A DNA stretch of 64,000 nt from Flavobacteriia bacterium 40-80 (lineage in GTDB: Bacteria > Bacteroidota > Bacteroidia > Flavobacteriales_D > Crocinitomicaceae): NCBI GenBank assembly GCA_001899145.1, contig MKVF01000006.1:248001-312000 (forward strand), written 5' to 3'. Position numbers and translations under genes: made by a program. Each line of letters begins with the position of its first letter. Within the stretch, counting starts at the first letter, position 1. Shown here piece after piece: positions 1-64,000 of the stretch. The notes beneath the pieces were generated by a model that did not search any database, was not told the origin of the DNA, and was given only the letters and a program-made list of their open reading frames with translations.

Positions 1-374
1 TGAAAGCGATTGCAAAAATCATTTCTTACGCAGACGCTTCACAGGAACCGGAATGGTTCACTACAGCTCCTTCCCTTGCTGTTCCGAAAGCTTTGAAAAA
101 AGCAAACCTGAAAATTGAAGATGTGGAATACTGGGAATTTAACCAGGCATTTTCAGTTGTAGGAATTGCAAATGCTAAGATCCTTGGGTTAAATCCTGAA
201 AAAGTAGATGTAAACGGAGGAGCAGTTGCTTTAGGACATCCACTTGGAAATTCAGGATCCAGAATCATTGTAACGTTGATTAATGTATTAAAGCAAAACA
301 ACGCGAAAATCGGTGGTGCTGCAATCTGTAACGGCGGCGGCGGTGCTTCTGCAATGATTATTGAAAAGATCTAG
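1..374 (+). CDS. Acetyl-CoA acetyltransferase (thiolase), C-terminal part
   Basis: This is the 3' end of a thiolase gene cut by the window edge; the first full codon is at base 3. Thiolases condense or cleave acyl-CoA with acetyl-CoA in beta-oxidation or ketone/butanoate metabolism. The visible 123 residues contain the thiolase C-terminal domain: NQAFSVV, the catalytic histidine in GGAVALGHPLGNSGSRI, and the second active-site cysteine in CNGGGGASAM. The gene is followed by a terminator-like hairpin and faces the DUF72 gene. Degradative and biosynthetic thiolases cannot be separated from this fragment. The 3-hydroxyacyl-CoA dehydrogenase and enoyl-CoA hydratase at 45-47 kb belong to the same chemistry but are too far away to be in the same operon. 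Confidence 0.93.
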   Translation, partial: KAIAKIISYADASQEPEWFTTAPSLAVPKALKKANLKIEDVEYWEFNQAFSVVGIANAKILGLNPEKVDVNGGAVALGHPLGNSGSRIIVTLINVLKQNNAKIGGAAICNGGGGASAMIIEKI

Positions 375-405
375 TCGAAAGAAAATCACTCTTTATAAAT
401 GAAAT

Positions 406-436
406 GGCCGGGAGAAAAAATCTTCCGGCTTTTTGT
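406..436 (+). terminator. Rho-independent terminator after thiolase
   Basis: GCCGG at 407-411 pairs with CCGGC at 425-429, and the imperfect arms continue inward around an A-rich loop. A CTTTTTGTTT run follows on the plus strand. It sits between the convergent thiolase and DUF72 genes. Confidence 0.75.
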
Positions 437-447
437 TTCAGGTTATA

Positions 448-1350
448 TCAGTCAAACAATGTAAGCGGAGGCGGTGCTTCATTTCCCTTACCGGGAATTT
501 TCAATGTAAGCCCCAGATCTTCGTTCAGACGTCCGATAAAATAAGCAGCCAGCAAGGGAGATTCAACCTCCACATTCTGATGGACAAAAAAATACAGCTG
601 TTGCAATCCTTCTTTCCGCCATTGTTTGATTCGTCCGACCCAGTCATCCAGGCGCTTCGTGTCAGATGGATGATTAGCTCCGACATAACGGATAAAAGCA
701 GCCGGTCCTGTCAGCTGCATGTGCAGCATATCCCTTCTTCCTGCAGTATCGACAATAGTATTTGCCATACCCTGCTCTTCTAACAAGGTACAGTACTTTT
801 CCCATATTTCCTGATTCGAAAACCACTCTTCATTACGTACTTCCACTGCCAGCGGAATCGCTTTCGGGAACTTTTCCAGCACTCCTTTTAACCGGTCAAA
901 ATCTTTCGGATGGAAATTCTCGTGCAGCTGCATAAATGCCATTCCCAGCTTTTCTTCAAAATTACTGACGGCATCACAGAAATTTTCTATCGGTTCCTGC
1001 ACATTGATCAGACGCCGGTAATGAGTAATAAGATCGGTCACTTTCGGGAAAAACTTAAATCCCTCAGGTGTTTTGTTCTTCCAGGTTTCCACTTGCTTCC
1101 AATCCGGCATCTTGTAAAAAGTTGCGTTCATCTCTATGGCATTGAACTGCCGGGAATAGTACGTAAGCTCGTCTTTTACTCCCTTTGGATAAAATCCTTT
1201 CAGGTCGTTTCTGTTCCATTTGGCACAACCGACATATACCTCAAAGCTGTTTTCCTTCCGATACTGATTCAGTACCCGTTTTGTCTCCGGGTGATCAGCA
1301 GGAAATGAAAAATCTACCAGATCAGGATTTTCAACTTTTCCGAATTTCAT
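448..1350 (-). CDS. DUF72 family protein (YecE-like)
   Basis: A 300-residue protein of the DUF72/YecE family, a TIM-barrel-like family without an established reaction. Recognisable family stretches are VGCAKWNRNDLKGFYP near residue 40, YSRQFNAIEMNATFY near 65-80, FKFFPKVT near 98, MAFMQLHENF, and PLAVEVRNEEWF near 170. The length is normal for the family and there is no signal peptide, so it should be cytoplasmic. It is transcribed alone, convergent with the thiolase and divergent from the AAA ATPase. Family assignment is firm; function is unknown. Confidence 0.88.
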   Translation of the reverse strand: MKFGKVENPDLVDFSFPADHPETKRVLNQYRKENSFEVYVGCAKWNRNDLKGFYPKGVKDELTYYSRQFNAIEMNATFYKMPDWKQVETWKNKTPEGFKFFPKVTDLITHYRRLINVQEPIENFCDAVSNFEEKLGMAFMQLHENFHPKDFDRLKGVLEKFPKAIPLAVEVRNEEWFSNQEIWEKYCTLLEEQGMANTIVDTAGRRDMLHMQLTGPAAFIRYVGANHPSDTKRLDDWVGRIKQWRKEGLQQLYFFVHQNVEVESPLLAAYFIGRLNEDLGLTLKIPGKGNEAPPPLTLFD

Positions 1351-1513
1351 ACTTAATGCTGCATTTTTGATTAAACATACGTAAATTATATGTTTTTAAT
1401 GCCTATTTTCTTTCAGTATCGCCGGATTTTTTGTTGTTTTGACCAGATTTTATTTTTGAGTGGATCTTATTTGCAGATTCGCCTTTTTTAATACTTTCAG
1501 TAAGAAAATTATA

Positions 1514-2236
1514 ATGAACATTCACGATCTTATCATCAATGACAAACAAATAATTGCTTTAGATGATATCTTTCTAAGCAATGAAAATCAGGTAAATATC
1601 CTTCAGCTGATCCGTGAGCACAGGTACATTGATGAACTCAGCAAATATGAATTACCGGCCAATAACAAAGTACTGCTGTACGGAAATTCGGGCTGTGGAA
1701 AAACAATGACCGCGAAAGCTATCGCCGGTGCACTCGGAAAACCTGCCCTGATCCTTAATCTGAGCAATGTTGTCTGCGCACGTATCGGTGAGACGTCCCA
1801 GAATATCAAGCAGGTATTTGAAAAAGCGGGAAGAGAAAAAGCAGTTCTGTTTCTGGATGAATTCGACCAGATCGGGAAAGCAAGAGGAAATGACGATAAA
1901 GATGTCGGTGAAATGCGGCGCCTGGTCAATACCATTATCCAGCTTATGGATTACTATCCGGATAATGCGCTGCTGATCTGTGCTACCAATCACCCTGAAA
2001 TTATTGATGTCGCTCTGATGAGAAGATTTCAGCTGAGAATAAATTTTGAAATGCCGATCCGGAGAGTGCTGGATACTTATTATGATAAGCTCCTCTCGCC
2101 GTTTCCTGCAAACCTCCGTGATGTAAAAAGAAAATATGACATCTCATTTGCCGAAGCTAAAGATTACGTCTATACAGTTGTCAAGTCTTCATTAATAGAT
2201 GAGCTGGAAAAACAGGAAAGAACAGCAGAAAAATAA
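1514..2236 (+). CDS. AAA+ family ATPase, single domain
   Basis: A 240-residue single-domain AAA+ ATPase. Walker A is GNSGCGKT (57-64), Walker B is VLFLDE (111-116), sensor 1 is in LLICATNHPE, and an arginine-finger-like MRRF follows. The frame is open upstream to a GTG at 1460, but the ATG at 1514 gives MNIHDLIINDKQ and is the better start. There is no transmembrane segment, protease domain or recognisable substrate-binding domain, so the partner is unknown. It converges with the DUF2235 gene, 83 bp away. It resembles SpoVK/FtsH-type AAA domains acting as remodelling ATPases; a specific role cannot be read from the sequence. Confidence 0.85.
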   Translation: MNIHDLIINDKQIIALDDIFLSNENQVNILQLIREHRYIDELSKYELPANNKVLLYGNSGCGKTMTAKAIAGALGKPALILNLSNVVCARIGETSQNIKQVFEKAGREKAVLFLDEFDQIGKARGNDDKDVGEMRRLVNTIIQLMDYYPDNALLICATNHPEIIDVALMRRFQLRINFEMPIRRVLDTYYDKLLSPFPANLRDVKRKYDISFAEAKDYVYTVVKSSLIDELEKQERTAEK

Positions 2237-2319
2237 ATGAAAATCTTTTAAAAACAGCCATACCCGGATAGTTATTACTGGAACGAAAGTAAATCGTAAG
2301 GTTATAGCAAGCTTTGTCG

Positions 2320-3480
2320 TTACAGGAATTCTTCCACTACGGAAATATTTCCCGAATAATCAATTACGGGCATTTTACCGATGCAATGTTCTAAGCTGCG
2401 CAGGTCCGTCAGCGAGCTGTCCAGGTAACGTTCAATAACGGAAATGTGTAAAAATTCTTTTGTAGGTAAATTTTCACTGGTATCCGGTATTTTATAAAAT
2501 AAATCAAAAAGTAACTGCTTAAAGAAAGGAGTCCGCGTTTTGCATTTGTTGATTACCCTGTAATATTTTGGAAAAAATTTATATCCTCTTCTTCTGGATT
2601 CGTTTTTAGGACTTTTTGCAGACTTGCTCAGATCATTGAGATCTACCTGATAACCAGCATTCAATCCATGTTCAATAGCTCTGGATATTAAATAGTTCAG
2701 CGGTAGCTTATACAAGTCTCCCTGATGATATCCGCCTCCGACATCGCAATGAACTCCACAAAACCATACCTGCTCTAATTTTTGATTTTTAAATTTTTCT
2801 CCGGTTTCCTGCTGCCAGAGTGTCGGAGCAAAAAACACCCGCTTTTCATCTATTGCCAATGCGTGATAAGCATTCTGAATCACCGAGCTTAATTTCACAT
2901 CATGAAAACGGTGTTTTCCTGTGCCAAATCTTCCTATTTTAAAAGGAATTCCCAATGAACCAACTGTATCCCATACACCGATAAACCGGATAGGCGTTTG
3001 CTCCAGCGGATAAGAAAAGTGTTCACGAAAGAACTTCGATTCGTCACTTTCGGGAGCGTATTTTCTATCCCTGCTGCGATAAATAAAAAAGGCTCTTTCT
3101 GCCTTGGTAAGATAATCCCTTTTAAGAATTCCGCAGTTTCGGATCAATCCTGCAAGGCTTCGGACAGTATATGCTCCCCTGCTGAATCCAAACAGAAAAA
3201 TCTCCGTACCGATCGTATAACGTTCTATGATGAACCTATACAAATCCAGGATATTTCCATCTATTCCTTTACCGGTAACACCTCCAAAGAATTTATCCGA
3301 ACCATTTCCCGTACCAACTCCTTCGTCATAGTAAACATATTGAACATCGCCATTCGGACATGTTTCTTTCAGGGTATGGGCAAAACTTTTGAATACATTG
3401 GTCGGAGCGACGTATTTACCGTCTTTGTTTGCTGAAGAATTCCAGGTTCCGTCAGCAAATATTACAATTCGCTTTTTCAT
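2320..3480 (-). CDS. DUF2235 alpha/beta hydrolase (Tle1-like phospholipase domain)
   Basis: A 386-residue protein of the DUF2235 family, whose best-known members are type VI secretion phospholipase effectors (Tle1). The family opening IVIFADGTWN is at residues 5-14. The nucleophile elbow GFSRGAY places the serine at residue 100. The expected aspartate lies in FIGVWDTVGSLG and the histidine in CGVHCDVGGGY. No signal peptide or membrane segment is visible. It follows the M15 peptidase gene by 24 bp on the same strand, so the two are probably co-transcribed. Hydrolase fold and triad are seen directly; lipase activity and any secretion route are inference, and no type VI structural gene is in the window. 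Confidence 0.88.
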   Translation of the reverse strand: MKKRIVIFADGTWNSSANKDGKYVAPTNVFKSFAHTLKETCPNGDVQYVYYDEGVGTGNGSDKFFGGVTGKGIDGNILDLYRFIIERYTIGTEIFLFGFSRGAYTVRSLAGLIRNCGILKRDYLTKAERAFFIYRSRDRKYAPESDESKFFREHFSYPLEQTPIRFIGVWDTVGSLGIPFKIGRFGTGKHRFHDVKLSSVIQNAYHALAIDEKRVFFAPTLWQQETGEKFKNQKLEQVWFCGVHCDVGGGYHQGDLYKLPLNYLISRAIEHGLNAGYQVDLNDLSKSAKSPKNESRRRGYKFFPKYYRVINKCKTRTPFFKQLLFDLFYKIPDTSENLPTKEFLHISVIERYLDSSLTDLRSLEHCIGKMPVIDYSGNISVVEEFL

Positions 3481-3504
3481 AATCTCTGCAGTATTAGTGA
3501 TCTG

Positions 3505-4308
3505 TTATTTCCGGATAATTTTCCCGATCTCAAAGTGCATTCCGTCAGGCCGGCTGAAATGACCTCCCCAATAGAACCCCCATTTGTTCGCAATGGGAAC
3601 GAGCTCTCTCACAGATCCCGGCTGCCCGACAAGCGCAGGTGTTTTTCCCAGGCCGTTCCAAGCAGGATTGATGTCAAATGCCGTCCCGTAAGAATGATTG
3701 GATAAAACAGTTCTGCTCCCACGGACAAAACGGGGATAATAAGCTCCCGCATACGTTTTAACAAGAGGCAATAATCCCTTCTTCTCTATCTCTATAAAAA
3801 ATTGTTGTAACTGATAAGCACATTCCTTATGAAATCTCATCCGGGTATATTTACCATTGGTAGCAACAGCGAGCTGTGGAATTTCTACAGTGATAATATT
3901 GTCTTTTTCAAAAGAATTGGTAATGATGATCCCTTCCGGATTATTGACAGTAGGATTCGGTTTAAATGCTATTTTTCCGAACAGTGCTTCCCGCTGAGCA
4001 TTCGTGACCAGAGGAGGAAACGATGATTTCTCCGGAAAGTTCAGAGATTTTTTCTCAGAAGATGCCGCCGGGTCTTCTATATCTAAATGAAAGCCTGAAG
4101 AAATTGCTTTTGCCCACGTTACGGGACCAACGATTCCGTCATCCTTCAACTTATATTTTCGTTGAAACTGTTTGGTAGCCTCCAGTGTTTTACCTCCAAA
4201 ATCGTCGTCTATAATATTTTTATACAGATTCAGATTTCTCAAAAAAGCCTGCCAGTCTCCCACCAGCTCGCTTTTCATTCCTTTTCGGAGTACAGTTAGT
4301 CTTTTCAT
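3505..4308 (-). CDS. Peptidoglycan-binding domain plus M15 metallopeptidase
   Basis: A 267-residue two-domain cell-wall hydrolase. Residues 10-70 form a PG_binding_1 domain (LRKGMKSELVGDWQAFL, then TKQFQRKYKLKDDGIVGPVTW). Residues 145-267 form a VanY/M15-type DD- or LD-peptidase with zinc ligands H205 and D212 in SNHSYGTAFD and H258 in DGMHFE. No N-terminal signal peptide is visible, which is unusual for an enzyme acting in the periplasm and resembles phage endolysins or secreted effectors. It is the first gene of a probable two-gene operon with the DUF2235 hydrolase. Domain calls are secure; the biological target (own wall, competitor or phage-type lysis) is open. Confidence 0.9.
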   Translation of the reverse strand: MKRLTVLRKGMKSELVGDWQAFLRNLNLYKNIIDDDFGGKTLEATKQFQRKYKLKDDGIVGPVTWAKAISSGFHLDIEDPAASSEKKSLNFPEKSSFPPLVTNAQREALFGKIAFKPNPTVNNPEGIIITNSFEKDNIITVEIPQLAVATNGKYTRMRFHKECAYQLQQFFIEIEKKGLLPLVKTYAGAYYPRFVRGSRTVLSNHSYGTAFDINPAWNGLGKTPALVGQPGSVRELVPIANKWGFYWGGHFSRPDGMHFEIGKIIRK

Positions 4309-4419
4309 AATTAGCTTTAGGTCAATTCTACATTCTTTCCGACCATTTCTGATAGCCGGTCATTAACACAAACTTAACTTATTCTATCTGTTTTTTATAG
4401 CGTATTTCTACTGAAAATT

Positions 4420-4439
4420 AAAAGGTATAATTACCTTTT
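4420..4439. promoter_or_regulatory. Palindrome AAAAGGTA-TAAT-TACCTTTT
   Basis: A perfect inverted repeat with 8-bp arms and a 4-base centre, followed on the plus strand by more T residues. Its AGGTA/TACCT core matches the arms of the inverted repeat around the ibrA-like promoter 300 bp downstream. It could be an operator or a small terminator/attenuator. Confidence 0.4.
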
Positions 4440-4713
4440 TTTAATAGGGTATTTTTACGCTGCTAAAGGAATTTATTCAGATTTTTTTTCCAGCCTCAAT
4501 ATAAACTACAGCTCCGTCCATAGGAGAATAATTTTTAAATTCTGATCTTCTTTTAATTGATTTACAACAGAAAAGAATAGTTACTAATCCAGAACATCAA
4601 AACAGGATGAAGTAATTTTTTCAGCAGAATGAGGCATTGACTAATTCAGCGAAAATTTATTTTTATTAATTTAATTAAAACAAATAAAATGAACCATATA
4701 TGTTAAAATTAAC

Positions 4714-4740
4714 AGGTATTTTTTATATTTGAGAATACCT
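4714..4740 (+). promoter_or_regulatory. Promoter -7 element inside an inverted repeat
   Basis: TATATTTG (4724-4731) fits the Bacteroidota -7 consensus TAnnTTTG. It lies between the arms AGGTATT (4714-4720) and AATACCT (4734-4740), an arrangement expected for a repressor operator covering the promoter. A matching -33 TTTG is not evident. The element makes the TTG at 4729 an implausible start for the downstream gene and supports the ATG at 4756. Confidence 0.6.
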
Positions 4741-4755
4741 AATAATTTAATCCCT

Positions 4756-5985
4756 ATGTTGAAAAGATATAAGGAAACGACTGTGTATGAAGAATCTGTT
4801 AACCGACTTGACTACATTTATTCAAATTTTGATAAAGTATATATTTCCTTTAGCGGGGGAAAAGACAGTGGCATTTTATTGAACATGGCCATCGACGCAG
4901 CCCGCCGTCATAATAAATTACCTGTACATACCCTTATTATTGATCTGGAGGCGCAATACGGACATACGGTTGATTACATAACACGCATGGCATCCAAACC
5001 GGAGGTTAAGCCCTACTGGATCTGCCTGCCGATACATTTAAGGAATGCTGTAAGCCAATTTCAGCCCCATTGGATCTGTTGGGATGAAGATAAACGTAAA
5101 GCGTGGGTACGCGAGTATCCTGATCATCCTTCAGTCATAAAAGACCCCGATTATTTTCCGTTTTTCCGCAAAGGAATGGAATTTGAAGAATTTGTTCTTG
5201 AATTTGGCAGATGGTTCTCCGGCGGTGAAGAAACCGCATGCCTGATAGGAATCCGTACAGATGAAAGCTATAACCGCTACAGGACAATCGCAAATTTCAC
5301 AAAAAAACGCTATCAAAATAAGCAATGGAGCACACAGGTAGATACCGGACTTTATAATTTTTACCCGATCTACGACTGGGCCACAAAAGATATCTGGATC
5401 GCCAACAGAAACTATCAGTTCGATTATAATAAGATTTATGACCTGATGTACCTTGCGGGAGTGCCGCTTTCGAAAATGAGGCTTTGCCAGCCTTACGGAG
5501 ATGATCAGCGAAAGGGGTTATATCTTTACAAGATACTGGAGCCCGAAACCTGGGGAAAGGTAGTACACCGTGTGGAAGGAGCCAATTTCGGAAACCGGTA
5601 TTCGGAAAACAGCAGGACGGTATTCGGAAATTTTAAAATAAATCTCCCTGAAGGTCACACCTATGAAAGCTATGCAAAATTCCTGCTGGAGACCATGCCT
5701 CCTTATTTAAGGAATCACTACAACTCCAAGATCAATAAATTTCTTGAATACTGGAAAAAGAACGGTTATAAGAAAAATATCCCCGAAGTGGCAGATCCTG
5801 CCTTGGAAGCACAGAAAAAAGCACCTTCCTGGAGAAGGATCTGTAAAGTATTGCTTAAAAATGATTATTGGTGCAGAGGACTTTCCTTTTCTCAAACCAA
5901 AGGAGAAATGGAGAGACAGCTGAATATATTTTTTAAAATCCCTAGCTATAATATATATGATCACACAGATAATAGAGCAGAATAA
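4756..5985 (+). CDS. IbrA-like PP-loop (PAPS reductase family, DUF3440) protein
   Basis: A 409-residue protein of the phosphoadenosine-phosphosulfate reductase-like PP-loop superfamily with the DUF3440 C-terminal region, as in E. coli IbrA. The adenylate-binding PP-loop is SFSGGKDSG (residues 31-39). Other family features are IIDLEAQYGHT, IGIRTDESYNRYRT and MRLCQPYGDDQR. The frame is open from a TTG at 4729, but that codon lies in the -7 box, so the ATG at 4756 is used. Its 3' end overlaps the ParB-like gene by 29 bp, indicating coupled expression. A role in sulfur or nucleotide chemistry is suggested by the fold. It is unlikely to be assimilatory CysH, because the fusion and partner differ and no cys genes are nearby. 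Confidence 0.9.
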   Translation: MLKRYKETTVYEESVNRLDYIYSNFDKVYISFSGGKDSGILLNMAIDAARRHNKLPVHTLIIDLEAQYGHTVDYITRMASKPEVKPYWICLPIHLRNAVSQFQPHWICWDEDKRKAWVREYPDHPSVIKDPDYFPFFRKGMEFEEFVLEFGRWFSGGEETACLIGIRTDESYNRYRTIANFTKKRYQNKQWSTQVDTGLYNFYPIYDWATKDIWIANRNYQFDYNKIYDLMYLAGVPLSKMRLCQPYGDDQRKGLYLYKILEPETWGKVVHRVEGANFGNRYSENSRTVFGNFKINLPEGHTYESYAKFLLETMPPYLRNHYNSKINKFLEYWKKNGYKKNIPEVADPALEAQKKAPSWRRICKVLLKNDYWCRGLSFSQTKGEMERQLNIFFKIPSYNIYDHTDNRAE

Positions 5986-6565
5986 AAATGCTTCTTTTCA
6001 GCGAAAAGTAGAGATCTACAACCGGATCACAGCGCAGCTATATGAATTTATGGGATTGAAACATCCTGTCTTAAACATTCAGCTCATCCCGCTTGATCGG
6101 GTGGAAGGCAATGATTACAACCCAAATAAGGTTGCTCCTCCGGAAATGAAGCTTCTTGAGCTTTCCGTAAAAAAAGACGGCCTGACAATGCCCATAGTCG
6201 TAGCAGCCGAAAAAAAGAACGAAAACTGGGTAATTGTTGATGGTTTTCACCGCACAGCCGTGTGTAAGGATGTTCCGGAGATCCGAGAAAGCCTTGAAGG
6301 TTATCTTCCTGTTACTGTCCTGGAAAAAAACCTGGAAAGCAGAGTTGCTTCCACCGTGCGTCACAATATCGCCAGAGGAACACACCAGGTAGAATTATCT
6401 GCAAAGCTGGTTGCATTTCTCAAACGTAACGACTGGTCCAACAAGCGTATCGGAGAAGAATTGGGAATGGATCCCGATGAAGTATTAAGATTGAGACAGA
6501 TTACAGGCTTAGCGGAAGCATTTCAGGATCAGGAGTTTTCAAAATCATGGGAGCTGAAACAATAA
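5957..6565 (+). CDS. IbrB-like ParB/Srx-domain protein
   Basis: A 202-residue ParB-fold protein that partners IbrA-like proteins. The ParB/sulfiredoxin-type domain spans about residues 40-135 with DGFHRTAV (95-102), in the position of the family nucleotide-binding G-x-HR motif. It is followed by RHNIARGTHQV (135-145) and a helix-turn-helix-like segment around 160-182 (WSNKRIGEELGMDPDEVLRLR). It overlaps the IbrA-like gene by 29 bp and is followed by a terminator, so the two form a closed bicistronic unit. E. coli IbrAB was described as a regulator of immunoglobulin-binding protein genes; the biochemistry remains unclear. DNA binding is plausible from the HTH, not shown. Confidence 0.87.
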   Translation: MITQIIEQNKNASFQRKVEIYNRITAQLYEFMGLKHPVLNIQLIPLDRVEGNDYNPNKVAPPEMKLLELSVKKDGLTMPIVVAAEKKNENWVIVDGFHRTAVCKDVPEIRESLEGYLPVTVLEKNLESRVASTVRHNIARGTHQVELSAKLVAFLKRNDWSNKRIGEELGMDPDEVLRLRQITGLAEAFQDQEFSKSWELKQ

Positions 6566-6574
6566 TATAAAATA

Positions 6575-6605
6575 AATCCGGACATCACTAAGCAGTGCCC
6601 GGATT
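6575..6605. terminator. Hairpin between convergent ibrB-like and sod genes
   Basis: AATCCGG (6575-6581) pairs with CCGGATT (6599-6605), with an inner CACT/AGTG stem. T-rich sequence lies beyond the minus-strand side, so it probably ends superoxide dismutase transcription and possibly both genes. Confidence 0.65.
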
Positions 6606-6628
6606 CTTTAAAAACTATAAACAAAAAA

Positions 6629-7228
6629 TTATTTCGCTTTAGCGAATAATTCAGTTACTTTATTCCAGTTAATCACATTAAAAAATGCTGTGATATAATC
6701 CGGTCTTCTGTTCTGATAATTCAGATAGTAAGCATGTTCCCAAACATCCAATCCTAAAATCGGAGTTCCTTTGCAGCCTTCTCCCATCAAAGGGTTGTCC
6801 TGATTTGCCGTAGAACATATTACCAGTTTTCCGCCATCTACACATAACCACGCCCAACCTGAACCGAAACGTGTAGTCGCTGCTTTTGTAAATTCTTCTT
6901 TAAAAGCAGCAAAAGAACCAAACGCAGCATTTATCGCTTCTGCCAGCTCTCCTGTAGGATCACCTCCTCCGTTCGGAGATAAGATTTCCCAAAACAGGTT
7001 ATGATTCCAGAAACCACCTCCGTTATTTCTAACAGCAGGAATATCTTTTCCTTTTACAAGAATCTCTTCGATGGAAGCATTTTCCAGATCCGTACCCTGA
7101 ATTGCATTGTTCAGATTGGTAGTATAAGCCTGATGGTGCTTTGTATAATGGATCTCCATTGTTCTTGCATCAATATGCGGTTCCAGTGCGTCGTATGCGT
7201 AAGGCAATTTTGGCAATTCAAAACTCAT
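6629..7228 (-). CDS. Superoxide dismutase (Fe/Mn family)
   Basis: A 199-residue cytoplasmic superoxide dismutase converting superoxide to oxygen and hydrogen peroxide. Metal ligands are all visible: H27 (EIHYTKHH), H76 (FWNHNLFW), D161 and H165 (DVWEHAYYL). The active-site glutamine is at Q143 in [11 protein letters not shown], the position typical of manganese-type enzymes, and NNGGG precedes H76. I therefore lean to a Mn or cambialistic enzyme, although this is inferred. The gene is monocistronic, with a consensus promoter directly upstream and a hairpin terminator downstream. Length is normal. Confidence 0.96.
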
Positions 7229-7263
7229 AATATTTAATTTTTAAGTTATACATTTTGTTTCTC

Positions 7264-7292
7264 CAAATATAGCACTTTCCTGCCGATTCAAA
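7264..7292 (-). promoter_or_regulatory. Consensus Bacteroidota promoter of sod
   Basis: On the minus strand TTTG (7292-7289), a 17-bp spacer and TATATTTG (7271-7264) match the -33/-7 consensus. The leader to the ATG at 7228 is about 30 nt. Confidence 0.85.
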
Positions 7293-7409
7293 ATGTCAAA
7301 AAATATGAAAATATGGTTTCGGAGCTTTAAAATCCTGGCTATTTTCTTTAAAACCATTCTGAATAGTCAATTTTTCAAAAAAAAGAAAACTCATATCCAT
7401 TCATTACCC

Positions 7410-7417
7410 TATCTTTG
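7410..7417 (+). promoter_or_regulatory. -7 element TATCTTTG
   Basis: TATCTTTG lies 24 nt before the ATG of the small membrane protein at 7442. No clear -33 TTTG was found at the expected distance. Confidence 0.55.
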
Positions 7418-7441
7418 TCGGGAACTTTTTTGATTTGAATT

Positions 7442-7891
7442 ATGAATGTATTTGTAGCTGCGCACTCCGGATTAAGATGGATTGTATTAATACTTTTGGT
7501 TGTTGCCATTGTCAATGCTGTATCTAAGAAAAATAAAAATTCTTATACCAAGAACGACCGTTTAATCAACTTGTTTGCAATGCTCATGATCCACATACAG
7601 ATTTTGCTGGGAATCGTATTGTACCTGTTTAATCATGTTGGTCTGGGCGGCAGAATTTCATACAGCGAAGGATGGATGAAAAATCCGATGTATCGTTTCT
7701 TTGGTATGGAACATATTATTATGATGGTGTTGGCAATGATATTTGTCACTATCGGGAATAAAAAATCCAAAACCAAGGAATTCGCTGCGCAAAAGCACGG
7801 AGCAATCATTACTTTTTACCTGATCACATTAATTTTAGTTTTAGCTGGAATACCATGGCCATTCAGAGGTTTGGGAACAGGATGGTTTTAA
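7442..7891 (+). CDS. Four-helix membrane protein with conserved histidines
   Basis: A 149-residue protein with four predicted membrane helices: about residues 11-27, 44-64, 88-106 and 119-138. Histidines occur at H8 in AHSGLRW, H51, H90 in MEHI and H118 in KHGA, most near membrane borders. Bacteroidota homologues of this kind are often labelled cytochrome B-like, but no recognised heme motif is present, so heme binding is a guess. The end of the gene overlaps the start of the cytochrome c lipoprotein gene, so the two products may function together in an electron-transfer step at the inner membrane. Confidence 0.7.
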   Translation: MNVFVAAHSGLRWIVLILLVVAIVNAVSKKNKNSYTKNDRLINLFAMLMIHIQILLGIVLYLFNHVGLGGRISYSEGWMKNPMYRFFGMEHIIMMVLAMIFVTIGNKKSKTKEFAAQKHGAIITFYLITLILVLAGIPWPFRGLGTGWF

Positions 7892-8223
7892 GAAGAACCG
7901 TTCCCTTTTTATTAGCTGCCCTGGCAGCAACAAGCTGTACATCTCCCGGAACATCAACAGTTGAACCCGCGGATACAGATATTATACAGTCGGTTGAGCC
8001 CACCCAGATCTACCTGAGAAACTGTGAATCCTGTCACGGGATGAACGGAGATAAAGGTGTTTCAAATGCTGCAAACCTGAAAAAAAGCATATTGACTGAT
8101 GCGGATATAAAGAAAACCATTCTGGAAGGAAACTCCAAAGGCATGATGCCTTATAAGGATTTGCTTACAGAGCAGGAAGTGCTGGCTTTGGTAGAATATG
8201 TAAAAATGCTGAGATACAAATAA
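7882..8223 (+). CDS. Cytochrome c lipoprotein, monoheme
   Basis: A 113-residue small c-type cytochrome. The ATG at 7882 gives a lipoprotein signal (MVLRRTVPFLLAALAATSC, lipidated Cys at 19); the ATG at 7855 would put nine extra residues in front of it. The heme site is CESCH (48-52) and a methionine pair in SKGMMPYKD is the likely distal ligand. It overlaps the 3' end of the membrane-protein gene by 10 bp and its stop abuts the hflX start, so the three are in one transcript. It should carry electrons in the periplasm; partner enzymes are not identified. Confidence 0.88.
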   Translation: MVLRRTVPFLLAALAATSCTSPGTSTVEPADTDIIQSVEPTQIYLRNCESCHGMNGDKGVSNAANLKKSILTDADIKKTILEGNSKGMMPYKDLLTEQEVLALVEYVKMLRYK

Positions 8224-9426
8224 ATGCAGACAGGAAGTCACGTAACGATAGATGAAAAGGAAGAAACCTGTGTTCTGGTTGGTGTGATCACAAGCAGCAT
8301 TACGGAAGAACAGGCACATGAATACTTGGATGAGCTGGAATTTCTGGCGCTCACGGCCGGAGCAGTAACTAAAGCAAAATTCCTGCAAAAGCTCCCTACA
8401 GCGAATCCGAAAACATTTGTCGGAACAGGAAAGCTTGAAGAAATAAAAGAATACATTGATTTTCATCAGATTGAAATCGCTATTTTCGATGATGAGCTCT
8501 CTCCTTCCCAATTACGAAATATTGAACGTGAATTAGGAATAAAAATCATTGACCGGAATATACTTATTCTTGACATTTTTGCGAGCAGAGCAAGGACTTC
8601 CCACGCAAAAACACAGGTGGAGCTTGCACAATTGCAATATATGCTTCCGCGCCTGACAAGAATGTGGACACACCTTGAACGCCAGAAAGGTGGTATCGGT
8701 ATGCGTGGACCCGGAGAAACACAGATAGAGACCGACCGCCGGATCATTCAGGATCGCATCGCTCTTATGAAAGAACGTCTGAAATCCATTGATAAGCAAA
8801 TGGCGGTACAACGAAGCAATCGAGGCCAGCTGGTACGGGTTGCTTTGGTCGGATATACAAACGTCGGGAAGAGCACACTGATGAACTTATTGAGTAAATC
8901 GGATGTATTTGCGGAAAACAAGTTATTCGCCACATTAGATACCACTGTCCGGAAAGTAGTGATTGAGAACCTGCCGTTTTTACTGACAGATACAGTCGGT
9001 TTTATCCGTAAGCTGCCACATCAGCTTATTGAATCCTTCAAATCAACTTTGGATGAAGTACGTGAAGCGGATCTGCTGGTGCATGTGATTGATATTTCTC
9101 ATCCAAACTTTGAGGATCACTACCGGATCGTAAATGAAACACTTGCAGAGATTGACAAGATAGAAAAGCCTCAAATATTAGTTTTCAACAAAATTGATGC
9201 TTACAAATACATTCCGAAAGAGGAGAATGACCCGACTCCGATGACCAAAGAAAATATCTCTCTGGAGGAATTGAAAAGAACGTGGATGTCCAAAATGAAC
9301 AACAAAAACTGCGTTTTCATTTCTGCACATGACAAGGAAAATATAGAGGAATTGAAATCCGTTATTTACGAGGAAGTCAAACGTATTTTCCAGGTGCGCT
9401 ATCCCTACAATCATTTCTTGTTTTGA
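8224..9426 (+). CDS. hflX: GTPase HflX
   Basis: A 400-residue ribosome-associated GTPase that splits stalled or heat-damaged ribosomes. The N-terminal HflX domain (about 20-160) ends in the family signature RGPGETQIETDRR (161-173). It is followed by a coiled-coil linker and a G domain with G1 GYTNVGKST (210-218), G3 DTVGF and G4 NKID. The ATG directly follows the TAA of the cytochrome gene. Length is typical. Confidence 0.97.
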   Translation: MQTGSHVTIDEKEETCVLVGVITSSITEEQAHEYLDELEFLALTAGAVTKAKFLQKLPTANPKTFVGTGKLEEIKEYIDFHQIEIAIFDDELSPSQLRNIERELGIKIIDRNILILDIFASRARTSHAKTQVELAQLQYMLPRLTRMWTHLERQKGGIGMRGPGETQIETDRRIIQDRIALMKERLKSIDKQMAVQRSNRGQLVRVALVGYTNVGKSTLMNLLSKSDVFAENKLFATLDTTVRKVVIENLPFLLTDTVGFIRKLPHQLIESFKSTLDEVREADLLVHVIDISHPNFEDHYRIVNETLAEIDKIEKPQILVFNKIDAYKYIPKEENDPTPMTKENISLEELKRTWMSKMNNKNCVFISAHDKENIEELKSVIYEEVKRIFQVRYPYNHFLF

Positions 9427-9476
9427 TGGTATAAAATCAAAAATCTTTATAGCTTTGTTCTTTCTGAAATGCAATT

Positions 9477-11477
9477 ATGGAAAAGACAACGTCTATAAAT
9501 ATCGTTTACGACAGAACAGGTTTCGAAAACGACGAATTAATCTCAATATACAGGACATTACTAAAACCTCGTCTGATCGAGGAAAAAATGCTGATTTTAC
9601 TTCGTCAGGGTAAAATCAGCAAATGGTTTTCCGGCTGGGGACAGGAAGCGATTTCTGTCGGAACAGCGTATGCAATGAAAGAGGAGGAATATATCCTTCC
9701 GATGCACCGGAATCTAGGAGTTTTTACCGCCAGAAATATTCCTTTAGACCGTCTTTTCTCACAATTTCAGGGAAAAATGAACGGCTTCACCAAAGGGCGT
9801 GACCGCTCTTTCCACTTTGGAACAAACGAATATCGTATTGTCGGCATGATTTCCCATTTAGGACCGCAATTAGCCATTGCGGACGGAATAGCACTGGCTG
9901 CCAAGTTAAAAAAAGAAGCAAAGGCAACACTTGTTTTTTCCGGTGACGGAGGTGCTTCCGAAGGTGATTTCCATGAAGCGCTGAACGTTGCTTCCGTATG
10001 GGATCTGCCTGTAATTTTTGCCATTGAAAATAACTGTTGGGGGCTTTCCACACCAAGTAATGAGCAATTTCGCTGCAAGCAATTTATTGATAAAGCGATC
10101 GGATATGGAATGGAAGGTGTCAAAGTAGATGGGAATAATATCCTGGAAGTGATCCGCGAAGTACGAAAAATCGCTGAAGGAATGCGTCGGGAACCGAAAC
10201 CGGTATTGATGGAATTCATGACCTTCCGTATGCGCGGACATGAAGAAGCTTCAGGAACCAAATATTATCCGGACGGGCTACAGGAAAAATGGAATGAATT
10301 TGATCCGGTTGTCAACTTTGAAAATTACTTACTTTCAGAAGGTATTCTGACCGCTGACAGCGTTGCGAAAATAACAGAAGAGCTGAAAGCGGAAATTCAG
10401 ACAGGTTGGGATAAGACCGCTGCAGAGCCGGCAATCATACCGGACACGCAGGCAGAGTTTGAAGATTTGTTTGCTCCTTATGTGCAGCAAGTTATTGAAG
10501 CAAGCGGAAATAAAACGGAAAAACGCTTTATTGACGCAATTTCAGACGGCTTGAAACAATCCATGAAAAAGCATGAAGATCTGATTATCATGGGCCAGGA
10601 CATTGCCGAATATGGTGGTGTTTTCAAAATAACCGAAGGATTTGTGGAGGAATTCGGAAAAGACCGTGTAAGAAATACACCTATCTGCGAATCAGCTATT
10701 GTAGGCGCAGGACTGGGCTTATCCATTTCAAAAATGAAAGCGGTTGTGGAAATGCAGTTTGCTGATTTTGTAACCTGTGGTTTCAATCAGATCGTCAACA
10801 ATTTAGCTAAAATTCACTGGCGCTGGGGGCAAAATGCGGATGTTGTAGTCAGAATGCCCACAGGAGCGGGAACTGCCGCAGGTCCTTTCCATTCTCAATC
10901 CAATGAAGCGTGGTTTTTTCATACGCCGGGACTAAAGATTGTTTATCCTGCATTTCCGGGCGACGCAAAAGGTTTGTTAACTGCTGCCATTGAAGATCCG
11001 AACCCGGTGATGTACTTTGAGCACAAGTTCTTATACCGTTCGATCAAAGAAGAAGTATATGACGATTATTACACGGTAGAAATAGGAAAAGCAAATGTCA
11101 TTCAGCAGGGAACGGATATCAGTGTCATTACCTATGGAATGGGTGTTCACTGGGCAATGGAAGCGGCTAAACAGCATCCGGAGATCAGCATTGACATTAT
11201 AGATTTAAGAACACTGGCACCTTTAGACAAGGAAGCGATCTTCTCCTCCGTTAAAAATACAGGAAAAGTCATTGTGTTGCATGAAGATAACTTTACCGGC
11301 GGTATCGGAGCAGAAATTGCGTCTCTTATCAATGAAAATTGCTTTAGCTTCCTGGATGCACCGGTAAAACGTATCGCTTCGCTGGATACACCAATTCCGT
11401 TTGCAGCAGATCTGGAGCAAAATTTCCTTCCGAAAAAACGATTCTTCGACGCGTTGACAGAATTAGCGGAATATTAA
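9477..11477 (+). CDS. 2-oxoacid dehydrogenase E1, fused alpha and beta subunits
   Basis: A 666-residue fusion of E1-alpha (about 25-345) and E1-beta (about 355-666). E1 decarboxylates a 2-oxoacid with thiamine diphosphate and passes the acyl group to lipoyl-E2. The thiamine diphosphate motif GDGGASEGDFHEALN is near residue 160. The beta part contains GQDIAEYGGVF, the transketolase-type pyrimidine domain and RTLAPLD in the C-terminal domain. Alpha/beta fusions of this type are common in Bacteroidota and usually annotated as branched-chain (2-oxoisovalerate) dehydrogenase E1; substrate is inferred from family only. E2 and E3 genes are not in the window. TAGCTTTG at 9450-9457 is a possible -7 box. 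Confidence 0.92.
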   Translation: MEKTTSINIVYDRTGFENDELISIYRTLLKPRLIEEKMLILLRQGKISKWFSGWGQEAISVGTAYAMKEEEYILPMHRNLGVFTARNIPLDRLFSQFQGKMNGFTKGRDRSFHFGTNEYRIVGMISHLGPQLAIADGIALAAKLKKEAKATLVFSGDGGASEGDFHEALNVASVWDLPVIFAIENNCWGLSTPSNEQFRCKQFIDKAIGYGMEGVKVDGNNILEVIREVRKIAEGMRREPKPVLMEFMTFRMRGHEEASGTKYYPDGLQEKWNEFDPVVNFENYLLSEGILTADSVAKITEELKAEIQTGWDKTAAEPAIIPDTQAEFEDLFAPYVQQVIEASGNKTEKRFIDAISDGLKQSMKKHEDLIIMGQDIAEYGGVFKITEGFVEEFGKDRVRNTPICESAIVGAGLGLSISKMKAVVEMQFADFVTCGFNQIVNNLAKIHWRWGQNADVVVRMPTGAGTAAGPFHSQSNEAWFFHTPGLKIVYPAFPGDAKGLLTAAIEDPNPVMYFEHKFLYRSIKEEVYDDYYTVEIGKANVIQQGTDISVITYGMGVHWAMEAAKQHPEISIDIIDLRTLAPLDKEAIFSSVKNTGKVIVLHEDNFTGGIGAEIASLINENCFSFLDAPVKRIASLDTPIPFAADLEQNFLPKKRFFDALTELAEY

Positions 11478-11512
11478 TGACTAATGAATAGTGAGTATTG
11501 AATACTGAATTT

Positions 11513-11552
11513 TGAATAGTGAATATGGAATGATGTTCACTATTCATGTTTT
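11513..11552 (+). terminator. AT-rich hairpin after the E1 gene
   Basis: TGAATAGTGAA (11513-11523) and TTCACTATTCA (11536-11546) are perfect 11-bp arms with a 12-nt loop, followed by TGTTTTT. Related GAATAGTGA/GAATACTGA units lie upstream at 11483-11511, so the hairpin is built from a small repeat family. Confidence 0.6.
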
Positions 11553-11560
11553 TAGCCTTG

Positions 11561-12298
11561 CTAAATGATCGAGCTGAGCCAGGCGATCAGTAACGCATCT
11601 ATAATTAAGATCAGCAGTACAGCCAGCCATTTTTTCTTTTTTGACAAAGGTTTCTTCGGTATTTTTTCTGCTGATGGCCGGATTTTCTCAGGCTGCTTTT
11701 GTTTAACCTCCTCCGGTGCCTTCTGAATTACTTTCGGTTCTTTCACCGGCTCAGATACGGGCTTCTTCTCCTCTATTTCCTGTTTTGGAAAAGTTCCGGT
11801 AATAAAAATCTCATTCCAGTCATAAGTATTTTTACCAAGCTTTAACCTGTCTCCAGATTTTAACAATGCTACTCCCTGAATGCGGTGACCGTTTATAAAT
11901 GTACCGTTTACCGATTTCAGATCATTTGCAAAAACATTTCCTTTAAAATCTTTAAACAGCTGAAGATGAAAAGCATCCACAGAGCTATCCTGCAGAGTTA
12001 TTCTGTTTCCGAGGTCCGAACCAATTGAGAAACTGTTCTTTTTCGCCTGTCTGATCAGATCTTTCCAGTTCAGTGCAAAAGCATCTGATATTTTAACAAC
12101 ATCATTCTCATGAAGCTCCACAGCTCCTTCTATCCGCTGATCGTTTACAAAAGTTCCATGCAATGAATTCAAATCCGTCAGATAGACATTCCCTTCTACA
12201 TCCACAAAAATTTCCAGATGCTGTGCATTTACACGTTCATCGTCAATCAAAATATCATTTGACTGGTCTCTTCCTACTTTTATCAGCAAAAAACTCAT
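11561..12298 (-). CDS. Double FHA-domain, C-terminally membrane-anchored protein
   Basis: A 245-residue protein with two forkhead-associated domains, which bind phosphothreonine peptides. The first covers about residues 4-75 (VGRDQSNDILI, SLHGTFVND), the second about 88-155 (IGSDLGNRITL, SVNGTFINGHRI). A Pro/Glu/Lys-rich linker (170-215) leads to a single C-terminal membrane helix (about 222-241). The frame is open to a TTG at 12331, but MSFLLIKVGRDQ from 12298 is the normal FHA beginning. No kinase or phosphatase gene is adjacent, so the phosphorylated partner is unknown. It is tail-anchored with FHA domains in the cytoplasm by prediction. Confidence 0.85.
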   Translation of the reverse strand: MSFLLIKVGRDQSNDILIDDERVNAQHLEIFVDVEGNVYLTDLNSLHGTFVNDQRIEGAVELHENDVVKISDAFALNWKDLIRQAKKNSFSIGSDLGNRITLQDSSVDAFHLQLFKDFKGNVFANDLKSVNGTFINGHRIQGVALLKSGDRLKLGKNTYDWNEIFITGTFPKQEIEEKKPVSEPVKEPKVIQKAPEEVKQKQPEKIRPSAEKIPKKPLSKKKKWLAVLLILIIDALLIAWLSSII

Positions 12299-12408
12299 AC
12301 TATCCGTTGATTCCGTCTCTAAAATTAACAATAGTATCTGTCGAAAAGATTTTTATCTCCACTTGTAATGAACAACAAATTGTTTGAATTTCAAATTACA
12401 CATTAAAA

Positions 12409-13419
12409 TCAGGGCTCGCTCAGCTCCATTTTACTCATCAGCTCATAATCGTTTAATGTTTCCAGAAAGCGTTTCAGGTATTTTTTTTCATCTGCTGTCA
12501 ATGGAATTCCATTCTGAAGTGAGGGATCTAAATTTGTATGAGATTTTACTCCGCTACTATAATGCTCAAGCACCTGGTCAATCGTAAAAAAACGGCCGTC
12601 ATGCATATATGGGTAAGTCAGCAATACATTGCGAAGCGTCGGCACTTTAAACCTACCTTTGTCCGATTCCAATTGTGTGATTAAATACCTTCCATCATCA
12701 GCAGAAATCTCATCTAATCCATTGTTCCGGAAAGAATAATCGGTAAACAGCGGTTCTTTGTGACAAGAAGCGCACTTTTGCAGAAATAAATTATAACCTG
12801 CCTGCTGATCAGCAGTAAATGATGCTTGTCCCCGTTTAACTTTATCATAGTGAGAACCATCTGAAACAATCATCAGCATGTATTGTGTCAAAGCGCGAAA
12901 CAGCTGCTGATCCGTAATCTGGTCCGTTCCGAAAGCTGCTTTGAACTGTTTCTTCCAGTAATCCGAAGCATTCAGCTTATTGATAACGTTCAGCATCGTT
13001 TCATTCATCTCTACCGGATTTGTGATTGGGGCTATTGAAAACATTTCCAGGTGATTAACTCCTCCATCCCACATAAAATGCGGCTGCCATGCCATATTGA
13101 AAACGGGCGGGGCATTTCTTGTTCCTGTTAAACCTCCTACTCCTGAGCTTACAGCGACATTGTGGTCTGCAAACAGGTGTGTCTGAGCGTGACAAGTGGC
13201 ACATGAAATTGTATTATCCAAAGATAAAACCGGGCTGTAAAACAAAAGCCTTCCTAATTCAAATTTCTCTCTGGTAACCGGGTTCTGGGCCAAAGGATAA
13301 ACCGGTTCGGGAAAATCGACCGGCTGATAAAAAGACAATAGGGGCAGAACAGGCGTTATCAGTGTTTTTTTACATGCTGTAAGCACCTGCAACAGACATA
13401 AAATAATGATAAATCTCAT
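12409..13419 (-). CDS. MauG/MbnH-type diheme cytochrome c peroxidase lipoprotein
   Basis: A 336-residue diheme enzyme of the cytochrome c peroxidase/MauG family. The chosen start gives a lipoprotein signal (MRFIIILCLLQVLTAC); a longer reading to 13458 would bury it. Heme sites are CATCH near residue 78 and CASCH near 202, with downstream methionine and histidine stretches typical of the family (LTYPYMHDGRF). It is adjacent to and downstream of an MbnP-like gene. MbnH is a MauG-like enzyme that oxidises a tryptophan in MbnP, so this one likely modifies its neighbour rather than only reducing peroxide. This functional link is inferred from gene order. Confidence 0.88.
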   Translation of the reverse strand: MRFIIILCLLQVLTACKKTLITPVLPLLSFYQPVDFPEPVYPLAQNPVTREKFELGRLLFYSPVLSLDNTISCATCHAQTHLFADHNVAVSSGVGGLTGTRNAPPVFNMAWQPHFMWDGGVNHLEMFSIAPITNPVEMNETMLNVINKLNASDYWKKQFKAAFGTDQITDQQLFRALTQYMLMIVSDGSHYDKVKRGQASFTADQQAGYNLFLQKCASCHKEPLFTDYSFRNNGLDEISADDGRYLITQLESDKGRFKVPTLRNVLLTYPYMHDGRFFTIDQVLEHYSSGVKSHTNLDPSLQNGIPLTADEKKYLKRFLETLNDYELMSKMELSEP

Positions 13420-13473
13420 TTTATTTATACAGTTAAAGCAGGTGCCGGATTTCAACACCTGCTCCGATTCTTA

Positions 13474-14298
13474 TTAATTATGAATGTATTTAAAACTTAC
13501 TCCCGAATTGTAAAAATCCGTCGCCATCGTTACCGCGTTTTGCCCCGGCATGTGCACCATTCCAACATTAGAAACAGAACCCGTTGTTGTAAACAGCCGT
13601 GACGGATCAACTCCCAGATGAATCATTCCTGTGCTGGTTGTAGTGACATTCAGAGATTCTGTTCCAAAAGCAGCTGTTTTAGTGGTAACAATATTATTAT
13701 TTCCGGAAAAGCCACCCAAATGATACGTAAAAGCTCCGCCCATTCCTGCCTGCGGAGAAGTTCCTTCCGCCTTCACCATGATATATCCTGTATTCCAGCT
13801 CCAGAACATTCCTGAAGTTGTTGATAAAGCGCCTGTTTGTGCACCGCTCACATTTCTTGTACTGTCAACACCCATAACATACGAGATTCCGGTATAATTC
13901 CCCACAGGAACTCCAGACAATACCAGCTGAGCGCCTTCGGCCTCATCCAGATTTACCAGGTAATAACTCTCCGGTTGTGTCCACCAGGTACCGTCTTCTT
14001 TTTTCAGCTTGATATTGGAGACGAAGTATTTGAATGTCGTAAATGTCAGGCTATCTCCTGTTTCAGGATGTACATACTGCATATTCAGAGAAAAATCCAT
14101 GGTTTCATTTACCCAATAGTGCGCGAGCATCAGGGTTACTTTTCCGGTTTCCTGCACTTCCTCATACTGGCAGGTCCCGTTATCTGTTTTTGCTTTATCA
14201 CTATAGTTCAAAGCTTCAGGATCCGTACATCCTTCTTTTTTGCATGAATTAAATACTAAAATCCCTGCCGCTACTACTAATAACGCTATTTTTTTCAT
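13474..14298 (-). CDS. MbnP-like copper-binding lipoprotein
   Basis: A 274-residue lipoprotein (MKKIALLVVAAGILVFNSC, lipidated Cys 19) resembling MbnP, a periplasmic copper-binding protein. After the signal comes a Cys-bounded motif (CTDPEALNYSDKAKTDNGTC) seen in many Bacteroidota surface proteins. The MbnP-like domain covers about 50-270, with FTTFKYFVSNIKL, YVMGVDSTRNVSG and MFWSWNTGYIMVKAEG. In MbnP a tryptophan is converted to kynurenine by the MauG-like partner; a Trp of the WSW motif is the obvious candidate here. His residues in FTYHLGGF and GMIHLGVD could bind metal. It is encoded upstream of the diheme peroxidase gene on the same strand. Confidence 0.85.
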   Translation of the reverse strand: MKKIALLVVAAGILVFNSCKKEGCTDPEALNYSDKAKTDNGTCQYEEVQETGKVTLMLAHYWVNETMDFSLNMQYVHPETGDSLTFTTFKYFVSNIKLKKEDGTWWTQPESYYLVNLDEAEGAQLVLSGVPVGNYTGISYVMGVDSTRNVSGAQTGALSTTSGMFWSWNTGYIMVKAEGTSPQAGMGGAFTYHLGGFSGNNNIVTTKTAAFGTESLNVTTTSTGMIHLGVDPSRLFTTTGSVSNVGMVHMPGQNAVTMATDFYNSGVSFKYIHN

Positions 14299-14334
14299 TT
14301 TAAGTTCTTTAATATAATTTTAATTTTCAACAAA

Positions 14335-14721
14335 TTAAGGCAGGCATACTACTATCCTTTCCCGGACTTCATGATTACCTGCGACATCTTTCAGCACATC
14401 CATACGAACAATCACCGTTGTCGTGTCCTGTAAGTTGTTGATCCAGTGCTCATGAAAATTATAAGCCTTTGCCTGAACATCATACGTTGTGGTATATACT
14501 ACCTCGCCCGTTGATGAATTGATAGCGGAAAGTGTATATCCTCTCATGGTTCCGTCTCCGGTAACCGTTCCTTCCATGTGTACCTGGTTCCAGGAGAAAA
14601 CAGTATCATTCTCCTCCGGCTCCGTAAACGTAATTATTACATTATCAGCTCCGCTATCTTCTTTTTTACATGCGCTGACAGCAACAGTTGCTGTCAGCAC
14701 GATCATATATATCCATTTCAT
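14335..14721 (-). CDS. Small lipoprotein of the copper cluster, unknown function
   Basis: A 128-residue lipoprotein (MKWIYMIVLTATVAVSAC, Cys 18) followed by an acidic linker and a beta-rich domain. The end contains YNFHEHWINNLQDTTTV and GNHEVRERIVVC, with three histidines that could bind metal. The fold looks Ig-like and weakly recalls DUF4625 lipoproteins; I cannot assign a function. Its start overlaps the upstream barrel gene by 4 bp (ATGA), and the MbnP-like gene follows after 36 bp, so it belongs to the same operon. Confidence 0.75.
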   Translation of the reverse strand: MKWIYMIVLTATVAVSACKKEDSGADNVIITFTEPEENDTVFSWNQVHMEGTVTGDGTMRGYTLSAINSSTGEVVYTTTYDVQAKAYNFHEHWINNLQDTTTVIVRMDVLKDVAGNHEVRERIVVCLP

Positions 14722-15635
14722 TTTTTACTCTCAAAAAAGTAGTTAATACCTATTCTAAACATCGCTTTTTGTGACACAAGCCCCTGATTCAGCTGCTGTG
14801 TCAAGGGAATATACACCTGTGCATTGATCCCCAAATATTTATACAAAATAAATAAGTTGACCTGCGCATTGTAAATATTTCCGCCGTTAAACGTATCCTC
14901 CGAAAGCTGCCCGTTTTTACGGTCTTTCCAGTTATGCATAAAGTTGAAACCGATCTGCGGAATAATTTTCAGATCAGAGCTCACATCCCAGCGATAGAAA
15001 AATACCTGTGAAATACTCAATGCATTACCAAAACGGTATTTGTATTTATTTTCTGTCTTATAAGTAAATCCGGTTTCATTCTGAAGGCCGAATTTTCTGT
15101 ACTGAACAGAATAATTTACATTTGCAATGATATCTACAGATCCGGTGCCGGGAAGCATATTCACTTCATCAAATCCAAGCTTGAAAAACTTACCTGTGGG
15201 TGCTTTCACTCCAAGTCCAATTGTTCCGGAGTGACGAAAAACCTGCCCGATCGAATCCATGTTATCTATGAAAACAAAATTACCGATGGCTGTCACGTCA
15301 CCCAGTCCGTGAACCGGAGTCACCACACTGTCCGTCTTCTGATTATAGACATAAGGAACAAACACCATCACCTGAAAGCGTCTTCCTATTTTGTAACGTC
15401 CATACAAGTCTGTTGTAGAGAAGAACTGAGATGAAATACCTCTGTAACCATGCCCGTCAGGAGCAGGCTGACTTTCAAACCAGCGAAATGTAGAACGGAC
15501 CCCGACAAAGTGATGCCTGCTGTTAGGCAGCATTCCCACGGAAAAAGCATTCGCAGCACATCCGCAAATATCACAGGCGAATGAAGAAGATACTCCAGCG
15601 ATCAGGAGCATCATCCCCAATACTATTTTTTTCAT
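14718..15635 (-). CDS. Outer-membrane beta-barrel with N-terminal CDICGCA motif
   Basis: A 305-residue protein with a cleavable signal (MKKIVLGMMLLIAGVSSSFA). Directly after the predicted cleavage site comes CDICGCA, a three-cysteine motif suited to metal binding. The rest is rich in alternating aromatic strands (FQVMVFVPYVYNQ, LGDVTAIGNFVF, GINYFFESKK end) and resembles outer-membrane transporter/MetA-type barrels. The frame extends to 15713, but the 15635 ATG starts the signal peptide. As the probable first gene of an operon with the MbnP and MauG-like genes, it may import or export copper-related substrate; this is inference. Confidence 0.8.
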   Translation of the reverse strand: MKKIVLGMMLLIAGVSSSFACDICGCAANAFSVGMLPNSRHHFVGVRSTFRWFESQPAPDGHGYRGISSQFFSTTDLYGRYKIGRRFQVMVFVPYVYNQKTDSVVTPVHGLGDVTAIGNFVFIDNMDSIGQVFRHSGTIGLGVKAPTGKFFKLGFDEVNMLPGTGSVDIIANVNYSVQYRKFGLQNETGFTYKTENKYKYRFGNALSISQVFFYRWDVSSDLKIIPQIGFNFMHNWKDRKNGQLSEDTFNGGNIYNAQVNLFILYKYLGINAQVYIPLTQQLNQGLVSQKAMFRIGINYFFESKK

Positions 15636-15751
15636 TTTTAATTTATTAATTATTGATTTGTCCGGTGAAATAAAAATGTTCAGACCAATTTTTATTATCC
15701 ACTGCTCTATCACATTTCGATATTATTTCACATACGAAAACCAATGAATGC

Positions 15752-15806
15752 AAAAAATACGCACTCTTTCCGTTTCGGATTAAAATCCGGGAAGATGCGT
15801 GTATTT
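15752..15806 (-). terminator. Terminator after the small Cys/His membrane protein
   Basis: On the minus strand ATACACGCATCTTCC pairs imperfectly with GGAAAGAGTGCGTAT around an inner GGATT/AATCC, and TTTTTTG follows. It separates the 15825-16199 gene from the copper operon. Confidence 0.65.
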
Positions 15807-15824
15807 CAATAAAATAATAATGAA

Positions 15825-16199
15825 TTAAATTGCCGGTGGATGGAAGATATACGGAGAAAATCCGTTTGTTTTTTGTTGCGCAATAAAGAAATGTTGCCGG
15901 GTATCCTTCTTTACAGCATAAACTGCATCAATGACTTCTTTAATTTCGGACTGCGGAATAAAAACCAGCTCTTCCACCTGAATTTTTCGTTCTTCCTGCT
16001 GTTTTCTCTTATCTTCCTTTTCCAGTTCCTTCTTCAGATGACATTTACCGTTACATTCCATTTCAGGCTTGTCCTTGTTCTCACATAATTTTTCTGCAAT
16101 GTATTCCTGATTCATCCAGAAATTAGCATAAACCAGAAGTCTGCTTGAAGCATGAAGCAAAAAAGCACCAATAAACAGATATGTGATAATTTTCCTCAT
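15825..16199 (-). CDS. Small membrane-anchored protein with Cys/His motif
   Basis: A 124-residue protein with an N-terminal hydrophobic segment (about 4-25, uncleaved anchor or signal). A cysteine cluster C39, C49, C53 follows in LCENKDKPEMECNGKCHLKKEL, then a strongly charged helix and a C-terminal His/Pro tail (YIFHPPAI). Proteins of this type occur in Bacteroidota near metal or cytochrome genes; no function is established to my knowledge. It lies upstream of the copper cluster on the same strand but is separated by a terminator, so it may be independently transcribed. Confidence 0.65.
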   Translation of the reverse strand: MRKIITYLFIGAFLLHASSRLLVYANFWMNQEYIAEKLCENKDKPEMECNGKCHLKKELEKEDKRKQQEERKIQVEELVFIPQSEIKEVIDAVYAVKKDTRQHFFIAQQKTNGFSPYIFHPPAI

Positions 16200-16344
16200 T
16201 CTTTATCAAAAGGAAAAGAAATAATTTCCGTAAAATTAAGAATTATCCGTTATCCGGCGGTCTTTTCGTTATAAAAATGCTTAATCCGGAAACAGCATAT
16301 TTTTTACTGTATTTCGTCCAAGTTGAAGCGGATATTCCTATAAT

Positions 16345-16376
16345 AAAAAACGCTGTCCGAAAACAGCGTTTTTTAT
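16345..16376. terminator. Bidirectional terminator
   Basis: AAAAAACGCTGT, a 6-nt CCGAAA loop and ACAGCGTTTTTT form a symmetric hairpin with A and T tracts on both sides. It ends the nitronate monooxygenase gene on the minus strand; no plus-strand gene approaches it. Confidence 0.85.
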
Positions 16377-16391
16377 TTACATCTTAATTTT

Positions 16392-17351
16392 TTATTTCAG
16401 ATTTGCCAGCCGTTCTGCCTGCTTCTCCAATGCTTCCCTGTATTCTTTTTTCAGGTCAGCAATAATCGCTTTTGCAGGACGAATCTGTTTAATGGCAGTC
16501 ACTCCCTGACCTGCAGACCAGATATCCTTCCAGGCCTTTGAATTATTCGCATTTAATTTCGAAAAATCTTCTTCTTTTTTCTGAGAAAGGTCCACTCCTG
16601 CTCTCTCAATGCTCTTTATCAGGAAATTGGCATTCACACCGGAAACCGCATCTGTATAAATAATATCATCAATTCCGGATTCGACCAGGATTTCTTTATA
16701 GTCTGCTTCTGCCAGGCTTTCTTCAGCCGCAATAAAATGTGTTCCCATATACGCAAAATCTGCTCCAATACATTCAGCTGCCGCGATATCTGCTCCGGAA
16801 TTAATCGCTCCGGCCAGTACTAATGCTCCTTTGTGGAAAGAACGGAATTCGGAAACCAACGCAAACGGATTTGCTAAACCGGCATGCCCGCCAGCTCCTG
16901 CGCTGACAGCGATCAATCCGTCCACTCCTGCTTCCAGCGCTTTTTGCGCATGACGCTTTTTAATCACATCATGAAAAATCAATCCGCCGTAGCTGTGAAC
17001 CGCATCAACAACCTCCTTGACTGCTCCAAGTGACGTTATTACAACAGGAACTTTATATTTCATGCACAATTGTAAATCAGACATAACTCTGGGATTGGTC
17101 TTGTTCACAATAATATTTACTCCAAACGGAGCAGGTTTGGTACCTGTTTCCTTCTCAAATTTTTCCAGTTCTGTTATTATCTCCACCAGCATATTTTCAA
17201 AATCCTGCTCTGTTCTTCCATTCAAAGAAGGAAATGTCCCCAAAACCCCGTTCTTACAGCATTCAACCACAAGCTTCGTTCCGGAAACTAAAAACATAGG
17301 TGAAACAATAACCGGTAAAGCCAATTGCGCTTTTAATTCTTCTATTTTCAT
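16392..17351 (-). CDS. Nitronate monooxygenase (2-nitropropane dioxygenase family)
   Basis: A 319-residue FMN-dependent TIM-barrel enzyme of the NPD family, which oxidises alkyl nitronates such as the toxin propionate-3-nitronate. Features are PVIVSPMFLVSG at the N-terminus, FGVNIIVN, the phosphate-binding SAGAGGHAG near 150, and GADFAYMGTHF. Some NPD-family members are enoyl reductases or have other roles, so substrate is uncertain. Monocistronic with its own terminator. Start ATG is preceded by AGGACAAA, a rare SD-like stretch. Confidence 0.88.
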   Translation of the reverse strand: MKIEELKAQLALPVIVSPMFLVSGTKLVVECCKNGVLGTFPSLNGRTEQDFENMLVEIITELEKFEKETGTKPAPFGVNIIVNKTNPRVMSDLQLCMKYKVPVVITSLGAVKEVVDAVHSYGGLIFHDVIKKRHAQKALEAGVDGLIAVSAGAGGHAGLANPFALVSEFRSFHKGALVLAGAINSGADIAAAECIGADFAYMGTHFIAAEESLAEADYKEILVESGIDDIIYTDAVSGVNANFLIKSIERAGVDLSQKKEEDFSKLNANNSKAWKDIWSAGQGVTAIKQIRPAKAIIADLKKEYREALEKQAERLANLK

Positions 17352-17430
17352 TTTGTCCTGTTATTCTAAATATCGTCCGCTAAAAATAGGAAATATATTA
17401 TCTCTCCCTACATTGTTCAACAATGAATAA

Positions 17431-17438
17431 TATCTTTG
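17431..17438 (+). promoter_or_regulatory. -7 element 5 nt before the start codon (ABC-F gene)
   Basis: TATCTTTG ends 5 nt upstream of the ATG at 17443. With the transcription start expected a few bases after the -7 box, the mRNA should be leaderless or nearly so. Confidence 0.65.
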
Positions 17439-17442
17439 CAGC

Positions 17443-19368
17443 ATGATCAATTTAGAACAGGTAGGAGTTCATCTTCCTCAGGGATATTTATTCAGCGAAA
17501 TCAGCCTGCAGCTGAATCGTAATGACAAAATCGGACTTGCCGGAAAAAACGGAGCAGGAAAATCCACTATGCTGAAGCTTTTAGCGGGCTGGAATCAGCC
17601 TTCGGAAGGAAAAATTCATAAACCGAAAGACTGCAAAATCGGTTTTTTGACACAGGATATTCATATTGATGACTCGCAAACTGTTTTTGACTATCTTAAA
17701 TATTCCAATGAAGAACTGAATTACTTACGGGATAGAATTGAGTTCCTCAATAATGAAATCACCAACCGGACAGATTACGAAAGCGAAAGCTACCTGAAAA
17801 TGCTGGACGAATTAAACGATGTCAATCACCAGTTTATCATTCATGAAGGATTTCAATGGGAAGAAAAAATCGCTTCCACATTGGAAGGTCTGGGATTTCA
17901 AAAAGAAGACTTTCAGAAAAAGCTGAGCGAATTTTCGGGAGGCTGGAAAATGCGTGCAGAGCTGGCAAAAATACTGGTAAACAAACCGGACGTTATTCTT
18001 CTCGACGAGCCGACCAATCACCTGGATATCATTTCTATTGCATGGCTGGAAAATTACCTTCAAAAATTTGACGGATTGGTCATAGCTATTTCTCACGACC
18101 GTCTTTTCCTGGATAATGTCACAAAAAGGACTATCGAGCTGATGAACGGAAAAGCGTATGATTATCCGTATTCTTATTCGCAATATAAAATCAAACGGGA
18201 AGAAGAGCTCGATCAGCTGGGTAAGGCTAAAAAGCAACAGGATAAAGAGATCAAACAAACGAAAGAATTAATTGACAAATATCGTGCAAAAGCGAGTAAA
18301 GCAGCGTTTGCGCAATCGTTGATAAAAAAGCTGGAACGTACTGAAATCATAGAAATTGACAACAACAGCGTTGCCAAAATGCGCATCTCATTTCCGCTGA
18401 GTGTTCAACCCGGAAAGTGGGTGCTTGAATTACATAATCTCGGAAAAACATACGGTGAAAAAACGCTTTTCAAAGCTATTAATATTACGGTCGGAAGAGG
18501 TGAAAAAATCGCATTGTTAGGTCCTAACGGAATTGGTAAATCCACTTTATTAAAGCTGATCATGAAACAAATTGAAGGTGAAGGAGTGGTTGAATTGGGT
18601 CACAATGTAAACATCACTTATTTTGCACAGGATCAGGCTGAAAAATTAAACATAAACAAAACGGTTTTTGAGACCGTTGATGATATCGCTACCGGCGAAA
18701 ACCGAAAAGATCTAAGAAGTATTCTGGGAGCGTTCCTGTTTTCAGGAGAAGACACCGATAAAAAAGTCGGTGTACTTTCCGGAGGAGAACGCACACGCCT
18801 TGCTTTGTGCCAGTTGCTTCTGAGTCCTTCCAACCTCTTAATTCTCGACGAGCCGACCAACCATCTGGATATTCAGAGCAAGGAAGTATTAAAAAAGGCG
18901 TTGATACAATATGAAGGGACATTTATCATTGTTTCTCACGACCGTGAATTTCTGGACGGTTTAACCAACAGGATCTGGGATATCGAAAATAAAACGCTAA
19001 AGATTCACCATTTTGATGTAAAAGAATATTTACAGAAGAAAATGGCTTCTGACTCCATGAATGCAGCAGCTGAAAGTAAAGACATTCCAGTTCAGGAAGA
19101 GCAAAAAACAGTTCCTGCTGATTCAAGGGAGCTTCGAAAACAGCGTTCACAAATCCAGAATAAAATCAAAAAGTCAGAAGAAGCAATTGAAATTCTTGAG
19201 CAAAAAGTAGCAGTGCTGGAAACTGAAATGGCAGACATTGATTATTCAGACGAGAAAAAATCAAGCACGACTTTAGAGGCTTATCAGAACGCAAAAAAGG
19301 CACTGGAAGAAGAAATGTTAAAATGGGAAGAGCTGGTGGAACAATCAGATGAATTAGGAGCAGAATGA
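17443..19368 (+). CDS. ABC-F family ATPase (ribosome-associated)
   Basis: A 641-residue soluble protein with two ABC domains and no membrane segments, the ABC-F pattern; such proteins act on the ribosomal E site. Walker A motifs are GKNGAGKST (34-42) and GPNGIGKST (about 363); signatures are SGGWKMR and SGGERTR; Walker B pairs are VILLDEPTNHLD and LLILDEPTNHLD. A charged P-site tip linker lies between them and a coiled coil ends the protein (about 565-635), as in Uup/YdiF-type members. It overlaps the DUF2797 gene by 4 bp. A leaderless transcript is predicted. Confidence 0.94.
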   Translation: MINLEQVGVHLPQGYLFSEISLQLNRNDKIGLAGKNGAGKSTMLKLLAGWNQPSEGKIHKPKDCKIGFLTQDIHIDDSQTVFDYLKYSNEELNYLRDRIEFLNNEITNRTDYESESYLKMLDELNDVNHQFIIHEGFQWEEKIASTLEGLGFQKEDFQKKLSEFSGGWKMRAELAKILVNKPDVILLDEPTNHLDIISIAWLENYLQKFDGLVIAISHDRLFLDNVTKRTIELMNGKAYDYPYSYSQYKIKREEELDQLGKAKKQQDKEIKQTKELIDKYRAKASKAAFAQSLIKKLERTEIIEIDNNSVAKMRISFPLSVQPGKWVLELHNLGKTYGEKTLFKAINITVGRGEKIALLGPNGIGKSTLLKLIMKQIEGEGVVELGHNVNITYFAQDQAEKLNINKTVFETVDDIATGENRKDLRSILGAFLFSGEDTDKKVGVLSGGERTRLALCQLLLSPSNLLILDEPTNHLDIQSKEVLKKALIQYEGTFIIVSHDREFLDGLTNRIWDIENKTLKIHHFDVKEYLQKKMASDSMNAAAESKDIPVQEEQKTVPADSRELRKQRSQIQNKIKKSEEAIEILEQKVAVLETEMADIDYSDEKKSSTTLEAYQNAKKALEEEMLKWEELVEQSDELGAE

Positions 19369-20156
19369 TACAAGGGACATTAAACAAAATGAAAGTTGAG
19401 CAAGGAGAGAAAATTCAGTATTCTCTGTACCTGAACGATCAGTTAATCAATATGAACGAACGGATCGGCTCTTCTTTCACAATGGAACTGACAGGCGCTA
19501 TTTTTTGCCTGAAATGCAATTCAAGGACTAAAACTTCTTTCAATCAGGGGTTTTGTTATAAATGTTTTCTGTCTGCGCCGGAATGTTCTCAATGTATCAT
19601 TAAGCCTGAATTATGCGAAGCTCATTTAGGAAAAGGCCGTGATCCGCAATGGGAACAAGATCATCACAATCAGCCTCATTATGTCTATCTGGCTGCATCA
19701 GATGCCGTAAAAGTAGGAGTCACCAGAGATACCCAGGTTCCTACACGATGGATCGATCAGGGCGCAAGTTCAGCAATTATCTTCGCGGAAACTCCCAATC
19801 GTTATGAGGCCGGAAAAATAGAAGTCGCTTTAAAAAGTTTTTTCACAGACAAAACAAACTGGCGGAATATGCTTAAAAATCAGGTGGATGATTCCATTGA
19901 TTTAATCAGCGAAAAATGGAATTTAGAAACACAGCTTCCGAGGGAAATTACGGATTTCATAACGGATGATGAAGAGGTTCATACATTCAATTATCCCGTA
20001 CTCTCCTATCCAGGCCAGGTAAATTCAATTTCCCTTGAAAAAGTCATTCGCTTCACCAAAGTGCTTGTGGGAATAAAAGGACAGTATCTGATCTTTGAAG
20101 ACGGAAGTGTCATCAATCTCAGAAAATATGGAGGTTACCAGGTAATTATCGGGTAA
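19365..20156 (+). CDS. DUF2797 protein with Cys-rich zinc-ribbon-like region
   Basis: A 263-residue protein of the DUF2797 family. Cysteines C48, C51, C64, C67, C74, C77 and C84 form a CxxC-CxxC-CxxC array like a multi-zinc ribbon. The next part, YVYLAASDAVKVGVTRDTQVPTRWIDQGAS, recalls a GIY-YIG-type beta hairpin fold (VYL, VKVGVT, RW, QGA), which would suggest nucleic acid binding; that resemblance is my inference. The ATG overlaps the ABC-F stop (ATGA), so it is translationally coupled to a ribosome-acting ATPase. Function unknown. Confidence 0.82.
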   Translation: MIQGTLNKMKVEQGEKIQYSLYLNDQLINMNERIGSSFTMELTGAIFCLKCNSRTKTSFNQGFCYKCFLSAPECSQCIIKPELCEAHLGKGRDPQWEQDHHNQPHYVYLAASDAVKVGVTRDTQVPTRWIDQGASSAIIFAETPNRYEAGKIEVALKSFFTDKTNWRNMLKNQVDDSIDLISEKWNLETQLPREITDFITDDEEVHTFNYPVLSYPGQVNSISLEKVIRFTKVLVGIKGQYLIFEDGSVINLRKYGGYQVIIG

Positions 20157-20174
20157 TTTTCCAGGTGGCAATAT

Positions 20175-20702
20175 TTATTCGTTTATATACCCGATCGTAT
20201 TACGTTTCGACTGGCTCTCAGTTTGCGAAAACTTTTGAAGATAGCCATAAATCAATTCAAACTGCTCTTCATGATCGTTGACAGATTTTTTCAGTTCTTC
20301 AAGCTCACATAAAATAGTTTCATTTGCCAGCAAAAGCTCACGCATCTTTGTAAAGACTCTTATAATCTGAATATTCACTTCGATAGCCTTTTCACTATTC
20401 AACACACTTGACAACATGAGAACACCATGTTCTGTGAACACATAAGGCAGCGTTCTTCTTCCTCCCCAACTTGAAGTCGCGTTTTGCGACTTCAAGTTTT
20501 CCCACTCTTCTGTTGTCAGCTGAAACATAAAATCTCCCGGAAAACGCTTTAAATTTCTTTTAACCTGTTCATTGATCCTTTTAGTTTCAACATCATAAAG
20601 GCCGGACAGATCACTGTCCAGCATCACTTTTCTATTTCTCAATTGATAAATTTTATTGATGATCGTCTCATCGGGAATGACAAAAGTCAGCTCGTTGCTC
20701 AT
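20175..20702 (-). CDS. ORF6N-domain DNA-binding protein
   Basis: A 175-residue protein with an N-terminal ORF6N domain (about 10-95), a KilA-N-related DNA-binding module common in phages and in isolated genes of Bacteroidota. Visible family features are VMLDSDLSGLYDVETKRINEQVKRN, RFPGDFMFQLT, the KSQNATSSWGGRR segment (71-83) and YVFTEHGVLMLSSVL. A C-terminal coiled-coil-like part follows. No other phage gene is near, so it is a solitary gene of possible phage origin. A 13-bp perfect palindrome lies inside the codons for residues 69-78. Its target and role are unknown. Confidence 0.88.
   Translation of the reverse strand: MSNELTFVIPDETIINKIYQLRNRKVMLDSDLSGLYDVETKRINEQVKRNLKRFPGDFMFQLTTEEWENLKSQNATSSWGGRRTLPYVFTEHGVLMLSSVLNSEKAIEVNIQIIRVFTKMRELLLANETILCELEELKKSVNDHEEQFELIYGYLQKFSQTESQSKRNTIGYINE
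20468..20498. repeat. Perfect 13-bp inverted repeat inside the ORF6N gene
   Basis: AACTTGAAGTCGC (20468-20480) and GCGACTTCAAGTT (20486-20498) are perfectly complementary with a 5-nt spacer. The sequence is inside an open reading frame, in the codons for NLKSQNATSS. Confidence 0.9.
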
Positions 20703-20814
20703 AATTAAAGTTTAGTCGTTACTATTGAAGTTATTAAAAAAATAGCTCTTTACAAAGCCTGAATTGTTTTTATTACTTAATGAATTAAGGAAAAATTACT
20801 ATTTGCTGAATAAA

Positions 20815-20845
20815 TTTGGATGTTTAGACGATATTACTATTTTTG
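20815..20845 (+). promoter_or_regulatory. Promoter of fabD
   Basis: TTTG (20815-20818), a 19-bp spacer and TATTTTTG (20838-20845) match the -33/-7 consensus; the ATG follows 33 nt downstream. Confidence 0.8.
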
Positions 20846-20878
20846 TCGCCGAGGATTTTTATCTAAAAACAAAAAAAT

Positions 20879-21760
20879 ATGAAGGCTTATGTTTTTCCAG
20901 GGCAAGGCGCTCAATTCTCAGGTATGGGAAAAGACCTGTATGATGCGTCTCCTGTTGCAAAAGAATTATTCCACAAGGCAAATGAGATTTTAGGATTTGA
21001 TATAACGAAAATCATGTTTGAAGGAACAGAGGAAGAGCTAAAACAAACGAAAGTAACACAACCTGCGATATTCTTACATTCAACAATTTTGGCAGCATGC
21101 TTAGGAGATGAATTCAAACCGGATATGGTAGCAGGGCACTCCTTAGGAGAATTTTCTGCTTTGGTTGCCAACAAAACGCTGACATTTGAAGATGGCCTGA
21201 AATTGGTCTACAAACGTGCGCTCGCTATGCAGGAAGCGTGTGAGGCTGTACCATCAACTATGGCTGCTGTTTTAGGCCTGGAAGATGATGTGATCGAAAG
21301 AATATGTAAGGAAACACCTGGCATTGTTGTTCCTGCAAATTACAATTGCCCAGGACAGCTGGTTATTTCAGGAGAAGTAGAAGCGGTTGAGCGTGCTTGT
21401 GAGAAATTAACGGAAGCGGGAGCAAAACGAGCATTGATTCTTCCTGTTGGAGGTGCTTTCCACTCTCCTCTGATGGAACCTGCAAAAAAAGAGCTCGCTG
21501 CTGCAATCGAAGCTACGACTTTCAGCCAGCCGACATGTCCTGTTTATCAAAATGTGAATGTGCAGGCGGTCAGCAATCCTGAAGAGATCAAAACAAACCT
21601 TATCAATCAGCTGACGGGTGCAGTAAAATGGACGCAGATTATGCAGGAAATGGTAAAAGACGGTTGTTCTGAAGTGATTGAAGTCGGACCGGGAAAAGTG
21701 TTACAGGGACTTTTCAAAAAGATCGACAGAAATCTGCCTTGCAGCTCTGCTTCTATTTAA
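20879..21760 (+). CDS. fabD: Malonyl-CoA:ACP transacylase
   Basis: A 293-residue FabD, transferring malonyl from CoA to acyl carrier protein to supply fatty-acid synthesis. The sequence begins YVFPGQGAQ, has the nucleophile GHSLGEF with S88, a QEACE helix, and the catalytic histidine in GGAFHSPLM. Length is normal. It is monocistronic between its own promoter and a strong terminator, away from other fab genes. Confidence 0.97.
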   Translation: MKAYVFPGQGAQFSGMGKDLYDASPVAKELFHKANEILGFDITKIMFEGTEEELKQTKVTQPAIFLHSTILAACLGDEFKPDMVAGHSLGEFSALVANKTLTFEDGLKLVYKRALAMQEACEAVPSTMAAVLGLEDDVIERICKETPGIVVPANYNCPGQLVISGEVEAVERACEKLTEAGAKRALILPVGGAFHSPLMEPAKKELAAAIEATTFSQPTCPVYQNVNVQAVSNPEEIKTNLINQLTGAVKWTQIMQEMVKDGCSEVIEVGPGKVLQGLFKKIDRNLPCSSASI

Positions 21761-21776
21761 AAACACCACATATAAA

Positions 21777-21813
21777 TATACCCTTATTACTTTTTCTAAG
21801 TAATAAGGGTATA
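21777..21813 (+). terminator. Hairpin after fabD
   Basis: TATACCCTTATTACTT (21777-21792) pairs perfectly with AAGTAATAAGGGTATA (21798-21813) across a 5-nt loop. There is no long T run after it, so it may act as a processing or bidirectional terminator. Confidence 0.7.
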
Positions 21814-21945
21814 AAATAAGTATAAACTAGATTGTTTATAAAATTTTTTAGTACATCTCTATTGTTTTTTACTATTAAACAAACACTAGCTATACAAAAC
21901 AGTCACTCCTTCCTGAATGTCACTTAGTTAATTACTCAGCGAACT

Positions 21946-22482
21946 TTATTTTGTACGGCATGGTTGCGCTGCCTTGTAATTTACCATAATGGTAATTCCT
22001 GAACAACCACCACACAGCGGGGTTACGTACCATACATCATAATGAAAAACTTGGTACCCCGTTCCAAATGTACTTAGTGCATGTGAATTGCAAGCATTTT
22101 TAATATAATTGATTAATGTTTCTTGTTCTGTAACAGACATTACTCCATCACTTAAAACATGCCAGCCTGTTGGAGTAAGTTCCGTTACAATAACCGAATT
22201 ACCATTTACTACTGGATTACAAGGACCTCCAGCAAATACCTGACAATTTAATTTATTATCAAGCGCACCTACAGTTCCAATTCCATCGATAATACCGCAT
22301 AATTTTGTACCTAGAGATGAATAACTCCACTCATTAATAACCGATAAGGTACAATGTTCTAATTTTGCAGGAAGATCACCGTCATGTACTGATTCAGAAT
22401 TATTTTTAATTTCTTTCCTACAGGATTGAAAAGTAGCAAACATTGCAGTGAATGTAACTGCTAATAGAATAAGTTTTCTCAT
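21946..22482 (-). CDS. Cysteine-rich lipoprotein of unknown function
   Basis: A 178-residue lipoprotein: MRKLILLAVTFTAMFATFQSC is a lipobox signal with Cys 21. The mature part has six further cysteines or so, notably FAGGPCNPVV and LCGGCSGITIMVNY near the end, suggesting disulfides or metal sites. No family recognised. The frame is open to 22530, but the ATG at 22482 begins the signal peptide and lies just after a consensus promoter. It is a solitary gene. AT content is higher around it than in neighbouring housekeeping genes. Confidence 0.75.
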   Translation of the reverse strand: MRKLILLAVTFTAMFATFQSCRKEIKNNSESVHDGDLPAKLEHCTLSVINEWSYSSLGTKLCGIIDGIGTVGALDNKLNCQVFAGGPCNPVVNGNSVIVTELTPTGWHVLSDGVMSVTEQETLINYIKNACNSHALSTFGTGYQVFHYDVWYVTPLCGGCSGITIMVNYKAAQPCRTK

Positions 22483-22508
22483 AATTAATTTAATTAAGTA
22501 CTGGAACA

Positions 22509-22538
22509 CAAAATTAACAAATAATAACAAAAAACAAA
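22509..22538 (-). promoter_or_regulatory. Promoter of the Cys-rich lipoprotein gene
   Basis: Minus-strand TTTG (22538-22535), 18 bp, TAATTTTG (22516-22509); the ATG at 22482 is 26 nt beyond. Confidence 0.75.
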
Positions 22539-22669
22539 CTATTTATTAATATATTTTGTCACAATATAAAGAGAATAATATTCAGATATGAAAATTACAC
22601 ATCATTTCAGGACATCTCAATTTATTTTTCACTTAATTCCCTAAAAAATAATACATTAAATATAGCAAA

Positions 22670-22691
22670 AACCCCGGGATTAACCGGGGTT
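22670..22691 (-). terminator. Terminator after aconitase
   Basis: AACCCCGG, GATTAA-type loop, CCGGGGTT; on the minus strand it is followed by TTTTGC. It ends the aconitase gene at 22718. Confidence 0.85.
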
Positions 22692-22717
22692 CAATTATTA
22701 AAAATAATATTATAATA

Positions 22718-24988
22718 TTATGCGCTATGTTGAGCTCTTTTAATCAGATTCAAGGCAGAACCTGCTCTAAACCATTCAATCTGTTGCTCATTATAGGTAT
22801 GATTTAATTTGATCTGCTCTTTTGTTCCATCTGAATGAACAATTTCTAATGTCAATTGTTTTCCCGGAGCAAAATCAACCAAATCAATAAAATTAAAGGT
22901 ATCGTCCTCTCTGATTTTATCATAATCCGCTTCATCAGCAAATGTTAATCCAAGCATCCCTTGTTTTTTCAGGTTAGTTTCATGGATACGTGCAAATGAT
23001 TTTACGATAACTGCTCTGACTCCTAAATGACGAGGCTCCATGGCAGCATGCTCACGAGAAGAACCTTCGCCGTAATTTTGATCTCCGACTACAATTGTAG
23101 GAATATCAGCCGCCTTGTACGCTCTCTGAACTGATGGTACAGCATCGTATTCACCTGTCAGTTGAGATTTAACCTTATTCGCTTCTTTATTGAAATAGTT
23201 AATCGCACCGATCAGCATGTTATTAGAAATGTTATCTAAGTGACCGCGGTAACGTAACCATGGACCAGCCATTGAAATATGATCCGTAGTACATTTACCT
23301 TCTACTTTGATCAGTAATTTAGCACCAGTGATGTTTTTTCCATCCCATGCAGGGAAATTTTCCAATAATTGCAAACGAGACGAATCCGGCTCTACAATTA
23401 CCTGAACATTTGAGCCATCTTCAGCCGGAGCCTGATATCCCGGATCTTCCACATCAAATCCTTTCGTTGGAAGCTCATCTCCTTTCGGAGGAAGCAGCTT
23501 CACTTGTTCTCCCTTATCATTTGTTAAGGTATCCGTGATTGGGTTGAAGCCCAGATTTCCGGAAATTGCCAATGCAGCAACCATTTCAGGAGAGGTGACA
23601 AATGCGTGTGTATTCGGGTTACCATCTGCACGTTTTGAGAAATTACGGTTGAATGAGTGAACAATCGTGTTTTTCTCTTGCTTATCAGCTCCTTCCCGAT
23701 CCCATTGTCCGATACAAGGTCCGCAAGCATTTGTAAATACCTTAGTTCCCATCTTCTCGAACGTAGCTATGATTCCGTCACGTTCAATCGTATAACGCAC
23801 CTGCTCAGATCCCGGATTGATTCCGAATTCTGCTTTTGGTGTGATTCCATATTTGACTGCCTGTTCAACAATAGAAGCGGCACGTGACATGTCTTCGTAA
23901 GAAGAATTAGTACAAGATCCGATCAAGCCCCATTCTATCTTCATTGGCCAGCCGTTTGCTTCTGCTTCCGCTTTCATTTTGGAAACCGGTGTTCCGCGAT
24001 CCGGTGTAAATGGACCGTTTATATAAGGTTCTAATTCTGTAAGATTAATTTCGATCAGTTGGTCGAAATATTTTTCCGGTTCTGCATATACTTCTGCATC
24101 GCCTGTCAGGTGTTCAGCAACCTGGTCAGCCAAAGCAACCACTTCCGCACGGCCTGTAGCTTTTAAATAACGACGCATAGCGTCATCGTATCCAAATGTA
24201 GAAGTAGTAGCGCCAATTTCAGCACCCATATTACAGATCGTTCCTTTTCCTGTTGCAGAAAGTGAAATTGCCCCATCACCGAAATACTCCACAACTGCAC
24301 CTGTACCGCCTTTTACGGTCAAAATATCTGCCACTTTGAGAATAACATCCTTTGCAGATGTCCATCCGTTCAGTCTTCCTGTTAATTTTACTCCGATCAG
24401 TTTCGGAAATTTCAGCTCCCAGGGCATTCCGGCCATCACATCCACTGCGTCAGCACCTCCTACTCCAATGGCAATCATTCCAAGGCCGCCTCCGTTTACT
24501 GTGTGTGAATCCGTCCCAATCATCATTCCTCCTGGAAAAGCATAATTCTCCAGCATTACCTGGTGAATGATACCTGCTCCCGGTTTCCAGAAACCGATTC
24601 CATATTTGTTGGAAATAGACGATAAAAAGTTGAAGACTTCATTGTTTTCATTCAGGGAGCGCTGTAAATCTGCCGAAGCGCCAACTTTTGCCTGAATCAA
24701 GTGGTCACAATGAACCGTAGAAGGAACAGATACTTTCTTTTTACCGGCTTGCATAAATTGCAACAAAGCCATTTGAGCCGTTGCATCCTGCATTGTTACT
24801 CTGTCCGGTGCAAAATCCACGTACGACTTGCCTCTTTCAAAAGCTTGCGTTGCGTCGCCATCCCACAGATGGGCATACAAAATTTTTTCAGAAAGAGTTA
24901 AAGGTTTTCCTACAATTTTTCGTGCTGCAGCGATCCGTTCCGGAAAACGTTCGTACACCTTTTTAATCATGTCTAAATCGAATACCAT
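22718..24988 (-). CDS. acn: Aconitate hydratase, mitochondrial-type
   Basis: A 756-residue aconitase of the mitochondrial/ACO2-like type, interconverting citrate and isocitrate in the TCA cycle. The 4Fe-4S cysteines are in [14 protein letters not shown] and [12 protein letters not shown]; catalytic-domain markers are DSHTVNGGG near 160, and the swivelling C-terminal domain has [17 protein letters not shown]. Length is normal for the type. It lies 335 bp downstream of acnB on the same strand; each gene has its own terminator. Confidence 0.95.
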
Positions 24989-25246
24989 TGTTCTTTTTGT
25001 TACTTCATTTAATCTCTTAATTTAGTTAGTTTTTCAGACATTAGTATTTAAATCAAAGTTAATTTTCACAATTTAAAATGATTCTATACAATTTCAATGA
25101 ATGGATAACTTTATCCAAACAATATGGGGTGCCACCCCAATTCTAAAAAAACAATTCACATTTTATTTATCTATCGTTGATGATAAAATAGGATCGAAAG
25201 CATCAATTAAGCTAACTTATTAATAAATTGAGCTAAAAATAAAAAA

Positions 25247-25271
25247 GCCGATGAAGAAAATCTCCACCGGC
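25247..25271 (-). terminator. Terminator after acnB
   Basis: GCCGATGAAGA and TCTCCACCGGC pair imperfectly around AAAA; the minus strand continues with TTTTTTATTTTT. Confidence 0.8.
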
Positions 25272-25323
25272 TAAAAAATATCTCGATCTATTTCAGAGTC
25301 ACTTCATTTACCACTTCTTTTGC

Positions 25324-28089
25324 TTATTGCTTGATAGAAATAGGCTTAAACTTAGTCAGATTGATTCCTTCTACGGCAACTTTGTATTCTTCAATTGTAG
25401 GAATCCGTCCAAGAATAGCAGATAACACGACTACCGGAGTCGATGCAAGCAGAGATTCTCCTTTTTTACCGTCTCTGTCCTCTACCACGCGCCCCTGGAA
25501 AAGACGTGTAGATGTTGCCATAACCGTGTCTCCTTTCTCAGCTTTCTCCTGATTTCCCATACATAAGTTACATCCCGGACGTTCCAGGTACATAATGTTT
25601 TCATATTCTGTACGGGCTACGCTTTTTGGTAAAGCATCACTAAACTCAAATCCTGAATATTTTTGTAAGTATTCCCAATCACCCTCTGCTTTCAATTCAT
25701 CAATGATATTGTAAGTTGGAGCTGCAACCACTAAAGGTGCGTTAAATTCTACTTTACCTTTTTGTTTTTCAACATTCTTAAGCATTTGGGAAACGATTTT
25801 TAAGTCGTCTTTGTGAACCATACATGAACCTACAAAGCCAAGATCCACTTTCTTGTCACCGCCGTAGTAAGTTAAATCACGGATAGTATCGTGCGTATAT
25901 CGTTTAGAAACGTCAGCATTGTTTACGTCCGGGTCAGCAATCATTGGCTCATTGATTAAATCCAGGTCAATCACTACCTCCGCGTAATATTTAGCATTTG
26001 CATCAGGTTGTAAAGCTGGCTTTTCTCCGGATCTGATTTCAGCAATACGTTTATCCGCCTTCCCGATTAAACCTTTTAATACCTGGTTTTTGTTATCCAT
26101 ACCTTTATCAATCATGATCTGGATACGGGATTTGGCAATTTCTAACGATTGGATTAATGTTTCGTCCTGGGAAATACAGATAGACGCTTTCGCTTTCATC
26201 TCCGCTGTCCAGTCAGTAAAAGTAAACGCCTGGTCAGCTAATAAAGTCCCGATGTGAACTTCGATGATACGACCCTGGAAGACATTTTCACCGTCAAATT
26301 GCTGCAACATTTGTAATTGAGTAGCGTGAACCACATCACGGAAATCCATGAAAGGTTTCATTTCTCCTTTAAACGTAACTTTTACAGATTCCGGAATTGG
26401 CATGGAAGCTTCGCCAGTAGCTAAAGCTAAAGCAACGGTACCGGAGTCAGCACCAAAAGCAACTCCTTTAGACATACGTGTGTGTGAGTCACCACCAATA
26501 ATGATAGCCCACTCATCAACAGTAATATCATTTAATACTTTGTGGATAACGTCTGTCATTGAATGATAAACACCTTTCGGATCACGAGCTGTAATCACTC
26601 CAAAGTCATTCATGAACTTCATCAATTTAGGTATATTAGCCTGTGCTTTCTTATCCCAGACAGATGCAGTATGACAACCGGATTGATAAGCTCCGTCAAC
26701 ACTTGGAGAAATAACTGTAGCAGCCATTGCCTCTAACTCCTGAGATGTCATCAGACCTGTTGTGTCCTGAGAGCCAACAATGTTTACCTTTACACGAACA
26801 TCAGAACCGGCGTGTAATATTTTACCAGGAGTAACACCTACTGCATTTTTGTTGAAGATTTTTTCAACTGCTGTCAGACCAGCACCTTCATTAGTTACTT
26901 CTTTAGCCGGAGCAAATACTACAGGAGCTGCAACACCTAAAGTCTGAGCTGCAAACGTCTGGATTTTTTTACCAAACACGATAGCATAAGAACCGCCTGC
27001 TTTGATAAACTCCATTTTTTGCGGTGTTAAAGACCGGGAGATATCAATCAATTCTTTATCACCATTGTATAATTTTTTAGTTTTTGTATTAATAGTTAAT
27101 ACAGTTCCTGTAGAAACAGAATACGCTTGTTCCAAAACCGGCTCATTATTTTCATTACGAACAACCTGTCCGTTTTCATCTGTTTTCTTAACCCAGTTTT
27201 TCAAATCGATACCGATACCACCGGTAACGTCCACCGTAGTTAAGAAAATCGGGGAAATACCATTTGTACCTGCCACAATCGGAGCAATATTAACAAAAGG
27301 AACATAAGGGCTTGCCTGCTTGCCTGTCCAAAGTGCCACGTTATTCACACCTGACATTCTTGATGATCCCACTCCCATTGTTCCTTTTTCAGCGATCAAC
27401 ATAACGCTTGCATCCGGATGTTTCGCTTGTAACGCTCTGATTTCAGCCTGCGCTTCCGGGGTGATCATACATTTACCATGTAATTCACGATCAGAACGAG
27501 AGTGCGCCTGATTCCCCGGAGATAATAAATCTGTAGAGATATCGCCTTCAGCGGCAATATAAGTAACTACCCTGATTTCTTCCGGAACAGCTGGCAACTC
27601 AGTAAAGAATTCTGCTTTAGCATAACTTTCTAAAATTTCTTTAGCAATTGTATTACCTTTTCTGTAAGCTTCTGCCAAACGATTTGTATCTGCTTCATAT
27701 AAGAAAACCTGTGTTTTCAATACGTCAGCAGCTCTCTTAGCATTTGCAACATCATCACCTAAAGCTAAATCCAGCAATACTTCGATAGATGGACCACCTT
27801 TCATGTGAGATAATAATTCAAATGCAAAATCCGGAGTAATTTCAGCAACAATTTCTGCCCCTAAAATAATTTCTTTTAAAAATTTTGCTTTAACACCTGC
27901 TGCCGGAGTAGTTCCCGGTAATGTATTATAAACAAAAAACTTAACTGAATCCTCCCTATGTGGGTTATTTAAGTCTTTAATTTGTGTAATAATCTCACTC
28001 AACAATCCTGCGCCATCAATTGGTTTCGGATGGAGCCCTTGTTCTTTTCGTTCTTCAATTTCTTTGATGTAATCCTGATATAAATTCAT
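25324..28089 (-). CDS. acnB: Bifunctional aconitate hydratase 2 / 2-methylisocitrate dehydratase
   Basis: A 921-residue AcnB-type aconitase. The N-terminal HEAT-like domain specific to AcnB covers about 1-165, the swivel domain follows (GEKGTMGVGSSRMSG region), and the Fe-S core is at the C-terminus with FVGSCMVH and RPGCNLCMGNQ. AcnB acts in the TCA cycle and can serve the methylcitrate cycle and iron-responsive RNA binding in other bacteria. Length is slightly above E. coli AcnB. Co-directional with the second aconitase. Confidence 0.95.
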   Translation of the reverse strand: MNLYQDYIKEIEERKEQGLHPKPIDGAGLLSEIITQIKDLNNPHREDSVKFFVYNTLPGTTPAAGVKAKFLKEIILGAEIVAEITPDFAFELLSHMKGGPSIEVLLDLALGDDVANAKRAADVLKTQVFLYEADTNRLAEAYRKGNTIAKEILESYAKAEFFTELPAVPEEIRVVTYIAAEGDISTDLLSPGNQAHSRSDRELHGKCMITPEAQAEIRALQAKHPDASVMLIAEKGTMGVGSSRMSGVNNVALWTGKQASPYVPFVNIAPIVAGTNGISPIFLTTVDVTGGIGIDLKNWVKKTDENGQVVRNENNEPVLEQAYSVSTGTVLTINTKTKKLYNGDKELIDISRSLTPQKMEFIKAGGSYAIVFGKKIQTFAAQTLGVAAPVVFAPAKEVTNEGAGLTAVEKIFNKNAVGVTPGKILHAGSDVRVKVNIVGSQDTTGLMTSQELEAMAATVISPSVDGAYQSGCHTASVWDKKAQANIPKLMKFMNDFGVITARDPKGVYHSMTDVIHKVLNDITVDEWAIIIGGDSHTRMSKGVAFGADSGTVALALATGEASMPIPESVKVTFKGEMKPFMDFRDVVHATQLQMLQQFDGENVFQGRIIEVHIGTLLADQAFTFTDWTAEMKAKASICISQDETLIQSLEIAKSRIQIMIDKGMDNKNQVLKGLIGKADKRIAEIRSGEKPALQPDANAKYYAEVVIDLDLINEPMIADPDVNNADVSKRYTHDTIRDLTYYGGDKKVDLGFVGSCMVHKDDLKIVSQMLKNVEKQKGKVEFNAPLVVAAPTYNIIDELKAEGDWEYLQKYSGFEFSDALPKSVARTEYENIMYLERPGCNLCMGNQEKAEKGDTVMATSTRLFQGRVVEDRDGKKGESLLASTPVVVLSAILGRIPTIEEYKVAVEGINLTKFKPISIKQ

Positions 28090-28413
28090 GATAGAAGTTT
28101 TTTAGATGAATTCTAAAAATTGTTTTTTGTATTTAAAAATCTGATCTGTCTTGATTCATTCAGGAAATCCGGTGTACTTTCCATCCTTATATCCAAATCG
28201 AAAACCATATTTTAAATGTTATTTTTTCAATCAAATTTTGCCCCGCGAATTTATAAATTTCTAATCATAAAAGCATTATATTTCCTACTTAATATCACTT
28301 ATTTTGAGCGATTATAAATAAGCATAATTCAATATCCGGTTTTTCTCCATTTTCTATCCCTGAAAACAAAATCTTTTCTCTATTTTTGCCACCACACTCA
28401 AATAAATATTCCG
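28090..28413. other. 324-bp AT-rich divergent intergenic region
   Basis: No coding potential seen. It separates acnB (minus) and the membrane protein at 28414 (plus). TATTTTTG at 28381-28388 is a likely -7 box for the plus gene, 26 nt before its TTG start. No promoter matching both elements was found for acnB. Confidence 0.5.
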
Positions 28414-29910
28414 TTGCAATTTCTTACCGTTACATTGTTTGTTTGCTTTATTTTTCTCATTTTAAATAAAAAAATATTTAAATCGTCATTCCTGTCTTCC
28501 AGATCTATCTGCAGCATCTTTGCCTTAAAATTTGTACTTGTTTCGTTTTTCGTTTTTTACCTGGATAAACATCACGAATATGATTTGAAGGGAGATCATG
28601 AATATTATCTTAACGATGCTAAAGTTCTAAATCGTGTCTTTTACAGCGATCCGGTTACCTATTTCATGTTACTGACCGGTTTTGACAATAGTGATGCAAC
28701 TAAGGAGAAATACCTGGCCGAAACAAAGTTATGGAATAATCCTACAAAGAAATATAACGACTGCAGAGCGGTTGCCCGCGTTCACAGCATCGTTGTATTT
28801 GTTTCTGCCGGAAATGAATACATCCACCTGCTTTTCGTTGCGCTGCTTTCCACCTATACTATTTTACTTTTTGCCGGAGCATTTAGCAAATATCTTTCCA
28901 ATCCTGACATCTTCATATTGTTTCTGGGAGCAGGGATTCCTTCTTTCCTGATTTACGGAGGCCTGGTGATGAAAGAACATTTACTGTTCTTCGGTATTGC
29001 CAGCTTTTTATACGGTATAAAGCAGCGAAGGTTAAACAGCCTGCATCTGTGGCTGGGCCTGTTCTTTCTTTTTACTGTAAAAATATATATTTTCTATGCG
29101 ATCGGATTGTCTATCCTTTTTTATTTCCTGATAAAATCAGCTAAAAAATATACTTCAAAAGTCTTTATTATTATCGCATTCATCATATTGCTTACAGGAG
29201 CATTATTTTCCTCTTTCGGTGACAGAATTGTCAATCGTATTTCCAACCAGCAATATGCTTTTCGAAACGTAGCAACAAAAGGTATTTATTTATACGAACC
29301 TGCTGACAAAAACAGGAGCTTCTTTTATTATCTGAACATTAAAGATACAGCCTTTTTCAGAAAAACAGATACGGACCAGCTTCTCTTAAAAAAAGATATC
29401 AGAGCTTTAAAAGTAAGACAAGCCGGTACTCAATCCTCTCAGCCTGTCCTTCTGAAACAAGATCAGCTGTTTGATATTGCAATGATTGTCCGGAAAACAT
29501 CTCAGTCCTATGTTCAGCCTTATTACTTAAACTATGATAAAAAACGGCTGATCGTCAGTATTCCGTCTTCCATTTACCACTGCCTGTTTCAACCTGATTT
29601 TAAAACTCCCGGCAGCAACGCCAAATATCCGGCAATTGCCGAAACACTTTTAATGACGACATTCGCCATTTTTTCCCTTTTATACGGCCTTGGAAAACAC
29701 CGGAAAAAATTCAACGATCCACTTGTCATTTCATTACTCTTTTTTATCTTTCTCTCCGCTTTTATCGTAGGAATAACAACTCCGGTTGTAGGAGCTATGG
29801 TACGCTACCGGATTCCGACATATATAGCTTTGGCAATTCTATCTTTTATATTAATTGATCCGATATGGAAAAAAAAGTCGCGCTTATCACAGGAGCAACA
29901 TCCGGGATAG
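28414..29910 (+). CDS. Polytopic membrane protein, unknown function
   Basis: A 498-residue protein with roughly ten hydrophobic helices (first at about 2-17 and 32-50; the last near 465-485) and a hydrophilic loop at about 50-95 with HHEYDLKGDHEYYLNDAK. A second long loop at about 275-380 lies between the two helix groups. The layout resembles O-antigen polymerase or GT-C glycosyltransferase-type proteins, but I see no diagnostic motif. The start is a TTG at 28414, since no ATG precedes the first helix. The 3' end overlaps the SDR gene by 46 bp, so the pair is co-transcribed. Confidence 0.75.
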   Translation: MQFLTVTLFVCFIFLILNKKIFKSSFLSSRSICSIFALKFVLVSFFVFYLDKHHEYDLKGDHEYYLNDAKVLNRVFYSDPVTYFMLLTGFDNSDATKEKYLAETKLWNNPTKKYNDCRAVARVHSIVVFVSAGNEYIHLLFVALLSTYTILLFAGAFSKYLSNPDIFILFLGAGIPSFLIYGGLVMKEHLLFFGIASFLYGIKQRRLNSLHLWLGLFFLFTVKIYIFYAIGLSILFYFLIKSAKKYTSKVFIIIAFIILLTGALFSSFGDRIVNRISNQQYAFRNVATKGIYLYEPADKNRSFFYYLNIKDTAFFRKTDTDQLLLKKDIRALKVRQAGTQSSQPVLLKQDQLFDIAMIVRKTSQSYVQPYYLNYDKKRLIVSIPSSIYHCLFQPDFKTPGSNAKYPAIAETLLMTTFAIFSLLYGLGKHRKKFNDPLVISLLFFIFLSAFIVGITTPVVGAMVRYRIPTYIALAILSFILIDPIWKKKSRLSQEQHPG

Positions 29911-30626
29911 GAAAAGCAACAGCACACCTTTTAGCTCAGAACAACTTTGATCTGATCCTTACGGGAAGGCGAAAAGAACGGCTGGAAGCACTCAGGGAGC
30001 AACTTGAGCACTTGAACGCTTCTGTAATTGTTCTTCCTTTTGACATCCGGAATAACGATGAAACGGTTTCCGCGATAAGCTCCATACCCGGTCATTTCAA
30101 GAAAAGGATCTCTGTTTTAATCAATAATGCGGGACTGGCAGCAGGAAGGGATTCATTTCAAAATGGATTATTAAGCGACTGGGAACAAATGATCGATACC
30201 AACATCAAGGGGTTGCTGTACATTTCAAGGTTAATTGTTCCCCTATTCATCGAAAACAAAAACGGGCATATTATAAATATTGCCAGCATTGCCGGAAAAG
30301 AAGTGTATGAAAACGGAAATGTCTATTGCGCTACAAAACACGCAGTAGATGCGCTCAGCAGGTCAATGCGTATTGATCTGTTCCGGCACGACATCCAGGT
30401 TACAAATATTGCCCCCGGAGCTGTGGAAACAGAATTCTCGCTCGTCCGTTTTAAAGGTGACAAGGAAACAGCAGACAAGACATATGACGGTTTTCAGCCT
30501 TTAACGGGTGAAGACGTCGCAGAAGTAATTCTTTTTGCCGTAACCCGCCCTCCGCACGTTTCAATTAACGATATTCTTATAACCCCGAAAGCGCAGGGAA
30601 ACGCCACTTCATTCAACCGGAAATGA
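29865..30626 (+). CDS. SDR family NAD(P)-dependent oxidoreductase
   Basis: A 253-residue classical short-chain dehydrogenase/reductase. The cofactor loop is TGATSGIGKA (10-19), the structural motif is NNAGLA near 91, and the catalytic YCATK is near 158. The C-terminal AEVILFAVTRPPHV is typical of YdfG/serine 3-dehydrogenase-like members, which reduce 3-hydroxy acids or malonic semialdehyde; substrate is not determined here. It overlaps the membrane protein upstream by 46 bp and the amidohydrolase downstream by 4 bp. Confidence 0.92.
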   Translation: MEKKVALITGATSGIGKATAHLLAQNNFDLILTGRRKERLEALREQLEHLNASVIVLPFDIRNNDETVSAISSIPGHFKKRISVLINNAGLAAGRDSFQNGLLSDWEQMIDTNIKGLLYISRLIVPLFIENKNGHIINIASIAGKEVYENGNVYCATKHAVDALSRSMRIDLFRHDIQVTNIAPGAVETEFSLVRFKGDKETADKTYDGFQPLTGEDVAEVILFAVTRPPHVSINDILITPKAQGNATSFNRK

Positions 30627-32200
30627 AAAATACACTGACTTTTATCCTGATCATTTTCTTTTCTTTTTCCTGTATGAAAGGAAAAAAAGTTGATTTTATC
30701 ATTTACAATGCAACTATCCATTCCCTGAATGAAAACAATACGGAATACCAGGCAATGGCGGTTAAAGACGGTAAAATCGTAGAGCTCGGCCCGGACAGGC
30801 AAATCCTGAATAAATACAGATGTCCGGAGGATTTTGATGCTCACGGAAAGCATATTTACCCGGGATTTTCGGATGCACACACACATCTTTTGCTGCTCGC
30901 GCAAGAGCGGTTAGCAGCTAATCTGAATGAGGCAAAATCACCGGAACAACTTTTGGTTATACTCGAAAAATACCAGTCCCGAAATTCTTATGATTTCATC
31001 ATCGCAAGAGGATTATCCTTTCAGAAGGAGCAAAAAGAAGCTTTATCCGTATTACTTACAAAAAGCTTTCCTGCGATTCCTGTTTTTATCATCTCTAAAG
31101 ATGCTCATTCAGCAGTCTTAAATCAAAAAGCAGCAGCATTTCTTAACATTTCACATGGAAATGAGAAATTTACCGGAGTAATTGAGGAAGAAGCGTTTTT
31201 TGAATTGTATGAGCAATTCCCGGAATTTCCGGAGCAACAAATCAAAAATCAACTATTTGAAATTCAGGATGAATTATTACAATACGGAATCGTAGCTGTT
31301 CACGAAATGGGATGGAGTAACAAAGAGTATAATTTCTTCAAAAAATTGTATGAAGACAAAAACTGGAGAATTCACATCAGCGCATTTCTGTTCCCATCGG
31401 ATGAAAATATGAATCTGTTACAAAACGGAATTATCAAACACAAAAACATGCAGATACGAGGCCTTAAACTACTACTGGACGGCACTTTCGGCTCTCAAAC
31501 TGCTGCTATTTCCGGTCACTACAAAAACGGTGGGAACGGAAAAATAAACTACGCTGATGAAACACTGGATTCTCTGTTAAAATTTGCTTACAATCATGAG
31601 CTTCAATTAGCAGTTCACACAGCAGGAAGCAGAAGTGCGATAACTTTCATGAACCGGATAAAAATGCTGAAATTAGATGTTGGTAATCTTAAATGGAGAA
31701 TGGAACATTTACAACAAAGCACACCGGAAGTTTTAAAGTTACTCTCCGAACTTTATATCATACCGTCAGTACAGCCGTTTCACGCAATAAGCGACATTCA
31801 GTGGCTTCGGTCAGTTATTCCGGATATTGACAAATGGTTTTATAATTACAAATCTTTGTATGAAGCAAATGGAATTATTGCAATCGGCTCCGATGCTCCG
31901 GTAGAAACGTTTAATCCGTTTGAAATCATCTGGGCTGCCAACTCTCGTAAAGATTCAGAAAACACACCAGGTTCGCAGTTCAATCCTGAAGAAGCGATTT
32001 CCATTGAAACATTACTGAAAGCATATACACAATTCAATCCTCAGATTGTCGATCTGGAAAAAAACTTCGGGATTCTTGATAAGCAAAAAAATGCAACATT
32101 TTTCATCAGTAATCTTCCTATCAGTTCCAATTACAATTCCATTTATAATTATTCTACCGGCACTTTTATAAAAGGAAAAAAGGTTTACTCTGCCGAATAA
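30623..32200 (+). CDS. Amidohydrolase lipoprotein (YtcJ-like)
   Basis: A 525-residue amidohydrolase-3 family enzyme carrying a lipoprotein signal (MKNTLTFILIIFFSFSC). After the N-terminal beta-sandwich, metal-binding DAHTHLL is near residue 83; later features are KLLLDGTFGSQTAA, the AVHTAGSR histidine, RMEHLQQ and the last metal ligand in IGSDAPVE. These enzymes hydrolyse amide or cyclic C-N bonds; the substrate is unknown. It is translationally coupled to the SDR gene (ATGA overlap). A terminator hairpin overlaps its stop codon. Confidence 0.9.
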   Translation: MKNTLTFILIIFFSFSCMKGKKVDFIIYNATIHSLNENNTEYQAMAVKDGKIVELGPDRQILNKYRCPEDFDAHGKHIYPGFSDAHTHLLLLAQERLAANLNEAKSPEQLLVILEKYQSRNSYDFIIARGLSFQKEQKEALSVLLTKSFPAIPVFIISKDAHSAVLNQKAAAFLNISHGNEKFTGVIEEEAFFELYEQFPEFPEQQIKNQLFEIQDELLQYGIVAVHEMGWSNKEYNFFKKLYEDKNWRIHISAFLFPSDENMNLLQNGIIKHKNMQIRGLKLLLDGTFGSQTAAISGHYKNGGNGKINYADETLDSLLKFAYNHELQLAVHTAGSRSAITFMNRIKMLKLDVGNLKWRMEHLQQSTPEVLKLLSELYIIPSVQPFHAISDIQWLRSVIPDIDKWFYNYKSLYEANGIIAIGSDAPVETFNPFEIIWAANSRKDSENTPGSQFNPEEAISIETLLKAYTQFNPQIVDLEKNFGILDKQKNATFFISNLPISSNYNSIYNYSTGTFIKGKKVYSAE

Positions 32201-32207
32201 ACCTTTT
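32177..32207 (+). terminator. Terminator overlapping the amidohydrolase stop codon
   Basis: AAAAGGTTTA pairs with TAAACCTTTT; the TAA stop (32198-32200) is in the 3' arm, followed by a short ATC-T stretch. The hairpin therefore starts within the coding sequence. Confidence 0.6.
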
Positions 32208-32439
32208 ATCTAAAACCAAAAAAATTATGTGCCCTAAGTATGTAGTAATTAAGTTAAGACTTTAATCAAAACATAACTGTACAAATATCTGCTTTTAATA
32301 GAAACTCTTGATATAGAATGAATATATGAGCCGGGAATTTGAATTAAAAGTCAGTTCGGATGAATATTTATTTTCACATCAGGTGTTTTTATTCCTTTTT
32401 TTATGTATATATTTAGGAAGTCAATAAAACTTTAATACG

Positions 32440-34206
32440 ATGATGGAAGTTACCCGCTTATTTGATATTCCATATTACCAGCTGGAAAAATACCCTAACT
32501 CAAAAATGTTCTCTTATAAATCAGAAGGGACATGGAATAATATTTCAACAGAAGCTTTTATTCAGAAAGTAAACAACGTTTCAAAAGGGCTAATCAACTA
32601 TGGAATAAAACCAAATGATAAGATTGCCATTGTTTCTCCTAACCGTTACGAATGGAACTGTATTGATATCGCGGTACAGCAGGTCGGAGCAATCGTTATT
32701 CCTGTTTATCCGAATATTTCAACAAATGATTACAGGTATATTTTCAATGATGCGCAAATCAAGCTGGCATTCCTGGGAACAGAAGAATTATTTGAAAAGC
32801 TGACGTCCATCAAATCGGAAATTCCTTCTTTGGAAACATTATATACATTTGACGTAATCAATGGCGCAAATTACTGGGAATCCATTTTCGATATATCAGA
32901 TACGCATGAGGAAGAATTAAGAGCCCGCAAAAGTGTGATCAAATTCGAAGATCTGGCAACTATTATTTATACATCAGGTACAACAGGAAATCCTAAAGGA
33001 GTGATGTTATCACATAAAAATATTCTTTCAAATGTAACAGCCTGTATTCCTATTATTCCGGCAGACCATAATTCCCGTGTCATCACGTTTTTACCTGTAT
33101 GCCACGTCTACGAACGAATGCTGCATTATTTGTACATGAAACTCGGAGCAGCGATCTACTTCGCAGAATCCATGGATACTATCGGAGAAAACATCAAAGA
33201 GGTAAAACCACATGTATTCACCGCCGTGCCGCGTTTACTGGAAAAAGTATATGATAAGATCATCGCAAAAGGAAATGAGCTGGAAGGATTCAAGCGTAAG
33301 CTGTTCTTCTGGGCGGTTGAATTAGCAGAAGAATATGATGTACAAGGAAAAGGATTGTGGTATGGTATAAAATTATGGATCGCGAGAAAACTCATTTTCT
33401 CTAAATGGATGGAAGCTTTAGGTGGCGAAGTAAGAGCGATCGCTTCCGGAAGCGCTGCTTTATCTCCTCATTTATGCCGTATTTATCTAGCAGCAGGAAT
33501 CAATGTATTAGAAGGATACGGTTTAACAGAAACATCACCTGTCGTATCTGTGAACAACCTGAAAGACGGAATCCGGATCGGAACAGTCGGTCCATTACTA
33601 GATAATGTAGAAGTGAAATTTGCCGAAGACGGTGAAATTCTTGTAAAAGCACCTTCTGTCATGATAGGATATTACAACAAACCGGAAGCGACAGCAGAAG
33701 CTATCGATGCTGACGGCTGGTTTCACACAGGAGATATCGGTGAAATGATCGAAGGAAAATACCTGAAGATCACAGACCGTAAAAAAGAAATTTTCAAAAC
33801 TTCCGGAGGAAAATTCATTATCCCGCAAGCGATGGAAAACAAATTCAAGGAATCCCGCTTCATTGAACAAATCATTGTGATCGGTGAAGGAGAGCGTTTC
33901 CCTGCAGCCTTGATCGTTCCCGCATTCCCGTTTCTGAAAGACTGGAGCATACGAAAAGGATACGGCCTGGAAAACCTTTCGAATGAAGATATTATTAAAG
34001 ACGAGCGCGTTATCTCACGGATCCAGCAGGAAGTGAATCGTTTTAACGAATTATACGGAAACTGGGAAAAAATAAAACAATTCCGTTTACTTCCACACGA
34101 ATTTACAATTGAAGGAAACGAATTAACTCCGACATTGAAATTCAAGCGGAAAATCATCCTGGAAAAATACAAAGCGACTGTTCAGGATATTTATCAGGCC
34201 GGTTAA
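32440..34206 (+). CDS. Long-chain acyl-CoA synthetase (AMP-forming)
   Basis: A 588-residue ANL-superfamily ligase of the long-chain fatty acid type (FadD15-like), activating fatty acids to acyl-CoA through an adenylate. The AMP-binding P-loop is IIYTSGTTGNPKGV near 180; later motifs are VLEGYGLTETSP, GWFHTGDIGE and LKITDRKKEIFKTSGGK. There is no signal peptide; it is expected at the inner face of the membrane. It is transcribed separately between two terminators. Start ATG follows a 240-bp AT-rich spacer without a clear promoter. Confidence 0.94.
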   Translation: MMEVTRLFDIPYYQLEKYPNSKMFSYKSEGTWNNISTEAFIQKVNNVSKGLINYGIKPNDKIAIVSPNRYEWNCIDIAVQQVGAIVIPVYPNISTNDYRYIFNDAQIKLAFLGTEELFEKLTSIKSEIPSLETLYTFDVINGANYWESIFDISDTHEEELRARKSVIKFEDLATIIYTSGTTGNPKGVMLSHKNILSNVTACIPIIPADHNSRVITFLPVCHVYERMLHYLYMKLGAAIYFAESMDTIGENIKEVKPHVFTAVPRLLEKVYDKIIAKGNELEGFKRKLFFWAVELAEEYDVQGKGLWYGIKLWIARKLIFSKWMEALGGEVRAIASGSAALSPHLCRIYLAAGINVLEGYGLTETSPVVSVNNLKDGIRIGTVGPLLDNVEVKFAEDGEILVKAPSVMIGYYNKPEATAEAIDADGWFHTGDIGEMIEGKYLKITDRKKEIFKTSGGKFIIPQAMENKFKESRFIEQIIVIGEGERFPAALIVPAFPFLKDWSIRKGYGLENLSNEDIIKDERVISRIQQEVNRFNELYGNWEKIKQFRLLPHEFTIEGNELTPTLKFKRKIILEKYKATVQDIYQAG

Positions 34207-34227
34207 AACTCGTTTTTTGAATAAATT

Positions 34228-34250
34228 AAAATCCACGAAAGTGGATTTTT
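34228..34250 (+). terminator. Terminator after acyl-CoA synthetase
   Basis: AAATCCAC, GAAA loop, GTGGATTT followed by a T run. Its T run leads into the -7 box of rsmG. Confidence 0.85.
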
Positions 34251-34251
34251 T

Positions 34252-34259
34252 TATTTTTG
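34252..34259 (+). promoter_or_regulatory. -7 element 5 nt before rsmG start
   Basis: TATTTTTG ends at 34259 and the ATG is at 34264, the same spacing as at the ABC-F gene and the PagL-like gene. It follows the T run of the preceding terminator. No -33 element could be seen at a usual distance. Confidence 0.55.
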
Positions 34260-34263
34260 CAGC

Positions 34264-34896
34264 ATGACAGCAGATTTCGCACTTATCCCGCATTATTTTC
34301 CTAATCTCAGTGAAGAGCAGCAATTGCAGTTTTCCGGATTGAAAGAAGTTTATAATTTCTGGAATGAGCAGATTAACGTCATTTCAAGGAAAGATATGGA
34401 TAATTTCTACAAACGTCATGTATTGCATTCGCTGGCCATTGCCAAAGTAATGCCTTTTGTTCCCGGAAGTAAAATCTTAGACATCGGAACCGGAGGTGGA
34501 TTTCCAGGAATTCCGTTAGCGATACTTTTTCCTGAATGCGAATTTCTGCTGGTCGATTCGATTGGTAAAAAAATTAAGGTGGTTAATGAAGTTGCGAAAG
34601 CGATCGGATTGAAAAATGTTCGTGCTGTTCATGAACGTGCCGAAAAAATAAACGGGCAGTTTGATTTCATTGTTTCCCGTGCTGTGACCGCGATGCCTGA
34701 TTTTCTTAAATGGACTAAAAATAAATTCCTGAAAGAGAATAAAAATGAATTTCCAAATGGAATTCTTTATCTGAAAGGCGGTGATCTGGCAGAAGAAATG
34801 GCTCCGGTAAAACATTCTTATAAATTTTATGATATCAGGGATTTCTATAACGAGGATTTCTTTGAAACAAAAAAAGTTGTTTATGTAAAGGCCTGA
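34264..34896 (+). CDS. rsmG: 16S rRNA (guanine(527)-N7)-methyltransferase
   Basis: A 210-residue RsmG (GidB) methyltransferase that modifies G527 of 16S rRNA using S-adenosylmethionine. SAM motif I is ILDIGTGGGFPGIPL near residue 78, followed by LLVDSIGKK and the FDFIVSRAV motif. Length is normal. The following gene begins 3 nt after its stop. A leaderless transcript is predicted from the -7 box position. Confidence 0.96.
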   Translation: MTADFALIPHYFPNLSEEQQLQFSGLKEVYNFWNEQINVISRKDMDNFYKRHVLHSLAIAKVMPFVPGSKILDIGTGGGFPGIPLAILFPECEFLLVDSIGKKIKVVNEVAKAIGLKNVRAVHERAEKINGQFDFIVSRAVTAMPDFLKWTKNKFLKENKNEFPNGILYLKGGDLAEEMAPVKHSYKFYDIRDFYNEDFFETKKVVYVKA

Positions 34897-34899
34897 AAA

Positions 34900-35388
34900 A
34901 TGGAAATTTTAAATGACCTCCGTACTTCACGCTTTACACCGTTTAAAGAAATTGCTCAAAAAGTAATTGATACTAATCAGTCAGAGGAGTTAGTAAATTG
35001 TACAAAAGACAAAAAGCTAAAGACCAACGCGCTCTGGCTTCTCACACATGTCGTCAAATTAAATCCAGAGCCCGTATTTCCTTTTCAGGAAAAATTTATT
35101 GATCTTTTATTAGCGCCGCAAAATTTCACGGACCAGAGAAATACCAGTGTTATTCTGATACACCTTCCCTACACTTCCTATCGGGAAGGAGAAGTAATTG
35201 ATTTAGCGTTTGCACATATTATTTCACAGGAAGTTCCGGTTGCCGTCCGGGTGAATATGATTTACCTTTCACTTATTTATACAGCAAAATATCCCGAACT
35301 AATGCAGGAATTAATTCAGATGAAGGAGATTTTACTCCCGGGTGCGCAACCTTCGCTCCAGGCTGCATTCAGAAAAGTAAAAGCTTAA
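34900..35388 (+). CDS. Hypothetical alpha-helical protein downstream of rsmG
   Basis: A 162-residue soluble protein made of helical repeats with hydrophobic periodicity (KTNALWLLTHVVKLNPE, TSVILIHLPYT, AVRVNMIYLSLIYTAKYPEL), suggesting a HEAT/ARM-like fold. No enzyme motif or signal was seen. It starts 3 nt after rsmG, so it is in the same operon. Function unknown; a role connected to ribosome modification cannot be inferred from the sequence. Confidence 0.75.
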   Translation: MEILNDLRTSRFTPFKEIAQKVIDTNQSEELVNCTKDKKLKTNALWLLTHVVKLNPEPVFPFQEKFIDLLLAPQNFTDQRNTSVILIHLPYTSYREGEVIDLAFAHIISQEVPVAVRVNMIYLSLIYTAKYPELMQELIQMKEILLPGAQPSLQAAFRKVKA

Positions 35389-35392
35389 ATCA

Positions 35393-36730
35393 TCAGATAC
35401 TCAGCTGGTATTGCAGGACTACCTGTCCCCTTCTCAGCGAAGGATCAGCCAGGATTCCGGTTGCCGTCTGATTAAATACCGGCCTGGACTGGTAATCTAA
35501 GGATAATTTAGAATTTTGTCCGGCAATCAGCCAGTTCAACCCGATGTTAAATACCTGCACAGGGCTTGCCAGTGCCTGGTATTTTGCATGTGAATGAATA
35601 AAATAAGGCTGCAGCGTTCCCTGCTTCCCCAACAGCTGATCTTTGAACTTATAAGCAAATTGACTATAAAAGACGTGTCCGGTTCCGATTAGCGGAAAAG
35701 CGTTACCCGCTCCGTTAAATGTACTGTTAGGGCCAACGCCGTTTGCTACATTAAAGACTCCGGCATTACGAATGTAATCAGGCCCGAACTGGTAATTCAT
35801 ATAGGCAGCGTAAGCAGTCACTGCATTTTTTTTATCCGGATTCAGCGCATAATCAACAAAAATATCCACTCCCAGCTGAAACAAGGGGACAGAAACCGTG
35901 TCCAGTCCTGCAGAACGGTACCACATCGCATTTTTCTGATATTGTGCTCCCGCTCCAAGATTTATAATCCGTTTTTTTCCCAGATAAGAACCGCTCATAT
36001 AAGGCGTTTTGGTTGTTTCCTTTTCCATAAACTGCCAAAAGAAATATCCTGCGTAATTCATCTGAGGTGCTCTGGTGGAAAAGGCCGCCTGATTGATAGC
36101 TGTCGGAGAAAGCGGCACGATAAAGTTCAGACTGTTTTGCACCGGGAAAGGCTTTGAAATACTCATCCTGTAATTCAGCTTACTAACCTCTCCTTTCAGA
36201 TAAACACCATATTTCCGTCCAAACTGATCCGTAACATCATTTGTTGATTCCATCACGACAGGAAGATCCATCCCCAGAATAGACGCTACGCCTGAAGAGC
36301 TGAAACGGGAAGTTCCGTTATAGCCGTGCAAACCTCCTCCAATCACGATGATATTTTTATATAGCTGCTGATCCACCGTAACGTCATGGATGAACAAACC
36401 TGATTTTCGCGCAGAAATTGAATTGAGATTATTCAACCCTGCCTGTGTATAAAAAAACGTAGATTTTGTTACCTGCCCCTGTACTGAAAACCGAAGACGC
36501 CGGATACCGAAGTCAGCCACATGCTCCTGTTCGGTTCCATTTAAAAGTGATCCCGGGTTATTGTGATTATATCTTGTCCAGAACTGACTTAAAATTGAAG
36601 CCCTGATGTAATGTACAGAATCATTTTTAAAGGTTATTTTCAAACCTTCTTCAAATAATTTATTCTGCGTAAAACCAACCGGCACAGCAAATAATGATGC
36701 GGCAAGCAAAATTCTTTTAGCTATTCTCAT
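35393..36730 (-). CDS. Outer-membrane porin-like beta-barrel
   Basis: A 445-residue protein with a signal peptide (MRIAKRILLAASLFAVPVGFTQ) and beta-barrel character, ending in VVLQYQLSI. Alternating aromatic strands occur throughout (HYIRASILSQFWTRYN, FFYTQAGLNN, WYRSAGL) and the architecture resembles phosphate-selective porins. The frame extends upstream to 36799, but the 36730 ATG starts the signal peptide. Substrate unknown. It is transcribed toward the rsmG operon and sits downstream of rpoD with a terminator between. Confidence 0.82.
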   Translation of the reverse strand: MRIAKRILLAASLFAVPVGFTQNKLFEEGLKITFKNDSVHYIRASILSQFWTRYNHNNPGSLLNGTEQEHVADFGIRRLRFSVQGQVTKSTFFYTQAGLNNLNSISARKSGLFIHDVTVDQQLYKNIIVIGGGLHGYNGTSRFSSSGVASILGMDLPVVMESTNDVTDQFGRKYGVYLKGEVSKLNYRMSISKPFPVQNSLNFIVPLSPTAINQAAFSTRAPQMNYAGYFFWQFMEKETTKTPYMSGSYLGKKRIINLGAGAQYQKNAMWYRSAGLDTVSVPLFQLGVDIFVDYALNPDKKNAVTAYAAYMNYQFGPDYIRNAGVFNVANGVGPNSTFNGAGNAFPLIGTGHVFYSQFAYKFKDQLLGKQGTLQPYFIHSHAKYQALASPVQVFNIGLNWLIAGQNSKLSLDYQSRPVFNQTATGILADPSLRRGQVVLQYQLSI

Positions 36731-36980
36731 ATCCTTTCTTTTGTCCGCCGGCATCAGATTAAGTTCAGAAATTCTGTAAGTACCGGCCTCATATTTCAAA
36801 GTTCAGCTTTCATGTCCGAATGGAATGTACTGTCAACTCTCAAAAAACAATACAACAGCCTCACCTTTTTATTTTCCGAAAGATAGGAAAACAAAAGCAA
36901 TTTCTCTCCGCTAAGAAGCAGCAGAAGCCTCTTTTTACAAGAAGTTAACGAAATAAAGCTGCTGATCTACGGGAATAAAA

Positions 36981-37013
36981 AAACTCTCCGGTGAACAATA
37001 TGCCGGAGAGTTT
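36981..37013 (-). terminator. Terminator after rpoD
   Basis: AAACTCTCCGG and CCGGAGAGTTT are perfect 11-bp arms around an 11-nt loop; the minus strand continues with TTTTTTATT. Confidence 0.9.
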
Positions 37014-37029
37014 CCTTTAAACTTTGAAG

Positions 37030-37899
37030 TTATCCCAGATAACTTTTCAATATCTTGCTTCTTGAAGTATGCTTCAATCTGCGGATTGCTTTTTCTTTAA
37101 TCTGGCGGACACGTTCTCTTGTGAGGTCAAATTGCTCCCCGATCTCTTCCAATGTCAGCGGGTATTTACCGTTCAGGCCGTAAAACATTCTCACCACTTC
37201 ACCTTCTCTAGTTGTCAAAGTAGAAAGAGAACGTTCAATGTCTTTTCTCAGAGATTCGCTCACCAGCTCTTTTTCAGGATTATTCATGTAAGTATTGGGT
37301 AAAACATCATACATTGTGGAAGAACTTTCGTCTCCTTCCGACAAAGGTGCATCCATCGATACATGCCGTCCGTTATTTGCCATTGACTGTTTGACATCAT
37401 CCACCATAACCCCCAGAAATTCAGCAAGCTCATCTGCAGTCGGGGGACGCTCATATTTTTGTTCTAATTCTGAATAAGCACGGTTAATTTTATTAATCGT
37501 CCCGATCTTATTTAATGGCAGGCGCACTATCCGTGCCTGTTCAGCCAATGCCTGCAAAATCGACTGGCGGATCCACCAGACAGCATACGAAATAAATTTA
37601 AAGCCACGGGTTTCATCGAACCGTTCCGCCGCTTTTATCAGTCCTAAATTTCCTTCATTAATTAAATCCGGAAGTGTTAATCCCTGATTCTGATATTGTT
37701 TGGCAACTGAAACGACAAAACGCAGATTGGCTCTGGTCAGGCGCTCCAAAGCTCTCCTGTCCCCATTTTTTATACGCTGAGCCAGCTCCACTTCTTCATC
37801 GGCAGTAATCATCTGCTCACGCCCGATCTCCTGCAGATATTTATCTAATGAAGCCGTTTCACGGTTGGTTACTTGTTTTACGATTTTCAGTTGTCTCAT
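37030..37899 (-). CDS. rpoD: Primary RNA polymerase sigma factor
   Basis: A 289-residue sigma-70 of the Bacteroidota primary type, lacking region 1.1. Region 1.2 begins near residue 15 ([11 protein letters not shown]), region 2 is near 50-125 ([50 protein letters not shown]), region 3 follows, and region 4 ends with [28 protein letters not shown]. In this phylum the protein directs transcription from TTTG/TAnnTTTG promoters, in line with the promoters seen across this window. It is monocistronic with a strong terminator. Confidence 0.96.
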
Positions 37900-38011
37900 A
37901 AGGCGATTTTTAATTGTTAATTATTTTGGTTTAGCATTCTTACTATTAAACGAATAAATAACGAGAATAGTTGTCTTTGTTACCAAAATGAATGTTAAAA
38001 TACATTAATAA

Positions 38012-38121
38012 TATCTTTGTACAAACCAGCTATATAACAAACATTTACACCAAAAACCGTGTGCTTTCCCACTGATTAAAGGGTGTGTTTTTTTGAGTCT
38101 GTGACAAAATTTGTATTTTTA
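38012..38121 (+). promoter_or_regulatory. Upstream region of the MltF-like gene with two -7-like boxes
   Basis: TATCTTTG at 38012-38019 fits the -7 consensus. A second weaker set, TTTG (38092-38095), 18 bp and TATTTTTA (38114-38121), lies nearer the gene. Between them ACACC and GGTGT can close an imperfect hairpin followed by TTTTTTT (to 38094). This could be an attenuator or a short RNA of about 70 nt. Confidence 0.4.
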
Positions 38122-38143
38122 ACCTGCACCAATTGAATTTCGT

Positions 38144-39529
38144 TTGAAAAAGTCGGCTCTATTACTTATCATTTTGATGTCTTTTTTTTCCTGTAGCAAA
38201 AAGACAATGAATGAAATAAAAATGTACAGAGAACTTGTAAAAAGAGACCTCGCCTACATACAGCATAAAGGTAAGCTGGTCGTTCTTTTTGAAAATAATA
38301 CCGCTTCTTATTTCGAAAACCGGGGAAGCAGCATGGGATTTGAATATGAAATCTTAAAAGAATTCTGTAAAGATCATGAGCTGGAATTAGATGTCCGCGT
38401 GATCTCCAACCAGGATAATATGTTCCTGATGCTGCAGCAGGGAGAAGTGGATCTCATTGCCTGTAATCTTTCAGTTACCAATGACCGGAAAAAAATCATC
38501 TCTTTCTCCTCTCCTATCTTACATGTAGAACAAGTTTTGGTACAGCGGTCTGCTGACGAAAATTCAACTACTGAATTTATTACTGATGCAACACAACTTT
38601 CTGAAAAAAAGGTGAATGTATGGAAAAACTCCGCTTACTTCACAAAACTCAAGAATATCCAGAATGAAATCGGGGATACCATTTATATTTATGAAGAAAA
38701 TGGTGATATCAGCACCGATTATCTCATTGAGCAGGTAGCGGACGGAACTATAGACTATACAGTAGCGGATAAAAATGTCGCTATCATCAATCAGTACTAC
38801 TGGAATAATCTTGATATTTCATTACCTTTAAGCTTCAAGCAGAAAATCGCTTTCGGGCTGCGAAAAAATACGCCAAAGCTAAAAGCGGAGCTGGACAGCT
38901 GGATCGAAAACTTTAAGAAATCAGATCTTTACAATTACCTGAAATACAAATACTTTGAACTTCCTTCCACAGCGAAGCTGGCGCTTAAATCAACCAATGT
39001 GTCCGGAACGGTCATGTTCATGAATATCCTGAAATCCAAGACAAAAAACAAACCTGTTGAATGGCAATTGGTTGCCGCTATTATTTATCGTGAATCCCGC
39101 TTCAACCCAGATATCATAGGATTGGGAGGTGCTTACGGATTATTCCAGTTTATGCCGCAGATCGGAGCAAAATTCGGAGTTTTCCCCAATTCCGGCCCTG
39201 AAGAGCAGATCGAAGGAGGAATCCGGCTGATTTTAAAAAATTACTCGTTATGGCCGGATGCGGTTACTGAAGAGGATCGCATCAAATTTACGCTGGCCGC
39301 TTATAATTCAGGAGCATCTCACGTTCACGATGCAAGGGCACTGGCAAGAAAGCATAAGCTGAACCCGAATATATGGGATGGAAATGTAGCAGTGATGTTC
39401 AGAAACCTATCTAATCCGGAATATTACAACGATCCAGTCGTTAAAAACGGCTCTGCCCGCGGCGCGCATACCGTTGGATACGTTTATGATGTTTTCCAGC
39501 AATATTCTCATTATAAAAACACAAAATAA
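38144..39529 (+). CDS. MltF-like lytic transglycosylase lipoprotein
   Basis: A 461-residue protein with the MltF layout: lipoprotein signal (start TTG; KKSALLLIILMSFFSC), an extracellular solute-binding (SBP_bac_3) domain at about 45-285, and a C-terminal SLT transglycosylase domain at about 295-455. The catalytic glutamate is in IYRESRFNP, with GLGGAYGLFQFMP and FTLAAYNSGASHV following. Such enzymes cleave peptidoglycan glycans and are regulated through the solute-binding part. The TTG at 38144 is chosen because the next ATG would remove the signal. miaA follows by 3 nt. Confidence 0.9.
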   Translation: MKKSALLLIILMSFFSCSKKTMNEIKMYRELVKRDLAYIQHKGKLVVLFENNTASYFENRGSSMGFEYEILKEFCKDHELELDVRVISNQDNMFLMLQQGEVDLIACNLSVTNDRKKIISFSSPILHVEQVLVQRSADENSTTEFITDATQLSEKKVNVWKNSAYFTKLKNIQNEIGDTIYIYEENGDISTDYLIEQVADGTIDYTVADKNVAIINQYYWNNLDISLPLSFKQKIAFGLRKNTPKLKAELDSWIENFKKSDLYNYLKYKYFELPSTAKLALKSTNVSGTVMFMNILKSKTKNKPVEWQLVAAIIYRESRFNPDIIGLGGAYGLFQFMPQIGAKFGVFPNSGPEEQIEGGIRLILKNYSLWPDAVTEEDRIKFTLAAYNSGASHVHDARALARKHKLNPNIWDGNVAVMFRNLSNPEYYNDPVVKNGSARGAHTVGYVYDVFQQYSHYKNTK

Positions 39530-39532
39530 ATA

Positions 39533-40438
39533 ATGTCTTCTGACAAACAATTAATTGTTATTCAAGGACCGACCGCCTGCGGAAAAACCGCCTTATCGCT
39601 GGTGCTGGCAAAACACTTTCAGACTGAGATCATTTCTGCTGATTCACGGCAGTTTTATACTGAAATGGAAATCGGAACAGCAAAACCTTCCAATGAAGAA
39701 TTGAATTCCATCCGCCATCATTTTATCAATTCGGATTCTATACATCATTTAGTAACAGCGGCAGAATACGAGCAGCGCGGATTAGAGATGCTCCGGCAGC
39801 TTTTTTCTAAATACCAAACCGTCATTATGGTCGGCGGTTCGGGAATGTTTGCAGATGCTTTGACCGATGGGTTAGATCCCGTACCAACCGATGAGATCAT
39901 TAAAGAAAAGCTGACGGAACGTTATGAAAACGAAGGACTGGATAAATTGGTACAGGAATTGGTAACTCTCGATGAAAGTGCGACGGTAACTATCGACCTG
40001 AAAAATCCGGTGAGAGTTATCAGAGCGCTTGAAGTAATTTTGATTACGGGGAAACCATTCAGTTCTTTTAAAAGTCAGCAGCCCAAAAAGCGTTTTTTTA
40101 AGGTACATCGTTTTGCTATTGACCTTCCGAGGGAAATACTGTACGAACGGATCAACAGACGGGTGGACAATATGATGGAAAACGGTTTATGGGGAGAAAT
40201 TCAAGCGCTTTATCCGTACAAAGAGCTGAAAACACTGCAAACTGTAGGATATCAGGAGTTTTTCGGGCATCTGGACGGAAAACACTCCTTGGAAGAGGCC
40301 ATAGAGCTGGTAAAAAGAAATTCCAGAAGATATGCAAAACGGCAATTAACATGGCTGCGGCGGACAAAAGATATTTATTGGTTATCCGGTCAGAATACAG
40401 AAGAACAATTTGAAGAAATTCTAAACACATTAAAATGA
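39533..40438 (+). CDS. miaA: tRNA dimethylallyltransferase
   Basis: A 301-residue MiaA, adding an isopentenyl group to A37 of tRNAs reading UNN codons. The P-loop is GPTACGKTALS (12-22), followed by the DSRQFYTEMEIGTAKP motif and the swinging domain with RVIRALEV; the end has LQTVGYQEFF and RRYAKRQLTWLR. Length is normal. It overlaps the ABC ATPase gene by 4 bp and follows the transglycosylase gene by 3 nt. Confidence 0.97.
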   Translation: MSSDKQLIVIQGPTACGKTALSLVLAKHFQTEIISADSRQFYTEMEIGTAKPSNEELNSIRHHFINSDSIHHLVTAAEYEQRGLEMLRQLFSKYQTVIMVGGSGMFADALTDGLDPVPTDEIIKEKLTERYENEGLDKLVQELVTLDESATVTIDLKNPVRVIRALEVILITGKPFSSFKSQQPKKRFFKVHRFAIDLPREILYERINRRVDNMMENGLWGEIQALYPYKELKTLQTVGYQEFFGHLDGKHSLEEAIELVKRNSRRYAKRQLTWLRRTKDIYWLSGQNTEEQFEEILNTLK

Positions 40439-41076
40439 AAATTCAGTTAGAAAAAGTTGTTCCGAAACCGTTACGTGACAGTTACAACCCTGAATCAACC
40501 TGCTGGAATGCAGATGTGGAAGTGCTTCCGGGAACTAAAATTGTGGTGGAAGCAGTATCAGGCAAAGGAAAATCGACGTTCGTCAACAGCATCTACGGAA
40601 TCCGGAAAGATTTTTCCGGAAAAATCCTGATCGACGGAAAATCCACAAAGGAAATTTCTATTGACGAATGGAGTATTATCCGTTCAAAAAGATTATCAGT
40701 TGTTTTTCAGGACCTTCAGCTGATTCCACATTTAACTGTAAACGAGAACCTGGCGTTAAAAAATGAGCTGACTAATAATACATCCGTGGAAGAGCAAAGA
40801 GAACTTATTCAAAAAGTAGGCTTAGCAGACAAATGGAATGTTCCCTGCGGAATTCTTTCGTACGGGCAGCAGCAGCGCGTTGCTATCATACGTGCGCTGC
40901 TCCAGCCTTTTGAAGTGATTCTTCTGGATGAGCCTTTCGCCCATCTTGATCAGGAAAATTCACACATTTGTTATAATATGATCTTGGAAAAAGCGGAAAA
41001 GAACAATGCGACCATTGTGCTGACCACTTTGAACCACGCCAAAATTGATGTTTTTGACCAACATTTGTTATTATGA
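40435..41076 (+). CDS. ABC transporter ATP-binding protein
   Basis: A 213-residue ABC ATPase. The Walker A motif reads AVSGKGKST (about 40-48), with alanine in place of the usual first glycine. The Q-loop is VVFQDLQ, the signature is LSYGQQQR, Walker B is VILLDEP, with the H-loop region LTTLNHAK, where the histidine is preceded by an asparagine. It overlaps both neighbours by 4 bp. It pairs with the following permease and resembles LolD/MacB/FtsE-type ATPases; the substrate is unknown. Confidence 0.87.
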   Translation: MKIQLEKVVPKPLRDSYNPESTCWNADVEVLPGTKIVVEAVSGKGKSTFVNSIYGIRKDFSGKILIDGKSTKEISIDEWSIIRSKRLSVVFQDLQLIPHLTVNENLALKNELTNNTSVEEQRELIQKVGLADKWNVPCGILSYGQQQRVAIIRALLQPFEVILLDEPFAHLDQENSHICYNMILEKAEKNNATIVLTTLNHAKIDVFDQHLLL

Positions 41077-42251
41077 AACTTTACCATAAACTCTTTTTTT
41101 CAACTACCAATAAAACTCAGTTGATAGTTGCCGGCTGCGCTACATTCATTGGTTTTTTACTATTGCTCATCGGAGTGAACTACGTATTTCAGATTTATAA
41201 TTTCAGAGCGAAAAACGAGCTTCTGACGGATAATGTGTTTGTTGTTCAACGTAAGGTTTCCAGCGGCGGAGCATTCAGGCTCCAGAAAACAGACTTCAAT
41301 GCGAACGATCAGGAATTCATTAAAAATCAGCCTTTCATTGAGCATTTTCAGCCACTGACAGTTAATAATTTCGATATTGATTTTCAATTAGCGGACGAGA
41401 ATATGCCATATATGCGGACGGATATTTTTATTCAGGGAATTCATCCTGAATTTCTCGACGTGAAAAATATTGACTGGAGCTGGGATACAACAAAAAAGAT
41501 AGTTCCTATCATTATTCCGAAGGAGTTTTTAATCATGATGAACTCTTTTATGAGCTCGAAAGACATGCCGCAGATCTCGGAAGACCTTGCGAAAACGATC
41601 CACTTTAAATTTAATCTCAAAAAGAATGACCAACGCGAAAGCTTTGAGTGCCGTGTAGTCGGATTCACCAGTATATTCTCAGCAGTTCTGGTTCCGGAAA
41701 GCTTTATCCAATACGGAAGTGAAAAGTATGGAACCGAAAAAGAAAAGATCACACAGTTGATTCTGTCTCATACGAAAGAAAATTTCGGCACATTTAAGAA
41801 ATTCCTGGAGGAAAATTATCTGGAAACCAAATCTACAGATTTGGTAATGAGCCAAATCAAAAGCATGACACTTATTTTATTTAATTTCATTGTAGCGCTG
41901 GCATTCATCATTATACTGCTTTCAGCTACTATTTTCTCTCAATACAGCCAGCTGCTGATCGAATCGAAAAAATTTGAAATCCGTACCATGCTGCGATTAG
42001 GCCATAAAGTAAAAACGATTGTCAGCACGCTTTATAATTATTTTTTCAGGCTGATCCTGATCATCAATCTTCTGGTGCTGGTGACTTTTCTGGGATTGTT
42101 GTTCCTGTTAAACAGTTATTTCGTTAAATATGGTTTCGATTTTCAAAATTTAATGTCTTTTCATCCGTTCTGGATGCTCGCTTTTATTAATTTTGTCCTG
42201 CTTTTTGCGATCAGAAGAAAAATTCTTTCCATCGTCAAACAATTTAACTAG
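41073..42251 (+). CDS. ABC transporter permease (FtsX/MacB-like)
   Basis: A 392-residue permease with one N-terminal helix (about 18-40), a large extracytoplasmic domain (about 45-260) and three C-terminal helices (about 268-290, 322-347 and 365-385). This is the FtsX/MacB membrane topology of type VII ABC systems, which push substrates or signals mechanically rather than transport across the membrane. It is encoded together with the ATPase (4-bp overlap). No accessory protein gene is adjacent, and the substrate is unknown. Confidence 0.82.
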   Translation: MKLYHKLFFSTTNKTQLIVAGCATFIGFLLLLIGVNYVFQIYNFRAKNELLTDNVFVVQRKVSSGGAFRLQKTDFNANDQEFIKNQPFIEHFQPLTVNNFDIDFQLADENMPYMRTDIFIQGIHPEFLDVKNIDWSWDTTKKIVPIIIPKEFLIMMNSFMSSKDMPQISEDLAKTIHFKFNLKKNDQRESFECRVVGFTSIFSAVLVPESFIQYGSEKYGTEKEKITQLILSHTKENFGTFKKFLEENYLETKSTDLVMSQIKSMTLILFNFIVALAFIIILLSATIFSQYSQLLIESKKFEIRTMLRLGHKVKTIVSTLYNYFFRLILIINLLVLVTFLGLLFLLNSYFVKYGFDFQNLMSFHPFWMLAFINFVLLFAIRRKILSIVKQFN

Positions 42252-42313
42252 TTAAGGATATGTTAAGGATAAATCTAAAATCAATTTCGAACGTCTATCA
42301 TAAAAAATATACT

Positions 42314-43849
42314 ATGAAAAATTTGCTTTTACTACTGTTATTCACACTTCCTATGGCGGCTTTCAGCCAAAAAATCAAATTAAAAGTAGATGATCAGAAA
42401 GACACTACTGTTTTTTTAGTAAAATATTACGGTAAGAACATTTTGTATGCGGATACTGCGGAAATGGTAAAAGAAGTGGTAACATTCGACGGCTCCAAGC
42501 AAAAACCGGGAATGCTGGGCTTGTTGCTTCCGGGCCAAAAGTTCTTCGAGTTCATTTATAATAAGGATGAAATAGATATCGAGACAAAAGGACCTGATTA
42601 TGTCGCGAACATGAAAGTGAAGAAATCAGAGGAAAACATCTTGTTTCTTTCGTATATCAATTATTTAAAGACAAGCAGGGAAAAAGCAAATGCACTGATG
42701 GATCAGTCCAGAAGTCTGGATAAAAACTCAAAAGAATATAAAGACCTGATGAACCAGGTAGATGGCATCAGCGGCGCTGTAAAAACCTTCCAGGTTGATT
42801 TCGCAGAAAAAAACAAGGGTAAATTAGTCGGGAAGATCGTGAAGATGTCAACGGATGTTGAGATTCCGGAAGCTCCGAAAAATGAAAAAGGACAAGTAAT
42901 CGATTCTAATTTCAGATACTACTATTACCGTGAACATTATTTCGATAACATTGATCTTAGAGATGACCGTCTGGTAAATACAGCAATGTTTCATCAGAAA
43001 ATCGAATATTTCTTCGGGGATAAATTCCTGCTGCAGATCCCGGATACAATTGCCGTTCAGGCTATTTCAATGCTGGACAAGATGGATTACCGCTCAGAAA
43101 TGTTCAAATACACGTTGACACATATTATGGTAAATGCCGAAAAATCCAAGATTATGGGCATGGATAAATTGTTCACGATTCTCGGAGACCGTTATTATTG
43201 TAAAGATGCGCCGGACGGGAAATCTTATGTGGATTGGATGACTTCTGATAAGCTGGAGGAATTGTGTAAAAAAATTAAAACAAATAAAAACCTGGTAGTC
43301 GGTGCAAAAGCTATTAATATCAAGCTGACAGATTCCACTGAAGTAAACTGGCATGATTTCTATTCCTTAAAATCTGATTATGTTATTCTCTATTTTTGGG
43401 AAGCTACCTGCGGACACTGTAAAAAATCCACTCCTTTATTACAAAAGTTATATGCTGAAAAACTGAAAGCACGTAATGTAGAAGTTTTCGGGATCAGTAA
43501 AGCCATTGGTGAAGATTTCAAAACATGGAAAAAATTCATATCGGACAACAAATTATCATTTATCAATGTGGCCTTGACGGATAAGATCTACAAAGAAGCT
43601 CAAAAAGATCCGTATAAATTTATTCCTCACATCACTACTATAGAATCTTTAAATTATTCTGATACGTACGATATCTACTCTACTCCCAGAGTTTTCGTCC
43701 TGGATAAGGACAAAAAGATCATCGGGAAAGGATTAACCATTTCACAGCTGGAAGATTTTATGGATCGCGTCCAGAAAGTTGAAAATGCGAAAAAGATCAT
43801 TCCTGCTGATAAAAATAAGGAAGACGAGCACGACGAAGAACATCACTAA
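42314..43849 (+). CDS. Secreted thioredoxin-like protein (DUF5106/TlpA type)
   Basis: A 511-residue protein with signal peptide (MKNLLLLLLFTLPMAAFSQ), an N-terminal beta-rich domain (about 20-110), a helical middle region, and a C-terminal thioredoxin-like domain (about 345-490). The redox motif is CGHC in EATCGHCKKSTP; the cis-Pro region is STPRVFVLD. This layout is common for Bacteroidota periplasmic TlpA/DUF5106 proteins, reducing or isomerising disulfides. The ORF extends upstream to 42260, but the 42314 ATG starts the signal. The C-terminal tail is His/Glu/Asp-rich. A terminator follows. Confidence 0.85.
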   Translation: MKNLLLLLLFTLPMAAFSQKIKLKVDDQKDTTVFLVKYYGKNILYADTAEMVKEVVTFDGSKQKPGMLGLLLPGQKFFEFIYNKDEIDIETKGPDYVANMKVKKSEENILFLSYINYLKTSREKANALMDQSRSLDKNSKEYKDLMNQVDGISGAVKTFQVDFAEKNKGKLVGKIVKMSTDVEIPEAPKNEKGQVIDSNFRYYYYREHYFDNIDLRDDRLVNTAMFHQKIEYFFGDKFLLQIPDTIAVQAISMLDKMDYRSEMFKYTLTHIMVNAEKSKIMGMDKLFTILGDRYYCKDAPDGKSYVDWMTSDKLEELCKKIKTNKNLVVGAKAINIKLTDSTEVNWHDFYSLKSDYVILYFWEATCGHCKKSTPLLQKLYAEKLKARNVEVFGISKAIGEDFKTWKKFISDNKLSFINVALTDKIYKEAQKDPYKFIPHITTIESLNYSDTYDIYSTPRVFVLDKDKKIIGKGLTISQLEDFMDRVQKVENAKKIIPADKNKEDEHDEEHH

Positions 43850-43855
43850 GATTTT

Positions 43856-43878
43856 AAGCCGGTTTATCCGGCTTTTTT
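43856..43878. terminator. Terminator between convergent genes
   Basis: AAGCCGG, TTTAT, CCGGCTT followed by TTTTATT. It terminates the thioredoxin-like gene on plus; the minus side also has AAAAT-rich sequence and faces the 43885 gene. Confidence 0.8.
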
Positions 43879-43884
43879 ATTATT

Positions 43885-44772
43885 CTACCATTTAGTGATT
43901 ATGAATCTCCCGCCCTTTTTAAATTCCAGGGAGTTAATCCCTTTCATATAGAATTTCCGGCGATTCGTATCAATGCGCTTTAAATTTTCTTCTGAAATAT
44001 CATTATCCCAGGTAGTAAAAAACGTTCTTCCGTAGACCTGTGTCTGAAACTGCTCGTACCAAACCAGTATATCATTTGGAAGGTAATCTCCGTCCGCTAC
44101 ATATTGAAAAATTTCAGGGTGATATTTTTCATTTTCTTTCAGCCGGAGATTATGATGTAAAATTGCCCAAGCCTTACCATAAGCATTTAACCCGATATTT
44201 CTCTCGGAAGGAAACCCGAAAGTATGAATCAGCTGATAAAGATAATTCCAGTTGGAGCTGTCCAGATCAAACAGGTTTTCCGGCAGCTCAGACCTTATTA
44301 TCTGGTATTTTCCCCTGACAGATTTGTTATTCCGGATAATCCGCTGATCAATATAATAGAGGCTGTCAATAATCTCTATATATCGATGATTAATCCGCTC
44401 TTCGTACATTTTTTTGAAATACAATGCACTATCTTTCAATGCATGATAATAGTCTGTCGATTTGAATTCTACATCTGCTGCTTTTAAAAAATCATCATTC
44501 CCTGAATTAATAATCAACTGACGACCAAAAGCATACATATCATCGAACATTTTTAGCTGCTGCGAAAGAGAATAAGCTTTTTCCAGGTTTCTGACATGGA
44601 CGTAATCGACCGTCTGAAAAGCTTTCTTATAATTTTCCAGTGCTTCCTTTTTCTGTCCCATATAGGTCATGCTGTCAGCTTCGTTACACAGCAGATAATA
44701 TTCAACATATGTCTGATTATAAGCACAAGTATAAAACAGACACAAAACAATAAATGTGATTATGTTATTCAT
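43885..44772 (-). CDS. Secreted protein of unknown function (TPR-like start)
   Basis: A 295-residue protein with an N-terminal signal (NIITFIVLCLFYTCAYNQT) and then a TPR-like region (ADSMTYMGQKKEALENYKKAF, about 32-52). The C-terminal portion has LYQLIHTFGFPSERNIGLNAYGKAWAILHHN, weakly reminiscent of DUF6624 proteins. No catalytic motif was recognised. Its ATG lies inside the first copy of a 28-bp tandem repeat that also forms a terminator-like hairpin for the upstream gene, so the promoter is unclear. Confidence 0.7.
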   Translation of the reverse strand: MNNIITFIVLCLFYTCAYNQTYVEYYLLCNEADSMTYMGQKKEALENYKKAFQTVDYVHVRNLEKAYSLSQQLKMFDDMYAFGRQLIINSGNDDFLKAADVEFKSTDYYHALKDSALYFKKMYEERINHRYIEIIDSLYYIDQRIIRNNKSVRGKYQIIRSELPENLFDLDSSNWNYLYQLIHTFGFPSERNIGLNAYGKAWAILHHNLRLKENEKYHPEIFQYVADGDYLPNDILVWYEQFQTQVYGRTFFTTWDNDISEENLKRIDTNRRKFYMKGINSLEFKKGGRFIITKW

Positions 44773-44823
44773 AAAAAAGGTATTACAATATCATGTTCAT
44801 AAAAAAGGTATTACAATATCATG
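44768..44823. repeat. 28-bp perfect tandem duplication at a start codon
   Basis: The unit beginning TTCATAAAAAAGG and ending TATCATG occurs at 44768-44795 and 44796-44823 without mismatch. Read on the minus strand, each copy contains TGTAATACC, a T6 tract and an ATG; the downstream ATG starts the 43885-44772 gene. Confidence 0.95.
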
Positions 44824-44834
44824 TGTAATACCTT
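44800..44834 (-). terminator. Terminator-like hairpin after cytochrome c gene
   Basis: AAGGTATTACA (44805-44815) and TGTAATACCTT (44824-44834) are perfect 11-bp arms with an 8-nt loop; the minus strand continues with TTTTTT. It ends the cytochrome gene at 44872. Confidence 0.75.
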
Positions 44835-44871
44835 AAAGATAATTTTTTATCAGAATAAATACAGTTACTGC

Positions 44872-45201
44872 TTAATCTTTCGAATTAGAAACCACATACA
44901 CCCGAAGCGTCAGCTTTTCAGCATCTGTCATCTTCGTTCTGGGAATCATCTTATTCAGCGTTTTATGCCATTGTTCTGCTGTTTTTGCCGAAGGATCAGG
45001 AAGCTTATGGCATCGCGCGCAATTATTTTGCATCAATACCTGGCCTTCCGTCTGGATCACGTCTGTGCTGACTGCCAGCGCTTCAGATTTTGTCAGAACA
45101 TCTTGTTTCTCTGTTTTTACTTTACTTCCCGTTCCTTTTCCGGAACCACAGGCGGTGAGGATAACTGTCAGTACCAGTGAGCTTAAAATTACTTTTTTCA
45201 T
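44872..45201 (-). CDS. Small cytochrome c lipoprotein
   Basis: A 109-residue monoheme cytochrome c with a lipoprotein signal (MKKVILSSLVLTVILTAC, Cys 18) and a glycine/lysine-rich linker. The heme site is CARCHKLPDP near residue 60-65; M84 in NKMIPRTKM is a likely distal ligand. It has its own consensus promoter upstream and a terminator downstream, so it is monocistronic. It is likely an electron carrier at the periplasmic face; redox partners cannot be named. Confidence 0.85.
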   Translation of the reverse strand: MKKVILSSLVLTVILTACGSGKGTGSKVKTEKQDVLTKSEALAVSTDVIQTEGQVLMQNNCARCHKLPDPSAKTAEQWHKTLNKMIPRTKMTDAEKLTLRVYVVSNSKD

Positions 45202-45229
45202 AAATATCAGATGTTTGGATGTATTCTCA

Positions 45230-45259
45230 CAAATATAAAAGAATCATTCAAAAAACAAA
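45230..45259 (-). promoter_or_regulatory. Promoter of the cytochrome c lipoprotein gene
   Basis: Minus-strand TTTG (45259-45256), 18 bp, TATATTTG (45237-45230), 28 nt before the ATG. Confidence 0.82.
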
Positions 45260-45294
45260 TGTGAAAAAAACTATTATAATGTTAAACTAACTTG

Positions 45295-46458
45295 TCAATA
45301 AAATGTCTTACTCTCTTTCACCATTCTTCTCAATAACGGATTCGGACGGTAACGATCATCTCCATACTCCGAAAAAAGATTTTCTAATTTTGTCAGCACG
45401 TATTCCAGACCAAGCTCATCCGCCCATTTTAAAAGTCCTTTCGGATAGTTTACACCATTGGTCATTGCCAGATCAACATCTTCCACAGAGGCGATTTTCA
45501 GGAATACTGCATCAATGGCTTCATTGATCAGCATCACCAGGATACGCTCAAAAATTTCTTTTCCTGATTGTTCATTTTCTGTTGGTTTCGGCAGCTCTGC
45601 TCCTTCTGAATAATTGTAGAAACCTCTTTTGGTTTTTCTTCCAAGATAACCGGCTTCTTTGTGACGTTTCTGCGTGAATGACGGCCGGAAGCGCGGATCA
45701 TAATAGAACGCTTCAAAAACTGTTTCTGTTACCGTATAATTGATATCGTTCCCGATGTAATCCATGAGCGTGAACGGTCCCATTCTGAAACCTCCGATAT
45801 GTGTCATCGCCCAATCAATTGTTGCAAAATCAGCAACACCTTCCTCATAAATTTTCAATGCTTCCCCATAAAACGGCCTTGCCACGCGGTTCACAATAAA
45901 TCCTGGTGTATCTTTGGCAATGCAGGCAATTTTGTTCCAGCTTTCAATAACCTCTTTAGCTGTTTTCAATATGGTTCCGGACGTCTGAACAGCAGGAATT
46001 ATCTCCACTAATGGCATCAGCGGCGCGGGATTAAAAAAGTGAATTCCCAGGCAGCGTGACGGATCATTCAGTGAAGCTGCGATAGAAGCAATTGACAAAG
46101 AGGATGTATTGGAAGCAATAATGCAATTTTTTGAAACAACTTCTTCAATCTGTTTGAAAACTAAATTTTTAATTTCAATATTCTCAATAATTGCTTCAAT
46201 CACTAAATCTGCTCCTGAAAAAGACGTAACAGCAGTAGAATAATTAATTCTTGCCTGAATTTCCTGTGTTTCTTCTTTTGACAGCTTACCTTTCTCTACT
46301 AATTTTGCAAAAATCACCTGATAGGAAGCTTCTGCTTTATCCAGCATTGCCTGATTCGTATCTACCAGCACAACTTCGTGACCATTCTGGGCAGCGACCT
46401 GAGCGATTCCTGCTCCCATTGTACCTGCTCCTAAAACACCTACTTTATTTATTTTCAT
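45295..46458 (-). CDS. 3-hydroxyacyl-CoA (3-hydroxybutyryl-CoA) dehydrogenase
   Basis: A 387-residue NAD-dependent 3-hydroxyacyl-CoA dehydrogenase. The Rossmann motif is GVLGAGTMGAGIAQVAA (7-23), the catalytic region is IHFFNPAPLMPLVEII near 140-155, and two C-terminal 3HCDH domains follow (FIVNRVARPFYGEAL; and TNGVNYPKGLLKWADELG). The extended C-terminus resembles PaaH-type enzymes of phenylacetate degradation or butanoate metabolism. It lies 100 bp downstream of the enoyl-CoA hydratase on the same strand, so the two likely act consecutively. Confidence 0.93.
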   Translation of the reverse strand: MKINKVGVLGAGTMGAGIAQVAAQNGHEVVLVDTNQAMLDKAEASYQVIFAKLVEKGKLSKEETQEIQARINYSTAVTSFSGADLVIEAIIENIEIKNLVFKQIEEVVSKNCIIASNTSSLSIASIAASLNDPSRCLGIHFFNPAPLMPLVEIIPAVQTSGTILKTAKEVIESWNKIACIAKDTPGFIVNRVARPFYGEALKIYEEGVADFATIDWAMTHIGGFRMGPFTLMDYIGNDINYTVTETVFEAFYYDPRFRPSFTQKRHKEAGYLGRKTKRGFYNYSEGAELPKPTENEQSGKEIFERILVMLINEAIDAVFLKIASVEDVDLAMTNGVNYPKGLLKWADELGLEYVLTKLENLFSEYGDDRYRPNPLLRRMVKESKTFY

Positions 46459-46558
46459 TTTTCAAATGCTTTGTTTATTCTTTCTTTTTAGCCTCTTTTG
46501 ATAAGAATGTGTAGGAAAAATCAAATGGTATTTTATACCGCAATTTCTATCTTTCTCA

Positions 46559-47332
46559 TTATTTTCCTTTAAAAACCGGTTTTCTCTTTTCTAAAAATGC
46601 CTGAACTCCTTCATTGAAATCATCCGTATTTCCTGCTTCGGTCTGTAATGCTTCCTCCACAGCCAGCTGTTGTGTCAAATTGTTTGTCCACGTTTTATTA
46701 ACTGCTCTTTTTGTCAGCCCTAAACCTCTTGTAGGCATTTGCGCCAGTTGTTTCGCAAATTGACCGACCGCTGCATCCAGTTCTTCATCTTCCACCACTT
46801 TGTAGATCATGTTCATGCGCTCCGCTTCTTCGGCAGTTACTTTATCACCTGTCATAAACAAAGCCATTGCCTTCTGATAACCGATAATTCTCGGCAAAAA
46901 GAATGTTCCCGCTGAATCGGGAATTAAACCGATCTTAGAAAACGCCTGAATAAAAGCAGCGGATTTTTTGGCAAAGGTAATATCACAGGCTAAAGCAATG
47001 TTCGCTCCCGCTCCCGCAGCTACACCATTTACGGCTGCAATTACCGGTTTTTCAATCGTGCAGATCAGCTCGATAATCGGATTGTAATGCTCTTTCACAA
47101 TAGATTGAAGCTCCGGTCCCTCAGGATCCATCGCCTCTGCCAGATCCTGCCCGGCACAGAATGCCTTGCCTTCTCCTGTCAAAACAATTGCACGGATTTC
47201 CTCATTCCCGGCCGCATCTTTAAGCGCATTCTGGAGCGCTAAAGCCATCTCACGGTTGAACGAATTAAATACTTCCGGGCGGTTCAGACGCAGATAGCAA
47301 ACGCCGTCTTCTATTTTCTGGATTAAAGTCAT
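46559..47332 (-). CDS. Enoyl-CoA hydratase/isomerase (PaaG-like)
   Basis: A 257-residue crotonase-fold enzyme. The CoA-binding oxyanion motif is AFCAGQDLAEAM near 62-73, and the catalytic loop is AAVNGVAAGAGANIALACD near 100-118, with FSKIGLIPDSAGTFFLPR following. FCAGQDL and the aspartate in LIPDSAG are typical for PaaG (epoxyphenylacetyl-CoA isomerase) and related isomerases, although other paa genes are absent here. The open frame reaches 47365, but MTLIQKIEDG from 47332 is the normal start. Confidence 0.92.
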   Translation of the reverse strand: MTLIQKIEDGVCYLRLNRPEVFNSFNREMALALQNALKDAAGNEEIRAIVLTGEGKAFCAGQDLAEAMDPEGPELQSIVKEHYNPIIELICTIEKPVIAAVNGVAAGAGANIALACDITFAKKSAAFIQAFSKIGLIPDSAGTFFLPRIIGYQKAMALFMTGDKVTAEEAERMNMIYKVVEDEELDAAVGQFAKQLAQMPTRGLGLTKRAVNKTWTNNLTQQLAVEEALQTEAGNTDDFNEGVQAFLEKRKPVFKGK

Positions 47333-47467
47333 AAGTCTAAATTTGCGACTAAAATAAACATTCACTTTTGATTGTTCAACAGCATTCTTTTATATTTATC
47401 AGCATAATCCTCTTTTATTTATAAAATAGGATAACATTTTCTTAATATCTGTCTCATTGGTTTACCC

Positions 47468-47475
47468 TACTTTTG
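47468..47475 (+). promoter_or_regulatory. -7 element of the first SprB-repeat gene
   Basis: TACTTTTG fits TAnnTTTG. Its last three bases form a TTG that could be misread as the start codon; the signal peptide begins at the TTG at 47500. No -33 TTTG at a usual distance. Confidence 0.5.
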
Positions 47476-47499
47476 CTTTGTAATAAATTCTACGACATT

Positions 47500-50400
47500 T
47501 TGCTTCAAAAAATCTATGTACTGCTTTTTATATTAGTTCTGATGTCAGGGCTTTATAATTTTTCCTATTCTCAGACAGCTTCTTTAATTATCAATGAGGT
47601 TTCGCAGGGAAATGGCACTCAGGAATATGTGGAACTTCTAGTTGTCAGCGATCAGCCAAACAGCTGCATCAGACCTACGCTGGATCTGAGAAAATGGGTA
47701 ATAGATGACAACAACGGTTATTTTGCAAGCGGCAGCGGAACAGGAATCGCAGACGGCTCAATGCGCTTTGCCAATAATTCATTCTGGGCAAATGTGCCTG
47801 TGGGAACGCTTATATTAATTTACAATCAAAACAGCTTTAACAGCAGTAAAATTCCTCCTATAGACAACAGTTTAACAGACGGTAACTGCCGCCTTGTCCT
47901 TCCTGCAAATTCCAGCTTATTCGAGAAAAACGGCGCGCCGACAATTTCCAACGGAAACTATCCTGCAACCGGCTGGAGCACAAACGGTGACTGGGAAACG
48001 GTCGCGATGAGAAACGACGGGGATGCTTTCCAGATTTATAATCCCGGAAATCTGACAACTCCTGTTCATGGTGTTGCCTGGGGAAATAACAATTTACATC
48101 AGGACATTTATTTCTCAGGCGGTGCCGGCGGATTGGTCTTTTCCTTTACAAATGCCGTTTCCGATGATTATCACAATCAGAATAACTGGAGCTCGGGAGC
48201 TGTCGCGTCTAATGAAACTCCGGGACTTCCCAATTCCGCTAAAAACGAAATTTATATCAATTCGCTGTCCAACAACTGCTCTTCTGCTCCTTCTTCGGTA
48301 ACACTTCCGGTTTTACAAACTTCTGTCGTAAAGAATACAACCTGTAATAAACCAAACGGCGAGCTGGGCTCAACAGTCAGCGGCGGAACAAGCCCTTTTA
48401 CTTATTCTTGGTCAAATGGAGCCACTACTTCCAATTTGGAAAATGCAGCCAGCGGAACATATACGTTAATTATCACAGACGCCAGCGGTTGCAAAGATAC
48501 TTCTGAAATTATACTTCCCGCTTCCGGCGCCCCCAACATCATCCTTACTCCCGTTCATACTTCGTGCGGCAATAATAACGGAAGCATCTCCTCTACCGTT
48601 ACCGGAGGAACTTCTCCTTACACATATGAATGGTCAAATGCAGAGACAACCACTTCCATAAACGGTTTAGCGAGCGGAAATTATCAGCTGATCGTCACTG
48701 ATAACACTAATTGCAAAGATACCGCTCAGGCAACGATCAATACCTCCGCAGTAATTACCATAGATACCAATTTACTTGTTCATACTTCCTGCGGACTGAC
48801 AAACGGGGAGCTTTCCGTAAGTGTCACCGGAGGAAGCGGAACATATACATACAGCTGGTCGAACGGTACAACCACCAGCTCTTTAGTAAACTTAGGTGCA
48901 GGAACATACACTGTAACAGTTACTGATAATACCGGCTGCTCAGCTACCCGTTCTTTTGCGGTAAATTCAAGCAGTGGGATTACTGTTTCAACAACATCGG
49001 TCACGCAGACAACCTGTAATCAGAACGATGGCGCTATTTCAGTGAATGTCACCGGCGGACAGACACCTTATACATTCGGCTGGTCAAATAGCGCTGCAAC
49101 TCAAAATATCAGCAACGTTGCCGCAGGCACTTATAACGTAACCGTCACAGACGCGAATGGCTGTCAGGATACATTAAACACAGCAGTTGTTATTAATTCC
49201 AGCGCTACTCCCGACATCACATTGACGCCGGTTCATACTTCATGTGCAAATAATAACGGAAGCATTTCTTCCACTGTTACCGGAGGAATCGCTCCTTATA
49301 CTTACGAATGGTCAAACGGCCAGGCAGGCACTTCCATAAATGGTTTGGCAAGCGGGAATTATCAGCTGATCGTTACCGACAACAATAATTGTAAAGATAC
49401 TGCGCAAACAACCATCAATGCTTCCAGCTTACCAAATGTACAAATTACAACAACGCACACTACCTGCGGATTAAACAACGGCAGCGTCAATGTATCTGTC
49501 ACAGGAGGCACTGCCCCATATACATATATCTGGTCAAACGGACAGACAACTGCAATGCTCCAGAATCTCTCCGCTGGGAATTATAGCATATCTGTAGAAG
49601 ATGCCGGCGGATGTACGGCTTCTGCTCAGACGACTGTAAATTCAAGTACCGGCCCTTCTGTAACAGTAAATGTTGTACAGCAGGAATACTGCAATTTACA
49701 CAACGGAGCAATTCAGTCAACGGTTTCAGGAGGAACAGCTCCTTATACCTATCTCTGGTCCGGAGGCCATACAACCGCAAATATTCAGAATTTAGATAAT
49801 GGTTCTTACAGCCTGGTTGTTACCGATCATTCCGGATGTCAGATCACTTCGAATACGGCTCAGATCACTGATCAGGCAGGATTTACAATTCAGGGGCAAA
49901 CCGTTCAGCCCACTTGTCAGTCACCCGCAGGAAGCATAACACTTTCCACTAACGGAGGAACCGCTCCTTTTACTTATCAGTGGTCAAACGGAACTACATC
50001 TTCCGTGATAAGCAATTTATCCCCAGGAAACTATACGGTGATCGTTACGGATGCTTCTGGTTGCCAGCGAACGGAAAGCTTCACCATAAATGCAGCTGCA
50101 TCCATTGATTTCATCGTAAATACAACGGCTGCTTCCTGTGAACAGAATGATGGCACTGCTTCTGTGGATATCATCAACGGAAACGGGCCGTTTTCTTTTA
50201 CTTTTTCATCCGGACAGAACACACCTTCAGCAACAAACCTTGCATCCGGAAATTACACGGTAACTGTTTCCAATAATGACGGATGTACTTCTACCAAACC
50301 GTTCGTTATTTCACAAAATAATACGATCAGCGTTGATATTGAAAGTTCGAAAAATGTCCTGGAAGAAGGAGAAAACGCGGTTTTAACTGCAACTTACTCA

Positions 50401-50847
50401 CCTTCTTCCCTGAATGTAATCTATTCATGGAGCCCAAAGGAAACGCTTTCCTGCCCGGACTGCCCTAATCCAACAGCAACACCGACTGCTGATACGTGGT
50501 ACATCCTGACCGTAACGACTGCAAGCGGATGTTCCGGAGTTGATTCAGTTCTCATCGCTTTCAAAAAAGAATGCGGGGAAGCTTACGTTCCGAATATGTT
50601 TTCACCGAACAATGATGGAAATAACGATGTATTTGTCCCTAAAGGAAAATGTATCGTAAAAGGCATGATACTGATCTACAACCGATGGGGAGAATTAATT
50701 TTCCGTACAGATGATATTCATCAAGGTTGGGATGGTACGCAAAACGGAAAAGAAGTGAATTCGGGTGTGTACGTTTATAAGATCGACCTCGTAACGGAAG
50801 AAGAAAACACGCTTCATCTAAACGGAAGCGTAACGCTGGTACGGTAA
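47500..50847 (+). CDS. SprB-repeat, type IX-secreted surface protein
   Basis: About 1115 residues. A signal (LQKIYVLLFILVLMSGLYNFSYSQ) leads to a lamin-tail-like domain (about 30-190), then nine SprB repeats of about 73 residues each (C-x-NG, VTGGxxPYTYxWSNG, AGTYxxxVTDxxGC pattern), a PKD-like segment, and a CHU_C type IX sorting domain (VPNMFSPNNDGNNDVF, IYNRWGELIF, GWDGTQNGKEVNSGVYVY). Repeats 2 and 5 are nearly identical in protein but differ at many silent positions. The start is a TTG at 47500, since earlier in-frame TTG is in the -7 box. Likely cell-surface adhesion or gliding-related; the exact role is unknown. Confidence 0.85.
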   Translation: MLQKIYVLLFILVLMSGLYNFSYSQTASLIINEVSQGNGTQEYVELLVVSDQPNSCIRPTLDLRKWVIDDNNGYFASGSGTGIADGSMRFANNSFWANVPVGTLILIYNQNSFNSSKIPPIDNSLTDGNCRLVLPANSSLFEKNGAPTISNGNYPATGWSTNGDWETVAMRNDGDAFQIYNPGNLTTPVHGVAWGNNNLHQDIYFSGGAGGLVFSFTNAVSDDYHNQNNWSSGAVASNETPGLPNSAKNEIYINSLSNNCSSAPSSVTLPVLQTSVVKNTTCNKPNGELGSTVSGGTSPFTYSWSNGATTSNLENAASGTYTLIITDASGCKDTSEIILPASGAPNIILTPVHTSCGNNNGSISSTVTGGTSPYTYEWSNAETTTSINGLASGNYQLIVTDNTNCKDTAQATINTSAVITIDTNLLVHTSCGLTNGELSVSVTGGSGTYTYSWSNGTTTSSLVNLGAGTYTVTVTDNTGCSATRSFAVNSSSGITVSTTSVTQTTCNQNDGAISVNVTGGQTPYTFGWSNSAATQNISNVAAGTYNVTVTDANGCQDTLNTAVVINSSATPDITLTPVHTSCANNNGSISSTVTGGIAPYTYEWSNGQAGTSINGLASGNYQLIVTDNNNCKDTAQTTINASSLPNVQITTTHTTCGLNNGSVNVSVTGGTAPYTYIWSNGQTTAMLQNLSAGNYSISVEDAGGCTASAQTTVNSSTGPSVTVNVVQQEYCNLHNGAIQSTVSGGTAPYTYLWSGGHTTANIQNLDNGSYSLVVTDHSGCQITSNTAQITDQAGFTIQGQTVQPTCQSPAGSITLSTNGGTAPFTYQWSNGTTSSVISNLSPGNYTVIVTDASGCQRTESFTINAAASIDFIVNTTAASCEQNDGTASVDIINGNGPFSFTFSSGQNTPSATNLASGNYTVTVSNNDGCTSTKPFVISQNNTISVDIESSKNVLEEGENAVLTATYSPSSLNVIYSWSPKETLSCPDCPNPTATPTADTWYILTVTTASGCSGVDSVLIAFKKECGEAYVPNMFSPNNDGNNDVFVPKGKCIVKGMILIYNRWGELIFRTDDIHQGWDGTQNGKEVNSGVYVYKIDLVTEEENTLHLNGSVTLVR

Positions 50848-50931
50848 GAATCTGAAGCTTGTTAATATCACAGAAACGCTTTGTTAAGAAAATAACAACA
50901 AATGTTCGATGAAATCAAAGAAATATTCATC

Positions 50932-50939
50932 TATATTTG
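50932..50939 (+). promoter_or_regulatory. -7 element TATATTTG of the second SprB-repeat gene
   Basis: TATATTTG precedes the ATG at 50959 by 19 nt. A -33 box at the usual distance is not clear. Confidence 0.55.
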
Positions 50940-50958
50940 CATAACAATTTAAACATCT

Positions 50959-53154
50959 ATGTTCAAAAAAAGCTTTGCTTTACTACTTATTCTGTGTAGT
51001 CTTCAACTTCAGGCTCAAACACCTAAACTTGTTATAAATGAAGTATCTAATGGTTCTGCAGGAGAAAAAGAATATATAGAATTTCTGGTAACAGGTCCTG
51101 TAACGCCTGCCTGTCAGGCTCCTTCCACTTTAGATCTGCGAAACTGGATCTTTGATGACAACAACGGATATTTAGGCTCGGGCAGCAATAAAGGCATTGC
51201 TCAGGGAGCTTTCAGGTTTAAAAATATTGCATTCTGGTCTGCCATCCCTGTTGGTACGCTGATCGTGGTTTACAATGATAATGATTATGAATCTTCTCTG
51301 ATCACCAACGATATTTCAATGAACGACGGAAATTGCAGGCTGGTCATTCCCTGTACTTCTAATCTTCTGGAATCTCAAAGCTCCTCTCCATCCACCAATG
51401 ACAGCAGCTATCCTTCCGGCGGATGGGCGACACCTTCTAACTGGGGCCCGGTTGGCCTTAGAAACAGCGGTGACGGAGTATTAATTTTCCAGCCCGGAAA
51501 TCTGACAACACCTGTTCATTCCTTCGGTTTCGGAGATGTAACAATAGCCAATGCCGACATCAGCTTCTCAGGAAGCGGAGGCGGAAAGGTATATTCCATG
51601 AAAAACACAGCCTCAAATGATTTCTATAACGTCAGCAACTGGGTGAGTGAAAATGCAACGAATACAACACAGACTCCGGGATTACCAAATAATACGGCAA
51701 ACGAGAATTATATCCTTTCTTTGAGCAACAATTGCCAGACACTTCCTGTTTCAATTCCTGTGTTACAGACATCCATCCTTCAGAATACAACCTGTAATCT
51801 TCCCAACGGCGCTTTAGGTTCCAATGTAACCGGCGGAAATGCACCGATCAGCTATTCCTGGTCAAACGGAGCAGGTACTCCGTCCATCACTAACGTTCCA
51901 AGCGGCTCTTACAGACTTATTGTAACAGATGCCAGCGGATGTAAAGATACTTCAGATATTGTTCTGGCAGCATCAAACGCACCTTCTGTTTCTCTTACAT
52001 CAATACCTCCGACCTGTGGTTCCTCCAATGGTTCTGTCACATCATCCGTGACAGGTGGAACAACTCCTTACACCTATGCCTGGTCAAACGGCGGAACATC
52101 TTCTTCAATCAACAATGTAGCCAGCGGAACTTTTAAATTAATCGTAACTGATAATTCCGGTTGTAAGGATACTGCGGAGGTAATTCTTCATACGAGCAAC
52201 GGTCCTGCGATTACCTTGACTCCTGTCCATACTTCCTGCGGACTGAATAACGGAGCAATTTCCGCTTCCGTTTCCAACGGCGTTGCACCTTATAGCTATA
52301 TCTGGTCGAATGGCGGAACGGGTTCTTCCATTAATACTCTTTCAGCAGGAACTTACAAGCTTATCGTTACAGATGCAGGCGGTTGTAAAGATTCTTCAGA
52401 GGTTACCATCAATTCTTCGTCAGGCTTAACTACTTCCATTACAAAAACAGATGTTTCTTGTAATGCAAATCCATGCGACGGCTCTGCGTCATTAGTTGTG
52501 AGTGGTGGAACACTTCCTTACCAGGTTCTCTGGAATACAGGTGCATCCTCCTCTTCATTAAATAATATCTGTGCAGGAGAATATACGGTGAAGATACAGG
52601 ATGCAGCAGGATGTGAGAAAAAAGATACGGTGAAAATAAATCAGGGAAACATTAACCTTGACGGAGGAAGTAATGCCACTATCTGCCAAAACGGAACCTA
52701 TACATTCAATGCTACCGGAGCGGACAATTACACATGGAGCAACGGAGTTTCCAACGGTTCAAGTGAAACTTTTACTTCTTTAGGGCAATTTACATATTAT
52801 GTTACCGGAAGCGCCAATGGCTGTACTGCTACTGATTCTGTAATCATCATTATTAATGACTGTAACAGCCCTGTGATCGCATCTGTTCTGGAAATGCCGA
52901 ATGTGTTTACTCCTAACAGTGACGGAAGTAATGATATTTATAAACCAACTATCGAGCAGGCAATCGGGTTAATCTCTTTTACGATACTGAACCGTTGGGG
53001 AAATGTGATGTACATTAATGAAGATATTATCGAATGGAACGGCATTTCAGATGGTAAAGAAGCATTACCGGGAACTTATTTTTACCTGGTAAGGTATAAA
53101 ACTACGCTCAACGAAGAATTGACACAGCACGGGTTCTTCGAATTAGTCCGTTAA
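50959..53154 (+). CDS. SprB-repeat, type IX-secreted surface protein (paralogue)
   Basis: A 731-residue paralogue of the preceding gene. Signal MFKKSFALLLILCSLQLQAQ, a lamin-tail-like domain (about 22-190, VINEVSNGSAGEKEYIEFL, DDNNGYLGSGSNKGIA), four SprB repeats (about 265-560), an Ig/PKD-like segment, and a CHU_C domain (MPNVFTPNSDGSNDIY, ILNRWGNVMY, PGTYFYLVRYK). The N-terminal domain and repeats match the longer protein closely, so the pair arose by duplication with a change in repeat number. Expected on the cell surface after type IX secretion. Its stop overlaps the start of the pseudouridine synthase gene. Confidence 0.92.
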   Translation: MFKKSFALLLILCSLQLQAQTPKLVINEVSNGSAGEKEYIEFLVTGPVTPACQAPSTLDLRNWIFDDNNGYLGSGSNKGIAQGAFRFKNIAFWSAIPVGTLIVVYNDNDYESSLITNDISMNDGNCRLVIPCTSNLLESQSSSPSTNDSSYPSGGWATPSNWGPVGLRNSGDGVLIFQPGNLTTPVHSFGFGDVTIANADISFSGSGGGKVYSMKNTASNDFYNVSNWVSENATNTTQTPGLPNNTANENYILSLSNNCQTLPVSIPVLQTSILQNTTCNLPNGALGSNVTGGNAPISYSWSNGAGTPSITNVPSGSYRLIVTDASGCKDTSDIVLAASNAPSVSLTSIPPTCGSSNGSVTSSVTGGTTPYTYAWSNGGTSSSINNVASGTFKLIVTDNSGCKDTAEVILHTSNGPAITLTPVHTSCGLNNGAISASVSNGVAPYSYIWSNGGTGSSINTLSAGTYKLIVTDAGGCKDSSEVTINSSSGLTTSITKTDVSCNANPCDGSASLVVSGGTLPYQVLWNTGASSSSLNNICAGEYTVKIQDAAGCEKKDTVKINQGNINLDGGSNATICQNGTYTFNATGADNYTWSNGVSNGSSETFTSLGQFTYYVTGSANGCTATDSVIIIINDCNSPVIASVLEMPNVFTPNSDGSNDIYKPTIEQAIGLISFTILNRWGNVMYINEDIIEWNGISDGKEALPGTYFYLVRYKTTLNEELTQHGFFELVR

Positions 53155-53849
53155 TGCTGGAAATACTCTACCAGGACGAAGATCTGATTGCAATCAATAA
53201 ACCTCATGACTTATTGGTTCACCAGTCTCCTATTGCAAGGAATGCTGAAGTTTTTGCCATCCAGCTCCTGAGGGATCAGATTGGCAGGAAAGTATATCCT
53301 GCTCATCGCCTGGACCGGAAAACCAGCGGAATTCTTTTGTTCACTCTTGAAAAGGAATGTGATAAAAAATTACAGCTGCAATTTTCCAATCAGGAGGTTA
53401 AGAAAGTATATCATGCTCTTGTACGAGGCTTTACAGCTGCAGAAGGAAGTATCGATTACGCTTTAAAACGGGAAGAAGACGGTAAAATACAGGAAGCTGT
53501 AACGCATTATAAAACGCTACGGTATTTCGAGATTCCGGTCGTACATGGAAATTTTGCTACTTCGCGATATTCTCTGGTGGAAATATATCCGGAAACAGGA
53601 CGTTTTCACCAGATCAGAAAACACTTTGCTCATATTTTACATCCTATTATCGGCGACAGGCCGCATGGCTGCAATAAGCAGAATAAACTCTGGAAAGAAC
53701 AGTTTCAAATGACGAATATGCTGCTTCATGCCGGTGAAATTTTGTTTAAGCATCCTAAAAATGAGCTTCTGTTAACCATTACGGCAGCCAAAAGTGAAGT
53801 ATTTAATACAGTTATAAATTTACTGGAAAAAAACAGCTTACTGAAATAA
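53154..53849 (+). CDS. truC: Pseudouridine synthase, RluA family (TruC-like)
   Basis: A 231-residue RluA-family pseudouridine synthase. The catalytic aspartate is in HRLDRKTSGILLF (about 51-63), other family motifs are IAINKPHDLLVHQS, KKVYHALVRG and LVEIYPETGRFHQIRKHFAHI. Small size without an S4 domain and HPIIGDRPHG fit TruC, which modifies uridine 65 of tRNA. The ATG overlaps the TAA of the SprB-repeat gene (TAATG), although the functions are unrelated. Confidence 0.88.
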   Translation: MLEILYQDEDLIAINKPHDLLVHQSPIARNAEVFAIQLLRDQIGRKVYPAHRLDRKTSGILLFTLEKECDKKLQLQFSNQEVKKVYHALVRGFTAAEGSIDYALKREEDGKIQEAVTHYKTLRYFEIPVVHGNFATSRYSLVEIYPETGRFHQIRKHFAHILHPIIGDRPHGCNKQNKLWKEQFQMTNMLLHAGEILFKHPKNELLLTITAAKSEVFNTVINLLEKNSLLK

Positions 53850-53892
53850 GCATTATTTAATAAGTGTGATAAAACCTGTATAAAGAAACGTT

Positions 53893-54080
53893 TCACTTGT
53901 TTCGATACTTTGAAAGGTAATCATTCATGTTAAGTATCATCTCCTGGGAGAACGTTCCATACCATCCATAATCAGGATCATGTGATTCGAAGACAGTTTC
54001 TCCCCACCTGTTAAAACAAGCACAGTATAGGAATCTTTCCGGAAGCCGGCAGTCATTACCGGTTTAAAGACATGCGCTCA
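53893..54080 (-). pseudogene. Decayed CHU_C (type IX C-terminal) domain fragment
   Basis: Minus-strand translation gives, in one frame, HVFKPVMTAGFRKDSYTVLV, and in another FNRWGETVFESHDPDYGWYG followed by TFSQEMILNMNDYLSKYRNK and a TGA stop at 53895-53893. FNRWGE-VFES-DPDYGW-GTF is the hallmark of gliding-motility-associated C-terminal domains, where GWDGT is usual (here GWYGT). The two pieces need one frameshift to join, and no start or upstream body is present. It is therefore a remnant of the 3' end of a third secreted surface protein. Confidence 0.75.
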
Positions 54081-54086
54081 AAATAA

Positions 54087-54120
54087 GAAAAGGTTGCCAT
54101 TTTCATTTTAGCAACCTTTC
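54087..54120 (-). terminator. Terminator after TonB receptor
   Basis: GAAAGGTTGC and GCAACCTTTTC pair around an AT-rich loop on the minus strand; TTTTCTTATTTTG follows. Confidence 0.8.
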
Positions 54121-54144
54121 CATATTTTAATATTTATTTTTCTC

Positions 54145-56487
54145 TTAAAACTTATAGCTTACGCCGAGGCTTGGCATGATCGGGAACTGGTAAATAATCT
54201 CGTTTGTGACACGATTTACGTAGAAAATATTCTTTCTGTTGTAAGCATTCGTTACACTTGCGTTGACCTCCAGATTGGATTCATTTTTAAAGATGAACGA
54301 TTTTTTGATCGTTACGTCCAAGCGGTGGTATGCAGGCAGCCTTTCGGAATTGAATTTCCCCATGATCAGCGTCACATCGCCGGAATTGGTTGTGGTATAA
54401 TCCGTAGTCACACCTGAAGGAAATGTTTCATTCTGATAAGCTCCCGCAGTCGGCGTGAACGGCAATCCTGATCCGTAGTTCCAGCGAAGATTAATCTCAA
54501 TATCTTTCTTTTTACCCAGCTGGTAAGATGCAACAATATTCACGTTATGTCTTCTGTCAAAAACGGGGTAATAAAATTCATATCCGTCATGACGTTTGGA
54601 ATATCCCAATGAATAAGTTACCCAAAGGAACATTCTGTTCTTTTGAAATTTACCTAAAAAGTCAACTCCGTATGATTTACCGGATTCTATAATGAAATCT
54701 TTTTTCAATTCGTCCGGAATATCATCAAACTGAGCTTCGTCATTGTATTGTTTGTTCTGGTTAATATTACTCAATTGTGTAAAATCCTTGTAATAACCTT
54801 CTACATTTAAAGTAACATATTTCCCAAGATCCACCTCTACTCCACCCACAGCATGCCACGCGAACTGCAACGCATTTTTCACTGTTCTGACTTTACCATT
54901 TTCATCGGTATAAGTTTCCTGGAAATTTGTCGGAGCGGATAGCAATCCGTTGAACAGGTTCACAACATCTCTGTCCGAAGAAGTGGAAGTAAAGTTCTGA
55001 GAATAACGCCCTCCGGAAACTTTAAATCTGAGGAATTCGCTTGCGTTATATTTAACTGCTAAACGAGGCTCCGGTGAAATAGTACTTCGGGAAGCATAAG
55101 CCTGAAGCCTGAAGCCCGGCTGAAATACAAAGCGCTTATACACCAGACGGTAATTCACAAATGCCGCTAATTCGAATGAGAAATTCTCCGAGCTGATAAC
55201 ATTTCCCAGCTCATTTGCTGTCTTATAATTCGTATTGAACGCACTGATTAAAATCCCGGCGTCAATCTGTGATTGTCTCTTTTGGAAATAAGTAAAGTCA
55301 AATCCTAGGTTCGCTCCTCCTATGCTGCTTGTTCTCGGCGCAGCAGAACCTGCTTCTGCGAATGAAGTGGAGAAATAACTTCCGTTTACATATCCTTTTA
55401 TAAGAACGGGTGAATTCTGAGGTACGATATTAAAGTTCATTCCTCCGCCTCCCTGTGTCCATTTTAAAGACGCAGCGTTGTAATAGTTAACGCTGTCATA
55501 GTTGTAAAAACCGAAAAAGTTAATTTTTGATCCTCCATCCGTATTAATTGTCAGTTTTCCGAAAACATCCGTAAAATTGAAGGGCAGGCCGCTTCCCTTA
55601 TTGACTTTAGGATAAAGTACTTTGGAAGTGTATGGCAGAAGGGAATGTTTAGCCGATAGAAGAAAAGAAGTATTGCTTAGCTCCTTTCCATTCTTCCCGA
55701 GCGGGCCTTCCAAAACTAATTTTCCCATGAAAGGCGACGCTGAAACTTTTCCTCCGAATTTATTCCGGTTTCCGTCTCTGTACGTAATATCCATCACGGA
55801 AGAAATACGCCCGCCGTACTTTGCGTCAAAACCTCCCGTGTAAATATCCACATTCTTGATCAGTTCCGATTCAAAAATAGAAAAGAAACCAATGGAGTGA
55901 AACGGCGTGTAAATAGTCATACCATCCAGCAAAATGCGATTTTGAATCGGTGTTCCTCCACGAACATAGAGCTGTCCACCCTGGTCACCGGTCGTAACAA
56001 CTCCGGGAGTAACACTGAACGCTGTAAGCACGTCCGGCTCACCACCCTGAGAAGGGATCCGTTCCACATCTTTCTTATTAAAATTTATCTCGGAAACGGT
56101 AACCGTTGTCTTCTTATGGGAAGACTGCGCTTTTACAACAACATCATCCAGCTTTTCGTCTTCCATTTCTTTCAACACATAGCTGACATTGACAATCTGA
56201 TTGGCAGAAGTAACTTTAATTGTTTCTTCCAGCTTTTCAAAAAAATCATTTTCTATCTTCAGCTTATACTCTCCGACGTTCATTTTCGGAACAGAGAAAA
56301 AACCGTCAATATCTGTTACTGCCTGAAATACTTCCTGGCCAGAGCCGTAAATATTAACCTGCATATAGATTACCGGCTCTCCTGTCTTCTTGTCTTTCAG
56401 ATAACCTCTGATGGTTGCATTCTGAGCAAACGACAGCGTAATACAGAATAAAAATGAAATCGTTAATAGGATGTTGGATAATTTCAT
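54145..56487 (-). CDS. TonB-dependent outer-membrane receptor
   Basis: A 780-residue TonB-dependent receptor. Signal peptide MKLSNILLTISFLFCITLSFA is followed by a CarboxypepD_reg domain (about 24-105, RGYLKDKKTGEPVIYMQVNIYG), a plug (about 140-235, GDQGGQLYVRGGTPIQNRILLDGM), and a beta-barrel ending in MPSLGVSYKF. It imports a substrate across the outer membrane using TonB energy. No SusD partner follows, and no substrate-linked genes are adjacent, so the ligand is unknown. Preceded by AAGGAAAC, a possible weak SD. Confidence 0.93.
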   Translation of the reverse strand: MKLSNILLTISFLFCITLSFAQNATIRGYLKDKKTGEPVIYMQVNIYGSGQEVFQAVTDIDGFFSVPKMNVGEYKLKIENDFFEKLEETIKVTSANQIVNVSYVLKEMEDEKLDDVVVKAQSSHKKTTVTVSEINFNKKDVERIPSQGGEPDVLTAFSVTPGVVTTGDQGGQLYVRGGTPIQNRILLDGMTIYTPFHSIGFFSIFESELIKNVDIYTGGFDAKYGGRISSVMDITYRDGNRNKFGGKVSASPFMGKLVLEGPLGKNGKELSNTSFLLSAKHSLLPYTSKVLYPKVNKGSGLPFNFTDVFGKLTINTDGGSKINFFGFYNYDSVNYYNAASLKWTQGGGGMNFNIVPQNSPVLIKGYVNGSYFSTSFAEAGSAAPRTSSIGGANLGFDFTYFQKRQSQIDAGILISAFNTNYKTANELGNVISSENFSFELAAFVNYRLVYKRFVFQPGFRLQAYASRSTISPEPRLAVKYNASEFLRFKVSGGRYSQNFTSTSSDRDVVNLFNGLLSAPTNFQETYTDENGKVRTVKNALQFAWHAVGGVEVDLGKYVTLNVEGYYKDFTQLSNINQNKQYNDEAQFDDIPDELKKDFIIESGKSYGVDFLGKFQKNRMFLWVTYSLGYSKRHDGYEFYYPVFDRRHNVNIVASYQLGKKKDIEINLRWNYGSGLPFTPTAGAYQNETFPSGVTTDYTTTNSGDVTLIMGKFNSERLPAYHRLDVTIKKSFIFKNESNLEVNASVTNAYNRKNIFYVNRVTNEIIYQFPIMPSLGVSYKF

Positions 56488-56582
56488 GAGTTTCCTTCTA
56501 CATTATATTTAATAAGGTTGCATATTTACTATTTTCTATTGAGAAAATGGCGAAAAAAAAATTAAAACTGCACTTTCATTGA

Positions 56583-57362
56583 TTAATGAGTATTCCGTGC
56601 TTTCTTCACTTTCTCCCAATAGGTATCCATTTCCGCTAAATTCAACTCTGTAATCACTTTTCCATCAGCAGTAATCAGCCGTTCCAGCTCCTGAAACCGG
56701 GCAATAAATTTCCGGTTTGTTTTTTCCAGCGCTGCTTCAGGATCGATATTCATAAACCGGGCATAATTGATCAGTGAAAAGAAAATATCTCCCAGCTCCT
56801 TTTCCGCTTCTTTTGAATCCACATTTTCCACTTCCTTAAACTCTCTGATTTCTTCTTCCACTTTCGCCCAGACCTGGCTTTTATCATCCCAGTCAAAGCC
56901 TACTCCTTTCACCTTTTCCTGGATCCGCTGCGCCTTATTCATCGCAGGAAGACTTTTCGGGACTCCTCCCAGCACCGATTTATTTCCTTCTGAAAGCTTT
57001 ATCTTCTCCCAGTTACGTTTTACTTCTTCCTCATCTTCCGCTTTCACATCACCATAAATATGCGGATGGCGGTGGATCAACTTATCACACACACCATTCA
57101 GAACATCTGTCACATCAAATGCTTTGACCTCGCTTCCCAGCTTTGAATAAAAAACAAGATGAAGGAACAAATCTCCCAGCTCCTTTTTTATTTCTTCCAG
57201 ATCTTGTTCATGAATAGCATCCGACAATTCAAAAGTTTCTTCTATGGTCAACTTTCTCAGGCTTTCAAACGTCTGTTTCTTATCCCAGGGACATTTTTCC
57301 CGCAGATCATCCATAATGTCTAATAATCTTTTAAATGCGTCTAATCTCGGATCGTTCATCAT
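56583..57362 (-). CDS. mazG: Nucleoside triphosphate pyrophosphohydrolase MazG
   Basis: A 259-residue MazG, hydrolysing NTPs to NMPs and PPi and modulating ppGpp or damaged nucleotide pools. Two MazG domains are visible: CPWDKKQTFESL with EETFELSDAI and KKELGDLFLHLVFY in the first half, and EEIREFKEVE with EKELGDIFFSLINYARF in the second. Metal-binding Glu/Asp pairs are intact. The frame is open to a GTG at 57392; the two adjacent ATGs at 57362 and 57359 are better starts. Divergent from the PagL-like gene. Confidence 0.94.
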   Translation of the reverse strand: MMNDPRLDAFKRLLDIMDDLREKCPWDKKQTFESLRKLTIEETFELSDAIHEQDLEEIKKELGDLFLHLVFYSKLGSEVKAFDVTDVLNGVCDKLIHRHPHIYGDVKAEDEEEVKRNWEKIKLSEGNKSVLGGVPKSLPAMNKAQRIQEKVKGVGFDWDDKSQVWAKVEEEIREFKEVENVDSKEAEKELGDIFFSLINYARFMNIDPEAALEKTNRKFIARFQELERLITADGKVITELNLAEMDTYWEKVKKARNTH

Positions 57363-57399
57363 ACTTAAAGGGCTGTTTAAAATCTGTGCCACAAAATTA

Positions 57400-57427
57400 T
57401 TGATAATTCAATTATTGATTACATTTG
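57400..57427 (+). promoter_or_regulatory. Promoter with -7 box 5 nt before the ATG (PagL-like gene)
   Basis: TTG (57400-57402), 17 bp, TACATTTG (57420-57427); the ATG is at 57432. Both elements fit the consensus, so a leaderless transcript is strongly suggested. Confidence 0.75.
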
Positions 57428-57431
57428 CCAC

Positions 57432-58502
57432 ATGAAAAACCTTTTTTACCTTTTGATTACTTTCCTCATCGCACTCAGCGCCTTCGCTCAGGGAAATAAT
57501 CATTTAGGTATTGAAATACAAAACCGTACAGGATTCATCATTGCCCACCGCGGACTTATGAGCCATATTCCTGAAAGCCACGCCATCGGCGGAGAACTTA
57601 CTGTTTATTATCAGACGAAAGGAAAAAGCGAATATCACCAATTGTATAAATATCCGAAATACGGTGTTTCCTTTATCGGAACAAGTGTCGGAAACGGGCA
57701 CATTCTCGGAAGCATGTTCGGAGGAATAGTTTTCGGGGATTTTCCCTTTATAAAGACCAAAAAAGATGAATTTTCGGGGAATATCGGTGTCGGGATAGGT
57801 TATGTTACCAAAATTTACGATCCGGTGAAAAATCCGAAAAATTCGGCGATCAGCACTCATCTGAACGCATTAATCAATTTAGGTATAAAATACCGTCACT
57901 ATTTCAGCAACGGGCTGTATTTCAATTTAGGCTTTAATATTACACATGCCAGTAACGGAGCGTCAAGAGTTCCAAACCTGGGAGTCAATCTTATACAACC
58001 GTCTATCGGAATAGGTTATCTGCTCGAAAATGTGGAATTAAAAACTAAAGAACAAAAAATTGAGCTTGATAAAAAATGGAAATTCGGACTCTTAGGAATA
58101 GTCAGCTGTAAGGAAATTTATCCTATCGGGGGGAAATTACATCTGATAGGAAACCTGTCGTTCACTGTGACAAAACGCTTTACAAAAAAATCAGGAATTG
58201 AAATTTACGCGGATGGCTTTTATAAGACTTCTATATTAAATGATGTGTACCGGGACGACACAACGCCCTGGAACGTGATTCAGGCAGGTGTATTCAGTGC
58301 TTACAACCTGTATATTAATAAACTGAGAGTCGTTGTCGGATTGGGCGCTTACGTATATGATAAATTTAAGCCAGACGGACCGATATACACCCGTTTGGGA
58401 TTCAAATATCAGATTAACAATCATTTACTTGCAGTAGTGGGGTTAAAATCACATTGGGCAAAAGCAGATTATGTGGAATATGGGATCGGATATACGTTTT
58501 AA
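57432..58502 (+). CDS. PagL-like lipid A deacylase (acyloxyacyl hydrolase)
   Basis: A 356-residue outer-membrane protein: signal MKNLFYLLITFLIALSAFA, then a beta-barrel of the lipid A 3-O-deacylase (PagL) type. The catalytic His-Ser pair of PagL is visible in FNITHASNGASRVP near residue 170-183. PagL removes an acyl chain from lipid A. The barrel is longer than classical PagL (about 170 residues), with an extra C-terminal half as in Bacteroidota acyloxyacyl hydrolases. It overlaps the GIN-domain gene by 32 bp. Confidence 0.87.
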   Translation: MKNLFYLLITFLIALSAFAQGNNHLGIEIQNRTGFIIAHRGLMSHIPESHAIGGELTVYYQTKGKSEYHQLYKYPKYGVSFIGTSVGNGHILGSMFGGIVFGDFPFIKTKKDEFSGNIGVGIGYVTKIYDPVKNPKNSAISTHLNALINLGIKYRHYFSNGLYFNLGFNITHASNGASRVPNLGVNLIQPSIGIGYLLENVELKTKEQKIELDKKWKFGLLGIVSCKEIYPIGGKLHLIGNLSFTVTKRFTKKSGIEIYADGFYKTSILNDVYRDDTTPWNVIQAGVFSAYNLYINKLRVVVGLGAYVYDKFKPDGPIYTRLGFKYQINNHLLAVVGLKSHWAKADYVEYGIGYTF

Positions 58503-59241
58503 AATACTTTCGCTTGCGATAATTGCTGTACTTTCTTTCTCTTGCAAAAAGGCAGAGGACAGAACATGCTTTAAAACGCTGGGAGAAGACAGCAGTCTTG
58601 AATTGCCTCTTCCCCGCCTGGATAAATTATCCGTAACAGGGAAAATCAAATATATCCTTATCCAGGATTCAACTAATAAGGCAGTAGTTCATGGAGGGAA
58701 AAATCTCATTAAACACATTGATTTTTCATACGATGCAGATTCCGTTTTACATATTTCCAATAAAAATAAATGCAATGTGTTACGGAAAATGAACCATCAG
58801 CTCACGGTAGAATTACATATTTCCGATCTTTCTTCATTAACAATAAATTCCGGGGATTCGGTTGTTTCGAGAGGTACCCTGAAATCACCGTTCATCTATG
58901 TAAAAGTAAACGACGGAGCAGCATCAATTGTGCTGGACTTTGACGTTCATCAACTTGATACGTATGTAGTATATGGTTTTGCAGATCTCACCTATACAGG
59001 AAAAGCAAAGACCTGCAACAATAACATATCTTTTGCCTCCTCTCTGAATGCTTTGGGATTAAAAGTATCTGATTATATCTATATCCGTTCTTTTACCAGC
59101 CAGCCCGTTTATTTTAACACAAACCAGACTTATATGGAAGGGTTAATAGAAAGTAACGGAGATATTTATTATGAAGGAATTCCTTCTCACCTGGATGTAA
59201 AAACCGAAGCAGGAAACGGGAAATTAATTAAGCTGCAATAG
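58471..59241 (+). CDS. GIN-domain (DUF2807) lipoprotein
   Basis: A 256-residue lipoprotein with a DUF2807 (GIN) right-handed beta-solenoid domain. The signal ends ILSLAIIAVLSFSC; both ATG 58471 and ATG 58480 (MGSDIRFKIL) are possible. The mature part alternates short strands: LDKLSVTGKIKYILIQ, LTVELHISDLSSLTINSGDSV, YVKVNDGAASIVLDF, GLIESNGDIYYEG. Function of this family is not established. It overlaps the PagL-like gene by 32 bp and is probably co-transcribed; no enzyme motif was seen. Confidence 0.82.
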   Translation: MWNMGSDIRFKILSLAIIAVLSFSCKKAEDRTCFKTLGEDSSLELPLPRLDKLSVTGKIKYILIQDSTNKAVVHGGKNLIKHIDFSYDADSVLHISNKNKCNVLRKMNHQLTVELHISDLSSLTINSGDSVVSRGTLKSPFIYVKVNDGAASIVLDFDVHQLDTYVVYGFADLTYTGKAKTCNNNISFASSLNALGLKVSDYIYIRSFTSQPVYFNTNQTYMEGLIESNGDIYYEGIPSHLDVKTEAGNGKLIKLQ

Positions 59242-59270
59242 CTTTTGATTGTTTTCTGTAGATTAAGAAT

Positions 59271-59300
59271 TTATGAATAGTGAATAGTGAATTGTTCATG
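59271..59300. repeat. Second copy of the GAATAGTGAA repeat
   Basis: ATGAATAGTGAATAGTGAAT occurs here, as a relative of the repeat cluster at 11483-11546. It is followed by TTGTTCATGG, a partial inverted arm. Confidence 0.5.
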
Positions 59301-59380
59301 GTGTCTAGCCGGACCCCATCATCTTTTAAATATCTGGATATCCTTAAATCGTAAAATCCCTGGTCTTTTGTCTTGCGTCT

Positions 59381-59411
59381 TTTGTCTTACATCTAACTTA
59401 TGTTATCTTTG
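59381..59411 (+). promoter_or_regulatory. Promoter of the cyclophilin gene
   Basis: TTTG (59381-59384), 19 bp, TATCTTTG (59404-59411). The -33 TTTG is in a GTCTTTTGTCTT direct repeat. The ATG follows 20 nt downstream. Confidence 0.78.
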
Positions 59412-59431
59412 CAACTCGAAATCTAAAAAAT

Positions 59432-59884
59432 ATGGAAGCAGTAATTAAAACCAATAAAGGGGATATGCGTGTTACTTTTTACGAAAAAGACGCTCCGAAA
59501 ACAGTTGAAAATTTCGTAAAGCTGGCAAAGCTGGGATTTTATAACGGGCTGAAATGGCACCGAGTACTTCCTGACTTCGTTATCCAGGGGGGCTGCCCAA
59601 ACACAAGAGAAGGAGCAAACGGATATCCGGGAACAGGCGGACCGGGATATAGTATTGACTGCGAGCTGACCGGAGAAAATCAATATCATGACAGAGGAGT
59701 GCTTTCTATGGCTCACGCCGGAAAAAATACCGGAGGATCTCAGTTTTTCATCTGTCATTCCAGAAATAATACCGCTCATTTGGATCGCCATCATACCTGT
59801 TTCGGAAAAGTTACCGAAGGAATTGAGGTAGTAGACGCTATTCGTGAAGGTGATTCTATCGACGAAATTTCAATAATCGAATAA
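59432..59884 (+). CDS. Peptidyl-prolyl cis-trans isomerase, cyclophilin type
   Basis: A 150-residue cytoplasmic cyclophilin (PpiB-like), accelerating proline isomerisation in protein folding. Typical features are [28 protein letters not shown] with the catalytic Arg in [18 protein letters not shown], and [15 protein letters not shown]. The catalytic Trp/His of the C-terminal part reads HHTCFG. It is monocistronic with consensus promoter and hairpin terminator. The length is slightly short but normal for bacterial single-domain cyclophilins. Confidence 0.93.
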
Positions 59885-59892
59885 ATATATCA

Positions 59893-59917
59893 AGTCCCGG
59901 CAAACCGGGACTCATTT
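59893..59917 (+). terminator. Terminator after cyclophilin gene
   Basis: AGTCCCGG, CAAA, CCGGGACT (59893-59912) followed by CATTTCTG. The arms are perfect; the T tract is weak. Confidence 0.75.
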
Positions 59918-59929
59918 CTGTCTGAAAAT

Positions 59930-61810
59930 ATGCAATTCGGGAAACTTCCTTCAAATGTTGTGGAATTAGTTAAAAGAGCGGGATGGTTTCTCGTCTTTAT
60001 GCAAATTACCCGGGTTCTGTTTTTCCTGTTCAACAAAACAACTTTTCAGAGCTTTACTTTTTCTGACTTCATTGGAGGATTATGGTTTGATATTGTAACG
60101 TTTAATTTAATCGGATTTCCGTATATCATCCTTCATTCTCTGCCCTTCAGATTTCGTTTTACAAAAGCATTTCAATTATTTCTGAACAGCCTTTACTACA
60201 TCATTTTCATTTCGTGTCTTTCGCTGAATCTGATCGATGTCATTTATTATAAACATTCTCACAAAAGATCTACCATCGACCTATTCTCCATTGTTTCGAC
60301 AGGAAACGATTTTCAGCAGCAATTAAGCTCTTTATTCCGCGACTTCTGGTTTCTGTTATTATTCATGCTGATCTTCCTTGGAATTTTCATCTTCATTCAT
60401 AAAAAAACATTTAAACGCCCGGTTTTCACCACCTATAAAGCAGAATTTTTTTCTTTCCTCATTATTACCGGATGTACCATCGCTTTAGGAAGAGGAGGCT
60501 TTTCGCTTCGCCCCATTTCCACTCTGAACGCCAGCTTTTTTACTTCACCTGACAAGATCGGGCTGGTTTTAAATACGCCGTTCACAGTTGTTAAGTCCAT
60601 AGGAAAACAGCAGCTGGAAGTACCGGAATATTATACACCGGAAGAGCTTCCGAAACATTTCAATCCCGTACAAACCAGCCAGCCACAGCATTTATTTTCA
60701 CAGCAGAAAAACGTCGTTATCATTCTTCTGGAAAGCTTCGGGGCTGAATTTGTCGGATGTGCAGGAGCAAAACGATCATTTACTCCTTTCCTGGATTCCA
60801 TTGCGCAGCACAGCTTAAACTTTAAAAACGGAGTGGCAAACGGAAGCCGCTCCATTGAAGCAATGCCGGCCATTTATGTATCCATTCCAACCTGGATGGA
60901 TGAAGCTTACATCACTTCTCCATACGGAAGCAATAATGTCCGATCGATTGCCCAAATCTTAGGCTCAAATGGATATGAAACCGCCTTTTTTCATGGTGCA
61001 ACCAACGGCTCCATGCGTTTTGATGCTTTTACAAAGCAAATGGGCGTAACGCATTACTTCGGGAGAAATGAATATGGAAACGATGCTCATTTTGACAAAT
61101 CCTGGGGAATCCTGGATGAATATTTCCTTCCCTGGTCAGTAAAAAAAATGAATGAGCTTAAAAAACCGTTCTTTTCAACCATTTTTACGCTTTCCTCCCA
61201 TCATCCGTATTATATTCCGAAAAACTGGAAGGGGAAATTAAAAAAAGGGCCGCATCCGCTATGCGAAACAATCAATTACACGGATGAAAGCCTTCGCTTA
61301 TTTTTCAAAGAGGCAAAAAAACAAGACTGGTATAAAAATACCCTGTTCATTTTTTTAGCGGATCACACACCGGCAGCAGTCAGCTCCAAATATGCTTCAC
61401 ATACCGAAATATTCCATATACCGATTCTGATTTTTGACCCGGAACAGAAAGTAAAACCTGTAAATTCCGATGAGTTTTTCCAGCAGACGGATCTGTATCC
61501 TACCCTGCTCGATTTGCTGGATATCAAAACTGATTTTTACGCGTTCGGCAACTCCTATTTCAAACACAGAAATGAAGCAATGAGCTATGCTCAGGGGAAT
61601 TATTTTTATTTCTTCGAAAACTACATTCTGACATTTCAAGACAATGAATGCCGGAACCTGATCAATATAAAAACTCCGGGTGCTGTTCAGGCAGATTCGC
61701 TCAGCTCTTATCAAAACAAAACTCAAATCGTGAGCAAAAGAATCCGGGCGATGATTCAGACCTTCAATTCTGATTTAGTGCACAATCAGGCGAATACGAA
61801 TAAACGTTAA
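59930..61810 (+). CDS. LTA synthase-like sulfatase-fold phosphotransferase
   Basis: A 626-residue membrane protein of the LtaS/phosphoglycerol transferase type. About five N-terminal helices (residues 15-230) precede a sulfatase-fold extracytoplasmic domain (about 260-545). Metal ligands and nucleophile region: VVIILLESFGAEF (Glu), ANGSRSIEAMPA (the Ser in SRS is the likely nucleophile, where Gram-positive LtaS has Thr), and FLADHTPAAV (Asp/His). In a Gram-negative it probably modifies periplasmic glucans, lipid A or surface glycolipids with phospho-headgroups; substrate unknown. DAG kinase follows downstream, which may supply recycled lipid. Confidence 0.9.
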   Translation: MQFGKLPSNVVELVKRAGWFLVFMQITRVLFFLFNKTTFQSFTFSDFIGGLWFDIVTFNLIGFPYIILHSLPFRFRFTKAFQLFLNSLYYIIFISCLSLNLIDVIYYKHSHKRSTIDLFSIVSTGNDFQQQLSSLFRDFWFLLLFMLIFLGIFIFIHKKTFKRPVFTTYKAEFFSFLIITGCTIALGRGGFSLRPISTLNASFFTSPDKIGLVLNTPFTVVKSIGKQQLEVPEYYTPEELPKHFNPVQTSQPQHLFSQQKNVVIILLESFGAEFVGCAGAKRSFTPFLDSIAQHSLNFKNGVANGSRSIEAMPAIYVSIPTWMDEAYITSPYGSNNVRSIAQILGSNGYETAFFHGATNGSMRFDAFTKQMGVTHYFGRNEYGNDAHFDKSWGILDEYFLPWSVKKMNELKKPFFSTIFTLSSHHPYYIPKNWKGKLKKGPHPLCETINYTDESLRLFFKEAKKQDWYKNTLFIFLADHTPAAVSSKYASHTEIFHIPILIFDPEQKVKPVNSDEFFQQTDLYPTLLDLLDIKTDFYAFGNSYFKHRNEAMSYAQGNYFYFFENYILTFQDNECRNLINIKTPGAVQADSLSSYQNKTQIVSKRIRAMIQTFNSDLVHNQANTNKR

Positions 61811-61876
61811 TATTTTTATAATTTTTCAAACTTTAAGGCACGATTTTTGCTATTTCCGGAATCAGTAAAAATTAAA

Positions 61877-62776
61877 ATGTCAGGGAAGAAACGCATTCGA
61901 TTTATCATCAATCCGATTTCCGGTATCGGTAAGAAAAATCAGTTACCTGACCTTATTGAAACGTACCTGGATCACAACAAATATGACTATGAGATCCGCC
62001 TGACAGAATACAGGAAACATGCCAGGCAAATAGCCATAGACTCCTCTCTCGAAGGCTTTGATATTGTTTGTGCTGTCGGAGGTGACGGCTCCGTTCATGA
62101 AGTGGGAACCGGACTCATCGGTACAGTAACACAATTAGCCATTATTCCCACAGGTTCCGGAAACGGTCTGGCGAGACATCTGAAAATCCCTCTGAATATC
62201 ATAGAGGCGATTAAATGTATCAACGAAGGACATTCTTCAAAAATGGATACCATTCTTGCCAACGACAAGCCTTTTCTCGGTTTTGGAGGCTACGGCTTTG
62301 ACGCGCTCATAGCCAAACGATTTGACGAATATCATAAAAGAGGTTTTTCAAGTTATGTAAAGCTTGTCCTGAAAGAATTTTTCCGGTACAAACCGGTTCA
62401 CACAATTATAGAAACAGAGAACCAGCTCATTGAAGATCATTACTTTCTTTGCAGCATTGCTAATTCTTCCGAATTCGGAAACGGCTTCTGTATCTCCCCG
62501 AACTCAAAGCTGGACGACGGAATACTGGAACTTTGCCTGCTCCGTCCGATAAAACTGACCGCTCTCCCCGGATTAGTCACTGATTTTTTCCGCCGGAAAG
62601 CAGATCAGAATAAAAATATTCAGATCATTTCTTTCAAAAAAGCACGGATCCGGATGAAAGGCAATATTGCACATTATGACGGTGAGCCTTTTAATGTCAG
62701 AAATGAGCTGAACATAGAAGTAAAACCAAAAAGTTTAAATATCTTAGTAGGCAAAAATTACAATGCAATTCATTGA
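61877..62776 (+). CDS. Diacylglycerol kinase family (lipid kinase)
   Basis: A 299-residue DAGK-catalytic-domain lipid kinase of the YegS/DgkB type. Nucleotide-binding motifs are VGGDGSVHEVGTGL near 62-75 and PTGSGNGLARHL near 90; the C-terminal beta sandwich has FVSN-like SIANSSEFGNGF and HYDGEPF. It phosphorylates diacylglycerol or related lipids at the cytoplasmic side. The frame is open to a TTG at 61847, but the ATG at 61877 (MSGKKRIRFIINPISG) is the conventional start. It overlaps the next gene by 14 bp. Confidence 0.92.
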   Translation: MSGKKRIRFIINPISGIGKKNQLPDLIETYLDHNKYDYEIRLTEYRKHARQIAIDSSLEGFDIVCAVGGDGSVHEVGTGLIGTVTQLAIIPTGSGNGLARHLKIPLNIIEAIKCINEGHSSKMDTILANDKPFLGFGGYGFDALIAKRFDEYHKRGFSSYVKLVLKEFFRYKPVHTIIETENQLIEDHYFLCSIANSSEFGNGFCISPNSKLDDGILELCLLRPIKLTALPGLVTDFFRRKADQNKNIQIISFKKARIRMKGNIAHYDGEPFNVRNELNIEVKPKSLNILVGKNYNAIH

Positions 62777-63221
62777 TTCAAACTTAGAGATCATATTACC
62801 TTATCTGGACAAGCTGACACCTGATACAAAGCCGCTTTGGGGGACGATGTCCGCACAGCAGATGGTAGAACATCTCACTCATACCGTTGAAATAGCTGTT
62901 GAGCTGCATCAATATCCTGTACAGGTAAATGAAGAAATGTACGAAAAGCTGCAGGCTTTCATTTTATCGGACAAACCGCTGCCCAGAAATTTTAACGCGT
63001 CATTTGTGAAGGAGAATCCACCACTTATTCATGAGGAAATTGAACTTGCAACCGATGCTTATTGCGAAGCGTGGATAGATCTGGAACTTTGGTTCGCAGC
63101 AAATCCGGGACGAAAAACAGTGCATCCGCATTTCGGGCCGCTGGATTTCAGCCTCTGGAAACGACTGCATGAAAAGCACCTGACGCACCACTTCATTCAG
63201 TTTGGTTTAATTAAAGAATAA
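62763..63221 (+). CDS. DUF1569/DinB-like protein
   Basis: A 152-residue soluble protein with the DinB-like four-helix pattern. Histidines recur at H37 in MVEHLTHT, H122 in VHPHFGPL, and H139/H144 in LHEKHLTHHFIQFG, suiting the family's metal site. It resembles DUF1569 proteins of Bacteroidota. No activity is assigned. It overlaps the lipid kinase gene by 14 bp and precedes uridine kinase by 11 bp, which suggests one transcript. Confidence 0.75.
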   Translation: MQFIDSNLEIILPYLDKLTPDTKPLWGTMSAQQMVEHLTHTVEIAVELHQYPVQVNEEMYEKLQAFILSDKPLPRNFNASFVKENPPLIHEEIELATDAYCEAWIDLELWFAANPGRKTVHPHFGPLDFSLWKRLHEKHLTHHFIQFGLIKE

Positions 63222-63232
63222 AAAACACAGAA

Positions 63233-63862
63233 ATGGTCATTGGAATTTGCGGAGGAAGCGGGTCAGGAAAAACAACATTATTAAAGCGGTTATCAAAACA
63301 CTTTGAAGATTTTCGCCCGACAATCTTCTCTATGGACAATTATTATAAGCCGCTGCATCTTCAGCATGTGGATCAGAACGGAGAAGTGAATTTCGATCTC
63401 CCTACAGCCCTGAATACAGAATTATTATTCGCTGATTTTCATGACCTTGTCAGTGGTAAACCAGTAGAAGTAATCGAGTATCACTTTAATAACCCGGCGG
63501 AAAAAAATGTTCTGATCACATTGAATCCTTCTCCGATCGTCATCATTGAAGGATTGTTTCTTTTTCATTATGAAGAAATCCGGTCAAAACTGGACTATTC
63601 CATTTTCGTGGACGTAGATCTGAACATACAGCTGGACAGAAGACTCTACCGTGATCAGGAATCCCGTGGGTATTCAAGGGAAGCAATTCTTTATCAATGG
63701 AATAATCATGTTACACCCTGCTTCAATGAATATTTATTCCCGTACAGGAAAAATGCCGACTTTGTTTTCTTCAATGATCACCGGGCCGACGAAGAATTTA
63801 TTAAATTAGTTGGTAATTTGGAACAAAACGTGAAATTTAACGAGCTTGCTAAGATTAATTAA
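63233..63862 (+). CDS. udk: Uridine kinase
   Basis: A 209-residue uridine/cytidine kinase of the pyrimidine salvage pathway. P-loop GICGGSGSGKTTLLKRL (4-20), then the substrate-binding FSMDNYYKPL with NFDLPTALN, the EGLFLFHYEEI motif, and DIQLDRRLYRDQESRGYS with the lid region. Start ATG follows an A-rich leader. The next gene begins inside its 3' end, so the run continues. Phosphoribulokinase-like homologues share the fold, but size and motifs fit Udk. Confidence 0.93.
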   Translation: MVIGICGGSGSGKTTLLKRLSKHFEDFRPTIFSMDNYYKPLHLQHVDQNGEVNFDLPTALNTELLFADFHDLVSGKPVEVIEYHFNNPAEKNVLITLNPSPIVIIEGLFLFHYEEIRSKLDYSIFVDVDLNIQLDRRLYRDQESRGYSREAILYQWNNHVTPCFNEYLFPYRKNADFVFFNDHRADEEFIKLVGNLEQNVKFNELAKIN

Positions 63863-64000
63863 ACGATATTATTCCCCGATTTTATTTTTAATCTCACTGT
63901 CAGCATTGGTGATCGTGTCTTATATTGCACTACACCGTGATTATGACAGTGCGATCCGCCAGTTTCAAAAATCATTCAACCGCACTCAGAAAGAATTAAA
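63846..64000 (+). CDS. Membrane-anchored protein, 5' part only
   Basis: An open frame runs from a TTG at 63846 to the window end. It reads LRLIKRYYSPILFLISLS, then ALVIVSYIALHRDYDSAIRQ and FQKSFNRTQKEL. The first 30 residues form a signal/membrane helix and the rest starts a charged helix. The layout is that of a sensor kinase or a coiled-coil membrane protein, but too little is visible for a family. It overlaps the udk 3' end by 17 bp. The exact start is uncertain. Confidence 0.5.
   Translation, partial: MLRLIKRYYSPILFLISLSALVIVSYIALHRDYDSAIRQFQKSFNRTQKEL

Follow-up and report, generated by a model that had tools for sequence, protein, structure and literature searches.

An ibrA/ibrB gene pair in a flavobacterial genome and its possible role in nucleic-acid modification

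The window analysed here is a 64-kb stretch (64,000 nucleotides) of the genome of Flavobacteriia bacterium 40-80 (contig MKVF01000006.1, positions 248,001 to 312,000). Close to its start, two overlapping genes encode a PP-loop protein and a ParB-like protein (Table 1). The pair certainly belongs to the IbrAB/YbdNM family, which has a name and an uncharacterised chemistry. IbrB lies directly beside IbrA on the same strand, the arrangement by which the family is recognised. A first reading of the window, made from its sequence only, had already identified the genes as IbrA and IbrB, which is correct, as is the overlap that it gave for the second open reading frame. In Myroides (L070) the two genes likewise overlap by 29 bp. 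In the window, the pair is flanked by an M15-type peptidase gene on one side and by sodA on the other; the open reading frame list contains no CysN-type gene beside ibrA.

Table 1 Features of the ibrA/ibrB locus (positions in the window)
Feature	Position	Strand	Description and basis
ibrA (IbrA)	4756..5985	+	409 aa; N-terminal PP-loop (PAPS-reductase-like) domain and basic C-terminal DUF3440 domain; Pfam, PHROG, AlphaFold
ibrB (IbrB)	5957..6565	+	202 aa; predicted KorB/ParB-like NTP-binding fold with DGFHR, C-terminal HTH; PHROG, AlphaFold
ibrA/ibrB overlap	5957..5985	+	29 bp; sequence
TATATTTG	4724..4731	+	presumed Bacteroidota-type -7 box; sequence
Palindrome	4714..4740		AGGTATT (4714-4720), 13 bp, AATACCT (4734-4740); surrounds the -7 box; chance possible
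Hairpin	6575..6605		between convergent ibrB and sodA; possible terminator; 7-bp outer stem; RNAfold

Two genes of the opposite strand precede ibrA. The nearer one (3505-4308, minus strand) encodes an M15 peptidase with a peptidoglycan-binding domain. It adjoins a gene for a Tle1-like phospholipase-domain protein (2320-3480, minus strand; PF09994, 1e-78).

The open reading frame list starts ibrA at TTG 4729, giving 418 aa, which is probably too long. This TTG falls within the TATATTTG element, which we take to be a -7 box, and homologues align from ATG 4756; the start is therefore placed at ATG 4756. There are 32 plus-strand occurrences of TANNTTTG in the window, and no TTG box was seen by eye at the usual distance upstream of TATATTTG. 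The palindrome around the box had been taken for an operator belonging to the pair. It exists, but does not rise above chance: at least one such 7-bp repeat is found in 27% of 100-bp Markov sequences of equal make-up, and two more occur within the same 210 bp. Nor is it conserved. None of the three nearest relatives has such a repeat at the corresponding position before ibrA: in two of them 200 bp hold no 7-bp repeat whatever, and in the third different ones occur elsewhere. The operator claim was consequently dropped. A terminator had also been proposed to bound the pair. The hairpin is present, and the 52-base stretch that contains it has an RNAfold energy of -10.9 kcal/mol. Its T-run is poor, however, and it is missing from the output of the terminator scan.

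IbrA carries a PP-loop (SGGKDS) and, as had been read from its sequence, a DUF3440 domain. Both of its Pfam domains score above cut-off: PAPS_reduct (PF01507; 2.4e-12, 47.7 bits against 22.5) precedes DUF3440 (PF11922; 3.2e-39, 135 bits against 25), which makes IbrA a DUF3440 member. PHROG 2302 is matched at 6e-93. Alignment of 59 IbrA sequences reveals strict conservation (59/59) of S33, G35-S38, D63, E65, W106, W109, R119, R167, E170, S171, R174, D207 and D212, among others. No cysteine is invariant in the 59 sequences, the best conserved being C244 (56/59). The catalytic ECGxH motif is found in none and CxxC in one. Beyond residue 240 the protein is basic, with a median charge of +10 and a pI of 9.6 over the 59 sequences. 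Phage, plasmid and E. coli sequences are included in alignments A1 and A2 but not in A3 and A4, which also leave out near-copies; in A3 and A4, the IbrA list further lacks L130 and the IbrB list L050.

A single-sequence search of the PDB with IbrA gave no convincing relative (best E 0.26). Using a profile, the nearest chains were CysD (4.4e-9), FAD synthase (2.3e-6) and PAPS reductase (7.7e-6). The AlphaFold model of IbrA (pLDDT 88.5) resembles FAD synthase (Z 15.4, 174 residues, rmsd 3.2), APS reductase (Z 15.4, 181 residues, rmsd 3.9) and CysD (Z 14.5, 172 residues, rmsd 4.9); these comparisons span residues 5-262, with the C-terminal DUF3440 part beyond that range. AMP transfer by CysD and FAD synthase needs no catalytic cysteine, which favours adenylylation as the candidate reaction of IbrA. 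In the predicted model the fold does not settle the type of reaction, since adenylyltransferases and APS/PAPS reductases reach equally high scores. Given the near-invariant cysteine in the aligned sequences, a LarE-like sacrificial sulfur role may also be considered.

IbrA is usually annotated as a sulfur enzyme, probably wrongly. A PAPS/APS reductase (CysH) is ruled out, as ECGxH, absent from all 59 IbrAs, is present in the CysH of the same genome and in that of E. coli. The CysD model gives IbrA 20.9 bits against a cut-off of 396.6, and a CysD above cut-off sits elsewhere in the genome, on contig C18. There (G000:C18:440606-442129), cysH, whose product bears ECGLH, and cysD are followed by cysN, the latter read from translations. 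With this separate cysH-cysD-cysN set, sulfate assimilation was rejected as the function of IbrAB in this genome. The sequence-only reading had named genome-wide evidence for a sulfate-assimilation role as the finding that would tell against it; the genome's own genes, the missing motif and the sporadic occurrence of the family (5 of 395 genomes) all point away from such a role.

A wider involvement in sulfur metabolism or transfer, with IbrA handling sulfate, cysteine sulfur or PAPS, perhaps for a thiolation-like sulfur insertion, seems improbable to us. The motif and cysteine counts of IbrA and the genome's own cysHDN argue against it, and no sulfate-assimilation gene was seen, by eye, among the neighbour families that recur in at least four loci. 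Support for it comes in part from E. coli, and there from eleven genes of sulfur uptake and assimilation, which we take to be under CysB control. In a citR deletion mutant these genes (yeeE, tcyP, cysAUW, cysNDC and cysHIJ) rise by log2 1.7-3.2, together with ybdN (log2 5.5) and ybdM (2.5); flagellar genes rise more, which leaves room for an indirect effect on the sulfur genes (PMC9068703, excerpts). In the accessible main text of that paper the sulfur effect goes undiscussed: the word cysteine is absent, and CysB appears in a list only. In Salmonella, ybdM follows the met genes, and its gene cluster contains a MetJ site by prediction (PMC11481890, excerpts); ybdL, a methionine transaminase gene, recurs beside the pair in four enterobacterial loci. 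A SulP-like permease, identified by eye, adjoins the pair in G029. Finally, profiles of DndC and BrxP match most IbrAs. The PADLOC DndC models match 56 of 59 and the BrxP models 50 of 59, in both cases over partial length (best 9.5e-11 and 7.2e-10, respectively), with weak matches for the window IbrA (8e-8 and 3e-4).

IbrB matches the ParB-like phage family PHROG 2159 (1.3e-62). Pfam ParB_N (PF02195) stays below threshold (18.5 against 26.3 bits), and TIGR00180 gives 18.9 against 58.45 bits, short of the score curated for ParB partition proteins. Again, a single-sequence PDB search found no convincing relative (best E 0.018). The AlphaFold model (pLDDT 88.8) matches KorB best (Z 14.2, 155 residues, rmsd 4.6), the match extending through the HTH, and also ParB and Noc (Z 10-11). 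SerK (Z 8.8), sulfiredoxin (8.7) and SbnI (7.9) match the N-terminal domain only; by score, the SerK model gives IbrB 15.3 against 380 bits. IbrB is predicted to have a ParB/Srx fold followed by an HTH, as in KorB and ParB. It had been described as a ParB-fold protein with GFHR and a C-terminal HTH; the DGFHR motif, the HTH and, in the predicted model, the KorB-like fold agree with this, but Pfam ParB_N does not reach its cut-off. Invariant in 58 IbrB sequences are N52-x-YNPN, DG-x-HR and N-x-AR-G, and in the HTH G170, M171, E175, R178 and Q181. The HTH segment 173-188 ranks third of ten segments (mean modal fraction 0.77, range 0.35-0.86).

KorB is a repressor, and E. coli IbrAB has been reported to activate prophage eib genes (PMC6008420, excerpts). 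The two proteins might accordingly form a transcriptional co-activator pair, in which IbrB would be a KorB-like NTP-gated operator binder and IbrA an ATP-sensing co-factor, with no covalent modification. That citR represses ybdNM and that YbdM is a predicted transcription factor (PMC9068703, excerpts) is consistent with such a role. We nonetheless regard it as unlikely: PP-loop residues are retained in 59/59 IbrAs, the HTH is well conserved across phyla and not diversified, and the GNAT-like and SNF2 neighbours described below would be left unexplained.

Five of 395 Bacteroidota genomes carry IbrA and the same five carry IbrB, while 390 pass neither threshold (IbrA profile E <=1e-40, IbrB profile E <=1e-15; weaker relatives are not counted). 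The two genes are side by side in four of the five and about 1.3 kb apart in G445. In a broader survey, IbrB is found near IbrA on the same strand at 117 of 122 non-redundant loci, for a genome set made of the best 80 of 298. The collections covered viruses, genomes, phages and plasmids, and the loci were picked by similarity to IbrA, so that close relatives are favoured; near-copies above 92% IbrA identity (144 loci before their removal) and divergent IbrA-like genes below 250 bits, such as L011 and L012, are left out of the count. The order is A-B, adjoining (<=50 bp) or overlapping, at 70 of the paired loci and A-B with a gap of 51-700 bp at 28; another 17 are B-A with a gap of 51-700 bp, and 2 have other layouts. 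Homologues that lack the ParB-like partner and yet perform the same function had been named as evidence against a two-protein system. Pairing at 117 loci speaks for such a system; against it stand two real orphans in Clostridia MAGs (L137, L149), with no IbrB in the 10 kb covered, the three other unpaired loci (L043, L061, L097) lying near a contig edge.

Two loci of the survey have unusual gene structures. In Edwardsiella anguillarum (L130, 11249-11809), IbrB is split over two open reading frames, probably a broken gene. One viral contig (L060, 10476-13052) has a second, divergent IbrA/IbrB pair adjoining the first.

The distribution of the family points to mobility. Of 59 relatives, a set to which the window's own genome belongs, the IbrA query matches 2. 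It also matches 216 of 50,697 phage records, 43 of them with at least 80% query coverage and all 43 below 60% identity, and 599 of 72,556 plasmid records, 572 of them with at least 80% coverage. The closest relatives of the window IbrA are in Myroides indicus (78%) and Sphingobacterium chuzhouense (76%); G029, of the same family as the window's genome, is lower (73%). In the tree, these four group together (SH-aLRT 99), and the window, Myroides and Sphingobacterium sequences split from that of G029 (SH-aLRT 94, just below the starred level). Comparison of the sodA loci of 29 relatives (1.5-kb flanks) identified two, G023 and G001, that share the window genes on the far side of sodA, namely those for a 149-aa protein and a c-type cytochrome-like protein, and hflX. 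In their 20-kb stretches, the genes on the ibrB side of sodA are different throughout; ibrB therefore marks a break in gene order. The exact ends of an insertion could not be set from these stretches. Horizontal gain of the window ibrAB is the simplest reading and the most likely one.

Surroundings differ among the related copies. Downstream of the Sphingobacterium pair (L071, 12192-18938) there are serine-recombinase-like, AbiE-like pair and HsdR-like genes. The G029 pair (L150, 9226-15596) adjoins, besides the permease, a P-type-ATPase-like gene (both loci judged by eye). A Klebsiella plasmid copy (L010, 1382-9282) lies between fec and iro genes.

Carriage by phages and plasmids at the above numbers would suit anti-phage defence, inter-phage conflict or a toxin-antitoxin pair, as would the recombinase-, AbiE- and HsdR-like neighbours of the one Sphingobacterium copy. 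The Listeria genes lmo1309/lmo1310 (ParB/DUF3440) have been listed as toxin-antitoxin genes by guilt by association (PMC7020466). A known anti-phage system was searched for with PADLOC and rejected: the window IbrB matches no model, and IbrA gives only the partial DndC and BrxP matches. E. coli YbdM is 29-fold more abundant with a CTX-M-15 plasmid, and its overexpression alone costs 10% of growth rate only (PMC8764527, excerpts). Taken with the PADLOC result, this mild effect makes a defence or toxin-antitoxin role quite unlikely in our view.

Many ibrAB operons contain a third gene. Profiles of four accessory families were run on 121 non-redundant loci (400-bit floor): an SNF2 helicase family is found at 34, a GNAT-like protein at 33, a small protein called S at 29 and a protein with a Cys-rich start at 14. 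GNAT-like and S never occur together (0/121). A gene of these families was counted as accessory if it lay on the strand of the pair and no more than about 4.5 kb away, and those of L085, L121 and L081 may be unrelated neighbours. Counted over the 122 loci, the SNF2 family is again present at 34, and in 33 its start is 0.4-2.2 kb upstream of IbrA; the two members tried in Pfam confirm the family (1.6e-20 and 2.2e-11). At 51 loci, near-copies counted, ibrA and ibrB are 150-1500 bp apart with an open reading frame between them. Sorting by eye and with alignments A5 and A6, from which near-copies are also left out, gave 24 S frames, every one at a B-A locus, and 27 frames at A-B loci, of which 25 are GNAT-like (exceptions: L085 and L130). 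Pfam GNAT models match 5 of the 25 GNAT-like members, and the GNAT-like profile finds only weak acetyltransferase matches in the PDB (best 0.0052). S has no match in Pfam (one member) or PHROGs (two members). Two fusions were found, an IbrA-GNAT-like protein of 578 aa (L136) and an IbrB-S protein of 382 aa (L093). They suggest that the third parts of IbrAB may be interchangeable.

At E 1e-4, none of the four families is present in the first 20 kb of the window together with the 8 kb that precede it, or in its three closest relatives (G029, L070 and L071). The helicase is present in L072 and L013, among the nearer relatives. Searches of the open-licence PMC literature turned up no mention of an association of GNAT, S or SNF2 proteins with ibrAB; these operon variants are new as far as the literature searches reach. 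They make nucleic-acid or nucleotide modification by IbrAB more plausible.

A PP-loop ATPase coupled to a nucleotide-binding, DNA-contacting partner had been suggested by the sequence-only reading, and the predicted folds of IbrA and IbrB fit this view. Our preferred reading, which we hold tentatively, is an ATP-dependent modification directed at nucleic acid, or a control of gene expression based on such a modification. The pair would have been acquired horizontally as a bare two-gene operon. The PP-loop of IbrA would bind ATP, and the substrate would be activated by adenylylation, as in CysD and FAD synthase. The basic DUF3440 domain could hold nucleic acid, and IbrB, as an NTP-binding KorB/ParB-like protein with an HTH, could carry IbrA to its DNA target. 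As a result, DNA (or RNA), or something bound there, would be modified. Such a modification would also explain the prophage-gene activation reported for E. coli IbrAB. A more specific form of this proposal is more doubtful: IbrAB might form the centre of an ATP-dependent system for modifying nucleic acids that has so far gone undescribed. IbrA would then adenylylate or ligate at base or backbone, with IbrB as an NTP-gated DNA clamp and with GNAT-like, S and SNF2 proteins as interchangeable third parts that vary chemistry or access.

If IbrAB does modify DNA or RNA, this would be a new modification route common to phages and their hosts. E. coli K-12 has a copy of the pair, as do hundreds of plasmid records and many phages, and the chemistry of the family is untouched in searchable papers; no biochemical study of IbrAB/YbdNM was found in the open-licence PMC literature. 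The results also bear on viral sulfur genes. An E. coli CysH query matches 4 of 50,697 phage records, 3 with at least 80% coverage, compared with 216 and 43 for IbrA, although divergent CysH may escape a search made with one CysH query. Among the 60 IbrA phage matches listed (of 216), 29 bear an annotation as PAPS reductase or something close to it; the name of PHROG 2302, too, is that of a PAPS reductase. From these counts and labels, published viral 'cysH' sulfur genes from metagenomes (e.g. those in excerpts of PMC8725595) may include IbrA-like proteins.

In the literature, IbrA/IbrB have been described in a Macrococcus phage as possible virulence regulators (PMC6008420), in Flavobacterium phage FCL-2 (PMC4541368), in glacial viruses (PMC4490671), in Heimdallarchaeal viruses (PMC8813620) and in phage gene networks (PMC5874904; all from excerpts). 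Both window proteins strongly match the phage families, namely the 'phosphoadenosine phosphosulfate reductase' PHROG 2302 and the ParB-like PHROG 2159. Viral copies often come with an S protein and some with a GNAT-like protein or SNF2 helicase, whereas the window copy has none. Among the closest known systems are IbrA-IbrB and YbdN-YbdM (b0602-b0601) of E. coli, the latter with the same two genes in the same order, a 28-bp overlap by the K-12 annotation and 41-42% identity between YbdN and the window IbrA. In K-12, ybdNM is CitR-repressed and located beside citR, dsbG and ybdL, unlike the window copy between its peptidase gene and sodA.

IbrA shares its N-terminal fold with CysD, CysH and FAD synthase (Z 14-15), but differs from them in having no adjacent CysN-type gene, no ECGxH and an extra basic DUF3440 domain. 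In IbrB, DGFHR replaces the GERR motif of ParB, and its 202 aa leave little for a C-terminal dimer domain, unlike in KorB, ParB and Noc. DndC and BrxP are PP-loop enzymes of the same superfamily as IbrA. By score IbrA falls outside DndC, with 23.1 bits against a cut-off of 290.4 for the NCBIfam equivalog. Compared by description, DndC has cysteine ligands and a cysteine dyad (PMC10853773, excerpts), whereas IbrA has no invariant cysteine. The Dnd system nevertheless offers a parallel in its organisation, as there also a PP-loop enzyme, DndC, is coupled to a protein of the ParB superfamily, DndB (PMC10853773, excerpts).
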